Shown one piece after another: positions 1-64,000 of a stretch of 64,000 bases of DNA. The position numbers were made by a program, and so were the translations under genes. Under the pieces are notes generated by a model. That model had not been told where the DNA came from, ran no database searches, and was given only the letters and a program-made list of their open reading frames with translations. The stretch comes from Mesotoga infera. Its GTDB lineage: Bacteria > Thermotogota > Thermotogae > Petrotogales > Kosmotogaceae. Location: the NCBI RefSeq assembly GCF_900157305.1, contig NZ_LS974202.1, positions 2,728,001-2,792,000 of the forward strand, read 5' to 3'. Every line of letters starts with the position of its first letter. Position 1 is the stretch's first letter.

Positions 1-1576
1 TTATCGATTTGAGAAGCATGGCGAACTGACCGGTGAAGTTTCCTTCCACCGTAACGACCTTTTTGCCGCGCAGAAGATTCGCCACAGAGGCATCGAGGGG
101 GAAAACTTCGTTGTAATGTATATAACCTACATCCTTTCTGCTCCTGGAGAACTCATCTATCGCACCCCAGCTATCGCCCCAGCCGACCAGAACGAGCGGG
201 GCATCGAGGTTGAATTTCAGAGGGTCTGAGACTTCACGTACAAGATCATCTAGCTTTTTCATTCGTTTCTCAACCATCTCTTTGCGTATCTTCAGATCTT
301 CAGTTATATGCCCGTACTCATCATGTTCGTCAGAATCAACTTTCACCAGAGCTTTACCACCGGGTATGGCTCTTGGAGAAATACCGCTTGAAGTTAGTAT
401 ATATCTTTTGTAATTCTCCTCGCCATCTACTATCGATCTTTCCAAGTATTCTTCTCTGTGCGTCGGTTTCTCAATTGTCGCAGATGAATCCGTCAGACAT
501 TGACTTAGGAGTATAATGACGGGTATCTGGTACTTATCGGCTATGTAGAAGGCCTTCTCAGTAATTTCGAAGGCATCTCGGGCGGTTCTTGGAGCGACGA
601 CGTATTTCGGGAACTCACCGTGGCCCGAGTGAATCACGAAATGGAGATCCTCCTGCGCTGTTCTCGTTGGTAATCCGGTCGCCGGAGCCGGGCGCTGTGC
701 ATCTATGATCACCAGTGGAGTTTCCGTCATTGCCGCCAGCGAAACACCCTCCTGCATCAGGGCGAAACCTCCTCCGGAAGTTGTTACGAGGGATCTTGCA
801 CCGGCAAAGGAAGCCCCCACGGCCATATTCACCGCGGCTATTTCATCTTCGGCCTGTTCTACAACTATCCCATGTTTCAAGGAGTTCGAAGCAAGGAAAG
901 TCATCACTCCCGTTCCCGGAGTCATGGGGTAGGCGGCCAGAAATTTGCATCCTGCAGCTATGGCACCAAGACCAGTCCCTTCCGTCCCATTCATGAGATA
1001 GTATTCTCTGGAGGTGGTCTGGAAGGCAGGCACTTCAATGGGCAAGGCTATTTCATAGCCTTTGCTAAGGGCAAGAAGGTTGGCCCTGGCTACTTCTTCT
1101 TTACCTTTGAAAGCCTCTTTAACAAGTTTCTCGGGGATCTCTTTTTTTACTTTGAGAAGGTTCAAAAGTGCACCTAGAGAAACCACATTCTGTGCACGCG
1201 CTTCCCCCGCTTCTTTTGCCATTCTTTTAAACGGGAATTTGACCTCTTTGAAGGATATTCCCGCTTCTTCGGGGGAGACGTGATCGGAATCGGAATCGAA
1301 GACCAGTACTGTTTCGTCGTGGAAGTACTCTATCTGACTCAGCGTGGTGCTTTTACTCAGAGAGACCACAAGATCGAATTCCTGCCGCATCGAATAAAGG
1401 GGTGTCTCGGATATTCTTATGCGATAAACATACTCTCCACCCCTGATTCTTGAATGGTAGCTCTTGTCGGTAAAGACGCAATAGCCATTTCTGAAAAGGC
1501 TTAGGGCCAGCATATCTCCTATAGTGTTTATACCCTGGCCAGCTTCTCCAGAGATAGCGATCACATAGTCCTTCAA
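1..1576 (-). CDS. 2-oxoacid:ferredoxin oxidoreductase, alpha (fused gamma-alpha) subunit, 3' end outside window
   Basis: Subunit of a ferredoxin-dependent 2-oxoacid oxidoreductase (2-oxoglutarate/branched-chain type), which decarboxylates a 2-oxoacid to acyl-CoA and reduces ferredoxin. The N-terminal ~190 residues look like the gamma domain (GEAGQGINTIGDML near residues 9-22, SYHSRIRGGEY). They are followed by the alpha pyrimidine-binding domain (NGTEGTGLGAIAAGC, YPMTPGTG, VEQAEDEIAAVNMAVGASFAGAR, TSGGGFALMQEG). The frame is open to the left edge of the window, so the C-terminus and the expected beta subunit gene lie outside. I chose the TTG at 1576-1574 because GGAGGTG sits about 6 bases upstream and the conserved VIAISGEAGQG begins at once. 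Only ~30 bases separate it from the upstream terminator, so it may rely on read-through from the rubredoxin operon. The family is secure; the substrate (2-oxoglutarate, 2-oxoisovalerate or other) is not. Confidence 0.9.
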   Translation of the reverse strand, partial: MKDYVIAISGEAGQGINTIGDMLALSLFRNGYCVFTDKSYHSRIRGGEYVYRIRISETPLYSMRQEFDLVVSLSKSTTLSQIEYFHDETVLVFDSDSDHVSPEEAGISFKEVKFPFKRMAKEAGEARAQNVVSLGALLNLLKVKKEIPEKLVKEAFKGKEEVARANLLALSKGYEIALPIEVPAFQTTSREYYLMNGTEGTGLGAIAAGCKFLAAYPMTPGTGVMTFLASNSLKHGIVVEQAEDEIAAVNMAVGASFAGARSLVTTSGGGFALMQEGVSLAAMTETPLVIIDAQRPAPATGLPTRTAQEDLHFVIHSGHGEFPKYVVAPRTARDAFEITEKAFYIADKYQIPVIILLSQCLTDSSATIEKPTHREEYLERSIVDGEENYKRYILTSSGISPRAIPGGKALVKVDSDEHDEYGHITEDLKIRKEMVEKRMKKLDDLVREVSDPLKFNLDAPLVLVGWGDSWGAIDEFSRSRKDVGYIHYNEVFPLDASVANLLRGKKVVTVEGNFTGQFAMLLKSI

Positions 1577-1607
1577 ATTGACACCTCCAGGTCGATCTAA
1601 CTTGTTA

Positions 1608-1635
1608 CCAAAAAAAGCGGGAGTTGGACTCCCGC
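1608..1635 (-). terminator. Intrinsic terminator after rubredoxin gene
   Basis: On the minus strand, GCGGGAGT, a 3-base loop CCA and ACTCCCGC (1635-1617) form a perfect 8-bp stem followed by a run of seven T. It lies 7 bases past the rubredoxin stop codon and should end the superoxide reductase-rubredoxin transcript. Confidence 0.85.
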
Positions 1636-1641
1636 CAAAGT

Positions 1642-1800
1642 TCAGTCGATAGGTTCAAAATCGTCCTTACTGGCTCCGCACAAAGGGCAAACCCAATCAT
1701 CTGGAACATCGTCAAAGCCTGTACCGGGATCGACACCGTTGTCGGGATCTCCGACTTCGGGATCATAGATATACCCGCAAATCGTACATCTGTACTTCAT
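1642..1800 (-). CDS. Rubredoxin
   Basis: Small electron carrier of 52 residues with one Fe bound by four cysteines. Both metal-binding knuckles are visible: CTICGY near the N-terminus and CPLCGA near the C-terminus, with the family's [11 protein letters not shown] and DDWVCP segments between and around them. The frame is open further upstream, but the ATG at 1800 has a good AAGGAGG ribosome site and gives the standard rubredoxin length. It directly follows superoxide reductase, the arrangement in which rubredoxin supplies electrons to the reductase during oxygen detoxification in anaerobes. A strong terminator follows. Confidence 0.95.
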
Positions 1801-1825
1801 CACACCAACCTCCTTGTACTTGATA

Positions 1826-2179
1826 CTAAAAATCGACTTTTTTGGAGCTTTCCCAAAGGCCATGAATATTGCAATAGGAAGTTGCAATAAGGGTTCCTGA
1901 CTTTTCGAGCTTGATGCTGAGTACTGCCCTGGATTGGGTTGTGACGGGTGTCAACTCGATATGTCCCAGATGAACCAGTAGTTGTCCGTCATCGTACTTG
2001 ACGTATAGATCGAACCACTTGATGTGATGTTCGATGGTATTCGGATGTGGGATTTCCTTACCGACGGTTATTGTTACATCGAATGCCGTACCGGGAATGA
2101 CTGACTCGGGGATATCGATAACTGGTACGTGTTTTTCGTTCTTCCAGTCGGCGCTCTTAATAAGTTCTCCAATTCCCAT
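1826..2179 (-). CDS. Superoxide reductase (neelaredoxin / class II desulfoferrodoxin)
   Basis: Reduces superoxide to hydrogen peroxide without making oxygen. The 117 residues match the one-iron class II family. The Fe centre ligands are recognisable: His17 within EKHVP, His45 in HPN, His51 in EHH, Cys103 and His106 in CNIHG. Lys16 beside the first ligand is the residue that guides superoxide in this family. There is no N-terminal desulforedoxin domain, so this is the short type. It is the first gene of a two-gene operon with rubredoxin (25-base gap). The gene starts at ATG 2179, with GGAGGGG a few bases upstream. Call is secure. Confidence 0.93.
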
Positions 2180-2388
2180 TAAGACCCCTCCTTGTTATGG
2201 AACTATGATCAAAAAGATAAGACACATCAAAGACAAACGATTCTCTGAAGAGCTTTCAACGTTAGATTCTGTAGAATTGCCCCATTAGGATAATTATATC
2301 ATACCATCAAAGTGGTAAATCTATTTGGAATAGTTACAAAGAATTGCGTTTGGGAAACTGGCTTTCGTGCTTTGTAATAGGATTTGCT

Positions 2389-2417
2389 TTGAAAAGAAAA
2401 AAGCAAAGGTTTATAAT
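2389..2417 (+). promoter_or_regulatory. Sigma-A-type promoter for ccdA
   Basis: A -35 TTGAAA (2389-2394), 17-base spacer and -10 TATAAT (2412-2417) form a near-consensus promoter. Transcription would start near 2424, giving a leader of only about a dozen bases whose AGGAGGGG ribosome site precedes the ATG at 2436. This supports that ATG over longer open-frame starts upstream, which would overlap the promoter. Confidence 0.75.
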
Positions 2418-2435
2418 ATACCCAGGAGGGGTAAT

Positions 2436-3170
2436 ATGAATGAATTAACGGCTGTTGCAACGGGTACGCTAGTAATCTCTCCGATACTCAGTCCAATAGT
2501 AAGCACGAGTGTAACTTACAGCAGTGCCTTTCTTGGAGGGCTTTTGTCTTTCTTCTCTCCTTGTATTCTTCCGCTCATACCTGTTTTCTTCGGTGTTCTT
2601 ATGGGAGGAGCGTCTGATGGAAAGGCACGTTTACTCAGAGGGATTTTCTTCACGCTTGGTATGTCACTCTTCTTCTTCGTATTGGGAATCGGAGCCACCG
2701 GTCTGGGCACTTTCATAAGACAGAACGAAGTTTTAATGAACATATTGTCTGGAAGTCTCTTCGTTCTTTTCGGCTTCCTCTATCTCTTCGAAATAGGTTT
2801 TAAAGGTGTGAAACTGAACGTCTGGAAACTCGGAGGATCGGCCATCAGCGGGTTCATTCTCGGAGCAGTTCTCGGGCTGGTTTGGGTACCGTGCGCCGGC
2901 CCTATACTCGGTTCAATACTGGTACTGGCTGCCAACCAGAACACTCTGGGCGAAGGAGGAATCATGTTGCTGATCTATTCGCTTGGTTTGAGCATTCCAT
3001 TCCTCACATTGAGCGGATTAGTGGCGAGGATTACTTCTAGAATTTCTTTTGGAGGCGAGAGTCACTGGAGAAAGGTTATGAGAATCGCCGTGTTCCTTAT
3101 CCTGGTGGCGGCAGGGATACTTACTATGACTGGAAATCTAAATTTGCTGCAATTTACAACGGGAGGTTGA
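2436..3170 (+). CDS. ccdA: CcdA/DsbD-type thiol:disulfide interchange membrane protein
   Basis: Inner-membrane protein of the cytochrome c biogenesis CcdA / DsbD transmembrane family, which passes reducing equivalents from cytoplasmic thioredoxin to thiol proteins outside the membrane. The ~244-residue product has about six hydrophobic helices and the two paired reactive cysteine motifs of the family: SPCILPLIP in the first helix and VPCAGPILG in the fourth. The next gene, 4 bases away, encodes an exported thioredoxin-like protein, the natural acceptor. No cytochrome c synthesis genes are nearby, so the pair probably serves general extracytoplasmic thiol reduction rather than cytochrome maturation (inference). 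The ATG at 2436 is chosen by its RBS and promoter; upstream residues are charged and unlike the family. Confidence 0.88.
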   Translation: MNELTAVATGTLVISPILSPIVSTSVTYSSAFLGGLLSFFSPCILPLIPVFFGVLMGGASDGKARLLRGIFFTLGMSLFFFVLGIGATGLGTFIRQNEVLMNILSGSLFVLFGFLYLFEIGFKGVKLNVWKLGGSAISGFILGAVLGLVWVPCAGPILGSILVLAANQNTLGEGGIMLLIYSLGLSIPFLTLSGLVARITSRISFGGESHWRKVMRIAVFLILVAAGILTMTGNLNLLQFTTGG

Positions 3171-3174
3171 TTTT

Positions 3175-3849
3175 GTGAGAAGGATATTAGTTTTGCTCGT
3201 TTTACTGTTCGCCGTCGCGGTTTTTTCTTATGTGGGAATGCTTGACGACTTCGATACGGCAATGAGACTTGCTTCTATCGAGAAAAAAGAAGCGATTATT
3301 ATGTTCTCCGACAAGAACTGTAGCTACTGTGTGAAGTTCGAAAAGGAAACTCTTGCAGACAGGAATGTCCAGGAGATCTTGAAGGCTGGTTTCGTGTTCG
3401 CCCAAATATACAAATCCAATCCTGGTAAGGCTACCTTTCCAGTCCAGGGAGACAGCAAAGAGTACTCTTATAGTGATCTCTACACGGCCTTCGGTGTAAG
3501 GGGGACTCCTACCTTCTGGTTCTACACGATTGACGGAGCACCACTTACACAGCTGCCCGGCTATGTGCCCGCCAGTGATTTCATTCCGATATTGAGGTTC
3601 ATTGGAGAGAAGGCCTATGAGACTGTGAAGTTCGACGACTACAGGAAAATGCCATCAAAATACATAGGAACGGCCGCACTTGTGAAGGTAAATGAAGAGG
3701 ATTACGGGTTTGTCCTTGCCAAAGACCCGCTGGCCAGGGAGTACAACGGTGAAGAGTTTGACCCCTTTACGGTCTGGCTAACAAAAGATCTGGCAACTGG
3801 CCAACAGCTATTCGAGAGAGGGGCCTTCAGAGTCCTTGTTTTGAACTGA
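3175..3849 (+). CDS. Exported thioredoxin-fold protein, CcdA partner
   Basis: A 224-residue protein with a hydrophobic N-terminal signal sequence (residues 4-20) and a thioredoxin-like domain. The redox motif CSYC occurs in the segment DKNCSYCVKFEKET and a cis-proline-type GVRGTPTFWFY lies about 70 residues later, as in thioredoxin_2/SoxW-like proteins. The C-terminal ~70 residues form an extra domain I do not recognise. It starts at GTG 3175, 4 bases after ccdA, so the two are co-transcribed and probably form a membrane-to-periplasm reducing relay. Its 3' end overlaps the convergent macro-domain gene by 23 bases. A specific client protein cannot be named. Confidence 0.82.
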   Translation: MRRILVLLVLLFAVAVFSYVGMLDDFDTAMRLASIEKKEAIIMFSDKNCSYCVKFEKETLADRNVQEILKAGFVFAQIYKSNPGKATFPVQGDSKEYSYSDLYTAFGVRGTPTFWFYTIDGAPLTQLPGYVPASDFIPILRFIGEKAYETVKFDDYRKMPSKYIGTAALVKVNEEDYGFVLAKDPLAREYNGEEFDPFTVWLTKDLATGQQLFERGAFRVLVLN

Positions 3850-4396
3850 AGTAATCGAAGGATATCGAGAGAAATTCCGAGTACGTTTTGCTGTTTATGA
3901 GGCACATCTTTATCAGTTTCAACGATGAAGATGGATAGTTTTTGAAATAGTCCACAGTGGCTTGGAAAAATTTTTTGGCACATATGCGAACTGAAACGCC
4001 GAATATACCCGTAGATATGGCCGGCATTGCCAGGGTAACAATACCCATGGAGCCGGCCTTCTTATATACGTTCATGAAGGAGTCGTAGAGCTTCTCTTCG
4101 ATTTTCTTCTCGCCCAGTTGTGGACCAAGAACGTGTATGATCTTGCCAGCTTTCAGTGTACCAGAGTCTGTCACTGCAACTCCGGAAACTTCCAAAGGCC
4201 CATCTCTCTTCACCAGTGCGTCGCTTTCTAGTTGAATTTCTCTACCGCCTGCCCTGACAAGCGCTCCGGCAACTCCACCTCCATGTCTTAGATAGGCGTT
4301 TGCCGGATTAACAATCGCATCGACCTCCTGAACAGTAATATCGGCGATTTCCAGTTGCAATACCCTGCCCCTTTCAAGCAAATGGACATGCATCAT
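3827..4396 (-). CDS. Macro domain protein (ADP-ribose / O-acetyl-ADP-ribose binding or hydrolysis)
   Basis: Macro domain of about 189 residues. The family's NAAN-like loop appears as DAIVNPANAYLRHGGGVAGAL, the second loop as AISTGIFGV and the strand-loop VLGP follows the expected spacing. Such proteins bind or remove ADP-ribose groups or hydrolyse O-acetyl-ADP-ribose. The start is placed at ATG 4396 because it overlaps the rarA stop codon (ATGA) and has a GGAGGA site just upstream; translation is probably coupled to rarA. The last ~30 residues overlap the convergent thioredoxin gene. The coupling with rarA hints at DNA damage or replication stress, but that is inference. Confidence 0.88.
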   Translation of the reverse strand: MMHVHLLERGRVLQLEIADITVQEVDAIVNPANAYLRHGGGVAGALVRAGGREIQLESDALVKRDGPLEVSGVAVTDSGTLKAGKIIHVLGPQLGEKKIEEKLYDSFMNVYKKAGSMGIVTLAMPAISTGIFGVSVRICAKKFFQATVDYFKNYPSSSLKLIKMCLINSKTYSEFLSISFDYFSSKQGL

Positions 4397-5703
4397 TCCT
4401 CCGGATACTCCTTCATTCCCTTCCAAAGGGTTTTCAATCTCTCGGCTAACTGTCGCTCTTTGCCCATGTTTCCTGGTTTGTAGTAGATCTCCTGTTTGAT
4501 CTCCTCTGGCAGGTAGTACTCCCTTGAGAAACCACCTCTGTCGTGCGGATAGTGGTACTCCTTTCCGTATCCGAGTTCCTTCATCATATTCGTCACGGCG
4601 TTCCTTAGCTTTAGAGGTACCGGAAGATTCGGTGTTTTTCTGACTCGATCGCGAGCCGTAATCATGGCCTCATTCACCCTGTTGCTTTTGGTCGCAACAG
4701 ACATATAAATCGCTGCCTCCGAGAGGTTGAGAATACATTCTGGTAGCCCCACAGTGTTGACAGCTTCAAAAGCCGATATGGCAATTACAAGTGCCATAGG
4801 ATCGGAAAGTCCTATATCCTCGGAGGAAAAGATCACCATGCGTCGGGCAATGAATTTCGGATCTTCTCCTCCCTCAAGCATTCTAATCATATAATAAAGG
4901 GCTGCATCGGGATCGCTTCCCCTCATACTCTTGATGAAGGCAGATGCTATATCGTAATGCTCTTCACCTTTTTTTGTGTACCGTCCAGAAGGAAGGACCG
5001 AAAGCTCATTCATCAGCTCGAGATCTAGCTTCTCCCTTTCAAGCGCGGCGGCGCTTTCCACAAGAGTATCCAGTAGATTGAGGGCTATGCGGGCATCGCC
5101 TCCGCTGCTGCTGGAGATTACTTTTATAACTTCATCATCTACCGATACGCCGGATGTGGATAGAACTGCGTCTCGTTCCAGCGCGCGAGATAGCAGGCGT
5201 GATATATCTGCTGCATTCAATTGCTTGAGGATCACCAGACGGCAACGCGACAGCAAGGCCGGATTGACTTCGAAACTCGGGTTCTCAGTCGTCGCTCCTA
5301 TCAATATAATCGTACCGCGCTCGGTAACAGGTAAAAAAACGTCTTGTTGACTTTTGTTCAATCTGTGTATCTCGTCTACGAAGAGAACCAGCTGTTGACC
5401 GACTGCCTTCAATCTCTCACCGTGTGAGAAGTGTTTCTTCAGGTCTGCCGTCCCCTGAAGGCTTGCACTGAAGAACTCGAAATGGTAGTTTTTTCCCAGA
5501 TAGGTCCTGATGAGCTCTCCTATGGTGGTCTTTCCCGTGCCTGGGGGGCCGTACAGTATCATGGAAAAGAGCCGGCCGCTCTCTACGGCTCCCCTGATTA
5601 TCCCTTTCTTTCCTGTCAGATGTTCCTGTCCGACCAGGTCGTCGAAGGTACGAGGTCTGATCCTTTCACTTAAGGGTTTCCAGTTCGTTTCTGAAATACT
5701 CAA
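4393..5703 (-). CDS. rarA: Replication-associated recombination protein A (RarA/MgsA) AAA+ ATPase
   Basis: AAA+ ATPase related to clamp loaders, acting at stalled or collapsed replication forks. Visible features: the N-terminal PLSERIRPRTFDDLVGQEHL typical of RarA, Walker A GPPGTGKTT, Walker B VDEIHR, sensor-1 GATTENPSFE, and the RarA C-terminal region with YPHD and YY.P motifs. Its 436 residues are a normal length. The TTG start at 5703 lies inside the end of the upstream epimerase gene; the required conserved N-terminus leaves no later start, although the ribosome site there is weak. Its stop overlaps the start of the macro gene. Confidence 0.93.
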   Translation of the reverse strand: MSISETNWKPLSERIRPRTFDDLVGQEHLTGKKGIIRGAVESGRLFSMILYGPPGTGKTTIGELIRTYLGKNYHFEFFSASLQGTADLKKHFSHGERLKAVGQQLVLFVDEIHRLNKSQQDVFLPVTERGTIILIGATTENPSFEVNPALLSRCRLVILKQLNAADISRLLSRALERDAVLSTSGVSVDDEVIKVISSSSGGDARIALNLLDTLVESAAALEREKLDLELMNELSVLPSGRYTKKGEEHYDIASAFIKSMRGSDPDAALYYMIRMLEGGEDPKFIARRMVIFSSEDIGLSDPMALVIAISAFEAVNTVGLPECILNLSEAAIYMSVATKSNRVNEAMITARDRVRKTPNLPVPLKLRNAVTNMMKELGYGKEYHYPHDRGGFSREYYLPEEIKQEIYYKPGNMGKERQLAERLKTLWKGMKEYPEE

Positions 5704-6610
5704 TAGTCTTTTCCAGTCCTTTTTCCAGCGTCACTGTGGGCTCCCAGTCCAGAAGTGTGCTCGCCTTAGAGTAGTTCAGTATCGATTTCTTTAAATCTCC
5801 CGGTCTCGGAGCTTCATGAATCGCTTTACCGGAGTAGCCCGAGATTGCCTTCATCTTCTCGAAAAGCTCATTTACCGAGGTTCCGATCGCCGTGCCAATA
5901 TTCACCGTGTCGTTTTCAAGTCTATCCATGGCCAGCAAATTAGCCCTAGCCACATCTTCCACATACACGTAATCCCTCACGCATTCACCGTCGCCGAAGA
6001 TAACCACATCGTCGCTTTTCAGCATTCTCCTGGAAAAGATGGCAACTACTCCGGCTTCGCCGTGGGGGTCCTGTCTGGGTCCATAAACGTTGGCATATCT
6101 GAGTGTGGCGTACTTCAGACCATACTCGCAGGCGAAGAACCGAAGGTAATTCTCTGTGGAGAATTTAGCTATTCCATAAGGGGAGAGAGGTTTGGGAAAT
6201 TCATTTTCATCGGTTGGTATCTTTTTGACATCGTCCCCGTATATGGCTCCACCTGTGGAAGAAAAGATGATTTTTTCCACTCCGTACTTGATCGCCATCT
6301 GCAACAGACCGATTGTACCTATTATATTGACCTTAGCATCTTCTTCCGGTTCTTTCACCGATCTCGAAACGCTTATCTGTGCTGCAAGATGGAATACAGC
6401 TTTGGGCTTGTGGAGCATGAAAATCTTCTCCATCATCTCTCGGTCGGTTATATCTTGCTGGTAAAAAAGAGCTCTTGGATCGAGGTTCTCTATTTTTCCA
6501 CTCGAAAGATTATCTATAACTATCGGGATCTTCCCATCTTTTATAAGCGCATCTACTATGTGGGAACCGATGAAACCGGCACCGCCCGTAACAAGGTAAT
6601 TCTCACCCAC
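5666..6610 (-). CDS. NAD-dependent epimerase/dehydratase, UDP-glucose 4-epimerase-like
   Basis: Extended short-chain dehydrogenase of 314 residues. The Rossmann GGAGFIGSH is at residues 9-17, the catalytic serine region is SSTGGAIYGD and the YxxxK pair is YGIAK. The C-terminal RYANVYGPRQDPHGEAGVV block is typical of bacterial and archaeal UDP-glucose/UDP-galactose 4-epimerases. It probably interconverts UDP-hexoses for cell-surface glycan synthesis. It lies 12 bases after the uracil-DNA glycosylase gene and overlaps rarA by 38 bases. Exact sugar specificity (UDP-Glc/Gal versus UDP-GlcNAc or GlcA) cannot be decided from sequence. Confidence 0.85.
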   Translation of the reverse strand: MGENYLVTGGAGFIGSHIVDALIKDGKIPIVIDNLSSGKIENLDPRALFYQQDITDREMMEKIFMLHKPKAVFHLAAQISVSRSVKEPEEDAKVNIIGTIGLLQMAIKYGVEKIIFSSTGGAIYGDDVKKIPTDENEFPKPLSPYGIAKFSTENYLRFFACEYGLKYATLRYANVYGPRQDPHGEAGVVAIFSRRMLKSDDVVIFGDGECVRDYVYVEDVARANLLAMDRLENDTVNIGTAIGTSVNELFEKMKAISGYSGKAIHEAPRPGDLKKSILNYSKASTLLDWEPTVTLEKGLEKTIEYFRNELETLK

Positions 6611-6622
6611 ATTACCCGCCTC

Positions 6623-7240
6623 CTATGATTCAATTTCTCTTCCCTCTATTAATCTATCGTACATTTTTCTGATTTTCTGTATATCTTCCCAGGTCAGGCT
6701 CTTCGGAGAGCCTGGATCCCGTGAAGGATATCTCAAAAGATAGCTGGGGTGGAACATGACAAATATCTTTATTCCACCGAGCCAGTCGTATAACTTACCC
6801 CTGGCCTCCGTCATTCTTATCTTTTCGTCGTTAACGAAAAAGGATAAAGCCGTAGCACCAAGAGCGACGATTACCTTCGGTCTGACAATGGCTATCTGAG
6901 AGAGAAGGTAAGGCGCGCATGCGCTCTTCTCTTCTGTGGTGGGAACCCTGTTGTTTGGTGGGCGGCACTTCACGATGTTAGTTATATAGACGTCCTGTCT
7001 ATCGATTTTCACCGATTCGAGAATCTTTGTTAGCAACTGCCCGGCCTTCCCCACAAACGGCCTTCCAGAAGCGTCTTCATCCGCGCCAGGACCTTCTCCC
7101 ACGAACATTATCGGAGACTGAATGGAACCTTCTCCGGGCACTACGTTGTTACGCGTCGTGCTCAGAGGACATCGCGTGCAATCATTTATCTTGCTTATCA
7201 CTCCGAGCAGATGTTCCTTTCTTTTTACGTAATCTGTCAC
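6623..7240 (-). CDS. Uracil-DNA glycosylase, family 4 (Fe-S type)
   Basis: Removes uracil from DNA as the first step of base excision repair. The 205-residue protein shows the family 4 motif GEGPGADED near residue 50 and a set of cysteines expected to bind a 4Fe-4S cluster: C21 and C24 (CTRCPL), then KCRPP and SACAPYL. The second active-site motif is HPSYLLR. Thermophilic bacteria and archaea commonly use this family in place of Ung. It starts at GTG 7240 and is part of the long leftward operon. Call is secure. Confidence 0.92.
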   Translation of the reverse strand: MTDYVKRKEHLLGVISKINDCTRCPLSTTRNNVVPGEGSIQSPIMFVGEGPGADEDASGRPFVGKAGQLLTKILESVKIDRQDVYITNIVKCRPPNNRVPTTEEKSACAPYLLSQIAIVRPKVIVALGATALSFFVNDEKIRMTEARGKLYDWLGGIKIFVMFHPSYLLRYPSRDPGSPKSLTWEDIQKIRKMYDRLIEGREIES

Positions 7241-7251
7241 AGCTTATCACC

Positions 7252-10200
7252 TCAAAATCTGAATCTGAAGAAAGGCGCCCCTTTGTGAAGCCCTACGACC
7301 AGGTACCTATCTTTCAATTCCTTGATGTAGAACTTCACGGCAATAGTCTCCAACGTTTCCGCAAACGTCTTCACCTGACTTCCAAAACTGATTTTCAGAA
7401 TTATCTCAGCGGCCATACAATGGAGATCGAGATAGAGAGGTGAGATCTTACTTATTGATTCATCCCACAGGGATATATCTCCGGCATAAGTTCCTATCTC
7501 AACGAAATTCCTGCCGCCACTTCCGTCTATCCCGAAAGAGAAGCGCTTCAATATACCGGGTTTGTCGGACAGGGAGCCCATCGGGAAGTACAGATCGTTA
7601 ATATGCATCACGAAATCAATGTCATCTGTGAAGGACAGTTCCATGCTCATTCCGAACTCTTCAAACTTTCCCGTGCTGCCTCCCAGCACGATGGAGTTGT
7701 TGAACTTCACATTTGCGACTCCCAGGGAGTACGCACTGTAATTGGTGTTGGAAGCCGTTTTTGTAGCTATGAAATACTCTCCTACCGTTAAAGAAGATAT
7801 TTCGAGCTGCTTCGATTCCCAGATCGCGAAACGTGCCCTGGTTTCGGCAGCACTGAAGTATTTGGCCGGGAACTTGTATTTAGAGTCAAAAGTCGAGAAA
7901 CCAGTCGTAAAGTCAAGGAAGGCGCTCTTCCATTTGATCTCTCCGATAGTGAGGTTGTTTAACTCGACTCTGATTCTATCGTATATTTTTTTCTGCCCAG
8001 ATAGATAAGGATATCTGAACTTCAGCGCAAAGGTGGCGAAGTCTTCCAGCGTTATGGAAGAGCCGAAATTCAGGTCCTTCAACCTTCTTTCGTTATCAAC
8101 GATATTGGGAGAAGCGTCGTAAGTCCAGTCAAGAGTGAACTCTAGTTTGGTCTTTGTCTTTAACGATAGAGTCAACCTCTCCTTGTTCACGAAGTCGTCG
8201 AAGAGATCGTTAGATTGCCAATATACCTTGTTCTCGGTACTGTGAGAAAAGATATCGGACTCGAAGCTCACCGAATAGGAGGTCTCCGAAGCTTTTGAAG
8301 TTACAGGCATGAAAATGGTATCCGATTTGTGACTGAGAGTGGTACCCCAAAGGTCGAATTTTCCTTCGCTCTTCAACTCTCCTTTTCCCAGCCAGTTCAT
8401 ATCCGTAGGGCTCGCGATGAGTTCTTCATAATCCAGCTCGAGCGAGTAATCGATCTTCAGAACCTCCGTACTTACTCCTGTTATGAGTTTGCCGGGATGA
8501 TCCAGTCGCCACTCGCTCTTGAGAAAATCGTACGTGAGAACGGGATTGTACTGGATTCCTAGGTAGTACCATTCAATAGGCTTCCACATAACTTCATTCT
8601 TCAATGTTATAGGTATCTGATTCTTCGTCAGCTTGAAGTCGCTTCCCGATTCGTACTCGAATGCTATCTCGTAGGCCGGCTCAAGAATGACGTTGAGAGA
8701 AACGGGTCCCCACTCTTTTTTTAGCAGTTCGAAATCCTTATAGACTCTGAGTTTCTTTCCTTCTATCTTGAAAGAGCCGTCGTATCTGGATTCGAAGTAA
8801 AACTTCAGTTCAACCGTAATAAAGTCTTTGTAGAGAAGGTCGAGGGGATCTATCCAGAAAACTTTATCTTTGTTCTTTTCGTGTTGAGAATCATAATCCA
8901 GGGCGTATCTGCCGTTTATTTTAAGCTTTTCATCGTCAGTCACGAAGGTCAGATAGTTCTTTCCAATCCCTTTATTATCTGCTGGCATAGTCATTTTCAA
9001 CTGTGTTGTCGATGCGTCGAAAGTGCCTTTCAGATCTCCTCCAATTTTTAGATTTCCCATCGTAAAAAGATAGGTGTTGACTTCCAGAATGAAATCCTCC
9101 ATTTTAGCCGGATCGAAAAGTTCGGTGAAAGTGGCTGCCGCGGAGGCCAGCGAGAAATTCAACGACTTAACTGAGAAATCCGCATCGAAGAGTTCCCCCT
9201 CGGTTTGGACTGCCGACGCCTTGGTTCTGAGGGAGTACAGGATCTTCTTATTTATATATCTTTGTCCGAAGAGACCGCTGATGTCGAATTCTCTGGTTTT
9301 GAACTTGAAAAAGCCCGTATCGAAGCCTTCTTCAGTTGGAATGGTCAGTTTCTGGAGGTTAACCATCCAAAGCGCCTTGTCATCGAGACGGGCGTAAGCG
9401 CCAAAAACATCGAGTTCTATATCCCACTCTTCGGGCGATAGAAACTGAACATATCCAAGAGTCAACTCAGTGGCGTTCATGGTTTGCTTGATCGCGAAGG
9501 GATCCATCTGGGTCACTTTCCTGGAGGTAATGGTTTCGCCGAGGTTCAGACCCGTGAAAGGCGTTTGCAATTCTTTTAGCGAAGGCCCTGTTATATATAA
9601 AGCTCCACCCTGAACACTTATCCATTCCAGTTTGGGCTTTATCAGCGCGTATCCGCCGTAACTGGTCTGCTTCTCCTGTCCGAACTGCCCGAAAAGTTCG
9701 AGATCTCCAAAGGGAGTATAAAGAGCGGCCTTAGCGGTGAAGGCATCTTCCGTCGAAAGCCAGTTCCTGTACCACGACCCCTGTAAAAGCAGCCAGTCCA
9801 GTTCAAGATATCTCAAGGTTATTCTGGTTTTGGCATCTACAATTCCGCTTAGATCAACATCGAATGGTCTTCTGTCGGGATTGTCCAGAGGAAAATAGTA
9901 GTAGGGAAGATAAAACACCGGCAGGTCGCCGATGTACATTATCATGTTCTGTACCGACATCCCCCTTCCAGGTGTGACGACCGCGTAAGAAACCCTGAAC
10001 TTGTAATGTGGGTGAGCTCTGTCGCACGTGGTTATGTAACCATCTGTGACGTTCATGGTAGGAGAGGCCTCTATGGTGGATTGAATGTAGCTTCCATAGA
10101 CATAAAAAGGCACTTTCGATCCATCACTGGAGGTATCTCCTCTCACCGCGGGTACTTCTATTTCTGTTCTAGTGTATATCTCCATACTTTCCAGCTTTTC

Positions 10201-11604
10201 ATTTGTTAGATCGAGTATAAGTCTTTCCGAGTTGATGGTCGTTTCACTACTGACCATGGTTACTTTACCCCAGAAAGATATTGATATTGGATTTCCGTTG
10301 GAGGTCAGGACGGAAGCGTTGGAAGCATCAATGGTGGCTGTAAGAGTTTCACTGGAGTAATCGACCCTCACGCCATCCTGGAGGAGTATCTCATTTCCCA
10401 TTTGCGATCCCAGAATGCTTCCGCCAACTATCCTCACGTTCGCTCCGATAAGAGTTCCCGGTACAATGATCGCCAGAAGTATCACAGAGATTCTCAATAG
10501 CCTCGTAAGCATTTCTGAGAGTCTGTAACTCGCTTTGGTATCTATGAGCGAGTACACAATAACTCCAACGATCGCGAAAACTATATTCGGAATCCAGGGT
10601 GCAAGTGTGGGGTTTATGAGGTTTTCCTTGCCCATTCCACTCAGCCAGGCACCCGAACCCTGGTAGATGACAACCAGTAAGAATGTGATTATTACCGACC
10701 AGGCTTTAGATTGAAGATTGAACATTAATGATACGGGCACACCAAGGAGAACTATTACGAGTGGGGCAACAGACATAGAGTACTTCTCTTGCAAAGCCAC
10801 TTCCAACGAGGATGTATCTATGCCGGTGTTCTTGAAAGCCTTTATGTCCTGTCTCAACTCGGCGCTCGTTTTCTCTTTTGGTGCTTTGAAGCTGGCCAGA
10901 TAACGTTCAATGTCTTGATCTATCTCGAACTCGGCGGTATTGAACTGCATCTCGGCCCCCAGGAAACCCGAAGAATCTACCTGGTAGATCCTGACATCTT
11001 TCAAGGTCCATTTTTTCGGAGAGATGACCGCAGAAGTGGCCGTTGTAAGAGTTACTTCAGATCTCGTTACTTCGTATATTGAAACTCCCTTCAACTCCTT
11101 GGTTTCAGGATCTATTCTTCGAACGTGTATCATCCGCCCCTGATTGTCCTGCATGAATACATTTTCTTTCAGTGTCACTTCGGGCTGTCGATAAACGAAC
11201 CTCGCCATAGCCTCAGTTGCCTTGGAGGAGGCGTTTGGAACAAGATAATCGTTGAGCAAATAGGCAACTCCGCTGAACACGACTCCGAGAATCAAAAAGG
11301 GTATTACGAGTTTCTTGAGGGATATACCATGAGTCTGAAGAGCTATGAGTTCGTTGTCCGAGCGCATTCTGGAAAGGACCCAGAATATTCCCAGAAGCAC
11401 ACCAACCGGAATGCCCATGACGATGAACTCTGGGAGATTGTAGTATATGAGGAGAAAGAGCTTGTCTATCCCTACCTTGTATCGGATTATCATATCGGAA
11501 AGGTAGTACAGAAGTTCAAGACTGACAAACACTATGAAACCACCCAGACCGATGAAGAAAGAACCGAGGGTCTGATAGCCTATATACTTTATGAGCGTAC
11601 CCAA
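7252..11604 (-). CDS. LptF/LptG-type permease fused to OstA/LptD-like outer-membrane domain
   Basis: One continuous frame of 1450 codons. Residues 1-356 are a YjgP/YjgQ (LptF/LptG) permease: about three membrane helices (10-35, 60-77, 98-118), a periplasmic domain (~120-270), then three more helices (276-295, 301-322, 335-354). Residues 366-390 are a seventh hydrophobic segment preceded by arginines and followed by LIGANV, resembling a signal peptide. Residues ~390-500 resemble an OstA/LptA repeat domain. Residues ~520-590 show the LptD core (GYITTCDRAHPHYKF, PVFYLPYYYFPLDNPDRRPF). The remaining ~850 residues are rich in beta-strand-like segments and end in FFRFRF, a C-terminal aromatic typical of outer-membrane barrels. 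It probably moves lipid or glycolipid to the outer envelope (toga). Start TTG 11604 has GGGAGGCGAG upstream. The second Lpt permease and ATPase are not in this window. Confidence 0.85.
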   Translation of the reverse strand: MGTLIKYIGYQTLGSFFIGLGGFIVFVSLELLYYLSDMIIRYKVGIDKLFLLIYYNLPEFIVMGIPVGVLLGIFWVLSRMRSDNELIALQTHGISLKKLVIPFLILGVVFSGVAYLLNDYLVPNASSKATEAMARFVYRQPEVTLKENVFMQDNQGRMIHVRRIDPETKELKGVSIYEVTRSEVTLTTATSAVISPKKWTLKDVRIYQVDSSGFLGAEMQFNTAEFEIDQDIERYLASFKAPKEKTSAELRQDIKAFKNTGIDTSSLEVALQEKYSMSVAPLVIVLLGVPVSLMFNLQSKAWSVIITFLLVVIYQGSGAWLSGMGKENLINPTLAPWIPNIVFAIVGVIVYSLIDTKASYRLSEMLTRLLRISVILLAIIVPGTLIGANVRIVGGSILGSQMGNEILLQDGVRVDYSSETLTATIDASNASVLTSNGNPISISFWGKVTMVSSETTINSERLILDLTNEKLESMEIYTRTEIEVPAVRGDTSSDGSKVPFYVYGSYIQSTIEASPTMNVTDGYITTCDRAHPHYKFRVSYAVVTPGRGMSVQNMIMYIGDLPVFYLPYYYFPLDNPDRRPFDVDLSGIVDAKTRITLRYLELDWLLLQGSWYRNWLSTEDAFTAKAALYTPFGDLELFGQFGQEKQTSYGGYALIKPKLEWISVQGGALYITGPSLKELQTPFTGLNLGETITSRKVTQMDPFAIKQTMNATELTLGYVQFLSPEEWDIELDVFGAYARLDDKALWMVNLQKLTIPTEEGFDTGFFKFKTREFDISGLFGQRYINKKILYSLRTKASAVQTEGELFDADFSVKSLNFSLASAAATFTELFDPAKMEDFILEVNTYLFTMGNLKIGGDLKGTFDASTTQLKMTMPADNKGIGKNYLTFVTDDEKLKINGRYALDYDSQHEKNKDKVFWIDPLDLLYKDFITVELKFYFESRYDGSFKIEGKKLRVYKDFELLKKEWGPVSLNVILEPAYEIAFEYESGSDFKLTKNQIPITLKNEVMWKPIEWYYLGIQYNPVLTYDFLKSEWRLDHPGKLITGVSTEVLKIDYSLELDYEELIASPTDMNWLGKGELKSEGKFDLWGTTLSHKSDTIFMPVTSKASETSYSVSFESDIFSHSTENKVYWQSNDLFDDFVNKERLTLSLKTKTKLEFTLDWTYDASPNIVDNERRLKDLNFGSSITLEDFATFALKFRYPYLSGQKKIYDRIRVELNNLTIGEIKWKSAFLDFTTGFSTFDSKYKFPAKYFSAAETRARFAIWESKQLEISSLTVGEYFIATKTASNTNYSAYSLGVANVKFNNSIVLGGSTGKFEEFGMSMELSFTDDIDFVMHINDLYFPMGSLSDKPGILKRFSFGIDGSGGRNFVEIGTYAGDISLWDESISKISPLYLDLHCMAAEIILKISFGSQVKTFAETLETIAVKFYIKELKDRYLVVGLHKGAPFFRFRF

Positions 11605-11621
11605 AAAACTCGCCTCCCTGT

Positions 11622-12311
11622 TCAGTAGGCTTTGAAATCAACGGGCTGAAAAATATCGTTTATACAGCGATAATGCTTTCCTATATCGATATAAACGGCC
11701 GCCTCCATGAGCTCGGTGCAAAGGTCAGCTATTTCCTCGAGATAGCAGAATACCCTCAAGAGATCTACGGCTCTGGACGTTATCGAAGGAGATTGTTCCA
11801 TGTTGCTTAATAGATCGCTGCGAACTCCTTCGAGAAGGCTATCGATGTTCGAATCGTTCCGGCAAAGTCTCTCGGCTTCTAAAAGCGAAGGATCGACTAG
11901 ATTATCGATGGAACCCTTAAGCATCAGGGAGACCCCGTCGAACATGGTTCGTAGCTTCTCGTAATAACCGATCGGCGGCTTCTTTATTAGAACCATCGCA
12001 AGTTCGCATATAGAGACGAATTTGTCCCCGATTCTCTCGAGCGTTTTTACTATACTCATGGTCATAGTCAAAAACCTCAGGTCCTTTCCCGTCGGTGTCA
12101 GGATTCCCGTAAGGCTTATTATTGTCTTTTGCAGTTCGATCTGATAATGATCGATGACGGAATCGGAATAGAGGACATCTCTTGCCTGATGTTCGTTGCG
12201 CTCAAGCATCGCCACGGAGCTTTTATTGCAAATATTCTGAATATAACGAGCCATCTTGAGTATATCCGAACGCAACAAGGCTATTCTTTCAAACCCAACC
12301 TTAGATATCAT
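11622..12311 (-). CDS. PhoU-domain protein
   Basis: A 229-residue all-helical protein resembling PhoU, with two related halves. Characteristic acidic metal-binding segments are visible as LERIGDKFVSICE in the first half and LEEIADLCTELMEAAVYID in the second. PhoU proteins restrain phosphate uptake and PhoR/PhoB signalling, but no pst genes occur here, so the role may differ (for example a PhoU-like partner of another transporter). The start overlaps the end of nadK by 11 bases, showing co-transcription in the long operon. The family call is good; the function is open. Confidence 0.78.
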   Translation of the reverse strand: MISKVGFERIALLRSDILKMARYIQNICNKSSVAMLERNEHQARDVLYSDSVIDHYQIELQKTIISLTGILTPTGKDLRFLTMTMSIVKTLERIGDKFVSICELAMVLIKKPPIGYYEKLRTMFDGVSLMLKGSIDNLVDPSLLEAERLCRNDSNIDSLLEGVRSDLLSNMEQSPSITSRAVDLLRVFCYLEEIADLCTELMEAAVYIDIGKHYRCINDIFQPVDFKAY

Positions 12312-13119
12312 CCTTCAACCTTCCACCGAAGGCCAGCTTCTTTTTCAACAACGCCACGAAATCCATATTTCCTTCGCGAAGCAGTCTGACCTTTTTTTTA
12401 GACATCTGGACTTCTACCGTGTCTCCCTTTGATAGTTTACCGCTGAAGATGCCGTCCACGTAAGTTTCCATTGGGAATCCCTTGTCCTGTGCAACTTCGA
12501 GTCTGATTCTCCTGGAGGAGGAAAGAACGAGAGAACCTACAAATGGGTTGTGAGGACAGATCGGTGTTATCTGGAAGCAATGAGCCTCCGGGTCTACCAG
12601 CGCGCCTCCAGCGGCCATCGAATACGCGGTCGAGCCGGTGTTGGTCGAGAATATTATCCCGTCTCCAACAACTGGATAACTGCTCTGTCCGTCAATCGAT
12701 ACAGTGAAAGTTACTGTCCTGCTGGGAGAAGAGCGTTCTATGACAAAATCATTCAACGAGTAATGAACCTCGTCTTTGAAATTCACTTTCATCAAAGCTC
12801 TCTCACTTGATTGTAGAGCATTCTGGAGAAAGAGTTCCAGAACTGCGTGAAGCATATTGATTTCGAAAGAAGCGAGAAATCCCACACTTCCGACCCTGAA
12901 GCTCATAATGGGAAGATCTCTGGTATAGGCCGTTGGAACTGCCTTAAGAACAGTACCGTCTCCACCGAAGGTAATAATAACGGTAGCATCCTCAACCTGA
13001 CAGGGACTGCCGTCCACACAATAATGAACCCCGAGGCCGTGAGACTCTATTTCTCGCGTCAAAAGATCCAGCGTAACGGACGTAATTTTGGTTCTATTGC
13101 AAAAAACAGCGGCCTTCAA
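12301..13119 (-). CDS. nadK: NAD kinase
   Basis: Phosphorylates NAD to NADP. The ATP-NAD kinase signature GGDGTVLKA is present, with the NDFVIER and NTGSTAYSMAAGG motifs that shape the active site and the later ITPICPHNPF segment. I place the start at TTG 13119, giving 272 residues, because GAGGTG lies 6 bases upstream; the same GAGGTG-N6-TTG pattern recurs in aspS and the SDR gene in this window. The yggT stop codon lies just before this start. Call is secure. Confidence 0.93.
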   Translation of the reverse strand: MKAAVFCNRTKITSVTLDLLTREIESHGLGVHYCVDGSPCQVEDATVIITFGGDGTVLKAVPTAYTRDLPIMSFRVGSVGFLASFEINMLHAVLELFLQNALQSSERALMKVNFKDEVHYSLNDFVIERSSPSRTVTFTVSIDGQSSYPVVGDGIIFSTNTGSTAYSMAAGGALVDPEAHCFQITPICPHNPFVGSLVLSSSRRIRLEVAQDKGFPMETYVDGIFSGKLSKGDTVEVQMSKKKVRLLREGNMDFVALLKKKLAFGGRLKDDI

Positions 13120-13124
13120 TTGAC

Positions 13125-13427
13125 TCACCTCAGATTTTGCGCCAGATCGAAAAGAGAAGAAACAAGAAAAAAATCTATGAATACTATTGCCAGCACCGTC
13201 ACCAATGGCGTGAAGTCTAGTGCGTCACCTTTCAGAAAAGGGCATAGCCTTTGCACCGGAGCCATAGTGAGTCTGGACATCTTGCCAAAAAAACTCTTTA
13301 CACCCGGGATCATGTACGGGTTGAAAAGCCCTAACAGGGTTGATACAATTATCGACAGCACCTCGAATTGCAGAAACAATCTGGCCACAACAGCGATTGA
13401 ATACAGCAAATTCGAAAGGATGAACAC
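13125..13427 (-). CDS. YggT family membrane protein
   Basis: About 100 residues with two hydrophobic regions: an N-terminal ~45-residue segment holding one or two helices, and VTVLAIVFIDFFLVSSLFDL near the C-terminus. Between them lies NPYMIPGVKSFFGKM, resembling the conserved NP....R segment of YggT proteins. The frame is open into ruvB, but GTG 13427 starts one base after the ruvB stop and yields the usual YggT length. The biochemical role of the family is poorly defined; it is often linked to division or membrane genes. Part of the asnS-ruvB-nadK operon. Confidence 0.72.
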   Translation of the reverse strand: MFILSNLLYSIAVVARLFLQFEVLSIIVSTLLGLFNPYMIPGVKSFFGKMSRLTMAPVQRLCPFLKGDALDFTPLVTVLAIVFIDFFLVSSLFDLAQNLR

Positions 13428-13428
13428 T

Positions 13429-14475
13429 TCAAACCTCGTCTTGATTTCCAGTATTGAAATTCCAGAGCAAACCGGAGCCGCCCTCTTCGGTTCTACCAAG
13501 ATGTCTGTAGGCCTTGTCGGTAACCATTCTACCTCTATTCGTTCTTACCAGGAAACCAGTCTGCAGCAGGAACGGTTCATAAACTTCGCTTATCGTTTCC
13601 GGTTCAATGCCGACCGATGCGGCAATCGCTTTCAGGCCTGCCGGTCCGCCATGGTAGTTCTCAATGAGTACGGTCAGTATCTTTTTGTCCATGGCGTCCA
13701 GTCCGTCTTCGTCGATAGACATCAACGTCATGGCCGATTGTACTGTGTCTATTGTTATCTCGTGGCCGCCTTCGATGGTCACAACGTCTCTCACCCTCCT
13801 GAGAAGGCGATTAGCAATTCTTGGAGTTCCCCTAGACCGGCGCGCAAGGAGCAGCGCAGCCTCTTCGGTTATCGACGTATCCAGGAGACCGGCAGAACGC
13901 TGGATTATCTGCTTGAGATCTGCTTCTGAATAGAACTCCATCTCCATGATCATGCCAAATCTGTTTCTCAAAGGCGCACCAATGAAACCCGATCTGGTGG
14001 TTGCACCCACGAGAGTGAAGGGGTTCAGATCCAGTCTTATCGAGCGGGCACTTGGACCCTTGCCTATCATTATATCCAGCTGATAGTCTTCCATCGCGGA
14101 ATATAGTATCTCTTCGACGCTGCGGTTCAACCTGTGGATCTCATCTATGAAGATTACATCGTTCCTTTCCAGACCAGTGAGGATAGCAGCCAGATCTCCC
14201 TGTTTTTCTATAACCGGTCCAGAAGTGACGTAAATGCTTGCTCCGAGCTCGTTAGCTATTATGTGGGCCATGGTGGTCTTTCCCAAACCCGGGGGCCCGG
14301 CGAGCAAAACATGATCCAGGGCCTCTCCTCTGACTTTGGCCGCTTCAATAGAGATGCCCAGCCTTTTTCTTATGTGAGGTTGACCGATATACTCGTTAAG
14401 AGTCTTCGGGCGCAGACTTTTGCCGGTACTGTCTTCCTGTACCTCACCGGGTGTTAAAAACCTCTCTTCCCCCAT
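13429..14475 (-). CDS. ruvB: Holliday junction branch migration helicase RuvB
   Basis: AAA+ motor of the RuvAB complex, driving branch migration of Holliday junctions. The 348-residue protein has the RuvB N-terminus [13 protein letters not shown], Walker [10 protein letters not shown], Walker B IDEIHR, sensor-1 GATTRSG, and the C-terminal winged helix ([30 protein letters not shown]). It starts at ATG 14475 behind AGGAGGT, 9 bases after asnS. RuvA and RuvC are not in this window. Call is secure. Confidence 0.97.
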
Positions 14476-14484
14476 GGAAACCTC

Positions 14485-15783
14485 CTAGGGATGAATCCTG
14501 TATAGAGTCCTTGCAAATGGTATAGCCTCTCTTATATGTTCTAGACCAGCTATCCAGGCTACAACACGCTCGATCCCCATGCCGAAACCGCTGTGTGGAA
14601 CCGTTCCATAGTCCCTAAGCTCCAGATACCAATCGTAAGACGAGACGTCCAGACCGTATTCCTTTATTCTGTCGATCAATAGCTCACGCTCGTATATCCT
14701 CTCGGAAGCGCCTATTATCTCCCCATAACCCTCCGGAGCCAGCATATCGTCGCAGAGAACGACTTCCGGTCTTTCGGGATCCGGTTGCATATAAAAGGCT
14801 TTCATCATTTTTGGATACTTCTCAACAACGACGGGCTTATCGAACTCACTCGCTACGGCCGTCTCTTCATCGGCACCGATGTCGTCTCCCCAGGTTATCG
14901 TGAAGCCCTTCTTTTGAAGTAGCTTGATAGCTTCGTCGTAAGTCATCCTCGGAAATGGAGTTTCTATCTTTTTGAGTTTGTCGATATCTCTTCCGATCGC
15001 CAGAATATCGTCGCCTGCCCTTTCAAGAGTCTTATGCACAATATAGGAGACCAGATCTTCCTGTAATTTTATGTTGTCTTCGTGTCTGTAGTAGGCCACT
15101 TCTGCCTCGTTCATCCAGAACTCTATGAGGTGACGCCGAGTTTTAGACTTTTCGGCTCTGAAAGTCGGGCCCAGGTTGTAAACCTTTCCAAGCGCCATCG
15201 CCGCTGCCTCGAGATAGAGCTGACCGGTCTGGGCCAGGTACGCTTTGCCGTAATCGAAATAATCTATCTCGAAAGTATTGCCGGCGCTTTCGCCGATCGA
15301 TCCGGTGAAGATCGGTGTATCCACTAGAATGAAATCGCGGTCATTGTAGAACTCCCTGACGGCCTTTATTATCTCGTGTCTGATTTTCAGTATATGTGTC
15401 TGTCTCTGGGTTCTGAGCCACAGATGCCTGTTGTCCATAAGAAAATCTATCGAGTGGTCCGGTTTGTTGATCGGGAAGTCTTTTTCGGGTATCTGTACCA
15501 CCTCTATATCTGTAACGAGGAGCTCCACCCCTCCTGGCGCCCTTTCTTCGACCTTAACGACACCATTCACGACGACGCTGGATTCCATTTTCAAATTATT
15601 GGCGTTCTGAAAAACGCTGTCGGAGACGGATGATCTCTCCACGATCGCCTGTACGAAACCGCTGCCGTCCCTCAAAAAGAGAAACTGGATCTTTCCACTG
15701 GATCTCTTTCTTCTCAACCAGCCCCGTATCGTGACTTCTTCTCCAGTATGACTTCTCAAGTCCGAAATATCTACGACTTTCAT
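14485..15783 (-). CDS. asnS: Asparaginyl-tRNA synthetase
   Basis: Class IIb aminoacyl-tRNA synthetase charging tRNA-Asn. An N-terminal OB-fold (VTIRGWLRRKRSSGKIQFL) is followed by the class II core with FRAEKSKTRRHLIEFWMNE and the C-terminal motif 3 GFGMGIERVVAWI. AsnRS is favoured over AspRS because the insertion pattern and IDRIKEYGLDVSSYDWYLE match AsnRS and a separate aspS occurs at 17719. ATG 15783 is chosen because GGAGGTG precedes it; 432 residues is the family length. It is the promoter-proximal gene of the ten-gene leftward run. Confidence 0.94.
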   Translation of the reverse strand: MKVVDISDLRSHTGEEVTIRGWLRRKRSSGKIQFLFLRDGSGFVQAIVERSSVSDSVFQNANNLKMESSVVVNGVVKVEERAPGGVELLVTDIEVVQIPEKDFPINKPDHSIDFLMDNRHLWLRTQRQTHILKIRHEIIKAVREFYNDRDFILVDTPIFTGSIGESAGNTFEIDYFDYGKAYLAQTGQLYLEAAAMALGKVYNLGPTFRAEKSKTRRHLIEFWMNEAEVAYYRHEDNIKLQEDLVSYIVHKTLERAGDDILAIGRDIDKLKKIETPFPRMTYDEAIKLLQKKGFTITWGDDIGADEETAVASEFDKPVVVEKYPKMMKAFYMQPDPERPEVVLCDDMLAPEGYGEIIGASERIYERELLIDRIKEYGLDVSSYDWYLELRDYGTVPHSGFGMGIERVVAWIAGLEHIREAIPFARTLYRIHP

Positions 15784-15821
15784 GGAACACCTCCAGAGGG
15801 AACTTTTCAGCTTCAATTATA

Positions 15822-15855
15822 ACAAAAAACCCGGGTCAAGCCCCGGGTTTTTTGT
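15822..15855. terminator. Bidirectional intrinsic terminator / hairpin
   Basis: A perfect 14-base inverted repeat (ACAAAAAACCCGGG / CCCGGGTTTTTTGT) with a 6-base loop lies 15 bases past the end of the Omp-alpha-like gene and just upstream of asnS. On the minus strand it is a GC stem ending in six T and should end the Omp-alpha transcript. Its symmetry gives the same layout on the plus strand. Confidence 0.88.
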
Positions 15856-15869
15856 CAGCAACTATGACA

Positions 15870-17612
15870 TCAAGGTATCGGTCCAGCGATCAACACGTAG
15901 ATAGCCACTCCAAGTCCAGCGAGTCCACTGATAACCGAGAAGATCAACCAGGGTTGCAGCTTCTTCTGCAGCGTCTCCACATCGGACTTGCTTGCCGCAT
16001 CGACCGTCGCTTTGTTTATTTCCGCGACCCTGTCCGAGAGATTGGTTATAACGGGCTGGGTTTCGAGGTCGCTGGTTTTGAGATACCTATCGAGATTGGT
16101 GACGGTTGCATTCAACCTGGACTCGAGTGTATCGGCCCTGGTTTTCAGTGTCTTGATATCGCTCTCATTCTTACCGAGCTGAGTGTTGACGGTATCAAGG
16201 CTAAGAGCGATCTTCGAAAGGTCGGCATCAATCGAAACTTTAAGCAGGTTGTTGGCTTCGTTCATTCTCTTCTCAAGATCGGCAATGTTCGCTTGAGTTG
16301 CCGAAAGATTCATAGCCTGCTGGTCGGTTAGGGCGTTGAACTTGCTGTTCAACGCGGTGAGATCTGTCCTGAGAGATGTTACAAGACTCAACGAATTCTT
16401 CAGTGAAGAGAGATCGTTTTCGTGTAAAGTCACTATCTCGTTGACCGCGTTCACACTTCTCTGCAAATTTCCGATGTCACTCTTGATTATGCCTGTTTCC
16501 GAATTGAAATCGCTTCTCAAAGCCGCGAGACTGTTGGCAAGCGATGCGCTGTCTTCCTTTACCTTCGCCAGTTCGTCAATTCCAGCGTAGAGATTCAGGT
16601 TAGCCTTGAGATCGGTCTTGGTGACAAAGTTCTGAGTATCGCCAACTTTGACGTAATCGGATGCGATCGTGTTTACCCTTGCAGACAGATCGTCGAGTTT
16701 CTTGGTGGCGTCGGCAGGGAGTTTGATATTCGCAATTTGAGTTTCAAGAGAAGTAATGGCGTTTTGCAGATCCCTGATAGAAGAAGTGTTTCCCGACATT
16801 GTATTGATGGTATCTTTTAGAGAGGCTATCTCTATAGCGTTTGTGGATGCCCTGTTCGTCAGAGTACTTATCTTCGCATCGAACTCGTTCACTTCAGTCG
16901 AAAGGGTCTTTACGCTGGTTTCCAGGTTCGATATGGCTCTGTCGTGCGTCGAGAAACTCATTTGAATGGCGCTCAAACTGCTGCTCAGAGTATCAACTCT
17001 TCTAACGGCGTCGTTAACTTTTGTCTCCATAACCGAAAGATTAGCCATGCTGTTTTGCATATTCTGAATGTCTAGGGCGAGAGTATCGATTTTCTTGGTC
17101 GTCAGAGAAAGGTCCTCCACGAATTTCATGACCTGGTTTCTGAGCGAATCGATCGTGCTCTGCGTCACTGTGGTCGCGGTCGTTCCGACGCCCACGGAGT
17201 TCACCCTGCTTTCCAGGGCGGTCAATCTCAGCTGCAAGTCGAGTGTATCGATCAACTTTCCACTGGTATCGGTTAGTGCCAGCTCTAAAGCTTCCAGTCG
17301 CGACCTTAGACCGGCGTCCGATATGCTTGACTGCGGAATCGTTCCCTGTTTAGCGAAATTCAACTCAATATAGTCTATGGTTCTTTGTAGCATTACTGCT
17401 GTCTGATATCTGGTCAGCGGATCGTTACCGTTGAAGTACAGTTTGCCGTCGGCACCCTGAACACCATTCAATATACCGAGGTTAGTCAGATTGATGACTG
17501 CATTGTAAGCCCAGTGATTCTGAGCAACATCAACATAATTGACAGGCGCCGCCACTGAAGAGATTACCAGACCGAAAATAAGCAGTGAGGCAAGCAAAAG
17601 ACTCTTTTTCAA
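15870..17612 (-). CDS. Omp-alpha-like outer-envelope rod protein: SLH domain, coiled coil, C-terminal anchor
   Basis: Surface protein of 580 residues. Residues 1-22 are a signal peptide ending in VAAP. Residues ~23-75 form a single S-layer homology domain (FVDVAQNHWAY-like start as YVDVAQNHWAYNAVINLTNLG, later DPLTRYQTAVML). Residues ~80-550 are almost entirely heptad-patterned coiled coil rich in S, T, N, D, L and V. Residues ~554-577 are a hydrophobic helix that would anchor the C-terminus. This order matches Omp-alpha of Thermotoga maritima, the rod-shaped spacer under the toga. It starts at TTG 17612 behind GGGGAGGTG. Monocistronic, ending at the hairpin downstream. Confidence 0.85.
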   Translation of the reverse strand: MKKSLLLASLLIFGLVISSVAAPVNYVDVAQNHWAYNAVINLTNLGILNGVQGADGKLYFNGNDPLTRYQTAVMLQRTIDYIELNFAKQGTIPQSSISDAGLRSRLEALELALTDTSGKLIDTLDLQLRLTALESRVNSVGVGTTATTVTQSTIDSLRNQVMKFVEDLSLTTKKIDTLALDIQNMQNSMANLSVMETKVNDAVRRVDTLSSSLSAIQMSFSTHDRAISNLETSVKTLSTEVNEFDAKISTLTNRASTNAIEIASLKDTINTMSGNTSSIRDLQNAITSLETQIANIKLPADATKKLDDLSARVNTIASDYVKVGDTQNFVTKTDLKANLNLYAGIDELAKVKEDSASLANSLAALRSDFNSETGIIKSDIGNLQRSVNAVNEIVTLHENDLSSLKNSLSLVTSLRTDLTALNSKFNALTDQQAMNLSATQANIADLEKRMNEANNLLKVSIDADLSKIALSLDTVNTQLGKNESDIKTLKTRADTLESRLNATVTNLDRYLKTSDLETQPVITNLSDRVAEINKATVDAASKSDVETLQKKLQPWLIFSVISGLAGLGVAIYVLIAGPIP

Positions 17613-17718
17613 TTTCTACACCTCCCCGAAGGAAATATTCGAATTGATTCTACCACAAATCATTATTCCATCCTATAAACTCCCGTGGTAATATTTATGA
17701 ATGGGGGAGGTGTTGTAC

Positions 17719-19491
17719 TTGAAGAAAAGGACTCATACTTGCGGCGAATTGAGAATATCGGACGCTGGAAAAATTGTAATTCTGAACGGCTGGGTAGATC
17801 GAATAAGGGATCTCGGGGGAATAAAATTCGTTCTTTTGCGCGATAGGTATGGTTTTACTCAGGTAGTTTTCGATCCACAGAACGAAGCTCTCTATTCTAT
17901 GGCGCTGAAACTCGGCAACGAGTTCTGTGTTTCCGTAACGGGTACCGTAAGAGAGCGTCCCGGCGATGCGCGAAACTCAGGAATGTCAACCGGAGATATA
18001 GAAATCGCCGCCGACGAACTGGAAATTCTCTCCGAATCTGCAATACCGCCAATATATATAAATATAGACGAAGAATCTTCCGAGGAGATGCATCTGAGAT
18101 ACAGGTACCTCGATCTCAGACGCCCCGCGATGCAAAACAATATAGTAACCAGGCACAGGTTCGTTCAGGCCACCAGGTCATACCTTAACAGAAATGGTTT
18201 TATAGATGTAGAGACTCCCGTGCTGGGAAAATCCACGCCGGAAGGTGCGAGAGACTTTCTCGTTCCTTCGAGATTGAAGCCCGGTAAATTTTATGCGCTT
18301 CCCCAATCTCCACAAATCTTCAAACAACTGCTCATGGTGGCGGGATTCGATAAATACTACCAGATAGCCAAGTGCTTCAGAGACGAGGACTTCAGAGCCG
18401 ATAGGCAGCCTGAATTCACTCAGATAGATATAGAGATGTCCTTCGCGACAGAGGAGGACGTCTTCTCAATTACGGAAGGATTAATGAAACACGCTTTCAA
18501 GGAGGCCGTCGGCGTAGATCTTGAAACACCTTTCAAGAGATTTACCTATAGAGAGGTAATGGACCTCTATGGGAGTGATAAGCCCGACACGAGATACGAA
18601 ATGGAGATAAGAGATCTCTCCGCCCAGTTCGATGGAACTTCCTTTTCACCCATAAGCGACGCGCTGGGTCAGGGAATGAAGGTCAAAGGTTTCATGATCA
18701 GAGGACTGGCTGGGAAGTTTTCTAGAAAGAGACTTGACGATTTCACTCAACAATCCAAGGAGTTGGGACTCGGAGGATTGATGTGGATCAAAGTCGAGAG
18801 CGACTCAATCAAGTCTTCTATAATCAAACACTGTCAGAGAGAAGTTGAGAAGGTAGTCGAATTCTTCGGCGCTGAAGTGGGAGATTTGGTACTCCTCAGC
18901 GTTGGTGAAAGCCTGTCGCTTTCCAGGGCTCTCGGTCAACTGAGAATCAGAATAACGAAAGAGGAAAACCTCAGGGCCGAAGGCTTCGATTTTCTTTGGG
19001 TAACGGAATTTCCCATGTTCTCCTTCAACAAGGAAGAGGGAAGGATTGAAGCCGAGCACCATCCCTTCACCATGCCGGATCTAGACGATCTGGAGAAATT
19101 TGGTGACACGCAGCCTCTGAAAGTCAGATCAAAAGCCTATGACCTGGTTTTGAACGGTTACGAAATCGCCAGCGGTTCGGTCAGAATCCACCGTCAGGAT
19201 ATACAGAGCAGGGTTTTCGATCTCATAGGTCTCTCAAGAGAAGAGGCTATGGAGAAATTTGGCTATCTTCTGGAGGCCTTTCAGTACGGTCCTCCACCAC
19301 ATGCCGGGATTGCGCCGGGACTGGACAGGATAGTCGCGATAATAGTTGGGGCTCCATCTATCAGAGATGTTATAGCCTTTCCAAAGGTTGCCAGTGGAGC
19401 CGATCTTATGACTTCAGCCCCTTCAGAAGTCTCTCAAAAACAACTGGACCTACTGAAACTACAGTTGAAAGATTCGGGCGATCGGGAGTGA
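17719..19491 (+). CDS. aspS: Aspartyl-tRNA synthetase
   Basis: Class IIb synthetase of bacterial AspRS size (about 590 residues). Features: N-terminal OB-fold beginning THTCGELR, motif 2 FRDEDFRADRQPEFTQID, a GAD insertion domain in the middle, and C-terminal motif 3 GIAPGLDRIVAII. A frame-open ATG at 17701 exists but would leave no ribosome site; GGGGGAGGTG at 17703-17712 places the start at TTG 17719, six bases on. AsnRS is also encoded, so Asp-tRNA-Asn transamidation need not be the route, though dual specificity cannot be judged here. Its stop overlaps the next gene (GTGA). Confidence 0.96.
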   Translation: MKKRTHTCGELRISDAGKIVILNGWVDRIRDLGGIKFVLLRDRYGFTQVVFDPQNEALYSMALKLGNEFCVSVTGTVRERPGDARNSGMSTGDIEIAADELEILSESAIPPIYINIDEESSEEMHLRYRYLDLRRPAMQNNIVTRHRFVQATRSYLNRNGFIDVETPVLGKSTPEGARDFLVPSRLKPGKFYALPQSPQIFKQLLMVAGFDKYYQIAKCFRDEDFRADRQPEFTQIDIEMSFATEEDVFSITEGLMKHAFKEAVGVDLETPFKRFTYREVMDLYGSDKPDTRYEMEIRDLSAQFDGTSFSPISDALGQGMKVKGFMIRGLAGKFSRKRLDDFTQQSKELGLGGLMWIKVESDSIKSSIIKHCQREVEKVVEFFGAEVGDLVLLSVGESLSLSRALGQLRIRITKEENLRAEGFDFLWVTEFPMFSFNKEEGRIEAEHHPFTMPDLDDLEKFGDTQPLKVRSKAYDLVLNGYEIASGSVRIHRQDIQSRVFDLIGLSREEAMEKFGYLLEAFQYGPPPHAGIAPGLDRIVAIIVGAPSIRDVIAFPKVASGADLMTSAPSEVSQKQLDLLKLQLKDSGDRE

Positions 19492-21011
19492 GGATCGCTA
19501 TCGACGGACCTGCCGGTTCCGGGAAGTCCACCGTAGCGAAACTCGTGGCGCTTGATTTGAACTTCGTCTATATTGACACAGGAGCGATGTACAGGGCTTT
19601 GGCCCTCAAAGCTCACAGGCTCAAAATAGAGTTTTCCGATGAAAGCTCCATGGTTGAAATGATGAATCACACTTACTTCTCCCTTTCGGAGAATGGTATA
19701 ACTCTTGATGGCAGACCTCTTGGAGAAGAAATAAGGACGAGCGAAGTTTCGATGCTATCATCCGATATAGCCCGGTACCCTTACGTTAGGACTTATCTGA
19801 CCGAGCAACAGAGAAACCTATCGAGACAGGGAAACGTGGTTATGGAAGGCAGAGACATCGGTACTGTGGTTCTTCCCGACGCCGAACTGAAAATCTTCCT
19901 GACAGCCTCTATCGAGGAAAGAGCGAGGAGGAGATACGCAGAACACTTGTCCTCGTTAAAGGAGATCGATTATGAATCGGTTCTCCAGGAAATGAAGGTC
20001 AGAGACTTCAACGACTCCTCCAGGAAAATTGCTCCCTTAAAACCTGCAAAAGATGCTATTCTTCTCGACACGACCGGTTTGAGTATCTCCGAAGTCGTGC
20101 AAAAAGTGGTGGCTATGGCGAAAAAAAGACAGAGAGTACTGCTCTCGAAGTCCGTGGGATTCTGTTACGGCGTAGACCGGGCCGTGAATGAAGCTATAAA
20201 GATTCTTAAAAGCGGAAAAAGCGTTTTCGCGACCGGCGAGATCGTACACAACGAAGACGTCATGAAAAAATTGAAAGGCCTCGGCCTGGAAATAATCGAA
20301 GATATATCCAGCTACGATAGTGTAGATGGTATAGCCATTATAAGGGCGCATGGAATCGACCCGGAATCGGAGAAGAGATTGCGCGAGGTTTTTACCGAGG
20401 TGATAGACCTTACATGTCCTATAGTGTACAATGTATTTAGCCTTGCGGTTGATCTACAAGCCCGGGGAAGTTTCGTTGTTGTTTTTGGTAAGAGAAATCA
20501 TCCGGAGGTAACCGCTCTTTCGGGAAGACTAGAACGGTATCTCATAGTGGAGCCGGGAGAGAATTACAGTTCCGTCGTCGATAGCCTGAAAGCGATCGAA
20601 CATGTTACGGTCATCTCCCAGACTACTATGAATACCGACGATTTCAAGGACTTCTCCTCTTTCCTCGAAGAAAATCTTGGAGGTCGTGTCGAAATACACA
20701 ACACGATCTGCAGAGTTACCGTAGAGCGCGAATCGGAAGCCAAAAGACTGGCCCGCGAGGCAGATACGGTTATTGTAGTTGGCGGAAAAAACAGCTCCAA
20801 CACCAGAAAGCTTCTAGATATAATAAGAAGACTGGGAAAGAGAGCTATACACGTTCAAACTACCGGAGATCTTCCCCATGAAGAGATGGGGAAAATCGGT
20901 GTGATAAGCGGAACTTCTACACCGTACGATCAGATCCAGAAGATACTGGATTACATAGACAATAAGAGGGAGGTAACCGACAATGGAAGAGAAACTGGAC
21001 CGGCAAGATGA
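19488..21011 (+). CDS. Cytidylate kinase / 4-hydroxy-3-methylbut-2-enyl diphosphate reductase fusion (Cmk-IspH)
   Basis: One 507-residue chain with two complete enzymes. Residues 1-~212 are cytidylate kinase: GPAGSGKST P-loop, YIDTGAMYRA, GRDIGTVVLPDAELKIFLTA and the lid RARRRY. Residues ~220-495 are IspH (LytB), the last enzyme of the MEP isoprenoid pathway. Its Fe-S cysteines are visible in GFCYGVDRA, LTCP and NTICRVT, with IRAHG, the HPEV segment and SQTTM. Bacteria often keep cmk, ispH and rpsA adjacent; here the first two are joined without a stop. GTG start overlaps the aspS stop; the end overlaps the S1 protein by 29 bases. Confidence 0.93.
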   Translation: MRIAIDGPAGSGKSTVAKLVALDLNFVYIDTGAMYRALALKAHRLKIEFSDESSMVEMMNHTYFSLSENGITLDGRPLGEEIRTSEVSMLSSDIARYPYVRTYLTEQQRNLSRQGNVVMEGRDIGTVVLPDAELKIFLTASIEERARRRYAEHLSSLKEIDYESVLQEMKVRDFNDSSRKIAPLKPAKDAILLDTTGLSISEVVQKVVAMAKKRQRVLLSKSVGFCYGVDRAVNEAIKILKSGKSVFATGEIVHNEDVMKKLKGLGLEIIEDISSYDSVDGIAIIRAHGIDPESEKRLREVFTEVIDLTCPIVYNVFSLAVDLQARGSFVVVFGKRNHPEVTALSGRLERYLIVEPGENYSSVVDSLKAIEHVTVISQTTMNTDDFKDFSSFLEENLGGRVEIHNTICRVTVERESEAKRLAREADTVIVVGGKNSSNTRKLLDIIRRLGKRAIHVQTTGDLPHEEMGKIGVISGTSTPYDQIQKILDYIDNKREVTDNGRETGPAR

Positions 21012-22698
21012 AAACCTGAGTATGGAGGAGATTTTCGAACAGATGGATGTCTCCTCTGCTAGGAAGGGCAGTAGAAAGGAAGCTGAGGTTTTCTCAATTC
21101 AGCCCGATGGCCTGATGGTCATCATGGAAGGCAAGCTAGATGGTTTTGTTCCACTGGATCAACTGGTAAACGACCTGAACGAATACAGTGTTGGTGATAA
21201 GATAGAGGTCATGGTCATAAAGACCAACGAAGAAGAGGGAAGAAGCACTGTATCTGAAAAAAGGGTCCACGCGAGACAGGCACTCAGTAGAGTGGAAAAG
21301 GCTTTCAGGGAAGGAACCCCAATAGAAGGCAGAGTAGTTTCCGAGACTAACGCCGGCTACAATATAAGACTTCTGAGAACGGTTCCAGCATTCCTTCCGG
21401 GTTCCGAGTCGGGGATAAGAAAGGGCGAAAGCGCTCCGGAAGGCAATTTGAAATTCAAGGTGCTCAGATTCAAGAGACAGAGAAACGGTATAAATGTCGT
21501 CGTTTCGCTTAAGGCTTTCCAGGACGAAGCCATCAAAGATTATTTCGAGAAGCTGGAAGTCGATCAGGTCGTGGAAGGAACTGTGGAATCTATAAAGAAC
21601 TTCGGGGCCTTCGTGAGACTCAACGACAACGTAACCGCTCTGATTCCGGCATCGGAAATGAGCTGGGACCCGGGAGTAAGAATAAGTGATCTCTTGAAGA
21701 TCGGCAGCACTGTGAAGGCCAAGATCATCGGGATCGATGAAAATGAAAAGAAGATCTCTCTGAGTCTCAAGCAGATGAGCGAGGATCCTTGGGCAACTCT
21801 TGAGGATAGATATCCGGTGGGTTCGACCGCTGTTGGCATAGTGAAGAACATAACACCCTTCGGTTTCTTCGTTTCGCTTGAACCGGGCGTGGAAGGTTTG
21901 GTACATATTTCAGAGGTATTCTGGGGAAATATAAAGAAAGATCTCAAGAGCGTCGTTGAAGTCGGAGACGAAGTGAAAGTCAATATCAAAGAAATAAACG
22001 TTGAGAAAAGGACTCTTTCTCTTTCTTACAGGGAAGCCATGGGCGATCCCTGGGAAAACATCGGCCAAAAGTACAGCGAAGGCGACATCGTGAAAGCGAA
22101 GACAGCCAAGGTCCTTCCCACGGGAGTAATCCTTGAGCTTGAAGAGTATGTATCGGGATTCGTTCCAGTATCTGAGGTATCGTGGAACTTCGTGGACAGG
22201 ATAGAAGATGTGGTCAGAGAGGGTGACGAGACAGAGGTTAAGATACTCTCCATAGACAGTGTAAACAGAAGAATGAGATTGAGCATCAAGCAGGCTACGG
22301 CCGACCCATGGGAAAGAGTTTCACGCGAACTATCAGTAGGGGACTACATATCCGGTACGGTGACAAGACTGACGAAGTCCGGGGCCATAGTGATGGTGGA
22401 CTCCTATGGCGTAGAAGCCTTTCTCCCTGTTTCTCAGGTTTCCATCGAAAGAGTGGAGAATATCGAAGACGCTGTAAGCATCGGAAATCACGATCAGTAT
22501 AAGATAATAAGATTGGTGTATGACCCCGATAACGATACCAGAAACATGGTTGTATCTATAAGACAGTTGATAAAGGACAAAGAAGCGGCCGAATCCGAAG
22601 AAGTGATGAAGGACCTCAACGGCAACGGCATGACGATCTCCAGCAATCTGGGCGAAATGATAAAGAATCAGCTCAAAGAAGAGGGAGAAAACCTCTAG
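20983..22698 (+). CDS. rpsA: Ribosomal protein S1-like protein with six S1 domains
   Basis: A 571-residue RNA-binding protein built of six S1 (OB-fold) domains, roughly at residues 30-90, 110-180, 195-270, 283-355, 368-440 and 453-525. Domains 3 and 4 are the most canonical (GTVESIKNFGAFVRL; GIVKNITPFGFFVSLEPGVEGLVH). Domains 1, 2 and 6 are more diverged. Six domains is the count of Gram-negative S1, which helps mRNA bind the 30S subunit; many Gram-positive homologues have four. ATG 20983 has AGGGAGGT upstream although it lies inside the ispH end. The last base of its TAG stop is the first base of the der GTG start. Confidence 0.9.
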   Translation: MEEKLDRQDENLSMEEIFEQMDVSSARKGSRKEAEVFSIQPDGLMVIMEGKLDGFVPLDQLVNDLNEYSVGDKIEVMVIKTNEEEGRSTVSEKRVHARQALSRVEKAFREGTPIEGRVVSETNAGYNIRLLRTVPAFLPGSESGIRKGESAPEGNLKFKVLRFKRQRNGINVVVSLKAFQDEAIKDYFEKLEVDQVVEGTVESIKNFGAFVRLNDNVTALIPASEMSWDPGVRISDLLKIGSTVKAKIIGIDENEKKISLSLKQMSEDPWATLEDRYPVGSTAVGIVKNITPFGFFVSLEPGVEGLVHISEVFWGNIKKDLKSVVEVGDEVKVNIKEINVEKRTLSLSYREAMGDPWENIGQKYSEGDIVKAKTAKVLPTGVILELEEYVSGFVPVSEVSWNFVDRIEDVVREGDETEVKILSIDSVNRRMRLSIKQATADPWERVSRELSVGDYISGTVTRLTKSGAIVMVDSYGVEAFLPVSQVSIERVENIEDAVSIGNHDQYKIIRLVYDPDNDTRNMVVSIRQLIKDKEAAESEEVMKDLNGNGMTISSNLGEMIKNQLKEEGENL

Positions 22699-24020
22699 TG
22701 GCAACTGTCCTTATCATAGGACGTCCGAACGTTGGAAAGTCCACGCTATTCAACAGACTCGTTGGAGGAAGAAAGGCCATAGTGGACGATATTCCGGGTG
22801 TAACGCGTGATTTCACGGTAGGCAGGGTAAACTGGCAGCAAAAGACCTTCCAGCTGGTAGATACTTGCGGGTTGTTCGAAAATCCCGAAAATATAGTTGA
22901 AGAAAAGATGAAAGAGGTCACTCTCGAGCTGCTCGGAGAGGGTGACCTCTTGATTTTTCTGGTTGACGGTCGTCAGGGAGTTACAAGCGCAGATATCGAA
23001 CTCTCGGACTATCTCAGAAGGCAGAAAAAAGAGATTGTGTTCGTCGCCAACAAAGTTGAGAGTGAAGGAGCTTTTTACACGGCCGCCAACGATATCTACG
23101 CCCTGGGTTTCGGTGATCCGATAAAGATCTCTGCTGCGCATGGCCTGAACATCGACGGACTCATCGACGAGATATTCGAGAGACTCGAAAAACTTGGTCA
23201 TTCAGTTCACATTGAAGAAGAGGAACAGAGCTCTCTGAGAGTGGCTATCGTAGGCAGACCTAATGCGGGAAAGTCGTCCATCTTCAACTGGATAGTTGGA
23301 AGCCCCCGGAGCCTGGTAACGGAGGTAGCCGGTACGACCAGGGACACTGTTGATGAAACGCTCACTATAGATGGAAAAGCAATGACCTTTATAGATACCG
23401 CCGGCATCAGGAAGAAATCGAAAGTGAAAGTCATGAACGTCGAGTACTACAGCGTAATGAGGGCAATAGATGCTATCGAAAGATCCGATGTGATCATAAT
23501 GGTTATCGACTCTACCGAAGGAGTAGGCAACCAGGATCAAAGGATCGCGGGACTAGCCGAGAAGAACGGAAAAGCCACCATAGTAGTCTTCAACAAGAGC
23601 GATCTCATTGACGAAAGAAGGAGAAAAGCGCTTCTACGAACGGTAAAGCAAGATCTCTATTTTATCGACTACAGCCCCGTGATATTTACCTCGGCCACAA
23701 GCGGTAAGGGGATGGATCTGCTTATAGACAGCATAAAACTCGTAAGCGAAAAGATCGATCTCCGTATTCCTACTCCGCTTCTTAACACGCTGCTTTCCAG
23801 GTACTCCGAAACCACCCCGCCACCTGGTAAAGGAAAGAAGAGGGGAAAGATATATTACGGTTCACACATATCTGGCAGACCACCGCTGATAATGCTGAAC
23901 GTCAACGACCCTGACCTTTTCACTGAGACTTACCTCAGAGGGATAAGAAACACGATCAGGCAGAACTTCGATAGATACGAAGGTACCCCTGTATTCCTCA
24001 AACTAAGGAGGAAGAGATGA
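22698..24020 (+). CDS. der: Ribosome assembly GTPase Der (EngA)
   Basis: Double-GTPase protein for 50S subunit maturation, 440 residues. Two G domains are seen: GRPNVGKSTLFN with DTCG and NKVE, then GRPNAGKSSIFN with DTAGIRKKSKV and NKSD. A C-terminal KH-like domain ends with the PPLIMLNVNDPD stretch and FDRYEGTPV. The GTG start shares one base with the upstream stop codon, and its own stop overlaps the plsY start (ATGA), so translation is coupled in both directions. Secure. Confidence 0.97.
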   Translation: MATVLIIGRPNVGKSTLFNRLVGGRKAIVDDIPGVTRDFTVGRVNWQQKTFQLVDTCGLFENPENIVEEKMKEVTLELLGEGDLLIFLVDGRQGVTSADIELSDYLRRQKKEIVFVANKVESEGAFYTAANDIYALGFGDPIKISAAHGLNIDGLIDEIFERLEKLGHSVHIEEEEQSSLRVAIVGRPNAGKSSIFNWIVGSPRSLVTEVAGTTRDTVDETLTIDGKAMTFIDTAGIRKKSKVKVMNVEYYSVMRAIDAIERSDVIIMVIDSTEGVGNQDQRIAGLAEKNGKATIVVFNKSDLIDERRRKALLRTVKQDLYFIDYSPVIFTSATSGKGMDLLIDSIKLVSEKIDLRIPTPLLNTLLSRYSETTPPPGKGKKRGKIYYGSHISGRPPLIMLNVNDPDLFTETYLRGIRNTIRQNFDRYEGTPVFLKLRRKR

Positions 24021-24631
24021 GATACCTTATTTTCGCCGTAATCGGCTACTTCATGGGTTCTGTACCCTTCAGCTTTCTCGTTCCCCTGTTCTTTGGCGTG
24101 AATATAACGAAAGTTGGCAGCGGTAACGTGGGAGGAACTAACGTTTTACGCAACATGGGAGGCTGGCTCGGAGCGGCCGCCATGGTCATGGACGGTGTAA
24201 AGGCCTTCTTACCGATAATAATAGCCAGGAGTATTTTTGGCATATCTATGACCGAAGGTATGATGATAGGATTCTTCGCGGCCATCGGTCACAGTTACTC
24301 GATCTTCCTGAAATTCCGTGGCGGCAAGGCCGTCGCCTGTACAGTTGGAACGCTCTCTGCTTTGATTCCCTGGTATGTAGCCGTCTTTTTCGGAATCTGG
24401 CTGCCGATAGTCCTGATAACGCAGTTCGTTTCACTCGGATCCGTCCTGGCCTTGCTCCTGCTTTCGATAATCCTCTTCTTCACCCAGGGAACGGGCGTAG
24501 GCTTATGGATGCTTGCCTTCTTTGTACTTGCGCTTTTCAGACATAGAAAAAACGTCAGGGCTCTGATCGAAGGTAAAGAGAGAAAGACCGACCTGATAGC
24601 CGCGTTCAAGAAAAAAAGAGACAGACAGTGA
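24017..24631 (+). CDS. plsY: Acyl-phosphate:glycerol-3-phosphate acyltransferase PlsY
   Basis: Integral membrane enzyme making lysophosphatidic acid from acyl-phosphate and glycerol-3-phosphate. The three cytoplasmic motifs of the family are present: GSVPFSFL near the N-terminus, GSGNVGGTNVLRNMG, and GHSYSIFLKFRGGKAVAC. About six to seven hydrophobic helices fill the 204 residues. Last gene of the aspS-cmk/ispH-rpsA-der-plsY run; convergent with the gene at 24659, only 27 bases away, with no clear terminator between. Confidence 0.95.
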   Translation: MRYLIFAVIGYFMGSVPFSFLVPLFFGVNITKVGSGNVGGTNVLRNMGGWLGAAAMVMDGVKAFLPIIIARSIFGISMTEGMMIGFFAAIGHSYSIFLKFRGGKAVACTVGTLSALIPWYVAVFFGIWLPIVLITQFVSLGSVLALLLLSIILFFTQGTGVGLWMLAFFVLALFRHRKNVRALIEGKERKTDLIAAFKKKRDRQ

Positions 24632-24658
24632 TATCCTCTCCTACTCCGTTGTCATCTT

Positions 24659-25408
24659 TCAGTATGGAAAGACTTTTCTGCCGTTGGGGGGCAGCGGCAC
24701 CGGAACGGTCTTGGCCTTGCTTATCTTTGCGAAATTTGAAAGAAGTTTCCAGCCTGGAGGGTTCGATAGAAATTCTTCGGAAGTTTCTGGATGAAACTGT
24801 ACTCCGTAAATCGTTTTGCTTTCGTGCTTAATCATCTGTATAGGAGTGGTACTGCTGCTGGCCATCAACCTGAATCCCTCGGGGAGCTTCGCCACAGCGT
24901 ATGCATGATTCTCCCAAACTAGCAGTGTATCAGACAACCCTTCGAGAATCTGATCGTTTAGCAGGATTTTAACGTTGTTCCAGCGCCGTTCTTCACTGTA
25001 GTACATGACCGATCCGTACACTCGTGACACTATCTGGTGGCCTAGACAGATGCCCAGTATCGGGACTTCACCGCGTAGAATTATTTCACCGCCTTGGTAT
25101 ATTTTGTTGTTCCAGTCTATGTAGTTCCTCATTGAATCTCCGCCGGCTATGATTATGCCTGAGTAATCCTTTTCGTCTCCGGGAAGTTCGTCTTTGAATA
25201 TCTTGAATATCCTGTACACGATACCCTGCTCAGCCAGAGACCTCTCAATCGGCGAAAGAGCCAAATCGTAGGCCGGGTCGTTTAGAAACAAAGCAATGGG
25301 TTTTCCGGAAACTTCCGCAGCAAACAATCGGAAAACCGTAAAAAATAAGATTGAAACCACCAAAAGCATTTTGAGTACGTTGAACTGGCGATAAATTTCT
25401 TTTGACAT
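24659..25408 (-). CDS. Exported or membrane-anchored class I glutamine amidotransferase-like protein
   Basis: Triad glutamine-amidotransferase fold: nucleophile motif GICLGHQ, substrate loop IIIAGGD, and the C-terminal His-Glu pair as FHPETSEEF. It resembles GuaA/PabA-type GATase domains. Unusually, residues ~14-31 of the ATG 25408 product form a hydrophobic segment ending in FRLFAAEVSG, which looks like a signal peptide or membrane anchor. No synthase domain or partner gene is nearby. It may therefore be an exported gamma-glutamyl hydrolase- or peptidase-like enzyme instead of an ammonia donor; this is inference. An open frame continues to a GTG at 25426; ATG 25408 fits better with the ribosome site. 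The gene is single and faces plsY. Confidence 0.72.
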   Translation of the reverse strand: MSKEIYRQFNVLKMLLVVSILFFTVFRLFAAEVSGKPIALFLNDPAYDLALSPIERSLAEQGIVYRIFKIFKDELPGDEKDYSGIIIAGGDSMRNYIDWNNKIYQGGEIILRGEVPILGICLGHQIVSRVYGSVMYYSEERRWNNVKILLNDQILEGLSDTLLVWENHAYAVAKLPEGFRLMASSSTTPIQMIKHESKTIYGVQFHPETSEEFLSNPPGWKLLSNFAKISKAKTVPVPLPPNGRKVFPY

Positions 25409-25414
25409 TATCTC

Positions 25415-25443
25415 TTGACACCTCACACAGCGGATGATAAACT
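25415..25443 (+). promoter_or_regulatory. Promoter for tRNA-Leu
   Basis: Consensus -35 TTGACA (25415-25420), 17-base spacer, -10 TAAACT (25438-25443). The predicted start is ~7 bases before the tRNA. The box overlaps the upstream region of the divergent amidotransferase-like gene. Confidence 0.75.
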
Positions 25444-25456
25444 AATTTAGTGCAGT

Positions 25457-25543
25457 GCCGGGGTGGTGAAATTGGCAGACACGCATGATTCAGGTTCATG
25501 TGGGCATACGCCTGTGCGGGTTCAAGTCCCGCCCCCGGCACCA
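25457..25543 (+). tRNA. tRNA-Leu (anticodon CAG)
   Basis: A 7-bp acceptor stem GCCGGGG/CCCCGGC, D arm, anticodon stem CATGA/TCATG enclosing loop TTCAGGT (anticodon CAG), a long class II variable arm as expected for leucine, T arm with GGTTCAAGTCC, discriminator A and an encoded CCA end. Confidence 0.96.
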
Positions 25544-25553
25544 TAATGTTAGC

Positions 25554-25585
25554 ACAAAAAGGGGTAGCTATGCTATCCCTTTTGT
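25554..25585. terminator. Terminator hairpin between tRNA-Leu and hutH
   Basis: AAAAGGGGTAGC and GCTATCCCTTTT form an inverted repeat with a very short loop and T-rich tail on the plus strand. The A-rich left arm gives T residues on the minus strand, so it could end both the tRNA transcript and the convergent hutH transcript. Confidence 0.72.
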
Positions 25586-25600
25586 TATTTCTTGTGAAAC

Positions 25601-27115
25601 TCACTTCCCGTTGACCTTTCGTCCAAGTGCCTCCAGGCCGGCCCTTTCCAGAAGAACTTCGAGGACATTTTCGAACTCATCGCCGAAGTATCGGTCTTCG
25701 AGGTATTCGGGAACGACCTCTTTTATCTCACTGAAGAGCCTCTCGATCGACGAACCTGACTTTTTCGGATGTCTGAACCCCAAAGCCCTGTAAGCCAGAA
25801 GAGCTTCGATCGAAATCATCGTCATCAGATTGTCCAGGATTATCCAAAGCTTTCTGGCTGCCCAGGCGCCCATGCTGACGTGATCCTCTTGAAACCCTGA
25901 CGTGGGTATCGAATCGGCCGTTGCCGGGTGGGCAAGGGTCTTGTTCTCCGAGGCGAGCGCAGCCGCCGTGTACTGCCATATCATGTAACCGGAGTTTAGC
26001 CCCTCTCTTCCTGTGGTGAGGAAAGGAGGAAGGTCGTTGAGTTTCGGGTTGACCAGCCTGTCTATCCTTCTCTCTATCATATTGGCCATATCGGTCAGCG
26101 CTATCGAAAGAAAGTCCAGAACCAGTGCAACGGGTTCCCCGTGAAAATTGCCGCCGGATATAACATCTCCGTTTTCAAAGATCAGCGGATTGTCAGTAGC
26201 CGAGTTTATCTCTCGCTCAATAACCTCCCGAGCATACTCGATAGTGTCATAGACGGCCCCGTAAACCTGTGGAATAGTCCGCAGGGTATATGCGTCCTGC
26301 ACCCTGTCGCACTTGAGATGAGAATTCCTTATTTCACTTCCTTCGAGAGATTCTCGCAGGCACTTCGAAACATATCCCTGCCCGGGATGTGGTCTGGCAA
26401 GGTGGATCCTCGCATCGAAGGGTGAAGTACTACCCATGAGCGCATCAACAGACATCGCCGAGACGGTTATGGCCTCTTCGAATATCCGGCGGGCTATATG
26501 GGCTGCGCAACCTCCTATTCCAGCCATAAAGGCGGTTCCATTAAGAAGGCTCAAACCTTCTTTTGCCTTCAACACGATAGGCTCGAGCCCCACTCTCTTG
26601 AGGGCCTCCCGAGACTCGATCACTTCGCCTTTGAAGAGACATTTTCCCCGGCCGATCATCCCCATAGCGATGTGAGCCAGCGGCGAGAGATCACCGCTCG
26701 CACCGACGGAACCTTTTTCCGGGACGACCGGGATAACGTCCAGATTGAGCATATCTACCAGATGACTGACAACATCAGGCCTTATCCCCGATAGCCCCTT
26801 GCATAGCGAATTTGCCCTGACCAGCATTATAGCCCTCACGAGCTCTTTTTGCAGTGTTTTTCCCGTTCCGGCCGCGTGAGAGAGAACCAGGTTCCGTTGA
26901 AGAATCTCTAAGTCGCCCGGCGATATTTTTTTATCGGCAAGGATTCCAAAACCCGTGTTGACACCATAAATGGTATGCGTTTTACTATCTTCTTCGAGGA
27001 ATTGCCTTCTCTGCTTCAGAAGTTCAATTACGGTAGTGTCGATCCCGACCTTTTCGTAGTCGAAAGCAACGCTGTATAGTTCTTTAAGGGAAAGATGCTC
27101 TCCATCGATTAACAA
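25601..27115 (-). CDS. hutH: Histidine ammonia-lyase
   Basis: Deaminates histidine to urocanate. The 504-residue protein has the MIO prosthetic-group triad Ala-Ser-Gly in GSVGASGDLSPLAH, the N-terminal YGVNTGFG with the catalytic tyrosine, and the conserved SGGNFHGEPVA. It begins at TTG 27115 with GGAGGTG upstream. The phenylalanine/tyrosine lyase option is less likely given the close match to HutH motifs. No urocanase or other hut genes follow, so it may feed urocanate elsewhere. It lies 92 bases after an amino acid ABC transporter on the same strand, suggesting that the transporter may import histidine. Confidence 0.88.
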   Translation of the reverse strand: MLIDGEHLSLKELYSVAFDYEKVGIDTTVIELLKQRRQFLEEDSKTHTIYGVNTGFGILADKKISPGDLEILQRNLVLSHAAGTGKTLQKELVRAIMLVRANSLCKGLSGIRPDVVSHLVDMLNLDVIPVVPEKGSVGASGDLSPLAHIAMGMIGRGKCLFKGEVIESREALKRVGLEPIVLKAKEGLSLLNGTAFMAGIGGCAAHIARRIFEEAITVSAMSVDALMGSTSPFDARIHLARPHPGQGYVSKCLRESLEGSEIRNSHLKCDRVQDAYTLRTIPQVYGAVYDTIEYAREVIEREINSATDNPLIFENGDVISGGNFHGEPVALVLDFLSIALTDMANMIERRIDRLVNPKLNDLPPFLTTGREGLNSGYMIWQYTAAALASENKTLAHPATADSIPTSGFQEDHVSMGAWAARKLWIILDNLMTMISIEALLAYRALGFRHPKKSGSSIERLFSEIKEVVPEYLEDRYFGDEFENVLEVLLERAGLEALGRKVNGK

Positions 27116-27207
27116 AGCAACACCTCCGCTTCTTATTTATAGTCAATTATAGCCTCGAGCGGATATGTTGTTCAAAGCTCCGTCCGGTTCGCTATAAGCT
27201 CTGGGAG

Positions 27208-27888
27208 TCATCTAACCCATTCAAGACCGGGGATTTCTACTTTCTTTTCGAGTATGCTGAAGATCTTGGTGAATAAAAGCACCACGATTAGATAGATGAC
27301 CGCAACCACCAGATAGACTTCGAAAAACTGGAAGTTACGTGATGCGATAAACTTGGCCTGGGCCATGAGTTCGGGAGCTCCGACGATATAAGCCAGAGAA
27401 GTGTACTTGAGAAGATAGATGAATTCGTTAGTCCATGCCGGGATAACTCTTCTGAGAGCCTGCGGCATTATTATCTGCATTATAGCCTGCGTTTTGGACA
27501 TTCCTAGAGATCTGGCAGCTTTCATCTGTGTTCCGGAAATGGATTGTATCGATCCCCTGAGATATTCGGCCTGATAACAGCCGCTGTTGATAGAGAAGCC
27601 AATTATCGCCGCTGTGAAGGGAGAAAGATTGACTCCCAACGGGGGAAGACCGTAATAAAGTATGAAAAGCTGTACGAGCAACGGTGTTCCTCTTATTATC
27701 TCGATTATTCCTGTCGATAAGCCGTAGAAGAGCTTATTCCCGTAAACTCTGGCTATTGCCAGGACGACACCGATCAGGAAACCAGCCAACACAGAAATAA
27801 GAGTCATTTCCATCGTTACTCCGAGACCTTCCAGTAATTTGGGCCAGTATTTTACAGCTATGTCCCATATTCTCTCCACTCGATTCAC
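27208..27888 (-). CDS. Polar amino acid ABC transporter permease
   Basis: HisMQ/GlnP-type membrane permease of 226 residues with about five helices. The EAA loop next to the ATPase appears as [24 protein letters not shown] 27888 overlaps the ATPase stop codon (GTGA). It is the second permease of a complete uptake system spanning 27208-30054 and its closeness to hutH hints at histidine. Confidence 0.9.
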
Positions 27889-28637
27889 TCCCCGTAGAGT
27901 TCGTTGAGTTTGAAAAGGAACTCCTTGGTCCTTTGATTCTTGGGGTTTTTGAACATTTCTTCCGGAGAACTCTGCTCAACTATGTAACCATTCTCCATAA
28001 AGATGATTTCGTCGGAAACGGTTCTGGCGAAACCCATCTCGTGTGTCACCACCAGCATGGTCATGCCACTGAGGGCAAGGTTCTTCATGACCGACAGGAC
28101 CTCTCCTATCAACTCCGGATCCAGGGCCGATGTAGGTTCGTCGAATAGGATTATTTTCGGCTTCATCGCGAGGGCTCTCGCTATGCCCACCCTTTGCTTC
28201 TGCCCTCCAGAGAGTTGAGCTGGATAGAGATCGGCTTCCCTTTCCAGGCCAACTCGTCTCAATTCCGCCATAGCGAGCTCTCTGGCAGCTTCTTTATCCA
28301 TTTTCTTTACTTTTGTGAGGCCAATCATAACGTTCTTCAATGCTGTCAGATGACTGAAAAGTCCGAAATCCTGAAACACGAAGCCTATCTCCTGACGGAT
28401 TTTATTCAGGTTTTTCACTGAGGTAATCTCTTCGCTTTCTAGCCAGATCTTTCCACCGTTTGGTACAACTAGCATGTTTATACAGGCCAGGAGCGTACTT
28501 TTTCCGGTTCCGCTAGGCCCTATTATTACCTTGGTTTCACCCTTTTTCATCTCGAACGAAACGCCCTTCAGGACTTCCTTGTCTCCAAAGGATTTCTTCA
28601 GATCCTCTATCTTCAAAACGATGTCTTCTCCGCTCAT
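27885..28637 (-). CDS. Polar amino acid ABC transporter ATP-binding protein
   Basis: GlnQ/HisP-type ATPase, 250 residues. Walker A is GPSGTGKST, the Q loop lies in [10 protein letters not shown], the signature is [15 protein letters not shown], Walker B is [14 protein letters not shown] and the switch histidine is in VVTHEMGFA. All residues needed for ATP hydrolysis are present. Both ends overlap neighbouring permease genes by four bases. Confidence 0.95.
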
Positions 28638-29311
28638 CTAACGGTCTCCTTTACATCAAATCCCGGTATTGCAAGCTTTTTCTCAACCCTTCCAAGACTC
28701 TTGTTTATAATGATGGTAACGACGAAATAGAAAACCGCTACTGTCAGGTAAATAATCATCGGTTCGTGCTTTGTAGCGATAATGTAACCGCCCTGCCGAA
28801 GTATTTCGGTGACTCCGAGAGCGTAGGCGAGCGATGAATCTTTAAGAACAATAGTAAACTCGTTGGTCCAGGGTGGAAGAGCTATCCTAAACGCCTGGGG
28901 AAGAACGATAAAGACGAACCCCTGCAAATTGCTCATCCCCAGAGATCTTGCCGCCCTCATCTGGGTCTTGCTTACTGAATTTATGGCCCCTCTGAAGACC
29001 TGCGATTGGTATGCCGACGATCTTAAGCCCAGGCCGATAACCACGGCCACGAAAGGCGAGAAACGAACCCCGATTCTGGGAAATCCGTAGAATATCAGGA
29101 ACAGTATGACCAGTTCGGGAATACTCCTAAGAATTTTTTCGTACACCGCAATTATCATTTTTAGAAGTTTGTTGCCATATATTTGGCCAAAAGAAATGGG
29201 GAGGGCCAGAACCAGGCCCAACCCCAGCGTGAAAAAGGTTATCTGCAAAGTTACCCACAAACCATTAAAGAGTGCGGGTAAGGAATCGATAATCAGTCCG
29301 AATTTATCTAT
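28634..29311 (-). CDS. Polar amino acid ABC transporter permease, possible AUA/AUC start
   Basis: HisMQ-type permease with an EAA loop [21 protein letters not shown]. The first usual start codon is TTG 29260, but it lacks a ribosome site and begins within the expected first helix. The frame stays open upstream to a GGCGGAGG site at ~29325-29318, and the residues between ([20 protein letters not shown]) look like a normal permease N-terminus. The only in-frame codons at a sensible distance from that site are ATC 29314 and ATA 29311. I give 29311 as the best functional start. A CTG at 29296 is another choice. Substrate is unknown, possibly histidine. Confidence 0.8.
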
Positions 29312-29331
29312 GATTACCTCCGCCCTTCAGA

Positions 29332-30054
29332 TCAAAAGTGTTTTAGATTCAGTTCGGCCAGCTTGCCCGAGCTCTCGAGTCTTCTTATTCCTTCGTTGAT
29401 CAGATCAAGAAGGGCTTTATTCGCTTTATTAACGGCAATTCCATAATCCTCGTAAGTTTTGAGAATAGCTACGATTTTAACGGGCCTTACACTGGCAAAA
29501 CTCTGTGCCACGGGTGAGTCGAGAACAATTGCATCGAGATTTCTATTGATCAGGTCTGTCATAGCAAGTGTATAAGTTTCATATCTCTTGAAGTCGCCTG
29601 TTAGAATCTTCGTAGTTACCAGGTTGTCTTCAACCCAGATATCACCGGTCGTTCCGGTCTGTACACCAATGCTGTGCTTTCCAAACAGGACAGTTACGGT
29701 AAGATCGGAGTCCTCTCTGACCACAACACTCTGATCGGCAGTCCAGTAAGGTTTGGAGAAGGAAACGACCTCCGCTCTCTCGGCGGTGATAGTCATACCA
29801 GATATGACTATATCCAAATTGCCGGATACTAGTGCGGCGATCAGTGAATCGAAACTCATATCCCTTATTTCAATTTCGAACCCCATTTCGGCAGCGATCG
29901 CTTTGATCAAATCGATATCGAACCCCATGAATTCACCGTTCTGTACGTATTCGAACGGTGGAAAATCTGCACTGGTGCCAACCACATATTTGGCCCCAAA
30001 AAGCGAAATCGCCGAAACAAGAATCACGAGTGATACAAGCAAGATCTTTTTCAT
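29332..30054 (-). CDS. Polar amino acid ABC transporter substrate-binding protein
   Basis: Family 3 periplasmic binding protein of about 240 residues. A signal peptide (MKKILLVSLVILVSAISLFGA) has no lipobox cysteine, so it is likely soluble or N-terminally anchored. Family motifs include GTSADFPPFEYVQNGEFMGFDIDL, the RAEVVSFSKPY segment, and GVQTGTTGD. ATG 30054 is preceded by AAGGAGGGG. First gene of the binding protein-permease-ATPase-permease-hutH series. Confidence 0.92.
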   Translation of the reverse strand: MKKILLVSLVILVSAISLFGAKYVVGTSADFPPFEYVQNGEFMGFDIDLIKAIAAEMGFEIEIRDMSFDSLIAALVSGNLDIVISGMTITAERAEVVSFSKPYWTADQSVVVREDSDLTVTVLFGKHSIGVQTGTTGDIWVEDNLVTTKILTGDFKRYETYTLAMTDLINRNLDAIVLDSPVAQSFASVRPVKIVAILKTYEDYGIAVNKANKALLDLINEGIRRLESSGKLAELNLKHF

Positions 30055-30271
30055 AGTACCCCTCCTTTTGATTGAAGATGAAGTGATTATGGACTCAAAA
30101 AAATGAATTTGTGATACCCGCATTTTTCTGTAATGGAACTAAACAAGTTCAATAGTGCAACGATTGTCCCAAATAACTAACTATTCATTCGGACCTTTCT
30201 TACATTTTTATTATACCCTTTCGCAACACTCTCACCAAAAAAGGTTGCTAACATTGACTGGGTGATTAAAG

Positions 30272-31309
30272 ATGAAGGTCGGTATAGCATTGAGCGGCGG
30301 GGTGGACAGCGCCGTTGCAGCAGCATTGATGATAGAATCCGGATACAGCGTTACGGGATACCACATGATAGTACTTCCAACAGACGGAGCGATTACTCAG
30401 GCCGTAGAAGATGCTACGAAGGTTGCGGAACACCTGGGTATCGAATTGAAGATATTGGATCTCAGCCATCAGTTCAGGGAGACTGTGATAGAGTATTTCA
30501 AAGTCAGTTACGCCACGGGACTCACCCCCAATCCATGCGTTTTATGCAACGATATAATAAAGTTCGGAATCTTCGCCGAACAAATCCTGGCAGATAACAA
30601 CGAAGCGATAGCCACAGGCCATTATGCCAGGATAATTCGCGACGATGACGGGCGTTTCTTTCTCGCCAGGGCAAGCTTTGACCGGAAAGACCAGGCCTAT
30701 TTCCTCTCGAGAGTGAAGAAGGAGAAACTTTCCTTCATTCGCTTTCCAAACGGAGAACTCTCGAAAGAAGAAGTGCGGCATAGGGCTCGATCGCTGGCAA
30801 TTCCGGTACATTCGAAGAAGGATTCCCAGGAGATATGTTTCATACCTGACAACGATTATAGGAACTTTCTTCACGGAGAGGGAATAGAAAGTTCCACCGG
30901 CGATATAGTAAAGGGAAACGGTGAAGTAATCGGCCGTCATAACGGTCTCACCGATTACACGATAGGCCAGCGAAGGGGATTAGGGATAAACTTCAGAGAA
31001 AAATTATATGTGAAGGATCTCGATTTCACCGGTAACAGACTCGTTCTGGGCCGTAGAGAGGAACTGGTTTCCTTCGGTCTCGAAGCAGTTGATCCAAACT
31101 GGTACATAGAACCGGAAAGAGAATTCGATTGTCTTTGTAAAATTCGCAGTTCCATGAACGCTGTTAAGGCGCATGTCAAGCTTTTAGAAGCGGACAGGGT
31201 CGCAATAAGCTTTTCGGACGGCGCTTGGGGAGTAACCCCCGGACAGCTGGCAGTGCTCTACAATGACGAAGTCGTGCTTGGAAGTGCCTTCATAGAAAGA
31301 AGCTGTTGA
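30272..31309 (+). CDS. mnmA: tRNA-specific 2-thiouridylase MnmA
   Basis: Makes the 2-thiouridine at wobble position 34 of Lys, Glu and Gln tRNAs. 345 residues. The PP-loop SGGVDSAVAAALM lies at the N-terminus, the catalytic cysteines are in NPCVLCN and SQEICFIP, and GQRRGLGI and the C-terminal barrel follow. It is preceded by a ~215-base intergenic region shared with the divergent amino acid transporter. The promoter of the following tRNA-Pro overlaps its stop codon. Confidence 0.95.
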   Translation: MKVGIALSGGVDSAVAAALMIESGYSVTGYHMIVLPTDGAITQAVEDATKVAEHLGIELKILDLSHQFRETVIEYFKVSYATGLTPNPCVLCNDIIKFGIFAEQILADNNEAIATGHYARIIRDDDGRFFLARASFDRKDQAYFLSRVKKEKLSFIRFPNGELSKEEVRHRARSLAIPVHSKKDSQEICFIPDNDYRNFLHGEGIESSTGDIVKGNGEVIGRHNGLTDYTIGQRRGLGINFREKLYVKDLDFTGNRLVLGRREELVSFGLEAVDPNWYIEPEREFDCLCKIRSSMNAVKAHVKLLEADRVAISFSDGAWGVTPGQLAVLYNDEVVLGSAFIERSC

Positions 31310-31334
31310 AACTGTGTTCTCCACGTGATAGAAT
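31306..31334 (+). promoter_or_regulatory. Promoter for tRNA-Pro, overlapping mnmA stop codon
   Basis: -35 TTGAAA (31306-31311), 17-base spacer, -10 TAGAAT (31329-31334), ending 8 bases before the tRNA. The -35 box includes the mnmA TGA. Confidence 0.7.
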
Positions 31335-31342
31335 TTTCCAGA

Positions 31343-31418
31343 CAGGAAGTAGTTCAGCTGGAAGAACGCTGGTTTCGGGAACCAGAGGTCCGGGGTTCAA
31401 ATCCCCGCTTCCTGACCA
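31343..31418 (+). tRNA. tRNA-Pro (anticodon CGG)
   Basis: Acceptor stem CAGGAAG/CTTCCTG, D arm, anticodon stem CTGGT/ACCAG with loop TTCGGGA (anticodon CGG), T arm with GGGGTTCAAATCCCC, discriminator A and encoded CCA. The C1-G72 pair is usual for proline tRNA. Confidence 0.96.
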
Positions 31419-31423
31419 GATAG

Positions 31424-31455
31424 AACGGCAGACCGTTAACGGTCTGCCGTTTGTG
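31424..31455 (+). terminator. Terminator after tRNA-Pro
   Basis: AACGGCAGACCGTT and AACGGTCTGCCGTT form a perfect 14-base inverted repeat with no spacer (a few central bases must form the loop), 5 bases after the tRNA, followed by a short T-containing tail. Confidence 0.75.
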
Positions 31456-31529
31456 ATATTGTAGATCGGCTAAACTGCAATGGCTGGGAAACTCGACTGT
31501 GTGAATCGATACCTGTAATTGATGAATGA

Positions 31530-31991
31530 TTAGAGATCTTTGAGCAGCACTTTTTCGTCGCCGTCCCATCTGCCGGTGTCAATAAAGCCAAGCTTCAAGT
31601 AGAACTGAAGCGGGCTGGGTTCCTTAACGACGCACGAGGTCAGGAGCTTTTCGTATCCCCTCTCTTTAAGGTTCTCAAAGAGAAGGTGGAGCGCATCGCT
31701 CCCATAGCCCTTCTTCTGATAGTTACCGCCTATCATGAAACGCCAGAGAAAGGCGTGTTTAATGTCACCCAACTCTGGAACCGGTGTATAATCTAACATT
31801 ATGAAACCCACCATCGCGTCTCCAGCATATATAGCCCTGAACCAGGCGTTCTTCGCAAAATGCGCCTGTGCTATCGACACGGCGTTGGAGGCTACAGCCT
31901 TATCCTGGTTTTCCAGAAGCGTCTTGCTCAACTTCAGACATTCAATCAGATTATCCTCTGTTATCTCTACAAACCTCACTTTTTCTTCCAT
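31530..31991 (-). CDS. GNAT family N-acetyltransferase
   Basis: About 153 residues with a GNAT fold. The acetyl-CoA loop appears as GNYQKKGYGSDALHLL, preceded by strand LWRFMIGG and followed by the C-terminal PSPLQFYLKLGF. The layout resembles polyamine acetyltransferases of the BltD/PaiA type, including VGFIMLDYTP. Substrate cannot be fixed. ATG 31991 has GGGAGGTATAT upstream. It lies downstream of the ABC exporter genes and the small ORF at 32018 on the same strand. Confidence 0.82.
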   Translation of the reverse strand: MEEKVRFVEITEDNLIECLKLSKTLLENQDKAVASNAVSIAQAHFAKNAWFRAIYAGDAMVGFIMLDYTPVPELGDIKHAFLWRFMIGGNYQKKGYGSDALHLLFENLKERGYEKLLTSCVVKEPSPLQFYLKLGFIDTGRWDGDEKVLLKDL

Positions 31992-32017
31992 ATATACCTC
32001 CCGGTGAGCACCACGCT

Positions 32018-32119
32018 TCATTCAGCGTAGAATTTGGGCTTCTTATTTCTCATCTTTTCTATCAACTTTATGAATGGACACTTAAAACCACGCTTCAAAA
32101 ATAGGTTTTTGAAAATCAT
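32018..32119 (-). CDS. Small basic 33-residue ORF downstream of the ABC exporter
   Basis: ATG 32119 lies 11 bases past the exporter stop codon, with GAGGAGGCGAAG as a very strong ribosome site. The predicted peptide (MIFKNLFLKRGFKCPFIKLI... ending FYAE) is rich in Lys, Arg and Phe with one Cys. It ends 26 bases before the acetyltransferase gene. I do not recognise it. The evidence is position, ribosome site and a full open frame; it may be a real small protein or a leader linking the two genes. Confidence 0.5.
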   Translation of the reverse strand: MIFKNLFLKRGFKCPFIKLIEKMRNKKPKFYAE

Positions 32120-32129
32120 CTTCGCCTCC

Positions 32130-32246
32130 TCAAGCGGTCTTTTCCTTCGGTAGCGAGAACTGAGTCGTATAGAGACTTTTATAGAAGCCGCCACGGGCGA
32201 TTAGTTCGTTGTGTGTACCGCTTTCAATTATCTCGCCATTATTTAT
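32130..32246 (-). pseudogene. 3' fragment of IS-interrupted ABC exporter subunit
   Basis: Encodes the missing C-terminus of the exporter at 33556-35331: INNGEIIESGTHNELIARGG and then FYKSLYTTQFSLPKEKTA, the usual tail after the switch-histidine region. It is cut off by IS-A. Removing the IS and one copy of the 7-base duplication restores a single 619-codon frame. It has no start of its own. Confidence 0.9.
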
Positions 32247-33584
32247 CTCACGGAGTGCATGAAAGTAACGGAAGAATAAATCAGAAAGGCAAAACAAAGG
32301 AAAAAGGTCATTGAAAAAGGAATAGAGAAGGGGAGAATAGAAAACCGGACGCTCCAGATGTAGAATATTTTGTCCAAACAAACCACACAAAGGAGCGACC
32401 GGTTATGAGTATTCTTGCATCAATTAAGCATTTTGTCCAGCTACACTTTGGTGATTTCTTCTCTTCAATAGAAGCCTTCTATCTTAAAGATATCCTGATT
32501 CTTATACAGGGAATACTGGAACCTGGACATAATTCGATCTCCTCAATAGCTAGAGACCCTCTGAACAATGTGGCTCATACAACTCTTACCAGGTTTGTTA
32601 ATGGTCATCCTGATTTCTGGAATAACCTCGAGAAGCTGATCCAGAAGGTTATTCTCTCAACCTCTTTGGAGAAGATGATCCTGGTTGTGGATGATACTCA
32701 ACTGGCCAGAAGGAGCAAGAAGATACCTTTCACCACTCTAACGTATGATCATAATCAGAAGCGGTATTGCCAGGCACAGGTTCTCCTTACCGTTGGTAGA
32801 GTCAGCGATGGTTTCTTCCCTCTGGAGATGATGTTCTCGAACTCGAAAGAAGGCCCCACCAAGATTGAAAGACTTATAGATTGGCTGAAAGAGAGCGAGA
32901 TAAGGGATGCAGTGCTTCTTGGAGACTCCTGGTACACCAACAGCCACGTGATAGAGTCCTGCAAACTTTGGTTCGGAATCACTTTCATCGGGAAAGCCAG
33001 GGGAAATCTCTTATTCAAGACTGAAGAATCTATCACCAGAGTGTCCCACTACCAGGACTCTGTTCGTGATTTCTCAGAGGAGGCCATAATAAGAGATAGA
33101 ACCGTCAGATTCCACCAGAGAGTTGTTCGCTTCAAGTCTGTTAGAGTTCCTCTCAAGATAGTTGTGGCCGAACTGGATGATGGGAGAAGAACCACCCTAA
33201 TCTCTTCAGATACTGAGCTTTCATCTGAGGATATCTTTCTGTATTATCTCAACAGATGGTCCATTGAGTCCTACTTCAAGACTGCCAAACAACACTTCTC
33301 GCTCGGCAAAGCCGTACTCTCAACTCAAGATGGCCAAAAGCATTGGATCATCCTGGTTATTCTCGCCTATCTGATTTTCAATGACCTTCATCGATTCATT
33401 CTCGAGAAGACTAAGTCTCAAACAAAGAGGTATAAAGTGTTCGAAACGATCCAAAGAGCTATCTCTATGCTCAGGTCTTTACTCCTGGAACAGGTCAAAA
33501 TCGACTTCCATCTCCTCGATTCCTGTTTCCGCTCTCCTTCTCTTGCTCCTTTCTATTAGCTGTAACATACACGCACTTCGTGAG
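32247..33584 (+). mobile_element. Insertion sequence IS-A, 1338 bp, IS4-superfamily DDE transposase
   Basis: Complete element bounded by imperfect terminal inverted repeats: CTCACGGAGTGCATG on the left and, read inward from the right, CTCACGAAGTGCGTG (13 of 15 identical). It is flanked by 7-base direct repeats. It carries one transposase gene at 32405-33559 on the plus strand, opposite to the interrupted gene. Confidence 0.92.
32405..33559 (+). CDS. Transposase of IS-A (IS4/IS701-like DDE)
   Basis: 384-residue DDE transposase. Candidate acidic residues lie in VVDDTQLAR, LLGDSWYTN and the YREK block YLNRWSIESYFKTAK (Y-2-R-3-E-6-K), the hallmark of the IS4 superfamily. The frame is intact and undamaged, so the element may still be active. 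ATG 32405 begins 158 bases inside the left end. Exact family (IS4, IS701 or ISH3-like) needs comparison with ISfinder. Confidence 0.88.
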   Translation: MSILASIKHFVQLHFGDFFSSIEAFYLKDILILIQGILEPGHNSISSIARDPLNNVAHTTLTRFVNGHPDFWNNLEKLIQKVILSTSLEKMILVVDDTQLARRSKKIPFTTLTYDHNQKRYCQAQVLLTVGRVSDGFFPLEMMFSNSKEGPTKIERLIDWLKESEIRDAVLLGDSWYTNSHVIESCKLWFGITFIGKARGNLLFKTEESITRVSHYQDSVRDFSEEAIIRDRTVRFHQRVVRFKSVRVPLKIVVAELDDGRRTTLISSDTELSSEDIFLYYLNRWSIESYFKTAKQHFSLGKAVLSTQDGQKHWIILVILAYLIFNDLHRFILEKTKSQTKRYKVFETIQRAISMLRSLLLEQVKIDFHLLDSCFRSPSLAPFY

Positions 33585-35331
33585 TATTTATGACGTATAT
33601 TTTGTCGGCGTTTTTTATGGTACTCAGACGATGAGCGACGACGAAGCTGGTTCTGCCCCGCATCAGATTTCTCATGGCTTCCTGTATGTGCATCTCCGTT
33701 CTGGTATCCACATTGCTGGTGGCTTCATCAAGAATCAGTATTTCTGGATCGAGAAGCATTATCCTCGCTATTGCCAGTAACTGCCTTTGACCTTTGCTTA
33801 TACTGTCAGCGTTCGAGGATATAAGCGTATCGTAGCCTTCCGGAAGGCTCTCGATGAAGTGATCGGCGTTGGCCATCCTGGCGACTTTTCGGATCTCATC
33901 ATCTTTGGCATCCGGCTTGCCATAACGTATATTTTCCCTTATCGTTCCCATGAAAAGCTGCGTATCTTGAAGTACTATACCCAACTTTTTTCTTAGTTGC
34001 TCCCTGTCGAAGGAGGATATGTCGTGATCGTCTATGTAGATAGTTCCACTCTCGATGTCGTAAAATTTAGTCAGGAGGTTCACGATAGTGGTCTTACCGG
34101 CACCGGTCGGGCCCACCAGTGCAACGACCTGACCCGGTTGAGCATCGAGGCTTACCTTTTTGAGAACGATCGTCTTGCCGTCATAACTGAAATCTACCTC
34201 CTTCAACTCCACCTTTCCTTTTATTTTTTCGGGGAAGAAGTTCTCGTAAGGCTTTTTCTCTCCCTCTTCGTCCAGAACCTCAAAGACTCTTTCGGCTCCT
34301 GCAAGAGCAGCCTGAATGGAATTATACAGCTGTGCAATCTGGTTAATGGGTCTGTTGAATTGACCGACATATACCACAAAGCTGGCCACAAGACCGACGC
34401 TTATCATTCCCTCTATCGTCATCCACCCTCCGGCGAAGGCAACAACGGCGTATCCGAAGTTGCTAACCATGTTCATCACCGGACCAAACATGCCCGCGAA
34501 TATCTGGGCAAGAATGGCTGACTTTCTGTAAGATTCATTAATCTTCTGGAACTGTTCGATCGTGAAATCTTCTCTTCCATATGCTTTGACAACCTTCTCT
34601 CCAGAAATCCTCTCCTCTATATAGCCGTTCAGCTCTCCCAGGGCTTTCTGCTGCGAAATGAAGTTCTTTTTGCTCTGCTTTGCGATCAAGCCCGTAACCA
34701 AAACTACCAAAGGGACCGAAGTCAAAGACACAAGGGCAAGTATGGGACTGAGAACGAACATCATTATTCCTATACCACCCAGAGAGAGGAGACTTGATAG
34801 GAGCTGAGTCACACTTTCGCTGAGCGTGGTAGAAATATTGTTGATATCGTTCGTCACCCTGCTCATCAGTTCACCGTGTGAGTGTGTATCAAAGAACTTC
34901 ACAGGCAACGTCTGGTATTTGTCGAAGACCTCCTGTCTGAGTCTGCGAACCGTCCTCCGAGTAACACCGATCATGACATATCCTTGAAGCCACTGGAAAA
35001 GAGAGGATAATGCGTAAATGGCGGCCATAAAGATTGCAATAACGGCCAACCCAGAAAGGTCTCCCACAAGTATGTGATCATCAATGGCCTTTCCTAGAAG
35101 GAAGGGACCGAAGATACTTGCGATGGAAGATAGAACCGTAAAAATCAAGACATAAAGAAGACCTTTTTTTTCGTGACCCAGAAACGCCAGCAGCCTGAAA
35201 AGCGTTTTGCGTGGGTCGCTGGCTTTCTTCACAGGTGCGATTCTTCCGGCACCGGGCCCGCCCCTGCGTGGTCCTATGTTGATCTGGATGTCGGCCGGTC
35301 TTTCTCTTTTCTCTTCAGGCACTTTCCTCAC
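33556..35331 (-). CDS. ABC exporter subunit (TM288-like, catalytic), C-terminus truncated by IS-A
   Basis: Half-transporter with six membrane helices and an ATPase domain. Walker A is GPTGAGKTT, the signature is the unusual SISKGQRQ, Walker B ILDEATSNVD keeps the catalytic Glu, and the switch His is in VVAHRLST. This combination fits the TM288-type partner of a heterodimeric exporter. The frame runs into IS-A after DKIYVIN and gains THEVRVCYS before a stop 29 bases inside the element, losing about 37 native residues. The ATPase core is complete, so partial function is possible. An N-terminal ~40-residue extension rich in Arg, Gly and Pro precedes the first helix. GTG 35331 has GGAG upstream; it overlaps the partner gene. 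Confidence 0.9.
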   Translation of the reverse strand: MRKVPEEKRERPADIQINIGPRRGGPGAGRIAPVKKASDPRKTLFRLLAFLGHEKKGLLYVLIFTVLSSIASIFGPFLLGKAIDDHILVGDLSGLAVIAIFMAAIYALSSLFQWLQGYVMIGVTRRTVRRLRQEVFDKYQTLPVKFFDTHSHGELMSRVTNDINNISTTLSESVTQLLSSLLSLGGIGIMMFVLSPILALVSLTSVPLVVLVTGLIAKQSKKNFISQQKALGELNGYIEERISGEKVVKAYGREDFTIEQFQKINESYRKSAILAQIFAGMFGPVMNMVSNFGYAVVAFAGGWMTIEGMISVGLVASFVVYVGQFNRPINQIAQLYNSIQAALAGAERVFEVLDEEGEKKPYENFFPEKIKGKVELKEVDFSYDGKTIVLKKVSLDAQPGQVVALVGPTGAGKTTIVNLLTKFYDIESGTIYIDDHDISSFDREQLRKKLGIVLQDTQLFMGTIRENIRYGKPDAKDDEIRKVARMANADHFIESLPEGYDTLISSNADSISKGQRQLLAIARIMLLDPEILILDEATSNVDTRTEMHIQEAMRNLMRGRTSFVVAHRLSTIKNADKIYVINTHEVRVCYS

Positions 35332-37039
35332 CAACTTCTCCGAATTGCGATCGGTAGATTTCTCTGTAAAGATCGCTCGTCTTCATAAGCTCGCCGTGGG
35401 TTCCGCTTGCCACTATGCGGCCGGTTTCGAGGAGGTATATTCTGTCGCAGTTGACTACCGAGCTTATCTTCTGGGTGATTATGATCTTGGTGCACTTGAG
35501 CCTGTCATTTATCGCCTTCATTACTGCGACTTCAGTCTGTGCATCAAGGGCACTTGTACTGTCGTCAAAGACTATGATTCGTGCTCTGGACGCGAGAGCC
35601 CTGGCAATGGCTACTCTCTGTCTCTGACCTCCCGAGAGGTTCGTAGCCATCTGGCTCAAGTTTGTGTCGTAACCTTCGGGGAGCGTTGAGATAAAGTCTC
35701 CAACCCTCGCCATATCGGCCGCCTGCTGTATGTCTTCAAGCGAAGCGTTGGGATTACCGTAGGCGATATTATCGCTTATCTTTCCCGAGAAGAGAATCGT
35801 CTCCTGAAAGACAAAGGCTATCTCTTTCCGGAGTTCCCTTCTGGGGATCTTTGTAATATCTATACCGTTCAGCATAATTCTACCGGAAGTCACTTCGTAG
35901 AGCCTTGGAATCAGATTGACCAGAGTCGATTTACCCGAGCCCGTGTCTCCTAGGAAAGCCACCGTTTCGCCGGGGTTGATAGTGAGATTGATATCGCGGA
36001 GGACCTTTCTTTCATTTCCTTCATATGAAAAATTCACGCTTTGGAATACTATAGGGCCATTGAGATCGAACTTCTCCGTGGTTTCAACATCTTCCTCTTC
36101 AGGTGTTTCGAGAACCTCGGAAATCCTTCTGGCAGAAGCCTGGGCCCTGGAAACGAAGATGAGCATCATGCCGATCATCATTATGGACATAAGCATTCTA
36201 GTGAGATAGTTGACGAAGGCCATTATCTGACCGGTTTGGAGGCCGCCGGCTTCGACCTGAATACCACCTATCCATATCACGGCCACTATACCGAAGTTTA
36301 AAATCAGTGAGAAGAGAGGCATAATGACCACGAGAATCCTGGCCGATTTCATCGACAACTTCATATATTCGTCGTTCGTTTTGGCGAACTTCGCCGATTC
36401 CTGCCTGGAAGAAGCGAAGGACTTGACCACCCTTATCCCCGAAACATTGTCTCTCACCACTGCATTGACCTTATCGACTTCTTTCTGAACTCTTGTGAAA
36501 AGCGGCAGTACTTTTTTCATCGAGAAGTATATTATCATCACTATCAGGGGAATAATCGCGATGATGATCAGTGAAAGTCGCCAGCTTATCGAAAAGGCCA
36601 TAATGACACTTCCCAAAAAAAGCAGGGGTGCCCTGACGAACATCCTGAGCATCAGCATGATGAAATGCTGAAACTGGACGACGTCATCGGTTAGTCTGGT
36701 TATCAAGCTACCCGTACCGAATCTGTCTAGTGAACCGAAAGAAAGGTGTTGGACTTTACTGAAGAGATTTCTTCTGATATCGGCTCCAGCATTCTGAGCG
36801 GCGATCGAAGAGGTCACTGAACAGCCTATCCCGCCGAGCGCTCCTATGAAAGTTATCAGCAGCATCTTCAATCCCGTATTGACAACCATATCTAGGTTGC
36901 CCTGTTTTATCCCGACGTCGATTATTTCTTCAAGCAATCTCGGTTGAAAAAGATCTATGGCGACTTCCAGCATCATTAACGCAGGTGCCAGAACTACAAA
37001 AACCCAATAGGGTTTGAGATACTTCATAAGCTTTCGCAT
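35315..37039 (-). CDS. ABC exporter subunit (TM287-like, degenerate ATPase site)
   Basis: About 574 residues with six membrane helices and an ATPase domain. Walker A GDTGSGKST and signature LSGGQRQR are standard, but the residue after Walker B is Asp in IIVFDDSTSALD and the switch His is replaced by Gln in IIITQKISS. These are the degenerate-site features of TM287 in T. maritima TM287/288. It should pair with the gene at 33556-35331, which it overlaps by 17 bases. ATG 37039 follows AGAGGT; the frame is open further upstream but residues there are not exporter-like. Substrates (drugs or lipids) are unknown. Confidence 0.92.
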   Translation of the reverse strand: MRKLMKYLKPYWVFVVLAPALMMLEVAIDLFQPRLLEEIIDVGIKQGNLDMVVNTGLKMLLITFIGALGGIGCSVTSSIAAQNAGADIRRNLFSKVQHLSFGSLDRFGTGSLITRLTDDVVQFQHFIMLMLRMFVRAPLLFLGSVIMAFSISWRLSLIIIAIIPLIVMIIYFSMKKVLPLFTRVQKEVDKVNAVVRDNVSGIRVVKSFASSRQESAKFAKTNDEYMKLSMKSARILVVIMPLFSLILNFGIVAVIWIGGIQVEAGGLQTGQIMAFVNYLTRMLMSIMMIGMMLIFVSRAQASARRISEVLETPEEEDVETTEKFDLNGPIVFQSVNFSYEGNERKVLRDINLTINPGETVAFLGDTGSGKSTLVNLIPRLYEVTSGRIMLNGIDITKIPRRELRKEIAFVFQETILFSGKISDNIAYGNPNASLEDIQQAADMARVGDFISTLPEGYDTNLSQMATNLSGGQRQRVAIARALASRARIIVFDDSTSALDAQTEVAVMKAINDRLKCTKIIITQKISSVVNCDRIYLLETGRIVASGTHGELMKTSDLYREIYRSQFGEVGEESA

Positions 37040-37292
37040 CAATTTACCTCTAACAACTAAACCTGGAAAGCAAAAGAATCCCGTTGAACTTGAATTTTGA
37101 GATAGTCCGGTTTGCAATCAATTAAAGATTATACATTATCCGGCAAGTTTTAACGATTGTGGGGGCTTTCATTAAAACCTCGAGAAAGACAATTAGAATT
37201 TCCAGGATCTTCGACAATTAAGAAACTGAAGAGCAGGAATGTGCTAGACTTTATCAGGAATCCAGAACAAAAGGCGAAAGGTGTGATCAAAA

Positions 37293-38678
37293 GTGAAAGG
37301 GTTCAGGATAAGGGGAGTTGTAGAGGGCTTCTACGGGAAACCCTGGTCTATGGAGGATCGATTCGATATCATCCAGTTCATGGGCGATCACGGGTACAAT
37401 TTGTACATATACGCTCCGAAAGACGACGAGCTTCACAGGTTTCGCTGGAGGGAAAGCTATGGCGACGATTTTGTGAAGGGTTTTTCCATGGTCGTTGAAA
37501 AGGGCAGACAGTGTGGAGTCGATGTGGCAATGGCGATCAGCCCAGGTCTGACGGTTGAGTATTCCAGCGAAGACGACCTGCAAACATTCGTCGGGAAATT
37601 GTTGAGTTTTACCGAAATGGGAGTCAAGAGCTTCGCACTGTTTTACGACGATATCCCTTTCAGGCTATCTAGCCAAAGGGATAAAGAAAGGTTCAAGTCG
37701 CTCGCCAGTGCCCAGGTTTTTTTTGCAAATAGTATTTTCGAAGCTTTGAAAAGAGAATTGCCAGTTTTCGATTTTATAATCTGCCCCACTGAATACCACG
37801 GCAGAGCCGAATCAGAATATATCCGGGAACTGGGTGAGGGGCTCTTACCTGATATCAAGATCATGTGGACCGGTCCGCAAGTCTGTTCACAGCACATACC
37901 TGAAAGTGACGCCATAAAGGCCAGCGGAGCCTTCAAGAGAGAGATACTTTACTGGGACAATTACCCGGTTAACGATGGGAGTATGATACCTGAGTTGCAT
38001 ATCGGACCGTACGTCGGCAGGGATCCTGAAATCGTGAATCACTCTTGCGGTATAGTGTTGAATCCGATGAACCAGGCTCACGCTTCCATGATAGTTCTCG
38101 GTGCAGCGGCCGATTTCTTAAACGACCCCTACGGTTATGACGCAACTATTTCCTGGGTGAATGCCATGAGAAGACTTACTCCGGGACTGATCGACGAGAT
38201 GCTCCTCTTTGGCGAATACAGTCTAATCAGTCCGATACATCCCGATCAATCGGAAAGACCGAGGAAAGTGATCGAAGAGTTCAGAACACTTTGCTCCCAG
38301 GGAAGACTTGAAGAGGCGATTGTGTGGCTTGAAAAAGAGGCACGAACGATACTTGAGTCTGCAAAAAGACTGAAAGACAAACTCCCATCGGTGTTTCTTG
38401 AGGAAATGGCCCTCTGGATATACGAATTCGAGCGCTGGGGAGAAGCGCTCTCGGTGACTGTAGAAATTCTAAAAAGCAGACTGAAACTGTACGTTGAAAC
38501 GCCTGAAAAGAGAGATTTGCAGCAGGTGAGAGAACTCATTGAGAAGGCGGAAACAACAATGATGGAACTTACCAGGGCTAGAACTCTCTCAGGAGGGAAC
38601 GTATATCGGGAGTTCATAATGGAAATCCTCATACGCACGAAAGGTTACTTTGCACTCAAGGAAAGAAACTGGCTCTGA
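37293..38678 (+). CDS. GH84-family beta-N-acetylglucosaminidase-like protein
   Basis: 461 residues, no signal peptide, so cytoplasmic. The N-terminal domain matches the NAGidase/hyaluronidase (GH84) catalytic barrel: GVVEGFYGKPWS near residue 8, YAPKDDELHR, and the paired catalytic aspartates in ALFYDDIPF. Later conserved parts include TEYHG, MWTGPQVCS and YWDNYPVNDG. These enzymes release GlcNAc through a 2-acetamido-assisted mechanism. The last ~150 residues are helical and resemble the post-catalytic domain of the family. It starts at GTG 37293 with weak upstream AAAGGTGATC. It may salvage GlcNAc from imported oligosaccharides or peptidoglycan fragments. Confidence 0.85.
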   Translation: MKGFRIRGVVEGFYGKPWSMEDRFDIIQFMGDHGYNLYIYAPKDDELHRFRWRESYGDDFVKGFSMVVEKGRQCGVDVAMAISPGLTVEYSSEDDLQTFVGKLLSFTEMGVKSFALFYDDIPFRLSSQRDKERFKSLASAQVFFANSIFEALKRELPVFDFIICPTEYHGRAESEYIRELGEGLLPDIKIMWTGPQVCSQHIPESDAIKASGAFKREILYWDNYPVNDGSMIPELHIGPYVGRDPEIVNHSCGIVLNPMNQAHASMIVLGAAADFLNDPYGYDATISWVNAMRRLTPGLIDEMLLFGEYSLISPIHPDQSERPRKVIEEFRTLCSQGRLEEAIVWLEKEARTILESAKRLKDKLPSVFLEEMALWIYEFERWGEALSVTVEILKSRLKLYVETPEKRDLQQVRELIEKAETTMMELTRARTLSGGNVYREFIMEILIRTKGYFALKERNWL

Positions 38679-38899
38679 ACATTACCGAATCTACAATAGA
38701 ATGCGGTTCGTCCTGAAAACTCTACTGAGGTGGCCAGGAAGATGCAAAAAACACCAGTTTTACTAGAGAACAGGATGGCCACTGAAGGATATTGGCATCA
38801 TGAAGTGGTACTCACGGGAACTCTCCCAATGCTGGTTCTACGCTTATTGGGAGAGTTCAAGTTCGCGTTTTTTAGAATTGGCTGTCTGGTCGTTATAAA
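38679..38899 (+). other. Structured intergenic region with a 13-bp hairpin and T-run
   Basis: No convincing gene. GTGGCCA (near 38731) can pair with TGGCCAC (near 38776). GAACTCTCCCAAT (38818-38830) pairs perfectly with ATTGGGAGAGTTC (38846-38858) around a 15-base loop; nine bases later comes TTTTTT. The hairpin could be the terminator of the GH84 gene, but the stretch before it is long for a plain 3' end. A weak plus-strand frame from 38742 with a GAGGTG site runs into the antisense of the SDR gene and is probably spurious. Confidence 0.4.
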
Positions 38900-39652
38900 T
38901 CAGAAGTCGCGAAATACCCTTCCTGCGACTTTTAATAGCAGTGCCTTTGGAGCGATTTTAGATCCTCCTGCAACTACTTTATTCGAAAAACCACTCACTA
39001 CGGATCTCTTGCTTTTTTCGTAAGCCGACATCGCTTTTTTCACCACTTTCTCCGGTGCCATGGAGCCGTACACCTTTCTGCTTTTTCCGGAAGCGACTTC
39101 GAAAAATTCTGTGTTGGTCGGTCCCGGCGAGAGAACCATTACTTTGAAGTTACTGTCTTTGAGTTCTTCTGAGAGTGCTTCGCTGAAACTCAATACGAAA
39201 GCCTTGGTTGCCGCGTAAACGGCCATGAAAGGAACGGGAAGATAAGCGGCGGTAGAGGCCACGTTGATTATGCCTCCACCCTGTTCTCTTCTGGCTATGA
39301 CATAAAACTTTGACAACCGATAAAGTGATTCAACGTTGAGACGTATCATCTCTAGCTCTTTCTCGCCTTCCAGCACACTGAAGGAACCGATCAATCCGAA
39401 GCCGGCGTTGTTGACCAGCAGATCTACTCCGTAAAGGTAGCCAGATACCCGCTCGAGATCGTCCCTTTGAGAGAGATCAGCCTGAACGGGAGTGGAAGGG
39501 GAGTTGAATTGCGCTGTCAACTCCTCCGAAATATCTTTCAATCTTTCGTATCTTCTCGCTACAAGTATTGTCTCATAACCTTTTGAAGCCAGTTCGCGGG
39601 CGAATTCTCTACCAATGCCTGACGATGCTCCAGTTATCAATGCCTTTTTCAA
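38900..39652 (-). CDS. Short-chain dehydrogenase/reductase
   Basis: Classical SDR of about 250 residues: NADP-type GASSGIGREFA near the N-terminus, NNAGFGLIGSF, catalytic Ser in VASTAAYLPV and YAATK. It resembles DltE/YqjQ-type oxidoreductases of unknown substrate. The C-terminal ~50 residues are basic and hydrophobic and may contact the membrane. The start is TTG 39652, with GAGGTG six bases upstream, in preference to the frame-open GTG at 39661 that forms part of that ribosome site. Confidence 0.85.
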   Translation of the reverse strand: MKKALITGASSGIGREFARELASKGYETILVARRYERLKDISEELTAQFNSPSTPVQADLSQRDDLERVSGYLYGVDLLVNNAGFGLIGSFSVLEGEKELEMIRLNVESLYRLSKFYVIARREQGGGIINVASTAAYLPVPFMAVYAATKAFVLSFSEALSEELKDSNFKVMVLSPGPTNTEFFEVASGKSRKVYGSMAPEKVVKKAMSAYEKSKRSVVSGFSNKVVAGGSKIAPKALLLKVAGRVFRDF

Positions 39653-39716
39653 ATCTATCACCTCACTATAGTTAGACTTGTACTACAAAAAACAGGTTTG
39701 CGCCGACAGCATGGTA

Positions 39717-39744
39717 TTGATAGACAAAAGCGATATAATATAAT
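39717..39744 (+). promoter_or_regulatory. Promoter for the exported protein at 39777
   Basis: -35 TTGATA (39717-39722), 16-base spacer, -10 TATAAT (39739-39744). A second TATAAT overlaps at 39734-39739. Start site would be near 39751, leaving a ~26-base leader with AAAGGGGTGG. Confidence 0.75.
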
Positions 39745-39776
39745 GAATGCTTAGAAACCTGAAAGGGGTGGATTTT

Positions 39777-40340
39777 GTGAAAAAACTGGCACTATTTCTA
39801 ATTTTACTGTTCTCTGTCATGTCTTTTGCAACCTGGATGCCTCTGGAAGACTACAGTGGCGTCAAATACGTTTATTACAAGATCAACTACACCCAGTATG
39901 AAGAAGAGAAGGAAATGATCTACGGTGTAGAGATCGGATTGGATGAGGAAAAATACATCCTCAATTACAACACTACGGTTTTTCTTTCAAAAGATCAACC
40001 GATCGGTAGTGATATCTTGTTTGAGCAGGAACTTTCCATGTTTATGTACACGTTTTTAAACCCGATGTTTTCCTTTTTCTATGAAACTATCGATCTGAAT
40101 GAGCAGATGAATACAAAGCTCTACGGATTCGGTTCGATAAAATACGAAGGACAGGTAACCGTTCAGGGCAAGAACGGTACATACACCGGTACTAAAGTCG
40201 TACTTTACAACGAAGATAACGAGCTTTCCATGTACTGGGTTCTCAACCAGGATATCCCCTTTCCGATAGTCACTTACATGAGCGACGACTATTCAGATGG
40301 TTCGACCATGGTGCAGCTGTGGGATTATGAGTTGAGATGA
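39777..40340 (+). CDS. Exported protein of unknown function
   Basis: 187 residues. A clear signal peptide covers residues 1-19 (KKLALFLILLFSVMSFAT), without a lipobox. The mature part is acidic and rich in Tyr, Glu and beta-strand-like segments (KYVYYKINYTQYEEEKEM, GTKVVLYNEDNELSMYWVL), suggesting a small beta-sandwich or barrel in the periplasm or envelope. I do not recognise a family. GTG 39777 is chosen because AAAGGGGTGG lies 5-6 bases upstream. It has its own promoter and terminator, so it is a single-gene unit. Confidence 0.75.
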   Translation: MKKLALFLILLFSVMSFATWMPLEDYSGVKYVYYKINYTQYEEEKEMIYGVEIGLDEEKYILNYNTTVFLSKDQPIGSDILFEQELSMFMYTFLNPMFSFFYETIDLNEQMNTKLYGFGSIKYEGQVTVQGKNGTYTGTKVVLYNEDNELSMYWVLNQDIPFPIVTYMSDDYSDGSTMVQLWDYELR

Positions 40341-40353
40341 CTAATTAAAAATT

Positions 40354-40383
40354 AAACGGCGCCTTAAAGGCGCCGTTTTTGTT
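40354..40383 (+). terminator. Terminator after exported protein gene
   Basis: AAACGGCGCCTT and AAGGCGCCGTTT form a perfect hairpin with a 2-base loop region and run into TTTTTG, 14 bases after the stop codon. Confidence 0.9.
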
Positions 40384-40418
40384 TATAATTATGCGGAGTA
40401 GGGATCGAGGAGGTAAAA

Positions 40419-41495
40419 ATGAATCTGGTGGAAGTTAGACACAAATTACACATGATGCCTGAGATAGCTTTTAGGGAGTTCAAGACACAGGCTTACATTA
40501 AAGAACTCCTGACGAACCTCTCAATCTCGTATGAGGAAGTCGCGGGAACCGGTATTCTGGCCAGATGGGAGAGCGGTGACGGACCTTACATTTTGTTCAG
40601 GGCTGACATGGATGCACTACCTGTGAGAGAAGAAACCGGTTGCGAATTTTCCTCGAGAAACGAAGGGTTCATGCATGCCTGCGGTCACGATATTCACATG
40701 TCCGTGCTGCTGGGATTGGTGGAGCGGGTTTCAATTTACAGACCACACGTAAATATACTGTTTCTCTTTCAACCAGCCGAAGAGGCCGGCGGTGGTGCCA
40801 AGCTCTGTCTGAAAACGCTCGAAAATTACCCGATCGAAGAGGTCTGGGCACTCCACGTAACGGACGAGTATCCAGAAGGTACGGTAAACACCAGACCTGG
40901 AGTCCTTTTCGCCTCGGCTTACGAAATCGATAGCACTTTCGAGGGAAGGTCGGCCCATGTGGCTTTTTTCAAACAGGGAAGGGATGCCGTTGAAGGCGCT
41001 ATGGAATTTCTCAGACGTATCTACGAATCCGACACCGGCGAGTACGTTTTGAGGTTCGGTTTGATAGAGGGCGGAAGAGTCAGGAACGTTGTGCCGGATT
41101 CTTGCACTCTTTACGGTACCATCAGGGCGGTAGATGTTTCCATAACGGAAAGAGTCGTGGCCGAAATCGAAAAACTCGGAAAACTAGTAGCTGACGAACG
41201 TGAATTAAGATACCTTCAAAAAGTAGGGTCACGCTACCCACAGCTGGTAGTGAATGGAGATCTTTACAAAAAACTCTGCCGGCTCGTAGATGTCAATGAA
41301 GTCGAGATGAAGTACACGGGTGAAGATTTCGCATTCCTGGCCCTCAGGTATCCGGGTCTTATGTTCTGGCTAGGTACTGGAAGAGAAGAGAGGGTGGGTC
41401 TGCACAATTCAAAATTTCTGCCTTCCGATTCGGTTATAGAAAAGGGTGTGGAAGTTTTCTGGAAAGTGATCACCGATCGGACGTTATCTCTTTGA
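40419..41495 (+). CDS. M20D-family amidohydrolase (N-acyl-amino acid deacylase)
   Basis: 358-residue metallo-amidohydrolase. The metal-binding motif is MHACGHDIHM, the acidic pair in FQPAEEAGGGA, and the dimerisation lid domain lies in the middle third. A conserved RADMDALP occurs upstream and GLHNSKF at the C-terminus. Relatives include aminoacylases, hippurate hydrolases and N-acetyl-diaminopimelate deacetylase; no lysine genes are adjacent, so the substrate is open. ATG 40419 has GAGGAGG upstream. The 3' end overlaps the convergent pcm gene by 26 bases. Confidence 0.88.
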   Translation: MNLVEVRHKLHMMPEIAFREFKTQAYIKELLTNLSISYEEVAGTGILARWESGDGPYILFRADMDALPVREETGCEFSSRNEGFMHACGHDIHMSVLLGLVERVSIYRPHVNILFLFQPAEEAGGGAKLCLKTLENYPIEEVWALHVTDEYPEGTVNTRPGVLFASAYEIDSTFEGRSAHVAFFKQGRDAVEGAMEFLRRIYESDTGEYVLRFGLIEGGRVRNVVPDSCTLYGTIRAVDVSITERVVAEIEKLGKLVADERELRYLQKVGSRYPQLVVNGDLYKKLCRLVDVNEVEMKYTGEDFAFLALRYPGLMFWLGTGREERVGLHNSKFLPSDSVIEKGVEVFWKVITDRTLSL

Positions 41496-42192
41496 TGCTT
41501 CCCTGAGATACTGTGGCGCGAAAGGAACTGTGCATGTAAAGAGGGTCAGCTTTGATCTCCTCGACCGTCATGAAGACAGCCGGGATGATCTCATAGGCCG
41601 AAAAGGATGTTTCACTATCCTTTTCGAAAAGAAAAACCGGCGTGTTCCGGTAATCTCTGAAGACTGGTATGGCGGCTCTTGCACCGGTTTTCATCTGTTC
41701 GAAAAGAACGGAGCTCATACCATCGAGCGCAACAGTCGAAATAACGGCATCGTACGGTGCTCCTTCAATAAAACCCTCACGACCGTCACCGGTTATAACT
41801 TTAACATTGTCCAAATTGTACATAGAAATATTGATTCTGGCCCTTTCTGCCACGTCGGGGTTTATTTCGACAGAAAGCACAGAGCCTTTATCTAGGAATT
41901 TACCTAGAACACATGCACAAAAACCTGTCCCAGTGCCTATTTCAAGAACTCGATGGTAGTTTTCAAGGTTTAAACTTTCGATCATCGAAACAAGAAGTGA
42001 AGGCTGCGTCGATGTCGAAAGAATTTTTCCTCCCTCATAAAAGCTTACACAGACTCTATCGATGTAGGCTGAGCTAGAAAGATCCTTTTCAACGAAGTAT
42101 TTACGATCGATCATAGTTAAAGCCTTTAAGAGCCTTTCGTCGTTGAGGTATCCCATTTTAACGAGAGTTCTCGCCAGATTTACCATAGACAT
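41470..42192 (-). CDS. pcm: Protein-L-isoaspartate O-methyltransferase
   Basis: Repairs isoaspartyl residues in aged proteins using S-adenosylmethionine. About 240 residues. The N-terminal substrate-binding region contains RKYFVEKDL and GGKILSTSTQPSLLVSMIE; SAM motif I is VLEIGTGTGF, followed by VEINPDVAERA and VITGDGREG. The C-terminal ~60 residues extend beyond the short E. coli form, as in thermotogal Pcm. ATG 42192 has AGGGGGT upstream. Its 3' end overlaps the convergent amidohydrolase. Confidence 0.9.
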   Translation of the reverse strand: MSMVNLARTLVKMGYLNDERLLKALTMIDRKYFVEKDLSSSAYIDRVCVSFYEGGKILSTSTQPSLLVSMIESLNLENYHRVLEIGTGTGFCACVLGKFLDKGSVLSVEINPDVAERARINISMYNLDNVKVITGDGREGFIEGAPYDAVISTVALDGMSSVLFEQMKTGARAAIPVFRDYRNTPVFLFEKDSETSFSAYEIIPAVFMTVEEIKADPLYMHSSFRATVSQGSIKEITSDR

Positions 42193-42218
42193 CAATTAAA
42201 TACCCCCTACTCAGTCAT

Positions 42219-42408
42219 TTAAAAGAGAAGGTATTTGATGGCATTTATAAGGACAACAATAATAAGTATACATCTTGAGAATTTTGCACCCTTTCTCACC
42301 GACATCCTGGCCGCCAAGAAGGCTCCGGTCACGTTACCCAGAGAAAGCACCAAACCGGGAATCCAATCGATCATTCCTCTTGAAATAAAAACGATCACTG
42401 AAAAAGAA
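42219..42408 (-). pseudogene. 3' fragment of IS-interrupted TauE/SafE permease
   Basis: Encodes the lost C-terminus FSVIVFISRGMIDWIPGLVL then SLGNVTGAFLAARMSVRKGA and a final hydrophobic stretch ending KYLLF and stop. The GLVLSLGNVTGAFLAAR segment is typical of the last helices of TauE proteins. Joined to the fragment at 43391-43971 with one 9-base duplication, the frame is a continuous 254 codons. No start codon or ribosome site of its own is evident. Confidence 0.9.
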
Positions 42409-43390
42409 CACCGTATCCAATATACAAATCAGCAACAATTGAGGTAATCCAGAATAGGATAGTTGAGCACGAACTTGGAGAAGGCAAGAGTAGCAACCGT
42501 TAGAAATAGTGCCGTTACTCTGGACAAGAGATCATCTCTGCCACCTTTTCTGGGAATCTCCACTCTGAACACCTCTTTCATTTTCTGGAACAGCCTCTCT
42601 ATCTTCCATCGCTTTGAATATGTCTGTGAGTGCTTCTCCTTGAAGCTCGAGTCCTTCTTTCTCGATTTCGGTCTCACTATGGCACGTAGATCGCCTTCTT
42701 TGGTGAATTGGGACAAGAAGCTCTCTTTGAAGTAACCCCTATCGGCTATAATCAGACCGTTGAGATTGTCGAGCATCTCCTTTCCAACTCTAGCATCGTC
42801 TTCATTGGCCTGGGTCAGCTTGAATTTGACGGGTATCCCTTCTTGAGTGATTATGAAATGTCCCTTCTTTCCCCAAAAGAACCCGTTCTTGTTCTTGCCG
42901 AACTTCAGATTCTTACACTTTTTTATCCCCTGACTTGTGATGTCCTTTATCGGTGTCGAGTCGATTATGTATGTTCCGCCTTTTATGCTTTCTATGATCC
43001 TCCTGCTTATCGCTTCAATATCCAGCCTTCTCAGTCTATATGATAATGTCTGCCTTGATGGAAGCTCACCTATCACTTTCAACAGCCTCTTCTTTCCTTC
43101 GATCATTTTGTACATCTCAACGATTGAGCTACAACGGAAAAGTATAAAAATCACATACAACAACACTATCGTTCTGTCCGAGTACTCTCTGGGTCTTCCT
43201 TTCACCTGCCTGTGTGCAGGTATTATCTCTCTCACCGCTTCCTTCACTTTTCTTATGTCCTTTGGTGTTATCATTTCTTCGGGACTCTCTCCTTTCGTTT
43301 TGTTTTTCATACACAAAAAACATTCTATATGGAGTTGAGTCCCTTTTCTTTTGTCTTATTCCTTTCTTCGCCTATTTATTGGATACGGTC
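42409..43390 (-). mobile_element. Insertion sequence IS-B, 982 bp, IS4/IS5/IS982-like
   Basis: Complete element with terminal inverted repeats CACCGTATCCAATA (left) and GACCGTATCCAATA (right, read inward), differing only at the first base, and 9-base target duplications. It carries one transposase gene on the minus strand, the same direction as the interrupted gene. Length and transposase size are compatible with the IS982 group, but the family is not certain. Confidence 0.9.
42429..43310 (-). CDS. Transposase of IS-B
   Basis: About 293 residues, DDE fold of the Transposase_11 kind. Likely catalytic acids lie in YIIDSTPIKD, IIADRGYFKE and the RWKIERLFQKMK helix. The conserved GFFWGKKGHFIITQEGIP resembles the IS982/IS5 segment following the first Asp. 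The frame is intact. ATG 43310 is used; a TTG two codons earlier is in frame and no strong ribosome site is seen. Confidence 0.85.
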   Translation of the reverse strand: MKNKTKGESPEEMITPKDIRKVKEAVREIIPAHRQVKGRPREYSDRTIVLLYVIFILFRCSSIVEMYKMIEGKKRLLKVIGELPSRQTLSYRLRRLDIEAISRRIIESIKGGTYIIDSTPIKDITSQGIKKCKNLKFGKNKNGFFWGKKGHFIITQEGIPVKFKLTQANEDDARVGKEMLDNLNGLIIADRGYFKESFLSQFTKEGDLRAIVRPKSRKKDSSFKEKHSQTYSKRWKIERLFQKMKEVFRVEIPRKGGRDDLLSRVTALFLTVATLAFSKFVLNYPILDYLNCC

Positions 43391-43971
43391 GAAAAAGAAG
43401 TGTATACCAGGACCGTAATGACTTTCGTCGCGTTTGTTAAAACCAGATCGAAACCGAACACAAACGTAATCGCGATCATCAATAAGAAACCTACTCCGGC
43501 CTGAATGAATCCTCCGTAGAAACCAACTGCGAGAAAAATTACCGCAGTCGATAGCAGAGATGCTTTACCTACTTCAACTTTCGGAGGTCTGAAGACTGTG
43601 ATAAATGCCGCCAATAGCAGCAAAATTGCGATTACTCTATTCAAACTCTCAATCTGTATGGATAGAACGAAAAAAGATCCTAATATTGAGCCAGAACTGG
43701 CAAACATTACAGCCGGTATTACTTTCCTCTCAGGTCTTATACCCTTCGAAGAGAAGCCAACTGCTCCGGCAATACTCTCTGTAAGAATCGCTATACGGTT
43801 AGTTGCATTGGCCACCGATGAAGGCAAACCGATCCACATCAAAACCGGAAGAGTTAAAATAGACCCGCCTCCACCGACCACATTTATAAAACCGGCCAGC
43901 GCACCAGTTAAATATACTATCAGGAACTGAGAGCATGATAGAATCTCCGGATGCCAACAAGCCTGAAACAC
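43372..43971 (-). pseudogene. TauE/SafE-family membrane permease, 5' part, interrupted by IS-B
   Basis: Encodes the first ~193 native residues of a sulfite/anion exporter-family protein. Seen: GALAGFINVVGGGGSILTLP, the hallmark N-terminal loop, then ANATNRIA and a second-half repeat GFYGGFIQAGVGFLLM. The frame enters IS-B after VYTSFS and stops at TAA/TAG bases inside the element. It starts at GTG 43971, 13 bases after ohrR, so it belonged to the gpx-ohrR operon. Loss of the last two helices probably inactivates it. Confidence 0.88.
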
Positions 43972-43984
43972 TCTCTTTGAACCT

Positions 43985-44440
43985 TTAAAGATTCATCTTT
44001 GCAATCAATCTCTTCAAAGCGACCATAAGGGTTTCGTACTCTTTCTGATCGATATCCAGATCTTTTGCAAGTTGAAATGGAATGCTCAGGGCATCTTCCT
44101 TCATTTTTCTTCCTTTATCCGTTAGACCTATTAGAACGGTTCTTTCATCCTTTATAGATCTCTCTCTTGAGACGATGCCCTGCCTTTCCATTCTCTTCAA
44201 CAGAGGAGTTAACGTCCCCGAATCTAGAAAGAGTTTTTCTCCCAGATCCCGCACATTCATCTGGCCATGTTCCCAGAGGACCAATAATACCAGGTACTGT
44301 GGATATGTTATGTTGAGTTTTTCAAGAATGGGACGGTACATCCTTATGATACCTCTGGCACCTGAATAAAGAGCAAAACAGAGTTGTCTGTCAAGTTTTA
44401 GCAAATCCTCTCTGCCGGAAAAATCCTTCTCTTCAATCAT
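43985..44440 (-). CDS. ohrR: MarR-family peroxide-sensing repressor, OhrR-like
   Basis: 151-residue winged-helix regulator. The N-terminal LDRQLCFALYSGARG is the OhrR signature, with reactive Cys21 in QLCFALY, and the dimer helix LNITYPQYLVLLVLWE follows. The DNA-recognition region is LDSGTLTPLLKRMERQGIV with wing residues KDERTVLIGLT. Only Cys21 appears in the protein, so it would be of the one-Cys sensor type. It overlaps gpx (ATGA), so it should control its own operon. An Ohr peroxidase gene is not seen; gpx takes its place. Confidence 0.88.
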   Translation of the reverse strand: MIEEKDFSGREDLLKLDRQLCFALYSGARGIIRMYRPILEKLNITYPQYLVLLVLWEHGQMNVRDLGEKLFLDSGTLTPLLKRMERQGIVSRERSIKDERTVLIGLTDKGRKMKEDALSIPFQLAKDLDIDQKEYETLMVALKRLIAKMNL

Positions 44441-44913
44441 AACGCTTCCTCAATGTAAGGTCTTATCTTCTCAGGGTCGTCCTTTGGAGCGAAACGTGCG
44501 ATTACCTCTCCCTGTCTGTTAATAAGGAACTTCGTAAAATTCCAGCTAATCTTTCCTGCGAACTCCTCTTTGCCTCCTCCAGCTGTGAGATACTTGTAAA
44601 GAGGATGTATTTCTTTACCTTTAACATGGATCTTCTCGAACATAGGGAAGGTTATATTGTACGTAACACTGCAAAACTCTTTTATTTCCTCATTGGTGCC
44701 CGGTTCCTGCCTTAAAAAATCGTTGGCCGGAAATCCTAGAATGACAAATCCCTTTTCCTTGTAGTCATCGTAGAGCTTCTGAAGGCCTTTGTACTGTGGA
44801 GTGAAACCGCACTTACTGGCCGTATTGACTATGAGGATAACTTTGTCCCTGTATTCTGAGAGAGGCCTATTCCATCCCTCGATGGAGATCATGTTAAAAT
44901 CGTATATGCTCAT
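44437..44913 (-). CDS. Glutathione peroxidase-family thiol peroxidase
   Basis: 158 residues, Cys-type member reducing hydroperoxides, probably using thioredoxin. Peroxidatic Cys35 is in NTASKCGFTPQYKGL. The second motif reads GFPANDFLRQEPGTN, with Ala where many homologues have Cys. A further Cys in KEFCSVTYNITFPMF could resolve the disulfide. The catalytic Trp-Asn region is WNFTKFLINRQG. First gene of the gpx-ohrR-(TauE) operon, with its own promoter and a candidate operator. Confidence 0.93.
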   Translation of the reverse strand: MSIYDFNMISIEGWNRPLSEYRDKVILIVNTASKCGFTPQYKGLQKLYDDYKEKGFVILGFPANDFLRQEPGTNEEIKEFCSVTYNITFPMFEKIHVKGKEIHPLYKYLTAGGGKEEFAGKISWNFTKFLINRQGEVIARFAPKDDPEKIRPYIEEAL

Positions 44914-44947
44914 TTTTGCACCTCCATATAGTTGTGTACAATACTTT

Positions 44948-44986
44948 TGCTATCAATAATATAGCATGTGTTTTTATAAATTGCAA
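44948..44986 (-). promoter_or_regulatory. Promoter of gpx-ohrR with overlapping inverted repeat (candidate OhrR operator)
   Basis: On the minus strand: -35 TTGCAA (44986-44981), 17-base spacer, -10 TATATT (44963-44958). A perfect inverted repeat TGCTAT-N7-ATAGCA (44948-44966) covers the -10 box. A second palindrome TTGTGTACAA lies between it and the gene. Both are placed where an autorepressor would act; which one OhrR uses is unknown. Confidence 0.65.
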
Positions 44987-45000
44987 ATACCTGACTCTCA

Positions 45001-45375
45001 ACTAAACGATTCGAATCAAGAGCCGTCCGAAATCATCTAGAAGATAGTCATACCAGATTAGGCGACGATAGTTGAAAACATAACCGAGAACACAGAAGTC
45101 TAAAAGCATTTTAGATATCTTTTGAGAGAAGCTTTACGAGCTACATCCGTTAATTATTTGCTTCTTGATCTTGAGCCTTATCTTTCTCTCGAGCTTGAAA
45201 TGCGTGAATCATGACACTAAAAAATTATTCTCGATTTTCGCTCAGCATTCGGCGGTAACAGTAAATTATGGTATGCCTAATCAATTAAAACCATTCTTCT
45301 CATCAAATCATTGCTGAAGGCTATGTTCTTTTATCTAGACATCATTCATCGGTATTTATTCTACGAGTAGAGATT
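45001..45375. other. Intergenic stretch without recognisable gene
   Basis: About 375 bases of AT-rich sequence between the gpx promoter and the deacetylase promoter. No frame with a ribosome site, no tRNA and no IS end is visible. A small perfect hairpin TCTAAAA-GCA-TTTTAGA lies near 45100-45117. It may be decayed sequence. Confidence 0.4.
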
Positions 45376-45379
45376 AAGG

Positions 45380-45412
45380 TATAATACTAGTATGTTAGTC
45401 ATGTTTACTAAC
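45380..45412 (+). promoter_or_regulatory. Promoter -10 and candidate ROK operator upstream of the deacetylase
   Basis: TATAAT at 45380-45385 is followed 8 bases later by a perfect inverted repeat GTTAGT-N7-ACTAAC (45394-45412). A related repeat follows the -10 box of the ROK gene (48135-48157). The position just past the -10 would block transcription when bound. The -35 region is weak. Confidence 0.6.
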
Positions 45413-45489
45413 GTGTTATTCTTTTCCCATTCTGTTTTCTGTTGTTTTGAAAAGCTTTCGTCGCCAGAAAAAACAAGGGAGGTATGGAA

Positions 45490-47973
45490 ATGAAGAGAGG
45501 TCTGGTTCTAATTGTGCTTTTGTGCTTGATTGTTTTCACTGGTTTCGCCAAGACATACGTCTACGAAGCGATACCGGAAACCGGTCTCGCAAAAACGATA
45601 CTTGCACTTGAAAAGCTACCGGTATTTGGAACCGTATTTATGATCGGTGCCCACCCAGATGACGAAGACAACGGGTTAATTGCTTATCTGGCAAAGGGTC
45701 TCCATCTGGAAACATACTATCTGGTTTCCAACTGGGGGCAGGGCGGCCAGAACGAGATTGGACCGGAGCTTTATGAGGCTCTGGGCGTTTTAAGATCACA
45801 GGAACTGGCATCAGCCAGGGCAATCGATGGGGGAAAGCAACTCTGTTTCAATGCTTACGATTTCGGTTACTCCAAGACGGCCGAGGAGACCTTCAACAAT
45901 CCAAGCTGGGACAAAGAGACGATTATCGGAAACCTGGTCGAACTCATAAGGATCTACAAACCAGATATAGTTCTCTCAAGACATGCTCCAACAGGCGGCC
46001 ACGGCCATCACCAGGCTTGTGGTGTGTTGGTTCCGGAAGCGGTAGCGGCTGCCGCGGATCCCAACATGTACCCCGAACAGCTCGAAGCCGGACTCCAGGT
46101 CTGGCAGGTAAAGAAACTTTATCAGGCCGGTTCCGGCGGCGTTAGAGTCAATACCGGCGAATATGACTATGTGTTAGGCTACTCCTACAACCAGATAGGT
46201 CGCATTGCGCGCGGTAGCCATCAGTGTCAGGGAATGGCCGGAAGCCTTGGAACACCGGGAGATGCATATTCAAGTTATGTGCTTCTGAGTAGTGTTGTTG
46301 GAACAGAAGAGACAGGTATGTTTGATAACCTGGATTTCTCCCTAAAGGCCATTTCCAACGGCATAGAAGGGGACCCTGAAGTTATTTCGAAGATAGACGG
46401 CATGCTCCTCCAATTGAATGGCATCACGAGTTCGATTCTCGCCGGATTCAACGCGATGGATCCTACGGGCATCGGTGATGAAGTCCTCGAAGGACTGTCG
46501 CTGGTGAGAGAGATAATAGCGTTCGCAGCTGAATCCAATCTCTCGGATAACAACAAAGAACTCCTAATTGAAAGACTGACATTGAAAGAAGCCGACTTCC
46601 TCGCAGCGGCTCGCGAAGTCTTCTCGACAAAACTGTTGGTAAGTGGAAACGACTCCACCATAGTACCAGGCCAGAGTTTTGAAGTGACAGCGACTTTCTG
46701 GAACCTTGGCAAAGAAGTCATAGACAAAGCCGAGCTGTCTCTGGTTCTTCCCGAAGGCTGGACCGTCGATAAGGAAAATGTGGCTTTCGAAGCCATCAAG
46801 TTCAACACCAACGTACAGGCCAAGTTCACCGTCACAGTTGGTGCAGATGCTGTCTACACAGACGCTTTTGACAAAAACCCGATCAGCGCTGTGGCGGTAT
46901 GGGAAGTTATGGATACATCAGTCTGGACGGAATCGATTGCCGATGTCAGGGTTGTTCCAAAGATTTCCGTCTCTCTCGATCCTGAAAGATTAATGGCTCC
47001 CGCATCTTCTTCGGACATAACCAGAACCATTACTGTGAAAGTTCAGAATAACTCTAAAGGTGCAGTAACGGGAAACGTTTCTCTGGAAATCCCCGCAGGT
47101 TGGGAGCTTGTAACTAAGGACACCTCTTTCTCTTTGGGCAAAGAAAACGAGTCAAAGTCGATTCAGGTAGAATTCAAGATTCCTGCCAACGCCCCTCTTG
47201 GAGAATCGGAAATCGTCGCAGAAGCGATAGTTGATGGAGAGATTTTCAACAAGGGCTTCCAGGTCATTGCATATCCTCACATAGAAACGAAGAACTACTA
47301 CAAGTCATCCGTCGCAAGAGTAGCGGTTATCGATGTTAAAGTAGCCCCGGGTCTTAAGGTTGGCTATGTTGATGGCGGACTGGATATCAATACTGTGTAT
47401 CTGAGACAAATGGGAGTGGATGTCACCGAATTGAGCCCCGCCGACCTTGCTTCTGGAGATCTCAGCAAATACGACACTATCGTTATAGGTATAAGGGCAG
47501 CTACAACAAGACCCGATATTGAGGCAAATTCCGCACGACTGAACGAGTATGTGTTCAATGGCGGTAATCTCCTGGTTCAGTATCACAAAACCGGTGAATA
47601 TCAGAGCAGTTGGGCTCCCTTCGATTTCACCATTAGCAGAAACAGAGTCACCGTCGAGGAAGCCGAAATGAAGATACTCGTCCCCGATCATCCGATTTTC
47701 AACTGGCCTAATGCGATCGGAGATTCAGACTGGGAAGGCTGGAAACAGGAAAGAGGTCTCTACTTCCCGAATAAATGGGCACCGGAATTCACGCCTTTGA
47801 TCGATACCGATGATCCTGGAGAGGATATCGAGCCCGGCTCATTGTTGATTGCAAACTACGGAAAGGGAACCTACATCTACACAGCACTCGTCTGGTACAG
47901 ACAGCTAGATTACCTCGTACCGGGTGGCTACAGAGTCTTTGCAAATATGCTTAGTTTGCCAAAGGTAAAGTGA
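45490..47973 (+). CDS. Exported PIG-L/LmbE-family deacetylase with NEW3-like and C-terminal amidotransferase-like domains
   Basis: About 827 residues. A signal peptide (KRGLVLIVLLCLIVFTGFA) is followed by a PIG-L/LmbE deacetylase domain: zinc motif GAHPDDED near residue 50 and HGHHQACG further on. The middle (~residues 385-600) holds two beta-sandwich domains typical of NEW3 (FEVTATFWNLG..., ITVKVQNNSKGAV...). The C-terminus (~610-820) looks like a ThuA/GATase-type Rossmann domain (YDTIVIGIRA, GNLLVQYHKTGEY, DHPIFNWPN). PIG-L enzymes remove N-acetyl groups, often from GlcNAc conjugates. The ATG at 45490 is preferred over the one at 45484, which abuts the AGGGAGGT site. Single-gene unit next to, and probably co-regulated with, the ROK operon. 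Confidence 0.82.
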   Translation: MKRGLVLIVLLCLIVFTGFAKTYVYEAIPETGLAKTILALEKLPVFGTVFMIGAHPDDEDNGLIAYLAKGLHLETYYLVSNWGQGGQNEIGPELYEALGVLRSQELASARAIDGGKQLCFNAYDFGYSKTAEETFNNPSWDKETIIGNLVELIRIYKPDIVLSRHAPTGGHGHHQACGVLVPEAVAAAADPNMYPEQLEAGLQVWQVKKLYQAGSGGVRVNTGEYDYVLGYSYNQIGRIARGSHQCQGMAGSLGTPGDAYSSYVLLSSVVGTEETGMFDNLDFSLKAISNGIEGDPEVISKIDGMLLQLNGITSSILAGFNAMDPTGIGDEVLEGLSLVREIIAFAAESNLSDNNKELLIERLTLKEADFLAAAREVFSTKLLVSGNDSTIVPGQSFEVTATFWNLGKEVIDKAELSLVLPEGWTVDKENVAFEAIKFNTNVQAKFTVTVGADAVYTDAFDKNPISAVAVWEVMDTSVWTESIADVRVVPKISVSLDPERLMAPASSSDITRTITVKVQNNSKGAVTGNVSLEIPAGWELVTKDTSFSLGKENESKSIQVEFKIPANAPLGESEIVAEAIVDGEIFNKGFQVIAYPHIETKNYYKSSVARVAVIDVKVAPGLKVGYVDGGLDINTVYLRQMGVDVTELSPADLASGDLSKYDTIVIGIRAATTRPDIEANSARLNEYVFNGGNLLVQYHKTGEYQSSWAPFDFTISRNRVTVEEAEMKILVPDHPIFNWPNAIGDSDWEGWKQERGLYFPNKWAPEFTPLIDTDDPGEDIEPGSLLIANYGKGTYIYTALVWYRQLDYLVPGGYRVFANMLSLPKVK

Positions 47974-47987
47974 GATAGCCATAGAAA

Positions 47988-48018
47988 AGCCGGGGACCTT
48001 TGGGGTCCCCGGTTCTTT
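47988..48018 (+). terminator. Terminator after deacetylase gene
   Basis: CCGGGGACC (47990-47998) pairs with GGTCCCCGG (48004-48012) around a 5-base loop, followed by TTCTTT. It separates the deacetylase from the ROK operon. Confidence 0.85.
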
Positions 48019-48128
48019 AAGAGCAATATACTTAAAGAAACAGCGATAATCAATCTTATTTGCCTTTTATACTCCTTATCTGTCTAAATTTACCATTAGT
48101 CTCGTTCCTTGAGAAGACTTTCATAATG

Positions 48129-48157
48129 TATAATGTTAGTAAGTTAGGCTACTTAAC
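48129..48157 (+). promoter_or_regulatory. Promoter -10 and candidate operator of the ROK operon
   Basis: TATAAT (48129-48134) runs straight into an imperfect inverted repeat GTTAGTAA-GTTAGGC-TACTTAAC (48135-48157). It shares GTTAGT and the -10-proximal position with the site at 45394. Candidate autoregulatory ROK operator. Confidence 0.58.
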
Positions 48158-48175
48158 AAAATAAAGGTGATTCCA

Positions 48176-49312
48176 GTGAGTCGATGCTTACGTGAAACTG
48201 AAGAAAAAGTAATGAGAATTGTAAGATGTGAAGGATTGATCTCCAGGGCGGATATATCCAGAAAGAGCGGTCTTAGCAAGCCTGTGGTATCGGTCGTTGT
48301 GAACAACTTCATCTCTCAAGGTTCAATAGTTGAAGCAAAAGAAGGCGAGAGTTCACGTAAGGGTGGAAAAAAACCTATCCTTCTGTCTTTCGTTCCAGAC
48401 TATAAGTACATAGTCGGTGTCGACGTTGGTGGTAACAAGCTGATCTCTATACTGTCAGACCTTGATGGCAAAATAGTCGAAAAAGCAAAGTTCTCCACAA
48501 AATCTATTTGCGATGAAAAGGCGTTCTTCGAACTTGTAGAGAAATCAGTGCTAGCTGTGATGAAAGTTCCGGTTTCGAAAGTTATGGGAATCGGAATCGG
48601 TGTTCCCGGAACTGTGTCCCCCGAGAGTGGAATGATCTTTTACATGCCTGCGTTCGGTCTTAGAAAAGTGAATTTGAAGAGGCATGTCGAAGAGAGATTC
48701 AAAGTTCCGACCTTCATTTCGAACGATGTTACACTCAATGCCCTCGGAGAAATGTGGGCCGGAGCAGCGAAAGGCTGCAGAAACGTTTTTTTGATGGCTC
48801 TCGGTACGGGAACTGGCGCCGGATTGATCATAAACAACGAGCTTTATGAAGGTACGAGCGGAATGGCCGGCGAAATAGGTTACATGATAACTGACTGGAG
48901 CAGGGAAAAGAATTTAAGTTTTGTCTTTGGGAGCCTTGAAAGCTGGTTTTCCGGATACGCCTTTGAAAAACTCCTTTCCGAATTCGAAAACGAACCAACA
49001 GTTGCACAGATGTTTGACCACTCCGATGTGAATCCCCGATTCAAGGAGATAGTCACGGTCGCCTGCGAACACCTTAGTGTGGTCGTTGCGAATGTCATCA
49101 CACTACTGGATCCAGATGTAGTCGTCATAACTGGTGGAATCGGGTACAACCAATACGACAGGATACTCAGTCTAATAATGCCGGTACTAAAGAGGACAGT
49201 TCCGGGTGAAATACTCGAACGCGTGACATTCAAGCGCGGAGAACTCGGCGAAATGGGCGTTTCGCTGGGAGCTGTCTGCAACGTTCAAAGAAAGGTTTTC
49301 ATGAAAGTATGA
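48176..49312 (+). CDS. ROK-family transcriptional regulator (zinc-motif-less)
   Basis: About 378 residues. N-terminal winged helix with SRADISRKSGLSKPVVSVVV, then a ROK sugar-kinase fold: VGVDVGGNKLISILSDLDG, GIGIGVPGTVSPESG, ALGTGTGAGLIINNELYEG, GMAGEIGYM, and VVITGGIGYN. The usual zinc site of ROK proteins (GH, then CxCGxxGCxE) is missing: GHM reads GYM and the cysteine block reads FVFGSLESWFSG. It is thus a diverged XylR/NagC-like repressor whose ligand may not be a plain sugar. GTG 48176 follows AAAGGTG. First gene of the nine-gene catabolic run and likely its repressor. Confidence 0.88.
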   Translation: MSRCLRETEEKVMRIVRCEGLISRADISRKSGLSKPVVSVVVNNFISQGSIVEAKEGESSRKGGKKPILLSFVPDYKYIVGVDVGGNKLISILSDLDGKIVEKAKFSTKSICDEKAFFELVEKSVLAVMKVPVSKVMGIGIGVPGTVSPESGMIFYMPAFGLRKVNLKRHVEERFKVPTFISNDVTLNALGEMWAGAAKGCRNVFLMALGTGTGAGLIINNELYEGTSGMAGEIGYMITDWSREKNLSFVFGSLESWFSGYAFEKLLSEFENEPTVAQMFDHSDVNPRFKEIVTVACEHLSVVVANVITLLDPDVVVITGGIGYNQYDRILSLIMPVLKRTVPGEILERVTFKRGELGEMGVSLGAVCNVQRKVFMKV

Positions 49313-49340
49313 GCAACTTCACTATTTTGGAGGTGGGTAA

Positions 49341-50585
49341 ATGAAAAGAGCACTTTTATTGTTTCTGGTTGTTTCGATTGTTTTTGCAGGTTTCGCCGGT
49401 GCAGTAAAGATAACTTATTGGCAGTACTACTACGAAACTAAAGTGAAACTGGTGGATCAGTTGATCGAAGAGTTCGAAAAGCTGAATCCAGGGATCGAAG
49501 TAGAACAGGTTACTTTCCCCTATGAGAACTTCAACGAAAAGGTGGCCGTGTCGGTACCTGCCGGAATCGGGCCAGATGTTCTCACCCTTTTCTACGGATG
49601 GATTCCACTTTACGTTACTTCGGGATATCTGGTACCACTTCCCGCGAATGAATTTTCACCGGAATACTTGAACAGTGAATTCTTCCCGTTCGTGTCAAAA
49701 GGAATAGAATTTAATGGCGTACCGTACGCTCTTCCAACAGCAGTAAGGACTCTGGCACTCTTCTGGAACAAGGATCTCTTTGCAGAAGCCGGTCTCGACC
49801 CGGAAACTCCACCCACTACTTTCGCAGAGATGGTAGATTACGCGAAAAAGCTGACCAAATACGACGAAAAGGGTAATATAATTCAGGAAGGTCTGACGAT
49901 GCAGCCATCCGGTCAGGGTCACCAATGGATAAGAGAGGTTCTTGTCAGACAGGTAGGTGGAACTCCCTACAGCGCCGACAATAGGACAGTTCTTTACTAC
50001 CAGACTGCACCGGAAGCCCTGAAGGTATACACCGACCTGATCACCAAAGACAAGGTTGGTTACCCGGGTTTCTTGAACGATGACGTTACGGCCTTCAGAT
50101 CTTTGAAAGCCGCGATGACTATCGACGGTTCTTTCAGACTCGGGACCTTCAGACCTCTAACCAATCTCAACTGGGGAGTCACGGAACTTCCATCGATGAA
50201 CGGTGTGAAGTCTAACTTCGCCTCTTTCTGGGCACACGCGATAACGACCAACGCGACTGGTGAAAAGCTGGACGCTTCGATCAAGTTCCTCAAATTCATA
50301 ACCTCCGAGTATGCTCAAGAACTGTGGCTCAAGCAGGTTGGTGAACTTCCGGCCAATCCGAAAGTTGCGGCTGCCTACTACGATCATCCTGAATACGGAC
50401 CGTTCCTAAAGGGGCTTGAATATGCCCACGCGACATTCTTTGTTGACGAGAGTGGACAGCGCCAGGTAATGATGGATGCCGTCGATAAGGTCTGGATACA
50501 GGGAATGGATCCTATAAAGGCTTTCAAGGAAGCGGCCGAAGAAGATCAGGCAATAATCGACGATTTCTGGTCGAGAGTAGAGTAA
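49341..50585 (+). CDS. Sugar-type ABC transporter substrate-binding protein (family 1)
   Basis: 414 residues. Signal peptide MKRALLLFLVVSIVFAGFAG without a lipobox, then a family 1 (MalE/UgpB-like) binding protein: KITYWQYYYE, LIEEFEKLNPGIEVEQVTF, GPDVLTLFYGW, ALPTAVRTLALFWNKDLF, AAMTIDGSFRLG. Ligand is not predictable from motifs. ATG 49341 has TTGGAGGTGGG upstream. It is followed by a hairpin at 50599 that may keep its transcript more abundant than the permeases. Confidence 0.92.
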   Translation: MKRALLLFLVVSIVFAGFAGAVKITYWQYYYETKVKLVDQLIEEFEKLNPGIEVEQVTFPYENFNEKVAVSVPAGIGPDVLTLFYGWIPLYVTSGYLVPLPANEFSPEYLNSEFFPFVSKGIEFNGVPYALPTAVRTLALFWNKDLFAEAGLDPETPPTTFAEMVDYAKKLTKYDEKGNIIQEGLTMQPSGQGHQWIREVLVRQVGGTPYSADNRTVLYYQTAPEALKVYTDLITKDKVGYPGFLNDDVTAFRSLKAAMTIDGSFRLGTFRPLTNLNWGVTELPSMNGVKSNFASFWAHAITTNATGEKLDASIKFLKFITSEYAQELWLKQVGELPANPKVAAAYYDHPEYGPFLKGLEYAHATFFVDESGQRQVMMDAVDKVWIQGMDPIKAFKEAAEEDQAIIDDFWSRVE

Positions 50586-50598
50586 TTTGAAGAGCTGG

Positions 50599-50629
50599 TG
50601 GCCGTGGCGACGCCACGGCCATTCTTTTT
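50599..50629 (+). terminator. Intra-operon hairpin after the binding-protein gene
   Basis: TGGCCGTGGC-GAC-GCCACGGCCA (50599-50621), a perfect 10-bp stem, followed by TTCTTTTT, 13 bases after the stop codon. It has the form of a terminator but sits inside the operon; partial termination or 3'-end protection would raise the binding protein over the permeases. Confidence 0.8.
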
Positions 50630-50642
50630 GGGGGTAATACTA

Positions 50643-51530
50643 ATGAAAATTAGTCAGAAAAGGATTATTACAGCGTATTTATTCCTCGCTATCCCATTGG
50701 TCTTCTATATAGTTGTCCGTTTCTATCCGATGATATACGCTTTCTGGTTGAGTTTCACAAACTGGAAGCTGATTTCACCAAAGAAGGATTTTGTTGGCTT
50801 CGACAATTTCGTAAAGATTTTCAAAGATAAGGTATTCGTGACTTCTCTATGGAATACCATCAAGTATGTTACTTTTGGTGTACCACTGGTGATAGTTCTT
50901 TCCCTTTTTCTGGCCGTAACACTCAACAAAGTAAAGCATTTACAGTGGTTTTACCGTTTGCTTTATGTTATGCCTTACATCACACCCCTGGTAGCGGTGA
51001 GCTGGGTCTGGAGATGGATCTACCAGAGACCGCCCGCGGGTATATTGAATAACCTACTGATGGCTTTTGGCCTCGATGCGCAGCCCTTTCTGACCAGCAT
51101 GAATCAGTCACTGCCGGCCATAGTGGTAACTACGGTCTGGGTGAATCTTGGATACTGTATAATCGTGTTTCTTGCAGGATTGCAAACCATACCACAGGAG
51201 TACATAGAGGCAGCCAAAATAGACGGAGCGACATCAAGGCAGTCTTTCTTCAAAATAACCATACCGCTCCTTAATCCAGTCACAGTATTTCTTGTGGTCA
51301 CACAAAGCATTACGTTCCTGAGGATCTTCACACAGGTTTACAACATGACCGATCAGGGATCGGGAGGTCCTCTCAATGCGACCAAACCCCTGGTGCTTTA
51401 TATATATCAGAAGGCCTTCAGATCTTTTGACATGGGTCTCGCTTCTAGCGCAACCGTCATACTTTTCTTGTTAATAATGGGTATCACGCTGGTGCAACTG
51501 CTGGTATTGAACAAGCGAGTCCAATACTGA
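50643..51530 (+). CDS. Sugar-type ABC transporter permease (MalF-like)
   Basis: 295 residues, six membrane helices. The EAA loop is EYIEAAKIDGATSRQSFFKI. A conserved VRFYPMIYAFWLSFTNW occurs at the first helix. The frame is open upstream across the hairpin; ATG 50643 has TGGGGGTAATA before it and gives the normal N-terminus. It works with the permease at 51546; the ATPase subunit is not in this window and is probably a shared MsmX-type ATPase elsewhere. Confidence 0.92.
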   Translation: MKISQKRIITAYLFLAIPLVFYIVVRFYPMIYAFWLSFTNWKLISPKKDFVGFDNFVKIFKDKVFVTSLWNTIKYVTFGVPLVIVLSLFLAVTLNKVKHLQWFYRLLYVMPYITPLVAVSWVWRWIYQRPPAGILNNLLMAFGLDAQPFLTSMNQSLPAIVVTTVWVNLGYCIIVFLAGLQTIPQEYIEAAKIDGATSRQSFFKITIPLLNPVTVFLVVTQSITFLRIFTQVYNMTDQGSGGPLNATKPLVLYIYQKAFRSFDMGLASSATVILFLLIMGITLVQLLVLNKRVQY

Positions 51531-51545
51531 TTGGTGGGTGGATAT

Positions 51546-52367
51546 ATGACTAGGACAGACAGGAAAACAAGTATTTTTGCCTATATATTTTTATCGATCT
51601 TTGCGATTGTAATGGTCTTCCCTTTCGTATGGATGTTTTCTTCTTCTTTCAAAACATCCGAGGAGATCTACGAGATGACCGTAATTCCTAGAGACCCCTC
51701 GCTGGCCAACTACGAGTTCATTTTCAACTACTCCATGTTTCCCAGATGGTTCCTGAACAGTATTATAGTAGCCGTGGTGACAACTATCTCGGTACTCTTT
51801 TTCGACTCACTAGTAGGCTATACACTGGCCAAATATAATTTCCCGGGCAAAAACATCATATTCATACTCATACTCAGCACACTAATGATCCCAACCGAGA
51901 TGTTGGTCATACCGTGGTACATAATGGTCAGGCAGTTGAAATGGATGGAGACTTACTGGAGCATAATGTTCCCGGGTATGATAAGTGCCTTCGGTGTTTT
52001 TCTGATGAAGCAGTTCATGTCGACAATACCGGACGACCTGCTCGATGCCGCGAGAATCGACGGAGTCTCTGAATTTGGTATATTCCTGAGAATTGTGATG
52101 CCTCTCGTAAAGCCGGCGCTCGCGACGCTTGCGATCTTCAACTTTATAGGCAACTGGAACGCTTTTCTGTGGCCTCTCATCGTTGCACAAACACCGAAGA
52201 TGTACACTCTTCCGGTCGGTGTGTCTTACTTTTCGAGCGAAAATCTCACCAGATGGGAACTCATAATGACCGGTGCTGCCGTCTCGACTATACCGCTGAT
52301 CATTTTCTTTATCATCTTCCAGAAACAGATCGTAAAAGGGATCGCCATGTCGGGACTGAAGGGATGA
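51546..52367 (+). CDS. Sugar-type ABC transporter permease (MalG-like)
   Basis: 273 residues, six helices, EAA loop DLLDAARIDGVSEFGIFLRI, and the family motif FPFVWMFSSSFKTSEEI near the N-terminus. ATG 51546 has GGTGGGTGG upstream; the frame is open a few codons further to a TTG. Ends 5 bases before the amidohydrolase gene. Second permease of the operon transporter. Confidence 0.92.
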   Translation: MTRTDRKTSIFAYIFLSIFAIVMVFPFVWMFSSSFKTSEEIYEMTVIPRDPSLANYEFIFNYSMFPRWFLNSIIVAVVTTISVLFFDSLVGYTLAKYNFPGKNIIFILILSTLMIPTEMLVIPWYIMVRQLKWMETYWSIMFPGMISAFGVFLMKQFMSTIPDDLLDAARIDGVSEFGIFLRIVMPLVKPALATLAIFNFIGNWNAFLWPLIVAQTPKMYTLPVGVSYFSSENLTRWELIMTGAAVSTIPLIIFFIIFQKQIVKGIAMSGLKG

Positions 52368-52372
52368 TAAGC

Positions 52373-53254
52373 ATGCGAATAATTGACTCTCACGTCCATT
52401 TTCCCACACCCGATTTTTTTGGCAAGCCCGAAGGTAGAGTTCATCCGTGGTTGGCTCAGGAAAGGACACGCTGGAGAAAGGCCTGGCAGTTCGATGGAGC
52501 CGAGCCCTTGCAATCTAAAGATGAACTTGTAGAGAGATGGTACAGAGAAGCGATCAAGTACGATATCTCGGTAGTCTTTGTGACTTCTGGAGGTAACGAT
52601 GCCATGTCGGAGATAGTTAAGGCTCACCCCGACAGATTCTACGGTTACGCTCATCACGATCCTTCGCTGAAAGAGGCTCCCTACTTGCTAGAAAAGGCCA
52701 TCAAGGAGCAGGGCTTGAAGGGGTACAAAATACTCGGGCCGGCGGTGAACACTCCCCTAGACTGCAAAGATCTATACCCGGTTTGGGAGGTTGCCCAGGG
52801 AGAGAATATACCCGTATTGATTCATTTCGGCATCATGGGCTCGGCTGGTGGTATCGCCAACCATGTGAACATCAATCCGCTGATAATACATGATGTGGCT
52901 AAAAATTTCCCCGATTTGAAGATTATCGTACCGCATTTTGGTTGTGGATACATTTTCGAGACCTTGAACCTCTGCTGGGCCTGTCCCAACGTATATATCG
53001 ACACCAGTGGATCGAACCAGTGGATGAGATGGATGCCTTACGAAGTCAATCTCGAAATCCTTTTCAGAAAATACAGAGAAACTATAGGTCCGGGAAGAAT
53101 TCTGTTCGGCACTGATTCGAGTTACTTCCCGAGAGGTTATGCAAAGTCCTATTTCGACGAGCAATTCAAAGCCATGATCAACGTTGGTTATTCTGACGAC
53201 GAAATTGATAAGGTCGTTTTTGGAAACATCGACGACCTTCTGAAAGGGAGGTAG
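52373..53254 (+). CDS. Amidohydrolase-2 family metal-dependent hydrolase/decarboxylase
   Basis: 293 residues, TIM-barrel of the amidohydrolase_2 group (relatives include ACMSD-type decarboxylases and 4-oxalomesaconate/lactone hydrolases). The N-terminal metal motif is DSHVHFP; further ligands are in PVLIHFG, IVPHFGCG and the terminal Asp in ILFGTDSSYFPRG. The reaction could be hydrolysis of an amide or lactone, or a decarboxylation. ATG 52373 follows the MalG stop closely with GAAGGGATGATAA upstream. Its place between the transporter and the fumarate-forming lyase suggests the first intracellular step of the pathway (inference). Confidence 0.82.
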   Translation: MRIIDSHVHFPTPDFFGKPEGRVHPWLAQERTRWRKAWQFDGAEPLQSKDELVERWYREAIKYDISVVFVTSGGNDAMSEIVKAHPDRFYGYAHHDPSLKEAPYLLEKAIKEQGLKGYKILGPAVNTPLDCKDLYPVWEVAQGENIPVLIHFGIMGSAGGIANHVNINPLIIHDVAKNFPDLKIIVPHFGCGYIFETLNLCWACPNVYIDTSGSNQWMRWMPYEVNLEILFRKYRETIGPGRILFGTDSSYFPRGYAKSYFDEQFKAMINVGYSDDEIDKVVFGNIDDLLKGR

Positions 53255-53255
53255 C

Positions 53256-54692
53256 ATGGGATTTTCTCCAATATACTCCAAACACGTTCTCGAAAAATCT
53301 TACAAACACTGGGCAACAACATTCCTTGACGAGTTCGGGCGGCAAAACAAGGCCCATCTTATCATGCTTGCCAGGCAGGGAATAATCGATTCGAAGACCG
53401 CCTCGGCGCTCAAGAAATCCATGAGTAAACTCGACTCGACCATGGAGATACCCGGAGAGTTTCCCGAAGGCGTCGAAGACCTCTTCTTCTACTACGAAAA
53501 GCAACTCGAACTCCTACTGGGAGAAAAAGCTGGATCGCTCCATACAGCAAGAAGTAGAAACGATATGGATACGACGGTTTTCCGATTGTACGTGAGAAAG
53601 TTGATGATCTCACTCATTAAGCAGATGTTGCTCCTTGCGGGAGCCTTGATTGAAAAGATCAGGGCATCCAGAGAACAGCTGTTGGTTCTTTACACCCATG
53701 GCCAGCCCGCGCAAGTATCTACACTTGCACATTATCTCTCGTCTTTTCTGATCGAATTTCTCGAAGGCCTCGAAGGTCTGAATGCTTCGATGAGAGTGGT
53801 GAACCAGTGTCCTCTGGGAGCCGCTGCGATCACGACGACGGGCTTCAACATAGACAGGCAGCTGGTCTCGGATCTGCTCGGATTCGAAAGACCGGTTCCT
53901 AACTCTTATCAGGCAATCGTTACCTCTCACTGGTTAACTTATCCGTCGATGTGGTTCAAGAGCATTCTCAACGACATAACGCGCCTTATGGCCGACATGG
54001 GGCATAAAGCTTCTTGTGAAGTTGGAATGTTAAGCTTCCCAGATGAACTCGTGCAGGTTTCCAGCATAATGCCTCAAAAGCGAAATCCGGTCATTATCGA
54101 GCATATAAGAATTCAGTCGGGAATGGCTGCCGGCGACTTCCAGAGTTTGATAGATCTCTTCCACAACGTGTCATATCAGGATGTTAATGAAGTGGCCGAT
54201 GCCCCTATAACCAGTTTCACCAGAGGTTGCGAAACGCTTTCTGGACTTCTGGAGTTACTTGAGGAGACACTTCTGAAAGTCTCCGTTGATGAGCGGAAGG
54301 TCGATGATATAGCGATCGCAACAGGTACGACAACAACGGAATTGGCCGATGAACTTGTAAGAAGAGAAGCGATCTCTTTCAGAACGGCTCATGTCGTGAC
54401 GAGCGCTTTCGTGAAATCGGGCTACTCCTTTGAAACTCTCCGCAGGAAGTTCTCTGAACTGGTGGGAAGAGCCCTCGAAATGAGTGATCTAGAGCTCAGA
54501 AAAGTTCTCTCTCCCAGGCATTTTGTGCAGGTACGTAACGTCCCCGGAGGGCCCTCGATTTCTGCAATGGAAAGTGTTATAACTTTTATTGAAGAAAAAG
54601 TGAAAATAATCACAGACTCGCTGAACGGACTCATCAAAAACATTGTAGAGAGAGAAGAACAGCTGTCGATAGAGTTCAACGGTCTGGGTTGA
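53256..54692 (+). CDS. Argininosuccinate lyase-like enzyme of the fumarase/aspartase superfamily
   Basis: 478 residues. The superfamily signature is SSIMPQKRNPV; other ASL-like motifs are TARSRNDMDTT, LYTHGQPAQVSTLAHYL, NQCPLGAAAITTTGFNIDR and DELVRREAISFRTAH. These enzymes split a C-N (or C-O) bond and release fumarate. Differences from true ASL (TARSRND for TGRSRND, THGQPAQ for THLQxAQ, and an atypical N-terminus) argue against argininosuccinate. No arginine genes are nearby, while fumarase and malic enzyme follow. An N-substituted aspartate or similar conjugate is the likely substrate (inference). ATG 53256 has GGGAGGT upstream, one base after the previous stop. Confidence 0.85.
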   Translation: MGFSPIYSKHVLEKSYKHWATTFLDEFGRQNKAHLIMLARQGIIDSKTASALKKSMSKLDSTMEIPGEFPEGVEDLFFYYEKQLELLLGEKAGSLHTARSRNDMDTTVFRLYVRKLMISLIKQMLLLAGALIEKIRASREQLLVLYTHGQPAQVSTLAHYLSSFLIEFLEGLEGLNASMRVVNQCPLGAAAITTTGFNIDRQLVSDLLGFERPVPNSYQAIVTSHWLTYPSMWFKSILNDITRLMADMGHKASCEVGMLSFPDELVQVSSIMPQKRNPVIIEHIRIQSGMAAGDFQSLIDLFHNVSYQDVNEVADAPITSFTRGCETLSGLLELLEETLLKVSVDERKVDDIAIATGTTTTELADELVRREAISFRTAHVVTSAFVKSGYSFETLRRKFSELVGRALEMSDLELRKVLSPRHFVQVRNVPGGPSISAMESVITFIEEKVKIITDSLNGLIKNIVEREEQLSIEFNGLG

Positions 54693-54704
54693 CGGGGTGT
54701 AGCC

Positions 54705-55520
54705 TTGATTCCGGCAGGAAGAATTATAGAAAGGCTCGAAGAAGCTATTACGAAGGCGAACACGGATATGGATCCGGCGATTGTTGAGTCACTCGATCAC
54801 TACGAAGGGCCTTTTTCGAGCGTGTTGAGAGAAAACGCCGTTGCTGCAAAAGAGACGGGACTCCCGATATGTCAGGATACAGGTTTTCTCGAGTTCTTCG
54901 TCTTTCAGGGTAATGAAGTTGCTCTAGAAGAGCCGATCATTGAAACACTTAATTCGGCAGTCAAAAAAGTCTACACTGAGAAACCCTATAGATATTCCAT
55001 AGTGTCGGACCCATTTAAGAGAGTAAATACCAGAGATAATACGCCGGTCGTATGTCATCTCTTTCCGGAGAGGGGGAAAAGGTTCGAAATCCGCTTTCTT
55101 ATTAAGGGAGGGGGCAGCGAAAATCTTTCACGGCTCTTTATGTTAAATCCCACAGCAACCGTTGACGATTTGGTGCGAACACTCGTTGAATCGCTCAAGG
55201 AGAGTGCAGCAAGAGGTTGTCCGCCGTTGAAAGTAGGTATAGGAATCGGCGGGAGTTCGGACAAAGCGATGGTGCTTGCCAAACTCGCTCTTACCAGATC
55301 CTTCGACGAGAGACATCACGACAAAGACTACGCGGCCCTTGAAGAAAGAATACTTAGAGAAATCAACGATCTGCAGATAGGATATCAGGGTCTGGGAACT
55401 GGCATAACCGCATACTCGGTGCACATAGAGACTTATCCCTCGCATATCGCCATAATGCCTGTGGGACTGGCGACTGATTGCTATATCGCAAGAAAGGGGA
55501 GAGTAATCTTTGAAGATTGA
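54705..55520 (+). CDS. Class I fumarate hydratase, alpha subunit
   Basis: 271 residues of the TtdA/FumA N-terminal type, hydrating fumarate to malate with a 4Fe-4S cluster. Cluster cysteines are expected in ICQDTGFLEFF, RGCPPLKVGIG and LATDCYIARKG. Other conserved parts are VNTRDNTP and GQGLGTGITAY-like YQGLGTGITAY. L-tartrate dehydratase is a close relative and cannot be fully excluded, but malic enzyme downstream favours fumarase. The TTG start at 54705 is the only one before the conserved region with a GGGGTG site. It overlaps the beta gene by 11 bases. Confidence 0.9.
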   Translation: MIPAGRIIERLEEAITKANTDMDPAIVESLDHYEGPFSSVLRENAVAAKETGLPICQDTGFLEFFVFQGNEVALEEPIIETLNSAVKKVYTEKPYRYSIVSDPFKRVNTRDNTPVVCHLFPERGKRFEIRFLIKGGGSENLSRLFMLNPTATVDDLVRTLVESLKESAARGCPPLKVGIGIGGSSDKAMVLAKLALTRSFDERHHDKDYAALEERILREINDLQIGYQGLGTGITAYSVHIETYPSHIAIMPVGLATDCYIARKGRVIFED

Positions 55521-56010
55521 AGATTTGCGTGCCGGCGACGAACTCCTTTACTCCGGCGAGTTCCTTCTCATGAGAGACGCCGCGCAAAAACGATTGAAAA
55601 AAATGCTCGACGAAGGCAAAGAATTGCCGATTTCTCTCGATGGAATGATAATTTTCTACGCGGGGCCGGCCAAACCGACTAAAGATTCTTTCGGAGCTAT
55701 AGGACCCACAACTTCGAGCAGAATGGATTCATTTCTCGAAATGCTTTATCTGAAAGGTGTTCTGGCAACGGTAGGAAAAGGAAAGAGAAGCCTTCAGGCC
55801 GTTTCGCTCTGTAAAAAATACAGAAGAGTTTACTTTCTGGCTCCCAGTGGTGCCGCCGCCGCTCTGGCCGGTAGAATTTCCGGCATGACGGTCGTGGCTT
55901 TCGATGATCTCGGTACGGAAGCGATATTCAGGGTTAGTGTGAAGGATTTCCCGCTCTACGTCGCTATCGATTGCCTTGGAAACGATGTTTTCATTAAGAA
56001 TAGAGGGTGA
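55510..56010 (+). CDS. Class I fumarate hydratase, beta subunit
   Basis: 166 residues, TtdB/FumA C-terminal type. Conserved blocks: LRAGDELLYSGEFLLMRDAA, IIFYAGPAKPTKD, GPTTSSRMD and ATVGKGKRS, and EAIFRVSVKDFPLYV. It starts at TTG 55510 inside the alpha gene end and overlaps the open frame of the malic enzyme by four bases. Forms the active heterodimer with the alpha subunit. Confidence 0.92.
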   Translation: MKIEDLRAGDELLYSGEFLLMRDAAQKRLKKMLDEGKELPISLDGMIIFYAGPAKPTKDSFGAIGPTTSSRMDSFLEMLYLKGVLATVGKGKRSLQAVSLCKKYRRVYFLAPSGAAAALAGRISGMTVVAFDDLGTEAIFRVSVKDFPLYVAIDCLGNDVFIKNRG

Positions 56011-56015
56011 TTGTT

Positions 56016-57245
56016 TTGAACGAAGAGGCACTGAAACTGCACAAAGAACTGCGTGGCAAACTCGAGGTGAAAAGTAGGGTCAGTGTGGATAGCATGAGGG
56101 CCCTTTCGCTGGCCTACACTCCTGGAGTCGCCGACGTTTGCCGGGTTATCAACGAGAACAAAGAACTGGTCTATGACTATACCAACAAATGGAATTACGT
56201 TGCGGTCGTATCGGATGGAACGGCCGTTCTTGGCCTTGGAGATATCGGTCCCGAGGCGGGGATGCCAGTCATGGAAGGCAAGGCCTTGCTCTTCAAGGAG
56301 TTCGGAAATGTTGATGCCTTCCCTCTATGCATAAACGTCCATGAACCCGATGAAATCATCGCATTCGTTCAGGCCCTATCACCGACGTTCGGCGGGGTGA
56401 ATCTGGAAGACATATCCTCTCCGAAATGTTTTTATATCGAGCAAGAGCTGCAACGAAGACTCGACATACCGATCTTCCATGACGATCAACACGGAGCAGC
56501 CATCGTGGCAACTGCCGCTTTGAGGAACGCTTTGAAAATAGTGGGTAAGAATATGGAAAATCTGAAGGTCGCGACTGTCGGTGTTGGGGCGGCCGGTGGA
56601 GCGACTATCAAGATGTTGCTTGCGGCCGGTATCAGAAACATCGTTGCGGTCGATAGGAACGGTATTCTCAATAAAGACGATCCTAAAACCCTTTTAAATG
56701 AGTTCCACCGTAAGATAGTTGGAGAGATCAACCCCGACAACCTTTCCGGTGATCTGGCAAAGGCCATAAAAGGTGCCGACGTTTTCATCGGTACCTCGGT
56801 CGGAGGGATAATCTCTGCCGAAATGATCAGATCCATGGCGCCAGGAGCGATCGTTTTCGCCCTGGCAAATCCTGTGCCTGAGATCATGCCCGATCTGGCC
56901 AAAGAAGCAGGGGCAAAGATAGTTGCAACCGGCAGATCGGATTTCCCCAACCAGATCAACAATGTCTTGGCCTTCCCCGGAATATTCAGGGGTGCACTAG
57001 ATGTGAGATCAAGAGAGATCAACGAATCTATGAAGCTCGCGGCGACCGACGCACTTGCCGATGCCGTTGGCGATGACAGACTCTCTGCAGACTACATACT
57101 CCCGAAGGCTTTCGAGCCGGGAATAGCACGTAAAGTGGCGATCGCCGTTGCGAGAGCCTCCTTGGAAACCGGTTCCGCAAAATTGAAGATCTCGCCCAAT
57201 GATATCGAAGAGACAGTAGACAGAGGATTTAGAAGAATAGGTTGA
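56016..57245 (+). CDS. NAD(P)-dependent malic enzyme
   Basis: Oxidatively decarboxylates malate to pyruvate. About 409 residues, the short bacterial form. Motifs: SLAYTPGVADVCR, GDIGPEAGMPVMEGKALLFK, FHDDQHGAAIVATAAL for metal and malate, nucleotide site GVGAAGGATIKMLL, and FALANPVPEI. TTG 56016 is chosen because GAGGGTG lies 6 bases upstream; a GTG at 56007 is part of that site. Last gene of the run, ended by the hairpin at 57260. Together with fumarase it converts the fumarate produced upstream into pyruvate and reduced nucleotide. Confidence 0.93.
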   Translation: MNEEALKLHKELRGKLEVKSRVSVDSMRALSLAYTPGVADVCRVINENKELVYDYTNKWNYVAVVSDGTAVLGLGDIGPEAGMPVMEGKALLFKEFGNVDAFPLCINVHEPDEIIAFVQALSPTFGGVNLEDISSPKCFYIEQELQRRLDIPIFHDDQHGAAIVATAALRNALKIVGKNMENLKVATVGVGAAGGATIKMLLAAGIRNIVAVDRNGILNKDDPKTLLNEFHRKIVGEINPDNLSGDLAKAIKGADVFIGTSVGGIISAEMIRSMAPGAIVFALANPVPEIMPDLAKEAGAKIVATGRSDFPNQINNVLAFPGIFRGALDVRSREINESMKLAATDALADAVGDDRLSADYILPKAFEPGIARKVAIAVARASLETGSAKLKISPNDIEETVDRGFRRIG

Positions 57246-57259
57246 ACAGGATATAGAAT

Positions 57260-57286
57260 AATAGGCCATCAGGAATGGCCTATTTT
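57260..57286 (+). terminator. Terminator of the ROK catabolic operon
   Basis: AATAGGCCAT and ATGGCCTATT form a perfect 10-bp stem around loop CAGGA, running into TTT. It lies 15 bases past the malic enzyme stop codon. Confidence 0.9.
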
Positions 57287-57452
57287 TCGTGGCCGAGAGT
57301 CTGGCTAATAGAATGATAGAGCATCGACGGGCCAGTCCGTAAATAATTCCGATAAAATTAATCATAATCTTTCAAACGAGTAATTAATTATAATTCTAAA
57401 TAAGTGATAATTTAATTATAAAATTCGCAATTTGCCATCCGGAGGAGATACG

Positions 57453-57827
57453 ATGAGATACTGGATCAACGTTTCGATTTTTATAGCACTTTCCGTGACT
57501 TTGATAGCGCTGGTGAGCATCTGGCACAGAAACAGACCTGTTGAATTCCCTCAAACTGTTGAGGTTAGACCATTCGGGGAGTTTCAGGATGGCATATACA
57601 CTGGAACAGAAGGCTACGCAGTTGTTCAAATCGAGATCAATGACGGGAAAATACTCTCCGCGAAGGTTCTCCAGAACAAACCAGGAAGTTATTCCAAAAG
57701 TGCCGAAGCTGTTATCGACAGAGTTATAGATGCTCAAAGCCTCGAGGTAGATATGATCACAGGCGCTACGGCCACGAGCAGGGTAATAGTCGATGCCATA
57801 AGAAATGCGCTCAAAATCACCGAGTAG
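57453..57827 (+). CDS. FMN-binding-domain protein with N-terminal membrane helix
   Basis: 124 residues. Residues ~5-25 form one membrane helix; the rest is an FMN-binding (RnfG/NqrC-like) domain with GIYTGTEGYAVVQIEINDGK and VDMITGATATSR. The last part fits the covalent flavinylation motif in which a Thr or Ser carries FMN through a phosphodiester bond. It is probably anchored on the outer face of the membrane and used in extracytoplasmic electron transfer. No rnf genes or ApbE are adjacent. ATG 57453 has CGGAGGAG upstream. The 200 bases before it are AT-rich; TATAAT at 57389-57394 may be its -10. Confidence 0.82.
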   Translation: MRYWINVSIFIALSVTLIALVSIWHRNRPVEFPQTVEVRPFGEFQDGIYTGTEGYAVVQIEINDGKILSAKVLQNKPGSYSKSAEAVIDRVIDAQSLEVDMITGATATSRVIVDAIRNALKITE

Positions 57828-57836
57828 TCGCCATCC

Positions 57837-58316
57837 TTAATACTCAGGAGATTTAGATGCTGGTTCGTAAATACTGAGTATCGGATTGTTCCACTCTCCA
57901 GTTATTCTCCATTTCCGGCCCGCTTTTGAGAGAGAGAAAGTCATTTCGGCTTCCACAGAGTAATCTTTATCGTCGTACCGGAAAGAGAGCGTGAAGTTCG
58001 CATAAATAACGGCTTGACCAGATGAAGGCTTTTCGACGCTTTCCACGTTCAGAGAGAAGCTTGAAATCTCCCGTTCTGTCAGAAATCGATTGTAATAGTA
58101 CCTGAGATCCGCTTTTGTAACGGGCCTTCCGGAAGGATTGGCCGTCGTCGAAATTTCCACGGTTTCAGCGTAAAGTTCCAGAATTCTGTCAACATTTCCC
58201 CTTAACACTTCTTTTTCGAGCGACTTCAAAACCGATTCCGGTTTGCCCACCATGTTAAGACATCCGGAAACAGCAAATACCAGCAGTGGCAACACAAACA
58301 AGAGAGTCTTTTTCAA
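57837..58316 (-). CDS. Lipoprotein, possibly NTF2/SnoaL-like
   Basis: About 159 residues. A lipoprotein signal ends in FAVSGC, so the protein should be lipid-anchored. The mature domain starts with a helical stretch (LKSLEKEVLRGNVDRILELY) then strands (AVIYANFTLSFRY, YSVEAEMTFSLSK, KWRITGEWNNP), which resembles the cone-shaped NTF2/SnoaL fold. No function can be assigned. TTG 58316 with GGGGGTG upstream is chosen over the open frame at 58349. Convergent with the FMN-binding gene, 9 bases between ends. Confidence 0.72.
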   Translation of the reverse strand: MKKTLLFVLPLLVFAVSGCLNMVGKPESVLKSLEKEVLRGNVDRILELYAETVEISTTANPSGRPVTKADLRYYYNRFLTEREISSFSLNVESVEKPSSGQAVIYANFTLSFRYDDKDYSVEAEMTFSLSKAGRKWRITGEWNNPILSIYEPASKSPEY

Positions 58317-58367
58317 GGCCACACCCCCGAGTCTTACGAATCTAATCAATAATACCAGATTCGGCTC

Positions 58368-58790
58368 TCATCTTTGGCCGGCAAGAAACTCTATGGCCAG
58401 AAGATATCCTGTAAAGCCCAGCCCGGCGATTGTGCCTGTGCAGACCGATGATACGACGCTTCTGTTCCTGAAGGCTTCCCTGGCGTGTATGTTTGAGATA
58501 TGCACTTCTACCTTCGGACCGGTGAATATTTCCAGTGCGTCTCTCAGTGCGTAGCTATAATGTGTCAGGGCCCCGGGATTTATGACGAGCGCATCGAAAT
58601 CCAGTCCATGGATCCTGTCTATCAATTCGCCTTCGTAGTTAGATTGAAAGAACTCGCATTCTATTCCCAGATCTTGAGCCCTGAACTTTATTATTTCTAC
58701 CAAGTCTTCGTAAGAGAGAACACCATAGATGTCGCTCTTCCTTTTTCCGAGCATGTTGAGGTTCGGCCCGTTTATGACGAGTATCTTCAT
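58368..58790 (-). CDS. aroQ: 3-dehydroquinate dehydratase, type II
   Basis: Third shikimate-pathway step. 140 residues, the compact type II enzyme. Motifs: INGPNLNMLGKR at the N-terminus, catalytic Tyr in DIYG, FFQSNYEGELID, NPGALTHYSYALRDAL and VEVHISNIHAREAFR. The start overlaps the aroKB stop by four bases. Last gene of the aro operon. Confidence 0.95.
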   Translation of the reverse strand: MKILVINGPNLNMLGKRKSDIYGVLSYEDLVEIIKFRAQDLGIECEFFQSNYEGELIDRIHGLDFDALVINPGALTHYSYALRDALEIFTGPKVEVHISNIHAREAFRNRSVVSSVCTGTIAGLGFTGYLLAIEFLAGQR

Positions 58791-60274
58791 ACCACCACCG
58801 CCAGAAGTTCGTCGAGCTTAACCTTTAAAAGCTCAAAATTTCCCGGCGATCTCAGAAGCGGTATCTCTATTTCGGTCTCATCGCAGGTCGTTCCCTTTTT
58901 GTCGTTTCTCAACAGACGTAAGGCTTCTTCTATGGGAAGTGGTGGAAGGTCGAGTCCAAATATTTCCGATAGCGTGTCACATACGTCGTTGTAAACAGAC
59001 TCCTCGACTAGTCCGAGGTTCATGAAATAGTACATCTCGCGTTCCAGTCCCCAGGCAACGGCCGTTCCATGAGACACACCGACTATCGGTTCGTAGAGGT
59101 GGCCGAGAGTATGTCCCAGGTTTAGTATTTTTCTGATCCCTCTTTCGTGGACATCCGATGCCACTATTTCGTTTTTCAGAACCACGGCCTCTTCTAGCAT
59201 CTTATTCAAGGTTACGATATTTCTGTCTTTCAATTTACCACATAAAGACTTGAATTGATCGTACCACTGCCCGGTTATCAGGAATATCTTGAAAGCCTCC
59301 ACCAGGCCTTCTTCGAATCTACCGGGATCCATTGAAAGCGTTGCTATCGGATCAAGAACCGTTTCGGCCGGGAAATAGAAGTTACCTATCATATTCTTCC
59401 CACCCCGGAAATTCAACCCGTTTTTTCCACCTATGGAAGCATCCACCTGAGAAAGAAGAGTCGTGGGAAAGAGGGTCAGAGGAACTCCCCTCTTGAATGT
59501 GGAGGCGGCGAATCCAACCAGATCGGTCACAGTGCCTCCTCCCGCAGCTGAAAGAACATCGTTTCTAGAAAGTCCCCGTTCCATAAGGAAGTCGTAGATT
59601 TCGAAAAGAGTGTGAAAACCTTTCGCTTCCTCTCCGTCTTCTATCGAAAAGGCCGACGAGGGAATCCATTCAGAAAAGACCTTGAATACCCTGTGCGAGA
59701 CAACGGCGTTCTGCATTCCCCCGATCGCTTTGAATCCCCCGTTGGCCAGAGTCACCGGATGGGTTCCGTTGATTATTCTCCTCTTCTCCCCCGAAAATAG
59801 TCTCATGCAGATCGATGCAACTATCTCCCATTTGGAGTGATTCGATGCCTCTATCGAGGGAAACTGTTCGTACAGTTCTCTCCTCTCTTCCCATATCCTG
59901 AAAATCGCTTCCTTCCCCCCCTTCAAGAGAGGCCTATTAAGTGTGTCAACACGTTTGAAGAGATCGGCCGGCGGCAGTTTCAGATATATAGTGTTCTCTT
60001 TTTTGAGAGTTCTTCGATTCACCGTGTCGAGAACGATACCGCCTCCAGTGGAGACCACAATGCTCTCCTTTTTAACCAGTTCTTTAAGAAGGTTTCTTTC
60101 GAGTTTCCTGAAAACTCCTTCTCCATCATCCTCGAAGATCTTTTCGACAGTCTTTCCGCTTCTGGCTTCTATTTCGCTGTCCATATCCACGAACTCGAGA
60201 TCGAGAACAGAAGAGAGGATCTTACCGATGGTGCTTTTCCCCGAGCCCATCATTCCAACAAGGAAGACTCTCAT
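58787..60274 (-). CDS. aroKB: Shikimate kinase / 3-dehydroquinate synthase fusion (AroKB)
   Basis: 495-residue bifunctional enzyme. Residues 1-~165 are shikimate kinase: P-loop GMMGSGKSTIGK, DMDSEIE and STGGGIVL. Residues ~170-490 are 3-dehydroquinate synthase: AAGGGTVTDLVGFAASTFKRG, FPTTLLSQVDASIGGKNG, and the zinc ligands in RKILNLGHTLGH and VGVSHGTAV. The same fusion order is known from T. maritima. It covers the fifth and second steps of the pathway. ATG 60274 lies 53 bases inside the end of aroC. Confidence 0.95.
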   Translation of the reverse strand: MRVFLVGMMGSGKSTIGKILSSVLDLEFVDMDSEIEARSGKTVEKIFEDDGEGVFRKLERNLLKELVKKESIVVSTGGGIVLDTVNRRTLKKENTIYLKLPPADLFKRVDTLNRPLLKGGKEAIFRIWEERRELYEQFPSIEASNHSKWEIVASICMRLFSGEKRRIINGTHPVTLANGGFKAIGGMQNAVVSHRVFKVFSEWIPSSAFSIEDGEEAKGFHTLFEIYDFLMERGLSRNDVLSAAGGGTVTDLVGFAASTFKRGVPLTLFPTTLLSQVDASIGGKNGLNFRGGKNMIGNFYFPAETVLDPIATLSMDPGRFEEGLVEAFKIFLITGQWYDQFKSLCGKLKDRNIVTLNKMLEEAVVLKNEIVASDVHERGIRKILNLGHTLGHLYEPIVGVSHGTAVAWGLEREMYYFMNLGLVEESVYNDVCDTLSEIFGLDLPPLPIEEALRLLRNDKKGTTCDETEIEIPLLRSPGNFELLKVKLDELLAVVV

Positions 60275-61346
60275 TCTCCAACCTCCCTTTCAACAAATCG
60301 AAGCTATCGTTTCCGTATTTCTCTAGAATCGACTCAAGAAGTAAAAGCCCGAGCATACTTTCCCCAACGACCGAAGCTGCCGGGACAGCTGTAACATCGG
60401 AACGGACGTACGGGGTTTTCTCAACGTTCATACTCTTCAGATTGACTGAGTCTATACCGTTTTCAAGCGTAGGAATCGGCTTGACGCTGGCAACTACGAC
60501 CAAGGGCTGGCCGTTGGATATACCTCCTTCCACCCCGCCGGCATTGTTCGAAAGCCGCGAAACTTTCCCATTGCTTACTGCAAAGGGATCGTGGTATTGA
60601 CTTCCGGGTAGGCTGACATCTGGATTGCCTACGAATACTCCCTTCACAGAAGGAATAGCCAAGAAGTATCGTCCAATCTTCGAATCCAGTCTCTCGAAAA
60701 GTTCGCCATATCCACCTATCCCTGATGGAAGACCATAGGCGCTGACAGCGAAGATCCCACCCAGAGTGTCACCTTTGTCGATCGCCTTTTCTATCTCGGC
60801 CACCATCTCTCCGCTTGCCAGTTTGTCATGGCAGTAAACGGGCGAAGCGTCACGCGCCACAACGCAAACACTATCCGGTATCGGGCAGTGAATCTTTCCT
60901 ATCGCTATAACCGAACTGACGATCTCGATTCCGAGTTTCGAAAGCATCTGGCACGCTATCGATCCAATAGAGACCAGCGCGGCCGTCCACCTAGCGCTGC
61001 TGCGTTCGGCATAAATCGTCAGATCACTCAGCCTGTATTTGGTCCAGGCAGCATAATCGGCATGGCCAGGCCGGGGAATGCTTCTCGTCTCCTTCTCGCT
61101 TCTTGGAGCGAGGTTCGCTATCTCGATCAAAATTGGTGCGCCTGTCGTCAGGTCATTCCATAGACCGGACTTTATGATAGCCCTGTCGTGTTCTAGCCCC
61201 ATTCTCTTTCCCCTGCCGTAGCCACGTTGTCTTCTCTTGAGGTTCTTGTCTATCTCATCGATCGATACCGGGAAACCGGCGGGCAAACCTTCAATTAACC
61301 CGTACATCGCCTGACCATGTGAGTCTCCGGCTACGCTGAACTTCAT
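60222..61346 (-). CDS. aroC: Chorismate synthase
   Basis: 374 residues, final shikimate-pathway step, FMNH2-dependent. Signature regions: GDSHGQAMYGLIEGLPAG, RRQRGYGRGKRM, RPGHADYAAW, ERSSARWTAA and GGVEGGISNGQPL. The start overlaps aroE (four bases) and the end overlaps aroKB by 53 bases. Secure. Confidence 0.96.
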   Translation of the reverse strand: MKFSVAGDSHGQAMYGLIEGLPAGFPVSIDEIDKNLKRRQRGYGRGKRMGLEHDRAIIKSGLWNDLTTGAPILIEIANLAPRSEKETRSIPRPGHADYAAWTKYRLSDLTIYAERSSARWTAALVSIGSIACQMLSKLGIEIVSSVIAIGKIHCPIPDSVCVVARDASPVYCHDKLASGEMVAEIEKAIDKGDTLGGIFAVSAYGLPSGIGGYGELFERLDSKIGRYFLAIPSVKGVFVGNPDVSLPGSQYHDPFAVSNGKVSRLSNNAGGVEGGISNGQPLVVVASVKPIPTLENGIDSVNLKSMNVEKTPYVRSDVTAVPAASVVGESMLGLLLLESILEKYGNDSFDLLKGRLENESLPCWNDGLGEKHHR

Positions 61347-62122
61347 CTGACCACCTCCTCGAAGGCTCTTTCAAAAGTCTTCTTGTCGAAGAGCCCCCAG
61401 ATCTTCAAGTTCTCGCAGGCCTGGAAGAAGAGCATGGCCTTCCCATCAATTACTTTCTCAACTCCGCACTCCCTGGCAACCTTCTGGAGAGGCGTTTCGC
61501 TGTAGATCAGATCGTAAACCAGAGAGATTCCCTGGAACTCCTCGCGTCCAAGACTTAAGTACTCCCCCTTCATTCCGATCGACGTCGCGTTTATTATGCT
61601 CTTACTTTTCTTCACAATAGATGGAAGAGAATCGAAAGAAAAGATCTTTACCTCGAAATTTCTGTTGTTGAAATCCTCCGCGACCCTTTCGGCCCTGAAC
61701 GTACTCCTGTTGATTACATTTATACGGTTAACACCAAACTCTTTAAGAGCGTAAATCACGGCTCTGGAAGCTCCTCCGGCACCCAGTATTGTTATGGGTT
61801 CTTCAATTTTTATATCTCTGAGTGAATTACTGAAACCAATCCAGTCGGTGTTATAACCAACCCCTTTGAAAATGCAGTTCACGGCGCGCAAAGATCTCTC
61901 CACCATACAATCGACATGAGCAACGACTGCTTCCTTGAAGGGTATAGTCACGTTGAGACCGTCGTACTCTTTGAGAAGAACGTCGATAACCGACGAGAAT
62001 TCACCGGTCTGTATGTCCAGGGCTTCATAAGTAGCATCGATTCCCTTCATTTCGAAGAAACGCGTGTAGATTCTTGGTGAGAGGCTGTGTGAGACAGGAT
62101 GGCCTACTATACAGAATCTCAT
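61343..62122 (-). CDS. aroE: Shikimate dehydrogenase
   Basis: About 259 residues. VGHPVSHSLSPRIYTRFFE at the N-terminus carries the shikimate-binding SLSP motif; NVTIPFKEA has the catalytic Lys; the nucleotide loop is ILGAGGASRAVIYAL followed by INRST, favouring NADP. ATG 62122 overlaps the aroA stop (ATGA) with GGAGGTG upstream. Secure. Confidence 0.95.
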   Translation of the reverse strand: MRFCIVGHPVSHSLSPRIYTRFFEMKGIDATYEALDIQTGEFSSVIDVLLKEYDGLNVTIPFKEAVVAHVDCMVERSLRAVNCIFKGVGYNTDWIGFSNSLRDIKIEEPITILGAGGASRAVIYALKEFGVNRINVINRSTFRAERVAEDFNNRNFEVKIFSFDSLPSIVKKSKSIINATSIGMKGEYLSLGREEFQGISLVYDLIYSETPLQKVARECGVEKVIDGKAMLFFQACENLKIWGLFDKKTFERAFEEVVR

Positions 62123-63381
62123 CGACACACCTCCGCGATATCCTTGAAGAATTGCGGATAGGAGATCCTTACCGAATCTGCTCCACCGATTTCGATGCCT
62201 TCCTCGCTGAGGATGCCTGCAACTGCGAAGAGCATGGCTATCCTGTGGTCACCGGCCGAATCGATTCTTCCTCCTACAATTTTCTGCGACCCTTCAATCG
62301 AAAAGCCGTCTTCGAGCTCCTCAATTACGACCCCGAGCTTTCTGAAGTTCTCAACGGTCGATGTTATTCTGTCCGACTCTTTTTTTCTTAGTTCTCCCGC
62401 TCCCCTTATAACAGTCGTTCCGCAAGCCTTCGCCCCGGCAAGGGCCAGTAGGGGAATCTCGTCTATCATGGAGGGAACTAACCCGGTATCGATCTCTAAC
62501 CCAGTCAATCTGGAAGATTTAGCCACTATTTTGCCGCAGGGTTCGGGCGAGGTTTTTTCGACCGTCCATTCGATCTCGGCACCCATCTTCTTCAACGTTT
62601 TCAAAAGACCTGTGCGTCTTTCGTTAAGCCCGACATTTCTGACGATAATTGAGGCGTCTGGATGGAGAATTGCGAGTACTAAGAAGAAAGAGGCCGATGA
62701 GACGTCTCCCGGTATTTGAAAGAACACGGGGTTCAGTTCGCCACGTTCTATGGAAACTATCCTTCCGTTGATCTTCATCTTAGCTCCCATCGAGTCTAGC
62801 ATTCTCTCAGTATGGTCTCTGCTTGGAACGGGCTCGATCACCGTGGTTATACCTTCAGCCTTCATGCCCGCCAGCAGTATTGCACTTTTCACCTGGGCGC
62901 TGGCTACCTGGAGGTCATGGGTGCAACCGTGAAGATCTCCGCCCTTTATCGACAGAGGCAAGAGAGTGTCGTTATTCCTTGCGAAAATCAAGGCCCCCAT
63001 TCTTTTGAGAGGTTCTATCACTCTTTTCATAGGCCGTCTGGATAGAGATTCATCACCGAAGAGGATATGAAGGCCCGGGGTTCCGGCGAGAAGCCCTGAG
63101 ATAATTCTCGCTGTCGTTCCGGAATTGCCGCAATCGAGGGGTCTAGCCGCCTCCTTCCACAGTGCCGGCATTATCTCCATTCGCTCAAAATCGCCGGAAA
63201 ACCTCGCTCCGATTTCTTTCATAACCCTAAGAGTGCTCAAAGTATCCCCGCTCTCAAGAAGATTGTGGACGATGCTTCGTCCTTCTGCCATCGATGAGAG
63301 AATCAGAGCCCTGTGGGATATCGACTTATCGGGCGGGACCTCCATTTCTGCCCTTACTTTTTTCACCGGTAATATCTTCAT
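62119..63381 (-). CDS. aroA: 5-enolpyruvylshikimate-3-phosphate synthase
   Basis: 420 residues. Conserved: PPDKSISHRALILSSMAEG, LDCGNSGTTARIISGLLAG, ESLSRRPMKRVIEPLKRMG, KSAILLAGM, and RKKESDRI with GDHRIAML near the C-terminus. The GNSGTTAR motif matches common EPSP synthases. It lies 15 bases after the DAHP synthase gene. Secure. Confidence 0.96.
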   Translation of the reverse strand: MKILPVKKVRAEMEVPPDKSISHRALILSSMAEGRSIVHNLLESGDTLSTLRVMKEIGARFSGDFERMEIMPALWKEAARPLDCGNSGTTARIISGLLAGTPGLHILFGDESLSRRPMKRVIEPLKRMGALIFARNNDTLLPLSIKGGDLHGCTHDLQVASAQVKSAILLAGMKAEGITTVIEPVPSRDHTERMLDSMGAKMKINGRIVSIERGELNPVFFQIPGDVSSASFFLVLAILHPDASIIVRNVGLNERRTGLLKTLKKMGAEIEWTVEKTSPEPCGKIVAKSSRLTGLEIDTGLVPSMIDEIPLLALAGAKACGTTVIRGAGELRKKESDRITSTVENFRKLGVVIEELEDGFSIEGSQKIVGGRIDSAGDHRIAMLFAVAGILSEEGIEIGGADSVRISYPQFFKDIAEVCR

Positions 63382-63396
63382 CTCTTTCCTCCATCA

Positions 63397-64000
63397 TCAG
63401 GTCAGTACGAGCTCTCTTGTATCCACCAGGCTCTTCAATTCTTGCATCAGTCTTTCGAATTCTCTGAAGTTCAAACTCTGTTTGCTGTCTGAAAGAGCGC
63501 TCTCCGGTCTTGGATGAACTTCGACCTCTATGCCGTCGGCTCCGACGGCCAGAATTGCCCTAGACAGGGGAATGATCAGGTCTCTTCGACCACTGGCGTG
63601 GCTCGGATCGGCAATTATCGGCAGTGGCGATTGCATTTTTATGAGGGGGATCGCCGAGATATCGAGAGTGTTCCTTGTAGATGTTTCGAAGGTTCTTATA
63701 CCCCTCTCACACAGGATTATCGACATGTTACCACCATAGGCGATGTATTCTGCCGAAAGAAGAAGCTCTTCTACGGTGTTCATGAAACCCCTCTTCAAAA
63801 GCACCGGTTTTCCGCAACTGGCAACTCTTTGAATAAGCTGGAAATTCTGTGCGTTACGCGCACCTATTTGAACGATATCGCTCAGAGATGAAACGGCCTC
63901 CAACGTTGCTTCTCCGGTCACTTCCGTTACGGTCTTCATTCCATATCTATCGGCTGCCTCTCTGAGAAGTTCGAGCCCCTTTCTGCCCAATCCCTGAAAC
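63397..64000 (-). CDS. aroF: DAHP synthase (type I beta, KDO8P synthase-related), 5' end outside window
   Basis: First shikimate-pathway enzyme. About 201 C-terminal residues are present: FQGLGRKGLELL, VTEV, DIVQIGARNAQNFQLIQ, KPVLLKRGFMNT, ILCERGIRTFE, IADPSHASGRRD and GADGIEVEVHPRPESALSD. This pattern is the AroF/AroG I-beta class used in Thermotoga. The N-terminal regulatory ferredoxin-like domain, if present, lies beyond the right edge. First visible gene of the aro operon. Confidence 0.93.
   Translation of the reverse strand, partial: FQGLGRKGLELLREAADRYGMKTVTEVTGEATLEAVSSLSDIVQIGARNAQNFQLIQRVASCGKPVLLKRGFMNTVEELLLSAEYIAYGGNMSIILCERGIRTFETSTRNTLDISAIPLIKMQSPLPIIADPSHASGRRDLIIPLSRAILAVGADGIEVEVHPRPESALSDSKQSLNFREFERLMQELKSLVDTRELVLT

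Follow-up and report, generated by a model that had tools for sequence, protein, structure and literature searches.

An LptF/LptG-type permease fused to LptD in Thermotogota, probably made as a cleavable polyprotein

Introduction

In bacteria other than those considered here, the inner-membrane and outer-membrane parts of the Lpt system come from separate genes. The diderm Firmicutes encode one LptF/G, LptB, and two OstA proteins, with LptD not found and no fusion (PMC5007114). In Borrelia burgdorferi, a diderm without LPS, the parts of an Lpt-like system, for which a glycolipid cargo was proposed, are encoded separately and include an LptF/G pair (PMC10353723); the same paper notes, with reference to Putker et al. 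2015, that T. maritima has Lpt orthologues. A single lipid-transport chain with domains in both membranes is known from Veillonella parvula, where a long helical stretch of MlaD crosses the periplasm between an inner-membrane MCE domain and an outer-membrane barrel (PMC10665443). Envelope-gene surveys report the Thermotogota as lacking LptD and almost every other Lpt part (PMC8871954), a picture that has entered the debate about one versus two membranes in the first bacteria.

The gene described here lies in a 64,000-nucleotide stretch of the Mesotoga infera genome (the window) and encodes an LptF/LptG-type permease and LptD as one chain. The system resembles that of the diderm Firmicutes in its single LptF/G and that of B. 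burgdorferi in the presence of Lpt parts in an LPS-less diderm; as in MlaD, one chain combines an outer-membrane barrel with a part in the inner membrane, but the families differ, and a short jellyroll is found where MlaD has long helices. Compared with known LptF/LptG proteins (PF03739), the domain is full length and has the same fold and an LptB partner, but it is encoded by one gene and fused to LptD. The LptD part has the LptA-like jellyroll, the TTC and PVFYLPYY core motifs, the large barrel, and the hydrophobic or aromatic C-terminus of known LptD, as well as two conserved cysteines at positions corresponding to those of the interdomain pair in E. coli, though with fewer cysteines in total. 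Unlike known LptD, it has no N-terminal signal peptide of its own and follows a permease, and LptE (PF04390) was detected in none of the 103 Thermotogota genomes, where a diverged LptE could escape detection. No description of the fusion was found in the open literature searched, though an earlier mention may exist.

Results

The reading frame occupies positions 7252-11604, as the earlier note had it, and sits on the minus strand, to which all coordinates below refer. It encodes 1450 residues without interruption between a TTG start codon (11602-11604) and a stop codon (7252-7254), and the plus strand of the same interval is riddled with stops when translated. The TTG is preceded at a distance of 9 nt by a Shine-Dalgarno-like GGAGG (11613-11617), and the homologue of a relative begins with M at the residue matching the TTG-encoded start.

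Both sequence and fold comparisons identify the N-terminal third of the protein as an LptF/LptG-type ABC permease and the remainder as LptD, the two being linked by a seventh hydrophobic segment. The permease domain (residues 6-351, positions 10552-11589) contains six TM helices, the third and fourth of which are separated by a periplasmic jellyroll; it matches positions 1-351 of the 353 in Pfam LptF_LptG (PF03739; E 8.1e-81, 272 bits), and the full-chain AlphaFold2 model of a homologue matches LptF/LptG with Z of 25-26. The NCBIfam equivalog models for LptF and LptG give 154 and 170 bits, under their cut-offs of 230 and 240, and by these models the permease is a member of the LptF/G family that is neither LptF nor LptG. 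This is the single PF03739 match in the window's genome, and nearly all Thermotogota likewise have one, with no F/G pair. A change of R212 in E. coli LptF bypasses LptC (PMC9972910); no residue of the Thermotogota proteins aligns with R212, the loop being shorter, so the alignment allows no conclusion on LptC bypass. The earlier note, with its six permease helices, overlooked the seventh hydrophobic segment, which is the key feature.

The region following the permease begins with an LptA/OstA-like jellyroll and LptD core (residues ~389-570, positions 9895-10440), which contains TTCDRAHPHYKF and PVFYLPYYYF and is assigned by profile matches to LptA and LptD in the PDB and by the homologue's fold. 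The rest is predicted to fold into an LptD-like outer-membrane β-barrel (residues ~571-1450, positions 7255-9894, with an approximate inner boundary) that terminates in a β-signal-like ...FFRFRF (7255-7284); in intact homologues the last residue is also aromatic or hydrophobic (F, M, or L). Taken alone, the window protein is matched by the NCBIfam LptD model at residues 524-576 (E 7e-4, below the curated full-length cut-off) and by PDB LptD 8h1r (E 0.0017), and is not matched by Pfam OstA/LptD_N. A family profile built from the post-permease part of 32 sequences and searched against the PDB retrieved LptA (E 7e-7) and LptD (7omm, 1.7e-6; 8h1r, 5.7e-6), the matches covering profile positions 39-237; LptD models match 15 of the 32 relatives at best. 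When AlphaFold2 models were compared by Foldseek, LptD and LptG/LptF were both top matches of one homologue's full chain, and a solved LptD was the top match of window fragment 352-1450 (E 5e-15). In the homologue model, residues 385-1055 match LptD with Z of ~17-21, and the jellyroll matches LptA with Z of 14.4 and rmsd of 2.0. The domain order proposed in the earlier note (LptF/G, OstA-like jellyroll, LptD barrel) is therefore supported by profiles, with LptF_LptG matched directly and LptD/OstA through the family profile and, by Pfam OstA/LptD_N, in 12 of the 32 relatives, and by the predicted structure of the homologue's full chain, which matches both LptF/G and LptD.

The only cysteines C-terminal of the permease in the window protein are Cys527 and Cys1396. 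Cys527 (10024-10026), conserved in all 40 aligned Thermotogota sequences, aligns with Cys173 of E. coli LptD, and Cys1396 (7417-7419), conserved in 88% of the 40, is placed like Cys724/Cys725, ~55-60 residues from the C-terminus. In this alignment, cysteine positions for a putative jellyroll-to-barrel disulfide are present.

The junction between the two parts (residues 357-388, positions 10441-10536) is a putative internal signal peptide with a candidate cleavage site near A388/N389. It consists of an R/K-rich, positively charged stretch and a ~15-residue hydrophobic core followed by small residues, the seventh hydrophobic segment being at residues ~368-388. Its identity among homologues is 0.24, versus 0.45-0.81 for TM1-6, whereas its hydrophobicity is kept (KD 1.65 versus 1.3-1.95 in TM1-6), and it resembles the N-terminal signal peptides of Thermotogota LptA (VSLFAFSKTIHI versus NTQAFSSVITLD). 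Being hydrophobic yet fast-evolving, as are the LptA signal peptides of this phylum, the junction looks, on sequence grounds, like an internal signal peptide. The simple -3/-1 signal-peptidase rule, applied to 63 junctions, 20 LptA signal peptides, and TM1-6, is passed by 98% of junctions and 95% of LptA, but TM2 and TM5 pass equally often, so that the rule provides no evidence for a cleavage site at the junction. The median hydrophobic core length is 15 in junctions, 14.5 in LptA, and 19-25 in TM1-4, and fails to set the junctions apart from TM5 and TM6. In the homologue model the helix ends at residue 382 and the first strand starts at 388; the G006/G007 family has ~45 additional residues past the hydrophobic segment.

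LptF/G was found in 100 of 103 Thermotogota genomes, in at least 92 of them within a frame of at least 750 residues, and the LptD part was detected in all 103. Hence the fusion, treated in the earlier note as a feature of this particular gene, is a trait inherited throughout the phylum. Separate genes occur in two lineages: in G053, represented by a single MAG, LptF ends with ...EPLKRLLG and a stop codon and a separate LptD begins with MHLRYKSFSPVLFIISLFFIILSGTKVFSATAYI, and in G005 LptF, LptG, and LptD are three separate genes. In both, the separate LptD has an ordinary N-terminal signal peptide at the junction's place. Since G053 and G005 are nested within fused clades of the FastTree tree, the tree makes the split genes later fissions of a single ancestral fusion. 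The apparent splits in G097, G061, G030, G033, G001, and G054 are contig ends rather than fissions, and those in G040 and G093, where the fused gene seems to be frameshifted, were not counted. As the fusion was kept in nearly all genomes though splitting is tolerated, the covalent link could matter. When two permease peptides were used to scan 84,980 species genomes, the matches came essentially from Thermotogota alone; both peptides are phylum-specific, so the scan is no test of fusions in other phyla.

Among possible partners, the window's genome encodes LptB (G000:C1:407001-407699; 292 bits against the 240-bit equivalog cut-off), an LptA-like protein, Omp85, and a member of the signal peptidase I family; TamB was not found in it. 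Each genome has one secreted OstA-type protein, matched in some species by both PF03968 and PF06835. LpxC was found in none of the 103 Thermotogota genomes, in agreement with the earlier suggestion of a cargo other than LPS; the guess of a Thermotogota host in the earlier note is supported as well.

Discussion

These genes probably encode a polyprotein cleaved by signal peptidase and serving a minimal Lpt system that consists of LptB, one LptA/C-like protein, and LptF-LptD. The permease would insert with its C-terminus in the cytoplasm, like LptF, and the seventh segment would act as an internal Sec signal peptide directing the LptD part to the periplasm, with signal peptidase I cutting after it. 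The permease would then remain in the inner membrane with LptB2 as a dimer of identical copies, proposed because a single LptF/G gene was found, and LptD would be folded into the outer membrane by a BamA-like Omp85. The single LptA/LptC-like jellyroll protein, polymerized, would link the two. The cargo is presumably not LPS, because LpxC is absent; our guess is a glycolipid of the envelope or some other bulk lipid of the outer membrane.

The earlier note left the choice between a bridge and a cut chain open; we infer cleavage from the signal-peptide-like junction, the two split lineages, and the short jellyroll. It is unlikely that the chain stays uncut, in which case the seventh segment would persist as a TM helix and the protein would be a covalent bridge from inner to outer membrane, taking the place of all or part of the LptA filament. 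MlaD of V. parvula shows that a single chain can have domains in both membranes (PMC10665443), almost all of the 103 genomes retain the fusion, the hydrophobic segment is possibly membrane-spanning in length in some species, and the extra residues of the G006/G007 family could serve as a tether. However, the jellyroll begins 5-10 residues past the helix and, by the strand count of the predicted model (~12 strands x 4.8 Å), extends at most ~6 nm, so it cannot cross a periplasm in which the toga is spaced by the 45-nm Omp-α rod of T. maritima (PMC9388160); Omp-α length differs between species, and the 45-nm value is valid for T. maritima only. Moreover, the segment is unconserved in sequence, in contrast to TM1-6, the link is absent in two lineages, and the genomes still encode a separate LptA-like protein. 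Also improbable is a version of the uncut chain in which each transporter carries two covalent LptD barrels, with inner-membrane ATPase, periplasmic groove, and outer-membrane exit in one molecule, and the Thermotogota draw their membranes together locally to use it.

We give little credence to the fusion serving to keep the complex by the inner membrane, LptD being freed by another protease or acting at membrane contacts, and 1:1 synthesis being what was selected. Long retention together with tolerated fission suggests that coupled synthesis is advantageous, and the fusion yields permease and barrel at 1:1 where two permeases per LptD might be expected for a transporter with one bridge; yet nothing points to another protease, and the signal peptidase I family is present. 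Separate production of the two parts from an internal translation start 5' of the signal peptide is very doubtful and was rejected: ATG, GTG, or TTG lies between permease and segment in some sequences (ATG in 17 of 39), but a start with a Shine-Dalgarno-like sequence occurs in only two of the 39, and no start is conserved. Finally, an artefactual joining of two genes by sequencing error, raised in the earlier note, is practically ruled out, as is a chance frame, since the same unbroken frame recurs across the phylum in dozens of independent assemblies from every family, single-contig genomes included.

The "missing" LptD of Thermotogota is present, concealed behind the permease within the same gene. 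Although minimal, the Lpt machine of the phylum is complete, and it is retained in the absence of LPS, LptE, and a separate LptF/LptG pair. Together with the lack of a detected TamB in the window's genome, this suggests that Lpt may carry bulk outer-membrane lipids. The gene would be a likely case of a bacterial polyprotein from which signal peptidase would yield one inner-membrane and one outer-membrane protein, and the Thermotogota offer a direct test of Lpt cargo in the absence of LPS.

Domain composition and distribution of the fusion

The single reading frame claimed in the earlier note at window positions 7252-11604 was confirmed as one open frame of 1450 codons, located on the minus strand, with a TTG start and GGAGG at 9 nt before it, in a host genome of 2.97 Mb assembled as one contig. 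It belongs to a same-strand run of NAD kinase, PhoU-domain protein, LptF-LptD, and uracil-DNA glycosylase family genes. The order NAD kinase - PhoU - LptF/LptD, in which the PhoU-domain gene (11622-12311, minus strand) is directly upstream of the fusion, recurs in a second Thermotogota genome (locus L032), where an SLH-type protein is also encoded nearby (L032 215-1426).

The permease and LptD parts assigned in that note were recovered by Pfam, PDB, family-profile, and fold matches. Residues 6-351 form the LptF/LptG permease (Pfam E 8.1e-81; PDB LptF also matched), and the LptD part begins at about residue 389. Taken alone, the window protein has a thin similarity to LptD (E 7e-4 for a profile model and 0.0017 for PDB). 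A profile of 32 relatives made the LptD assignment firmer: across the jellyroll and the barrel start it matched PDB entries of LptA (E 7e-7) and LptD (E 1.7e-6 and 5.7e-6). Among individual relatives, the best match to an LptD or LptA model reached E 5e-11. In the AlphaFold2 model of a full-length 1071-aa homologue (pLDDT 82.9), residues 3-357 superimpose on LptG/LptF (Z up to 26.5), residues 385-1055 on LptD (Z 17-21), and residues 385-509 on LptA (rmsd 2.0; Foldseek, VIA-align); its pTM of 0.44 leaves the relative arrangement of these parts uncertain. The model of window residues 352-1450 is weaker (pLDDT 71.5), with LptD still the best fold match (E 5e-15).

After the permease, the window protein contains only two cysteines, C527 and C1396; among 40 sequences, the C527 column is always cysteine (100%) and the C1396 column is in 88%. 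C527 aligns with C173 of E. coli LptD, and C1396 lies ~55 residues before the C-terminus, a position comparable to that of C724/C725; the E. coli residues make the jellyroll-barrel disulfides.

A survey for the same fusion, which the earlier note had asked for, found it phylum-wide. Counted by hand, an LptF/G match is present in 100 of 103 Thermotogota genomes, and in at least 92 of the 103 it lies within a frame of at least 750 aa; the LptD part is present in all 103. Complete or near-complete fused genes were extracted in 39 cases from all sampled families, and approximately as many more from named records. Between families, the permease half retains 43-51% identity and the barrel half 9-16%. 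No paper on an LptF-LptD fusion was found in a non-exhaustive search of the open literature.

Partners of the fusion

The host genome encodes an LptB scoring above the equivalog cut-off, one secreted LptA-like protein, one Omp85, and one signal peptidase I family protein; no TamB was found in it. An OmpH/Skp-like gene precedes and overlaps lptB (L138 6996-8212; G000:C1 ~406995-408211), a small predicted operon that would combine an outer-membrane chaperone with the Lpt ATPase. LptE and LpxC were each found in 0 of 103 Thermotogota genomes. Hits to PF06835 (LptC) among Thermotogota land on the same LptA-like protein. On this inventory, the machine would have three genes. In another genome, G005, a 603-aa secreted protein (L140 6294-8105) that contains several LptA/OstA-like stretches but lacks a barrel-like end, encoded beside an RseP-like gene, is possibly an elongated LptA.

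In a 2026 review, LptD is described as universal among diderms (PMC13067283), and Thermotogota were surveyed in 2016 as lacking LPS capacity (PMC5007114). A Borrelia study that mentions T. maritima proposed glycolipids as the Lpt cargo in LPS-less diderms (PMC10353723).

Junction and geometry

As the LptF C-terminus is cytoplasmic, the downstream chain would have to recross the membrane to reach the periplasm. Every fusion has at this point a charged stretch (e.g., DTPFAYKIREFMSK), a ~15-residue hydrophobic run, and then small residues. The mean pairwise identity of this segment is 0.24, compared with 0.45-0.81 for TM1-6, whereas its hydrophobicity is kept, and it is similar to the N-terminal signal peptides on LptA-like proteins from the same phylum. 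The junction passes the -3/-1 rule, but TM2 and TM5 pass equally, so the rule proves nothing here. In G007 (L061) and G006 (L062), ~45 extra T/S/P/A-rich residues, absent from other families, separate the signal-like segment from the jellyroll.

In the 1071-aa model, residue 382 is the last of the helix and residue 388 the first of the jellyroll. The approximately 12 jellyroll strands at 4.8 A would span no more than 6 nm, even in the extreme case of a single stacked sheet, which is a bound only. In T. maritima, Omp-alpha, whose rod has a predicted length of 45 nm, keeps the outer membrane at a distance (PMC9388160); judging from the model, an uncut chain could not occupy both membranes at this spacing. 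The window also encodes (15870-17612, minus strand) a 580-aa protein with a signal peptide, an SLH-like start (NYVDVAQNHWAYNAVINLTNLGILNG), a long coiled coil, and a C-terminal TM helix, which looks like Omp-alpha, the periplasm-spanning toga spacer.

Most likely, the product is a polyprotein that signal peptidase cleaves at the junction. The permease part would form a homodimer with LptB2, BamA would fold the released LptD into the outer membrane, and LptA-like jellyrolls would link the two. The parts, the fusion, its distribution, and the splits are established by this analysis; the topology, the cutting, the homodimer, and the cargo are inferred.

Natural splits and evolution

In G053 (UR.bin268), the permease gene has its stop codon just past the charged stretch (...EPLKRLLG*). 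LptD is encoded by a gene of its own that begins six bases downstream with MHLRYKSFSPVLFIISLFFIILSGTKVFS, a predicted plain signal peptide. The first ten residues of this LptD have no counterpart in fused relatives, and thus the split is not a mere frameshift. In G005 (L070 5986-8319, L154 8753-11302), LptF and LptG genes lie in tandem on one contig; LptD, of 849 aa and carrying a separate signal peptide, is encoded on another. These natural splits indicate that the permease and LptD can work as separate proteins.

In the permease tree, whose rooting is uncertain with E. coli as the only outgroup, G053 is nested within a family of fused genes, and both G005 permeases cluster with fused genes of the family to which they belong (support 0.98). 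The most parsimonious scenario is a single fusion that preceded the diversification of the phylum, followed by two fissions. In G005, the ancestral fusion gene apparently came apart and its permease was duplicated, leaving a tandem LptF/LptG-like pair in which the heterodimer seems to have been re-invented.
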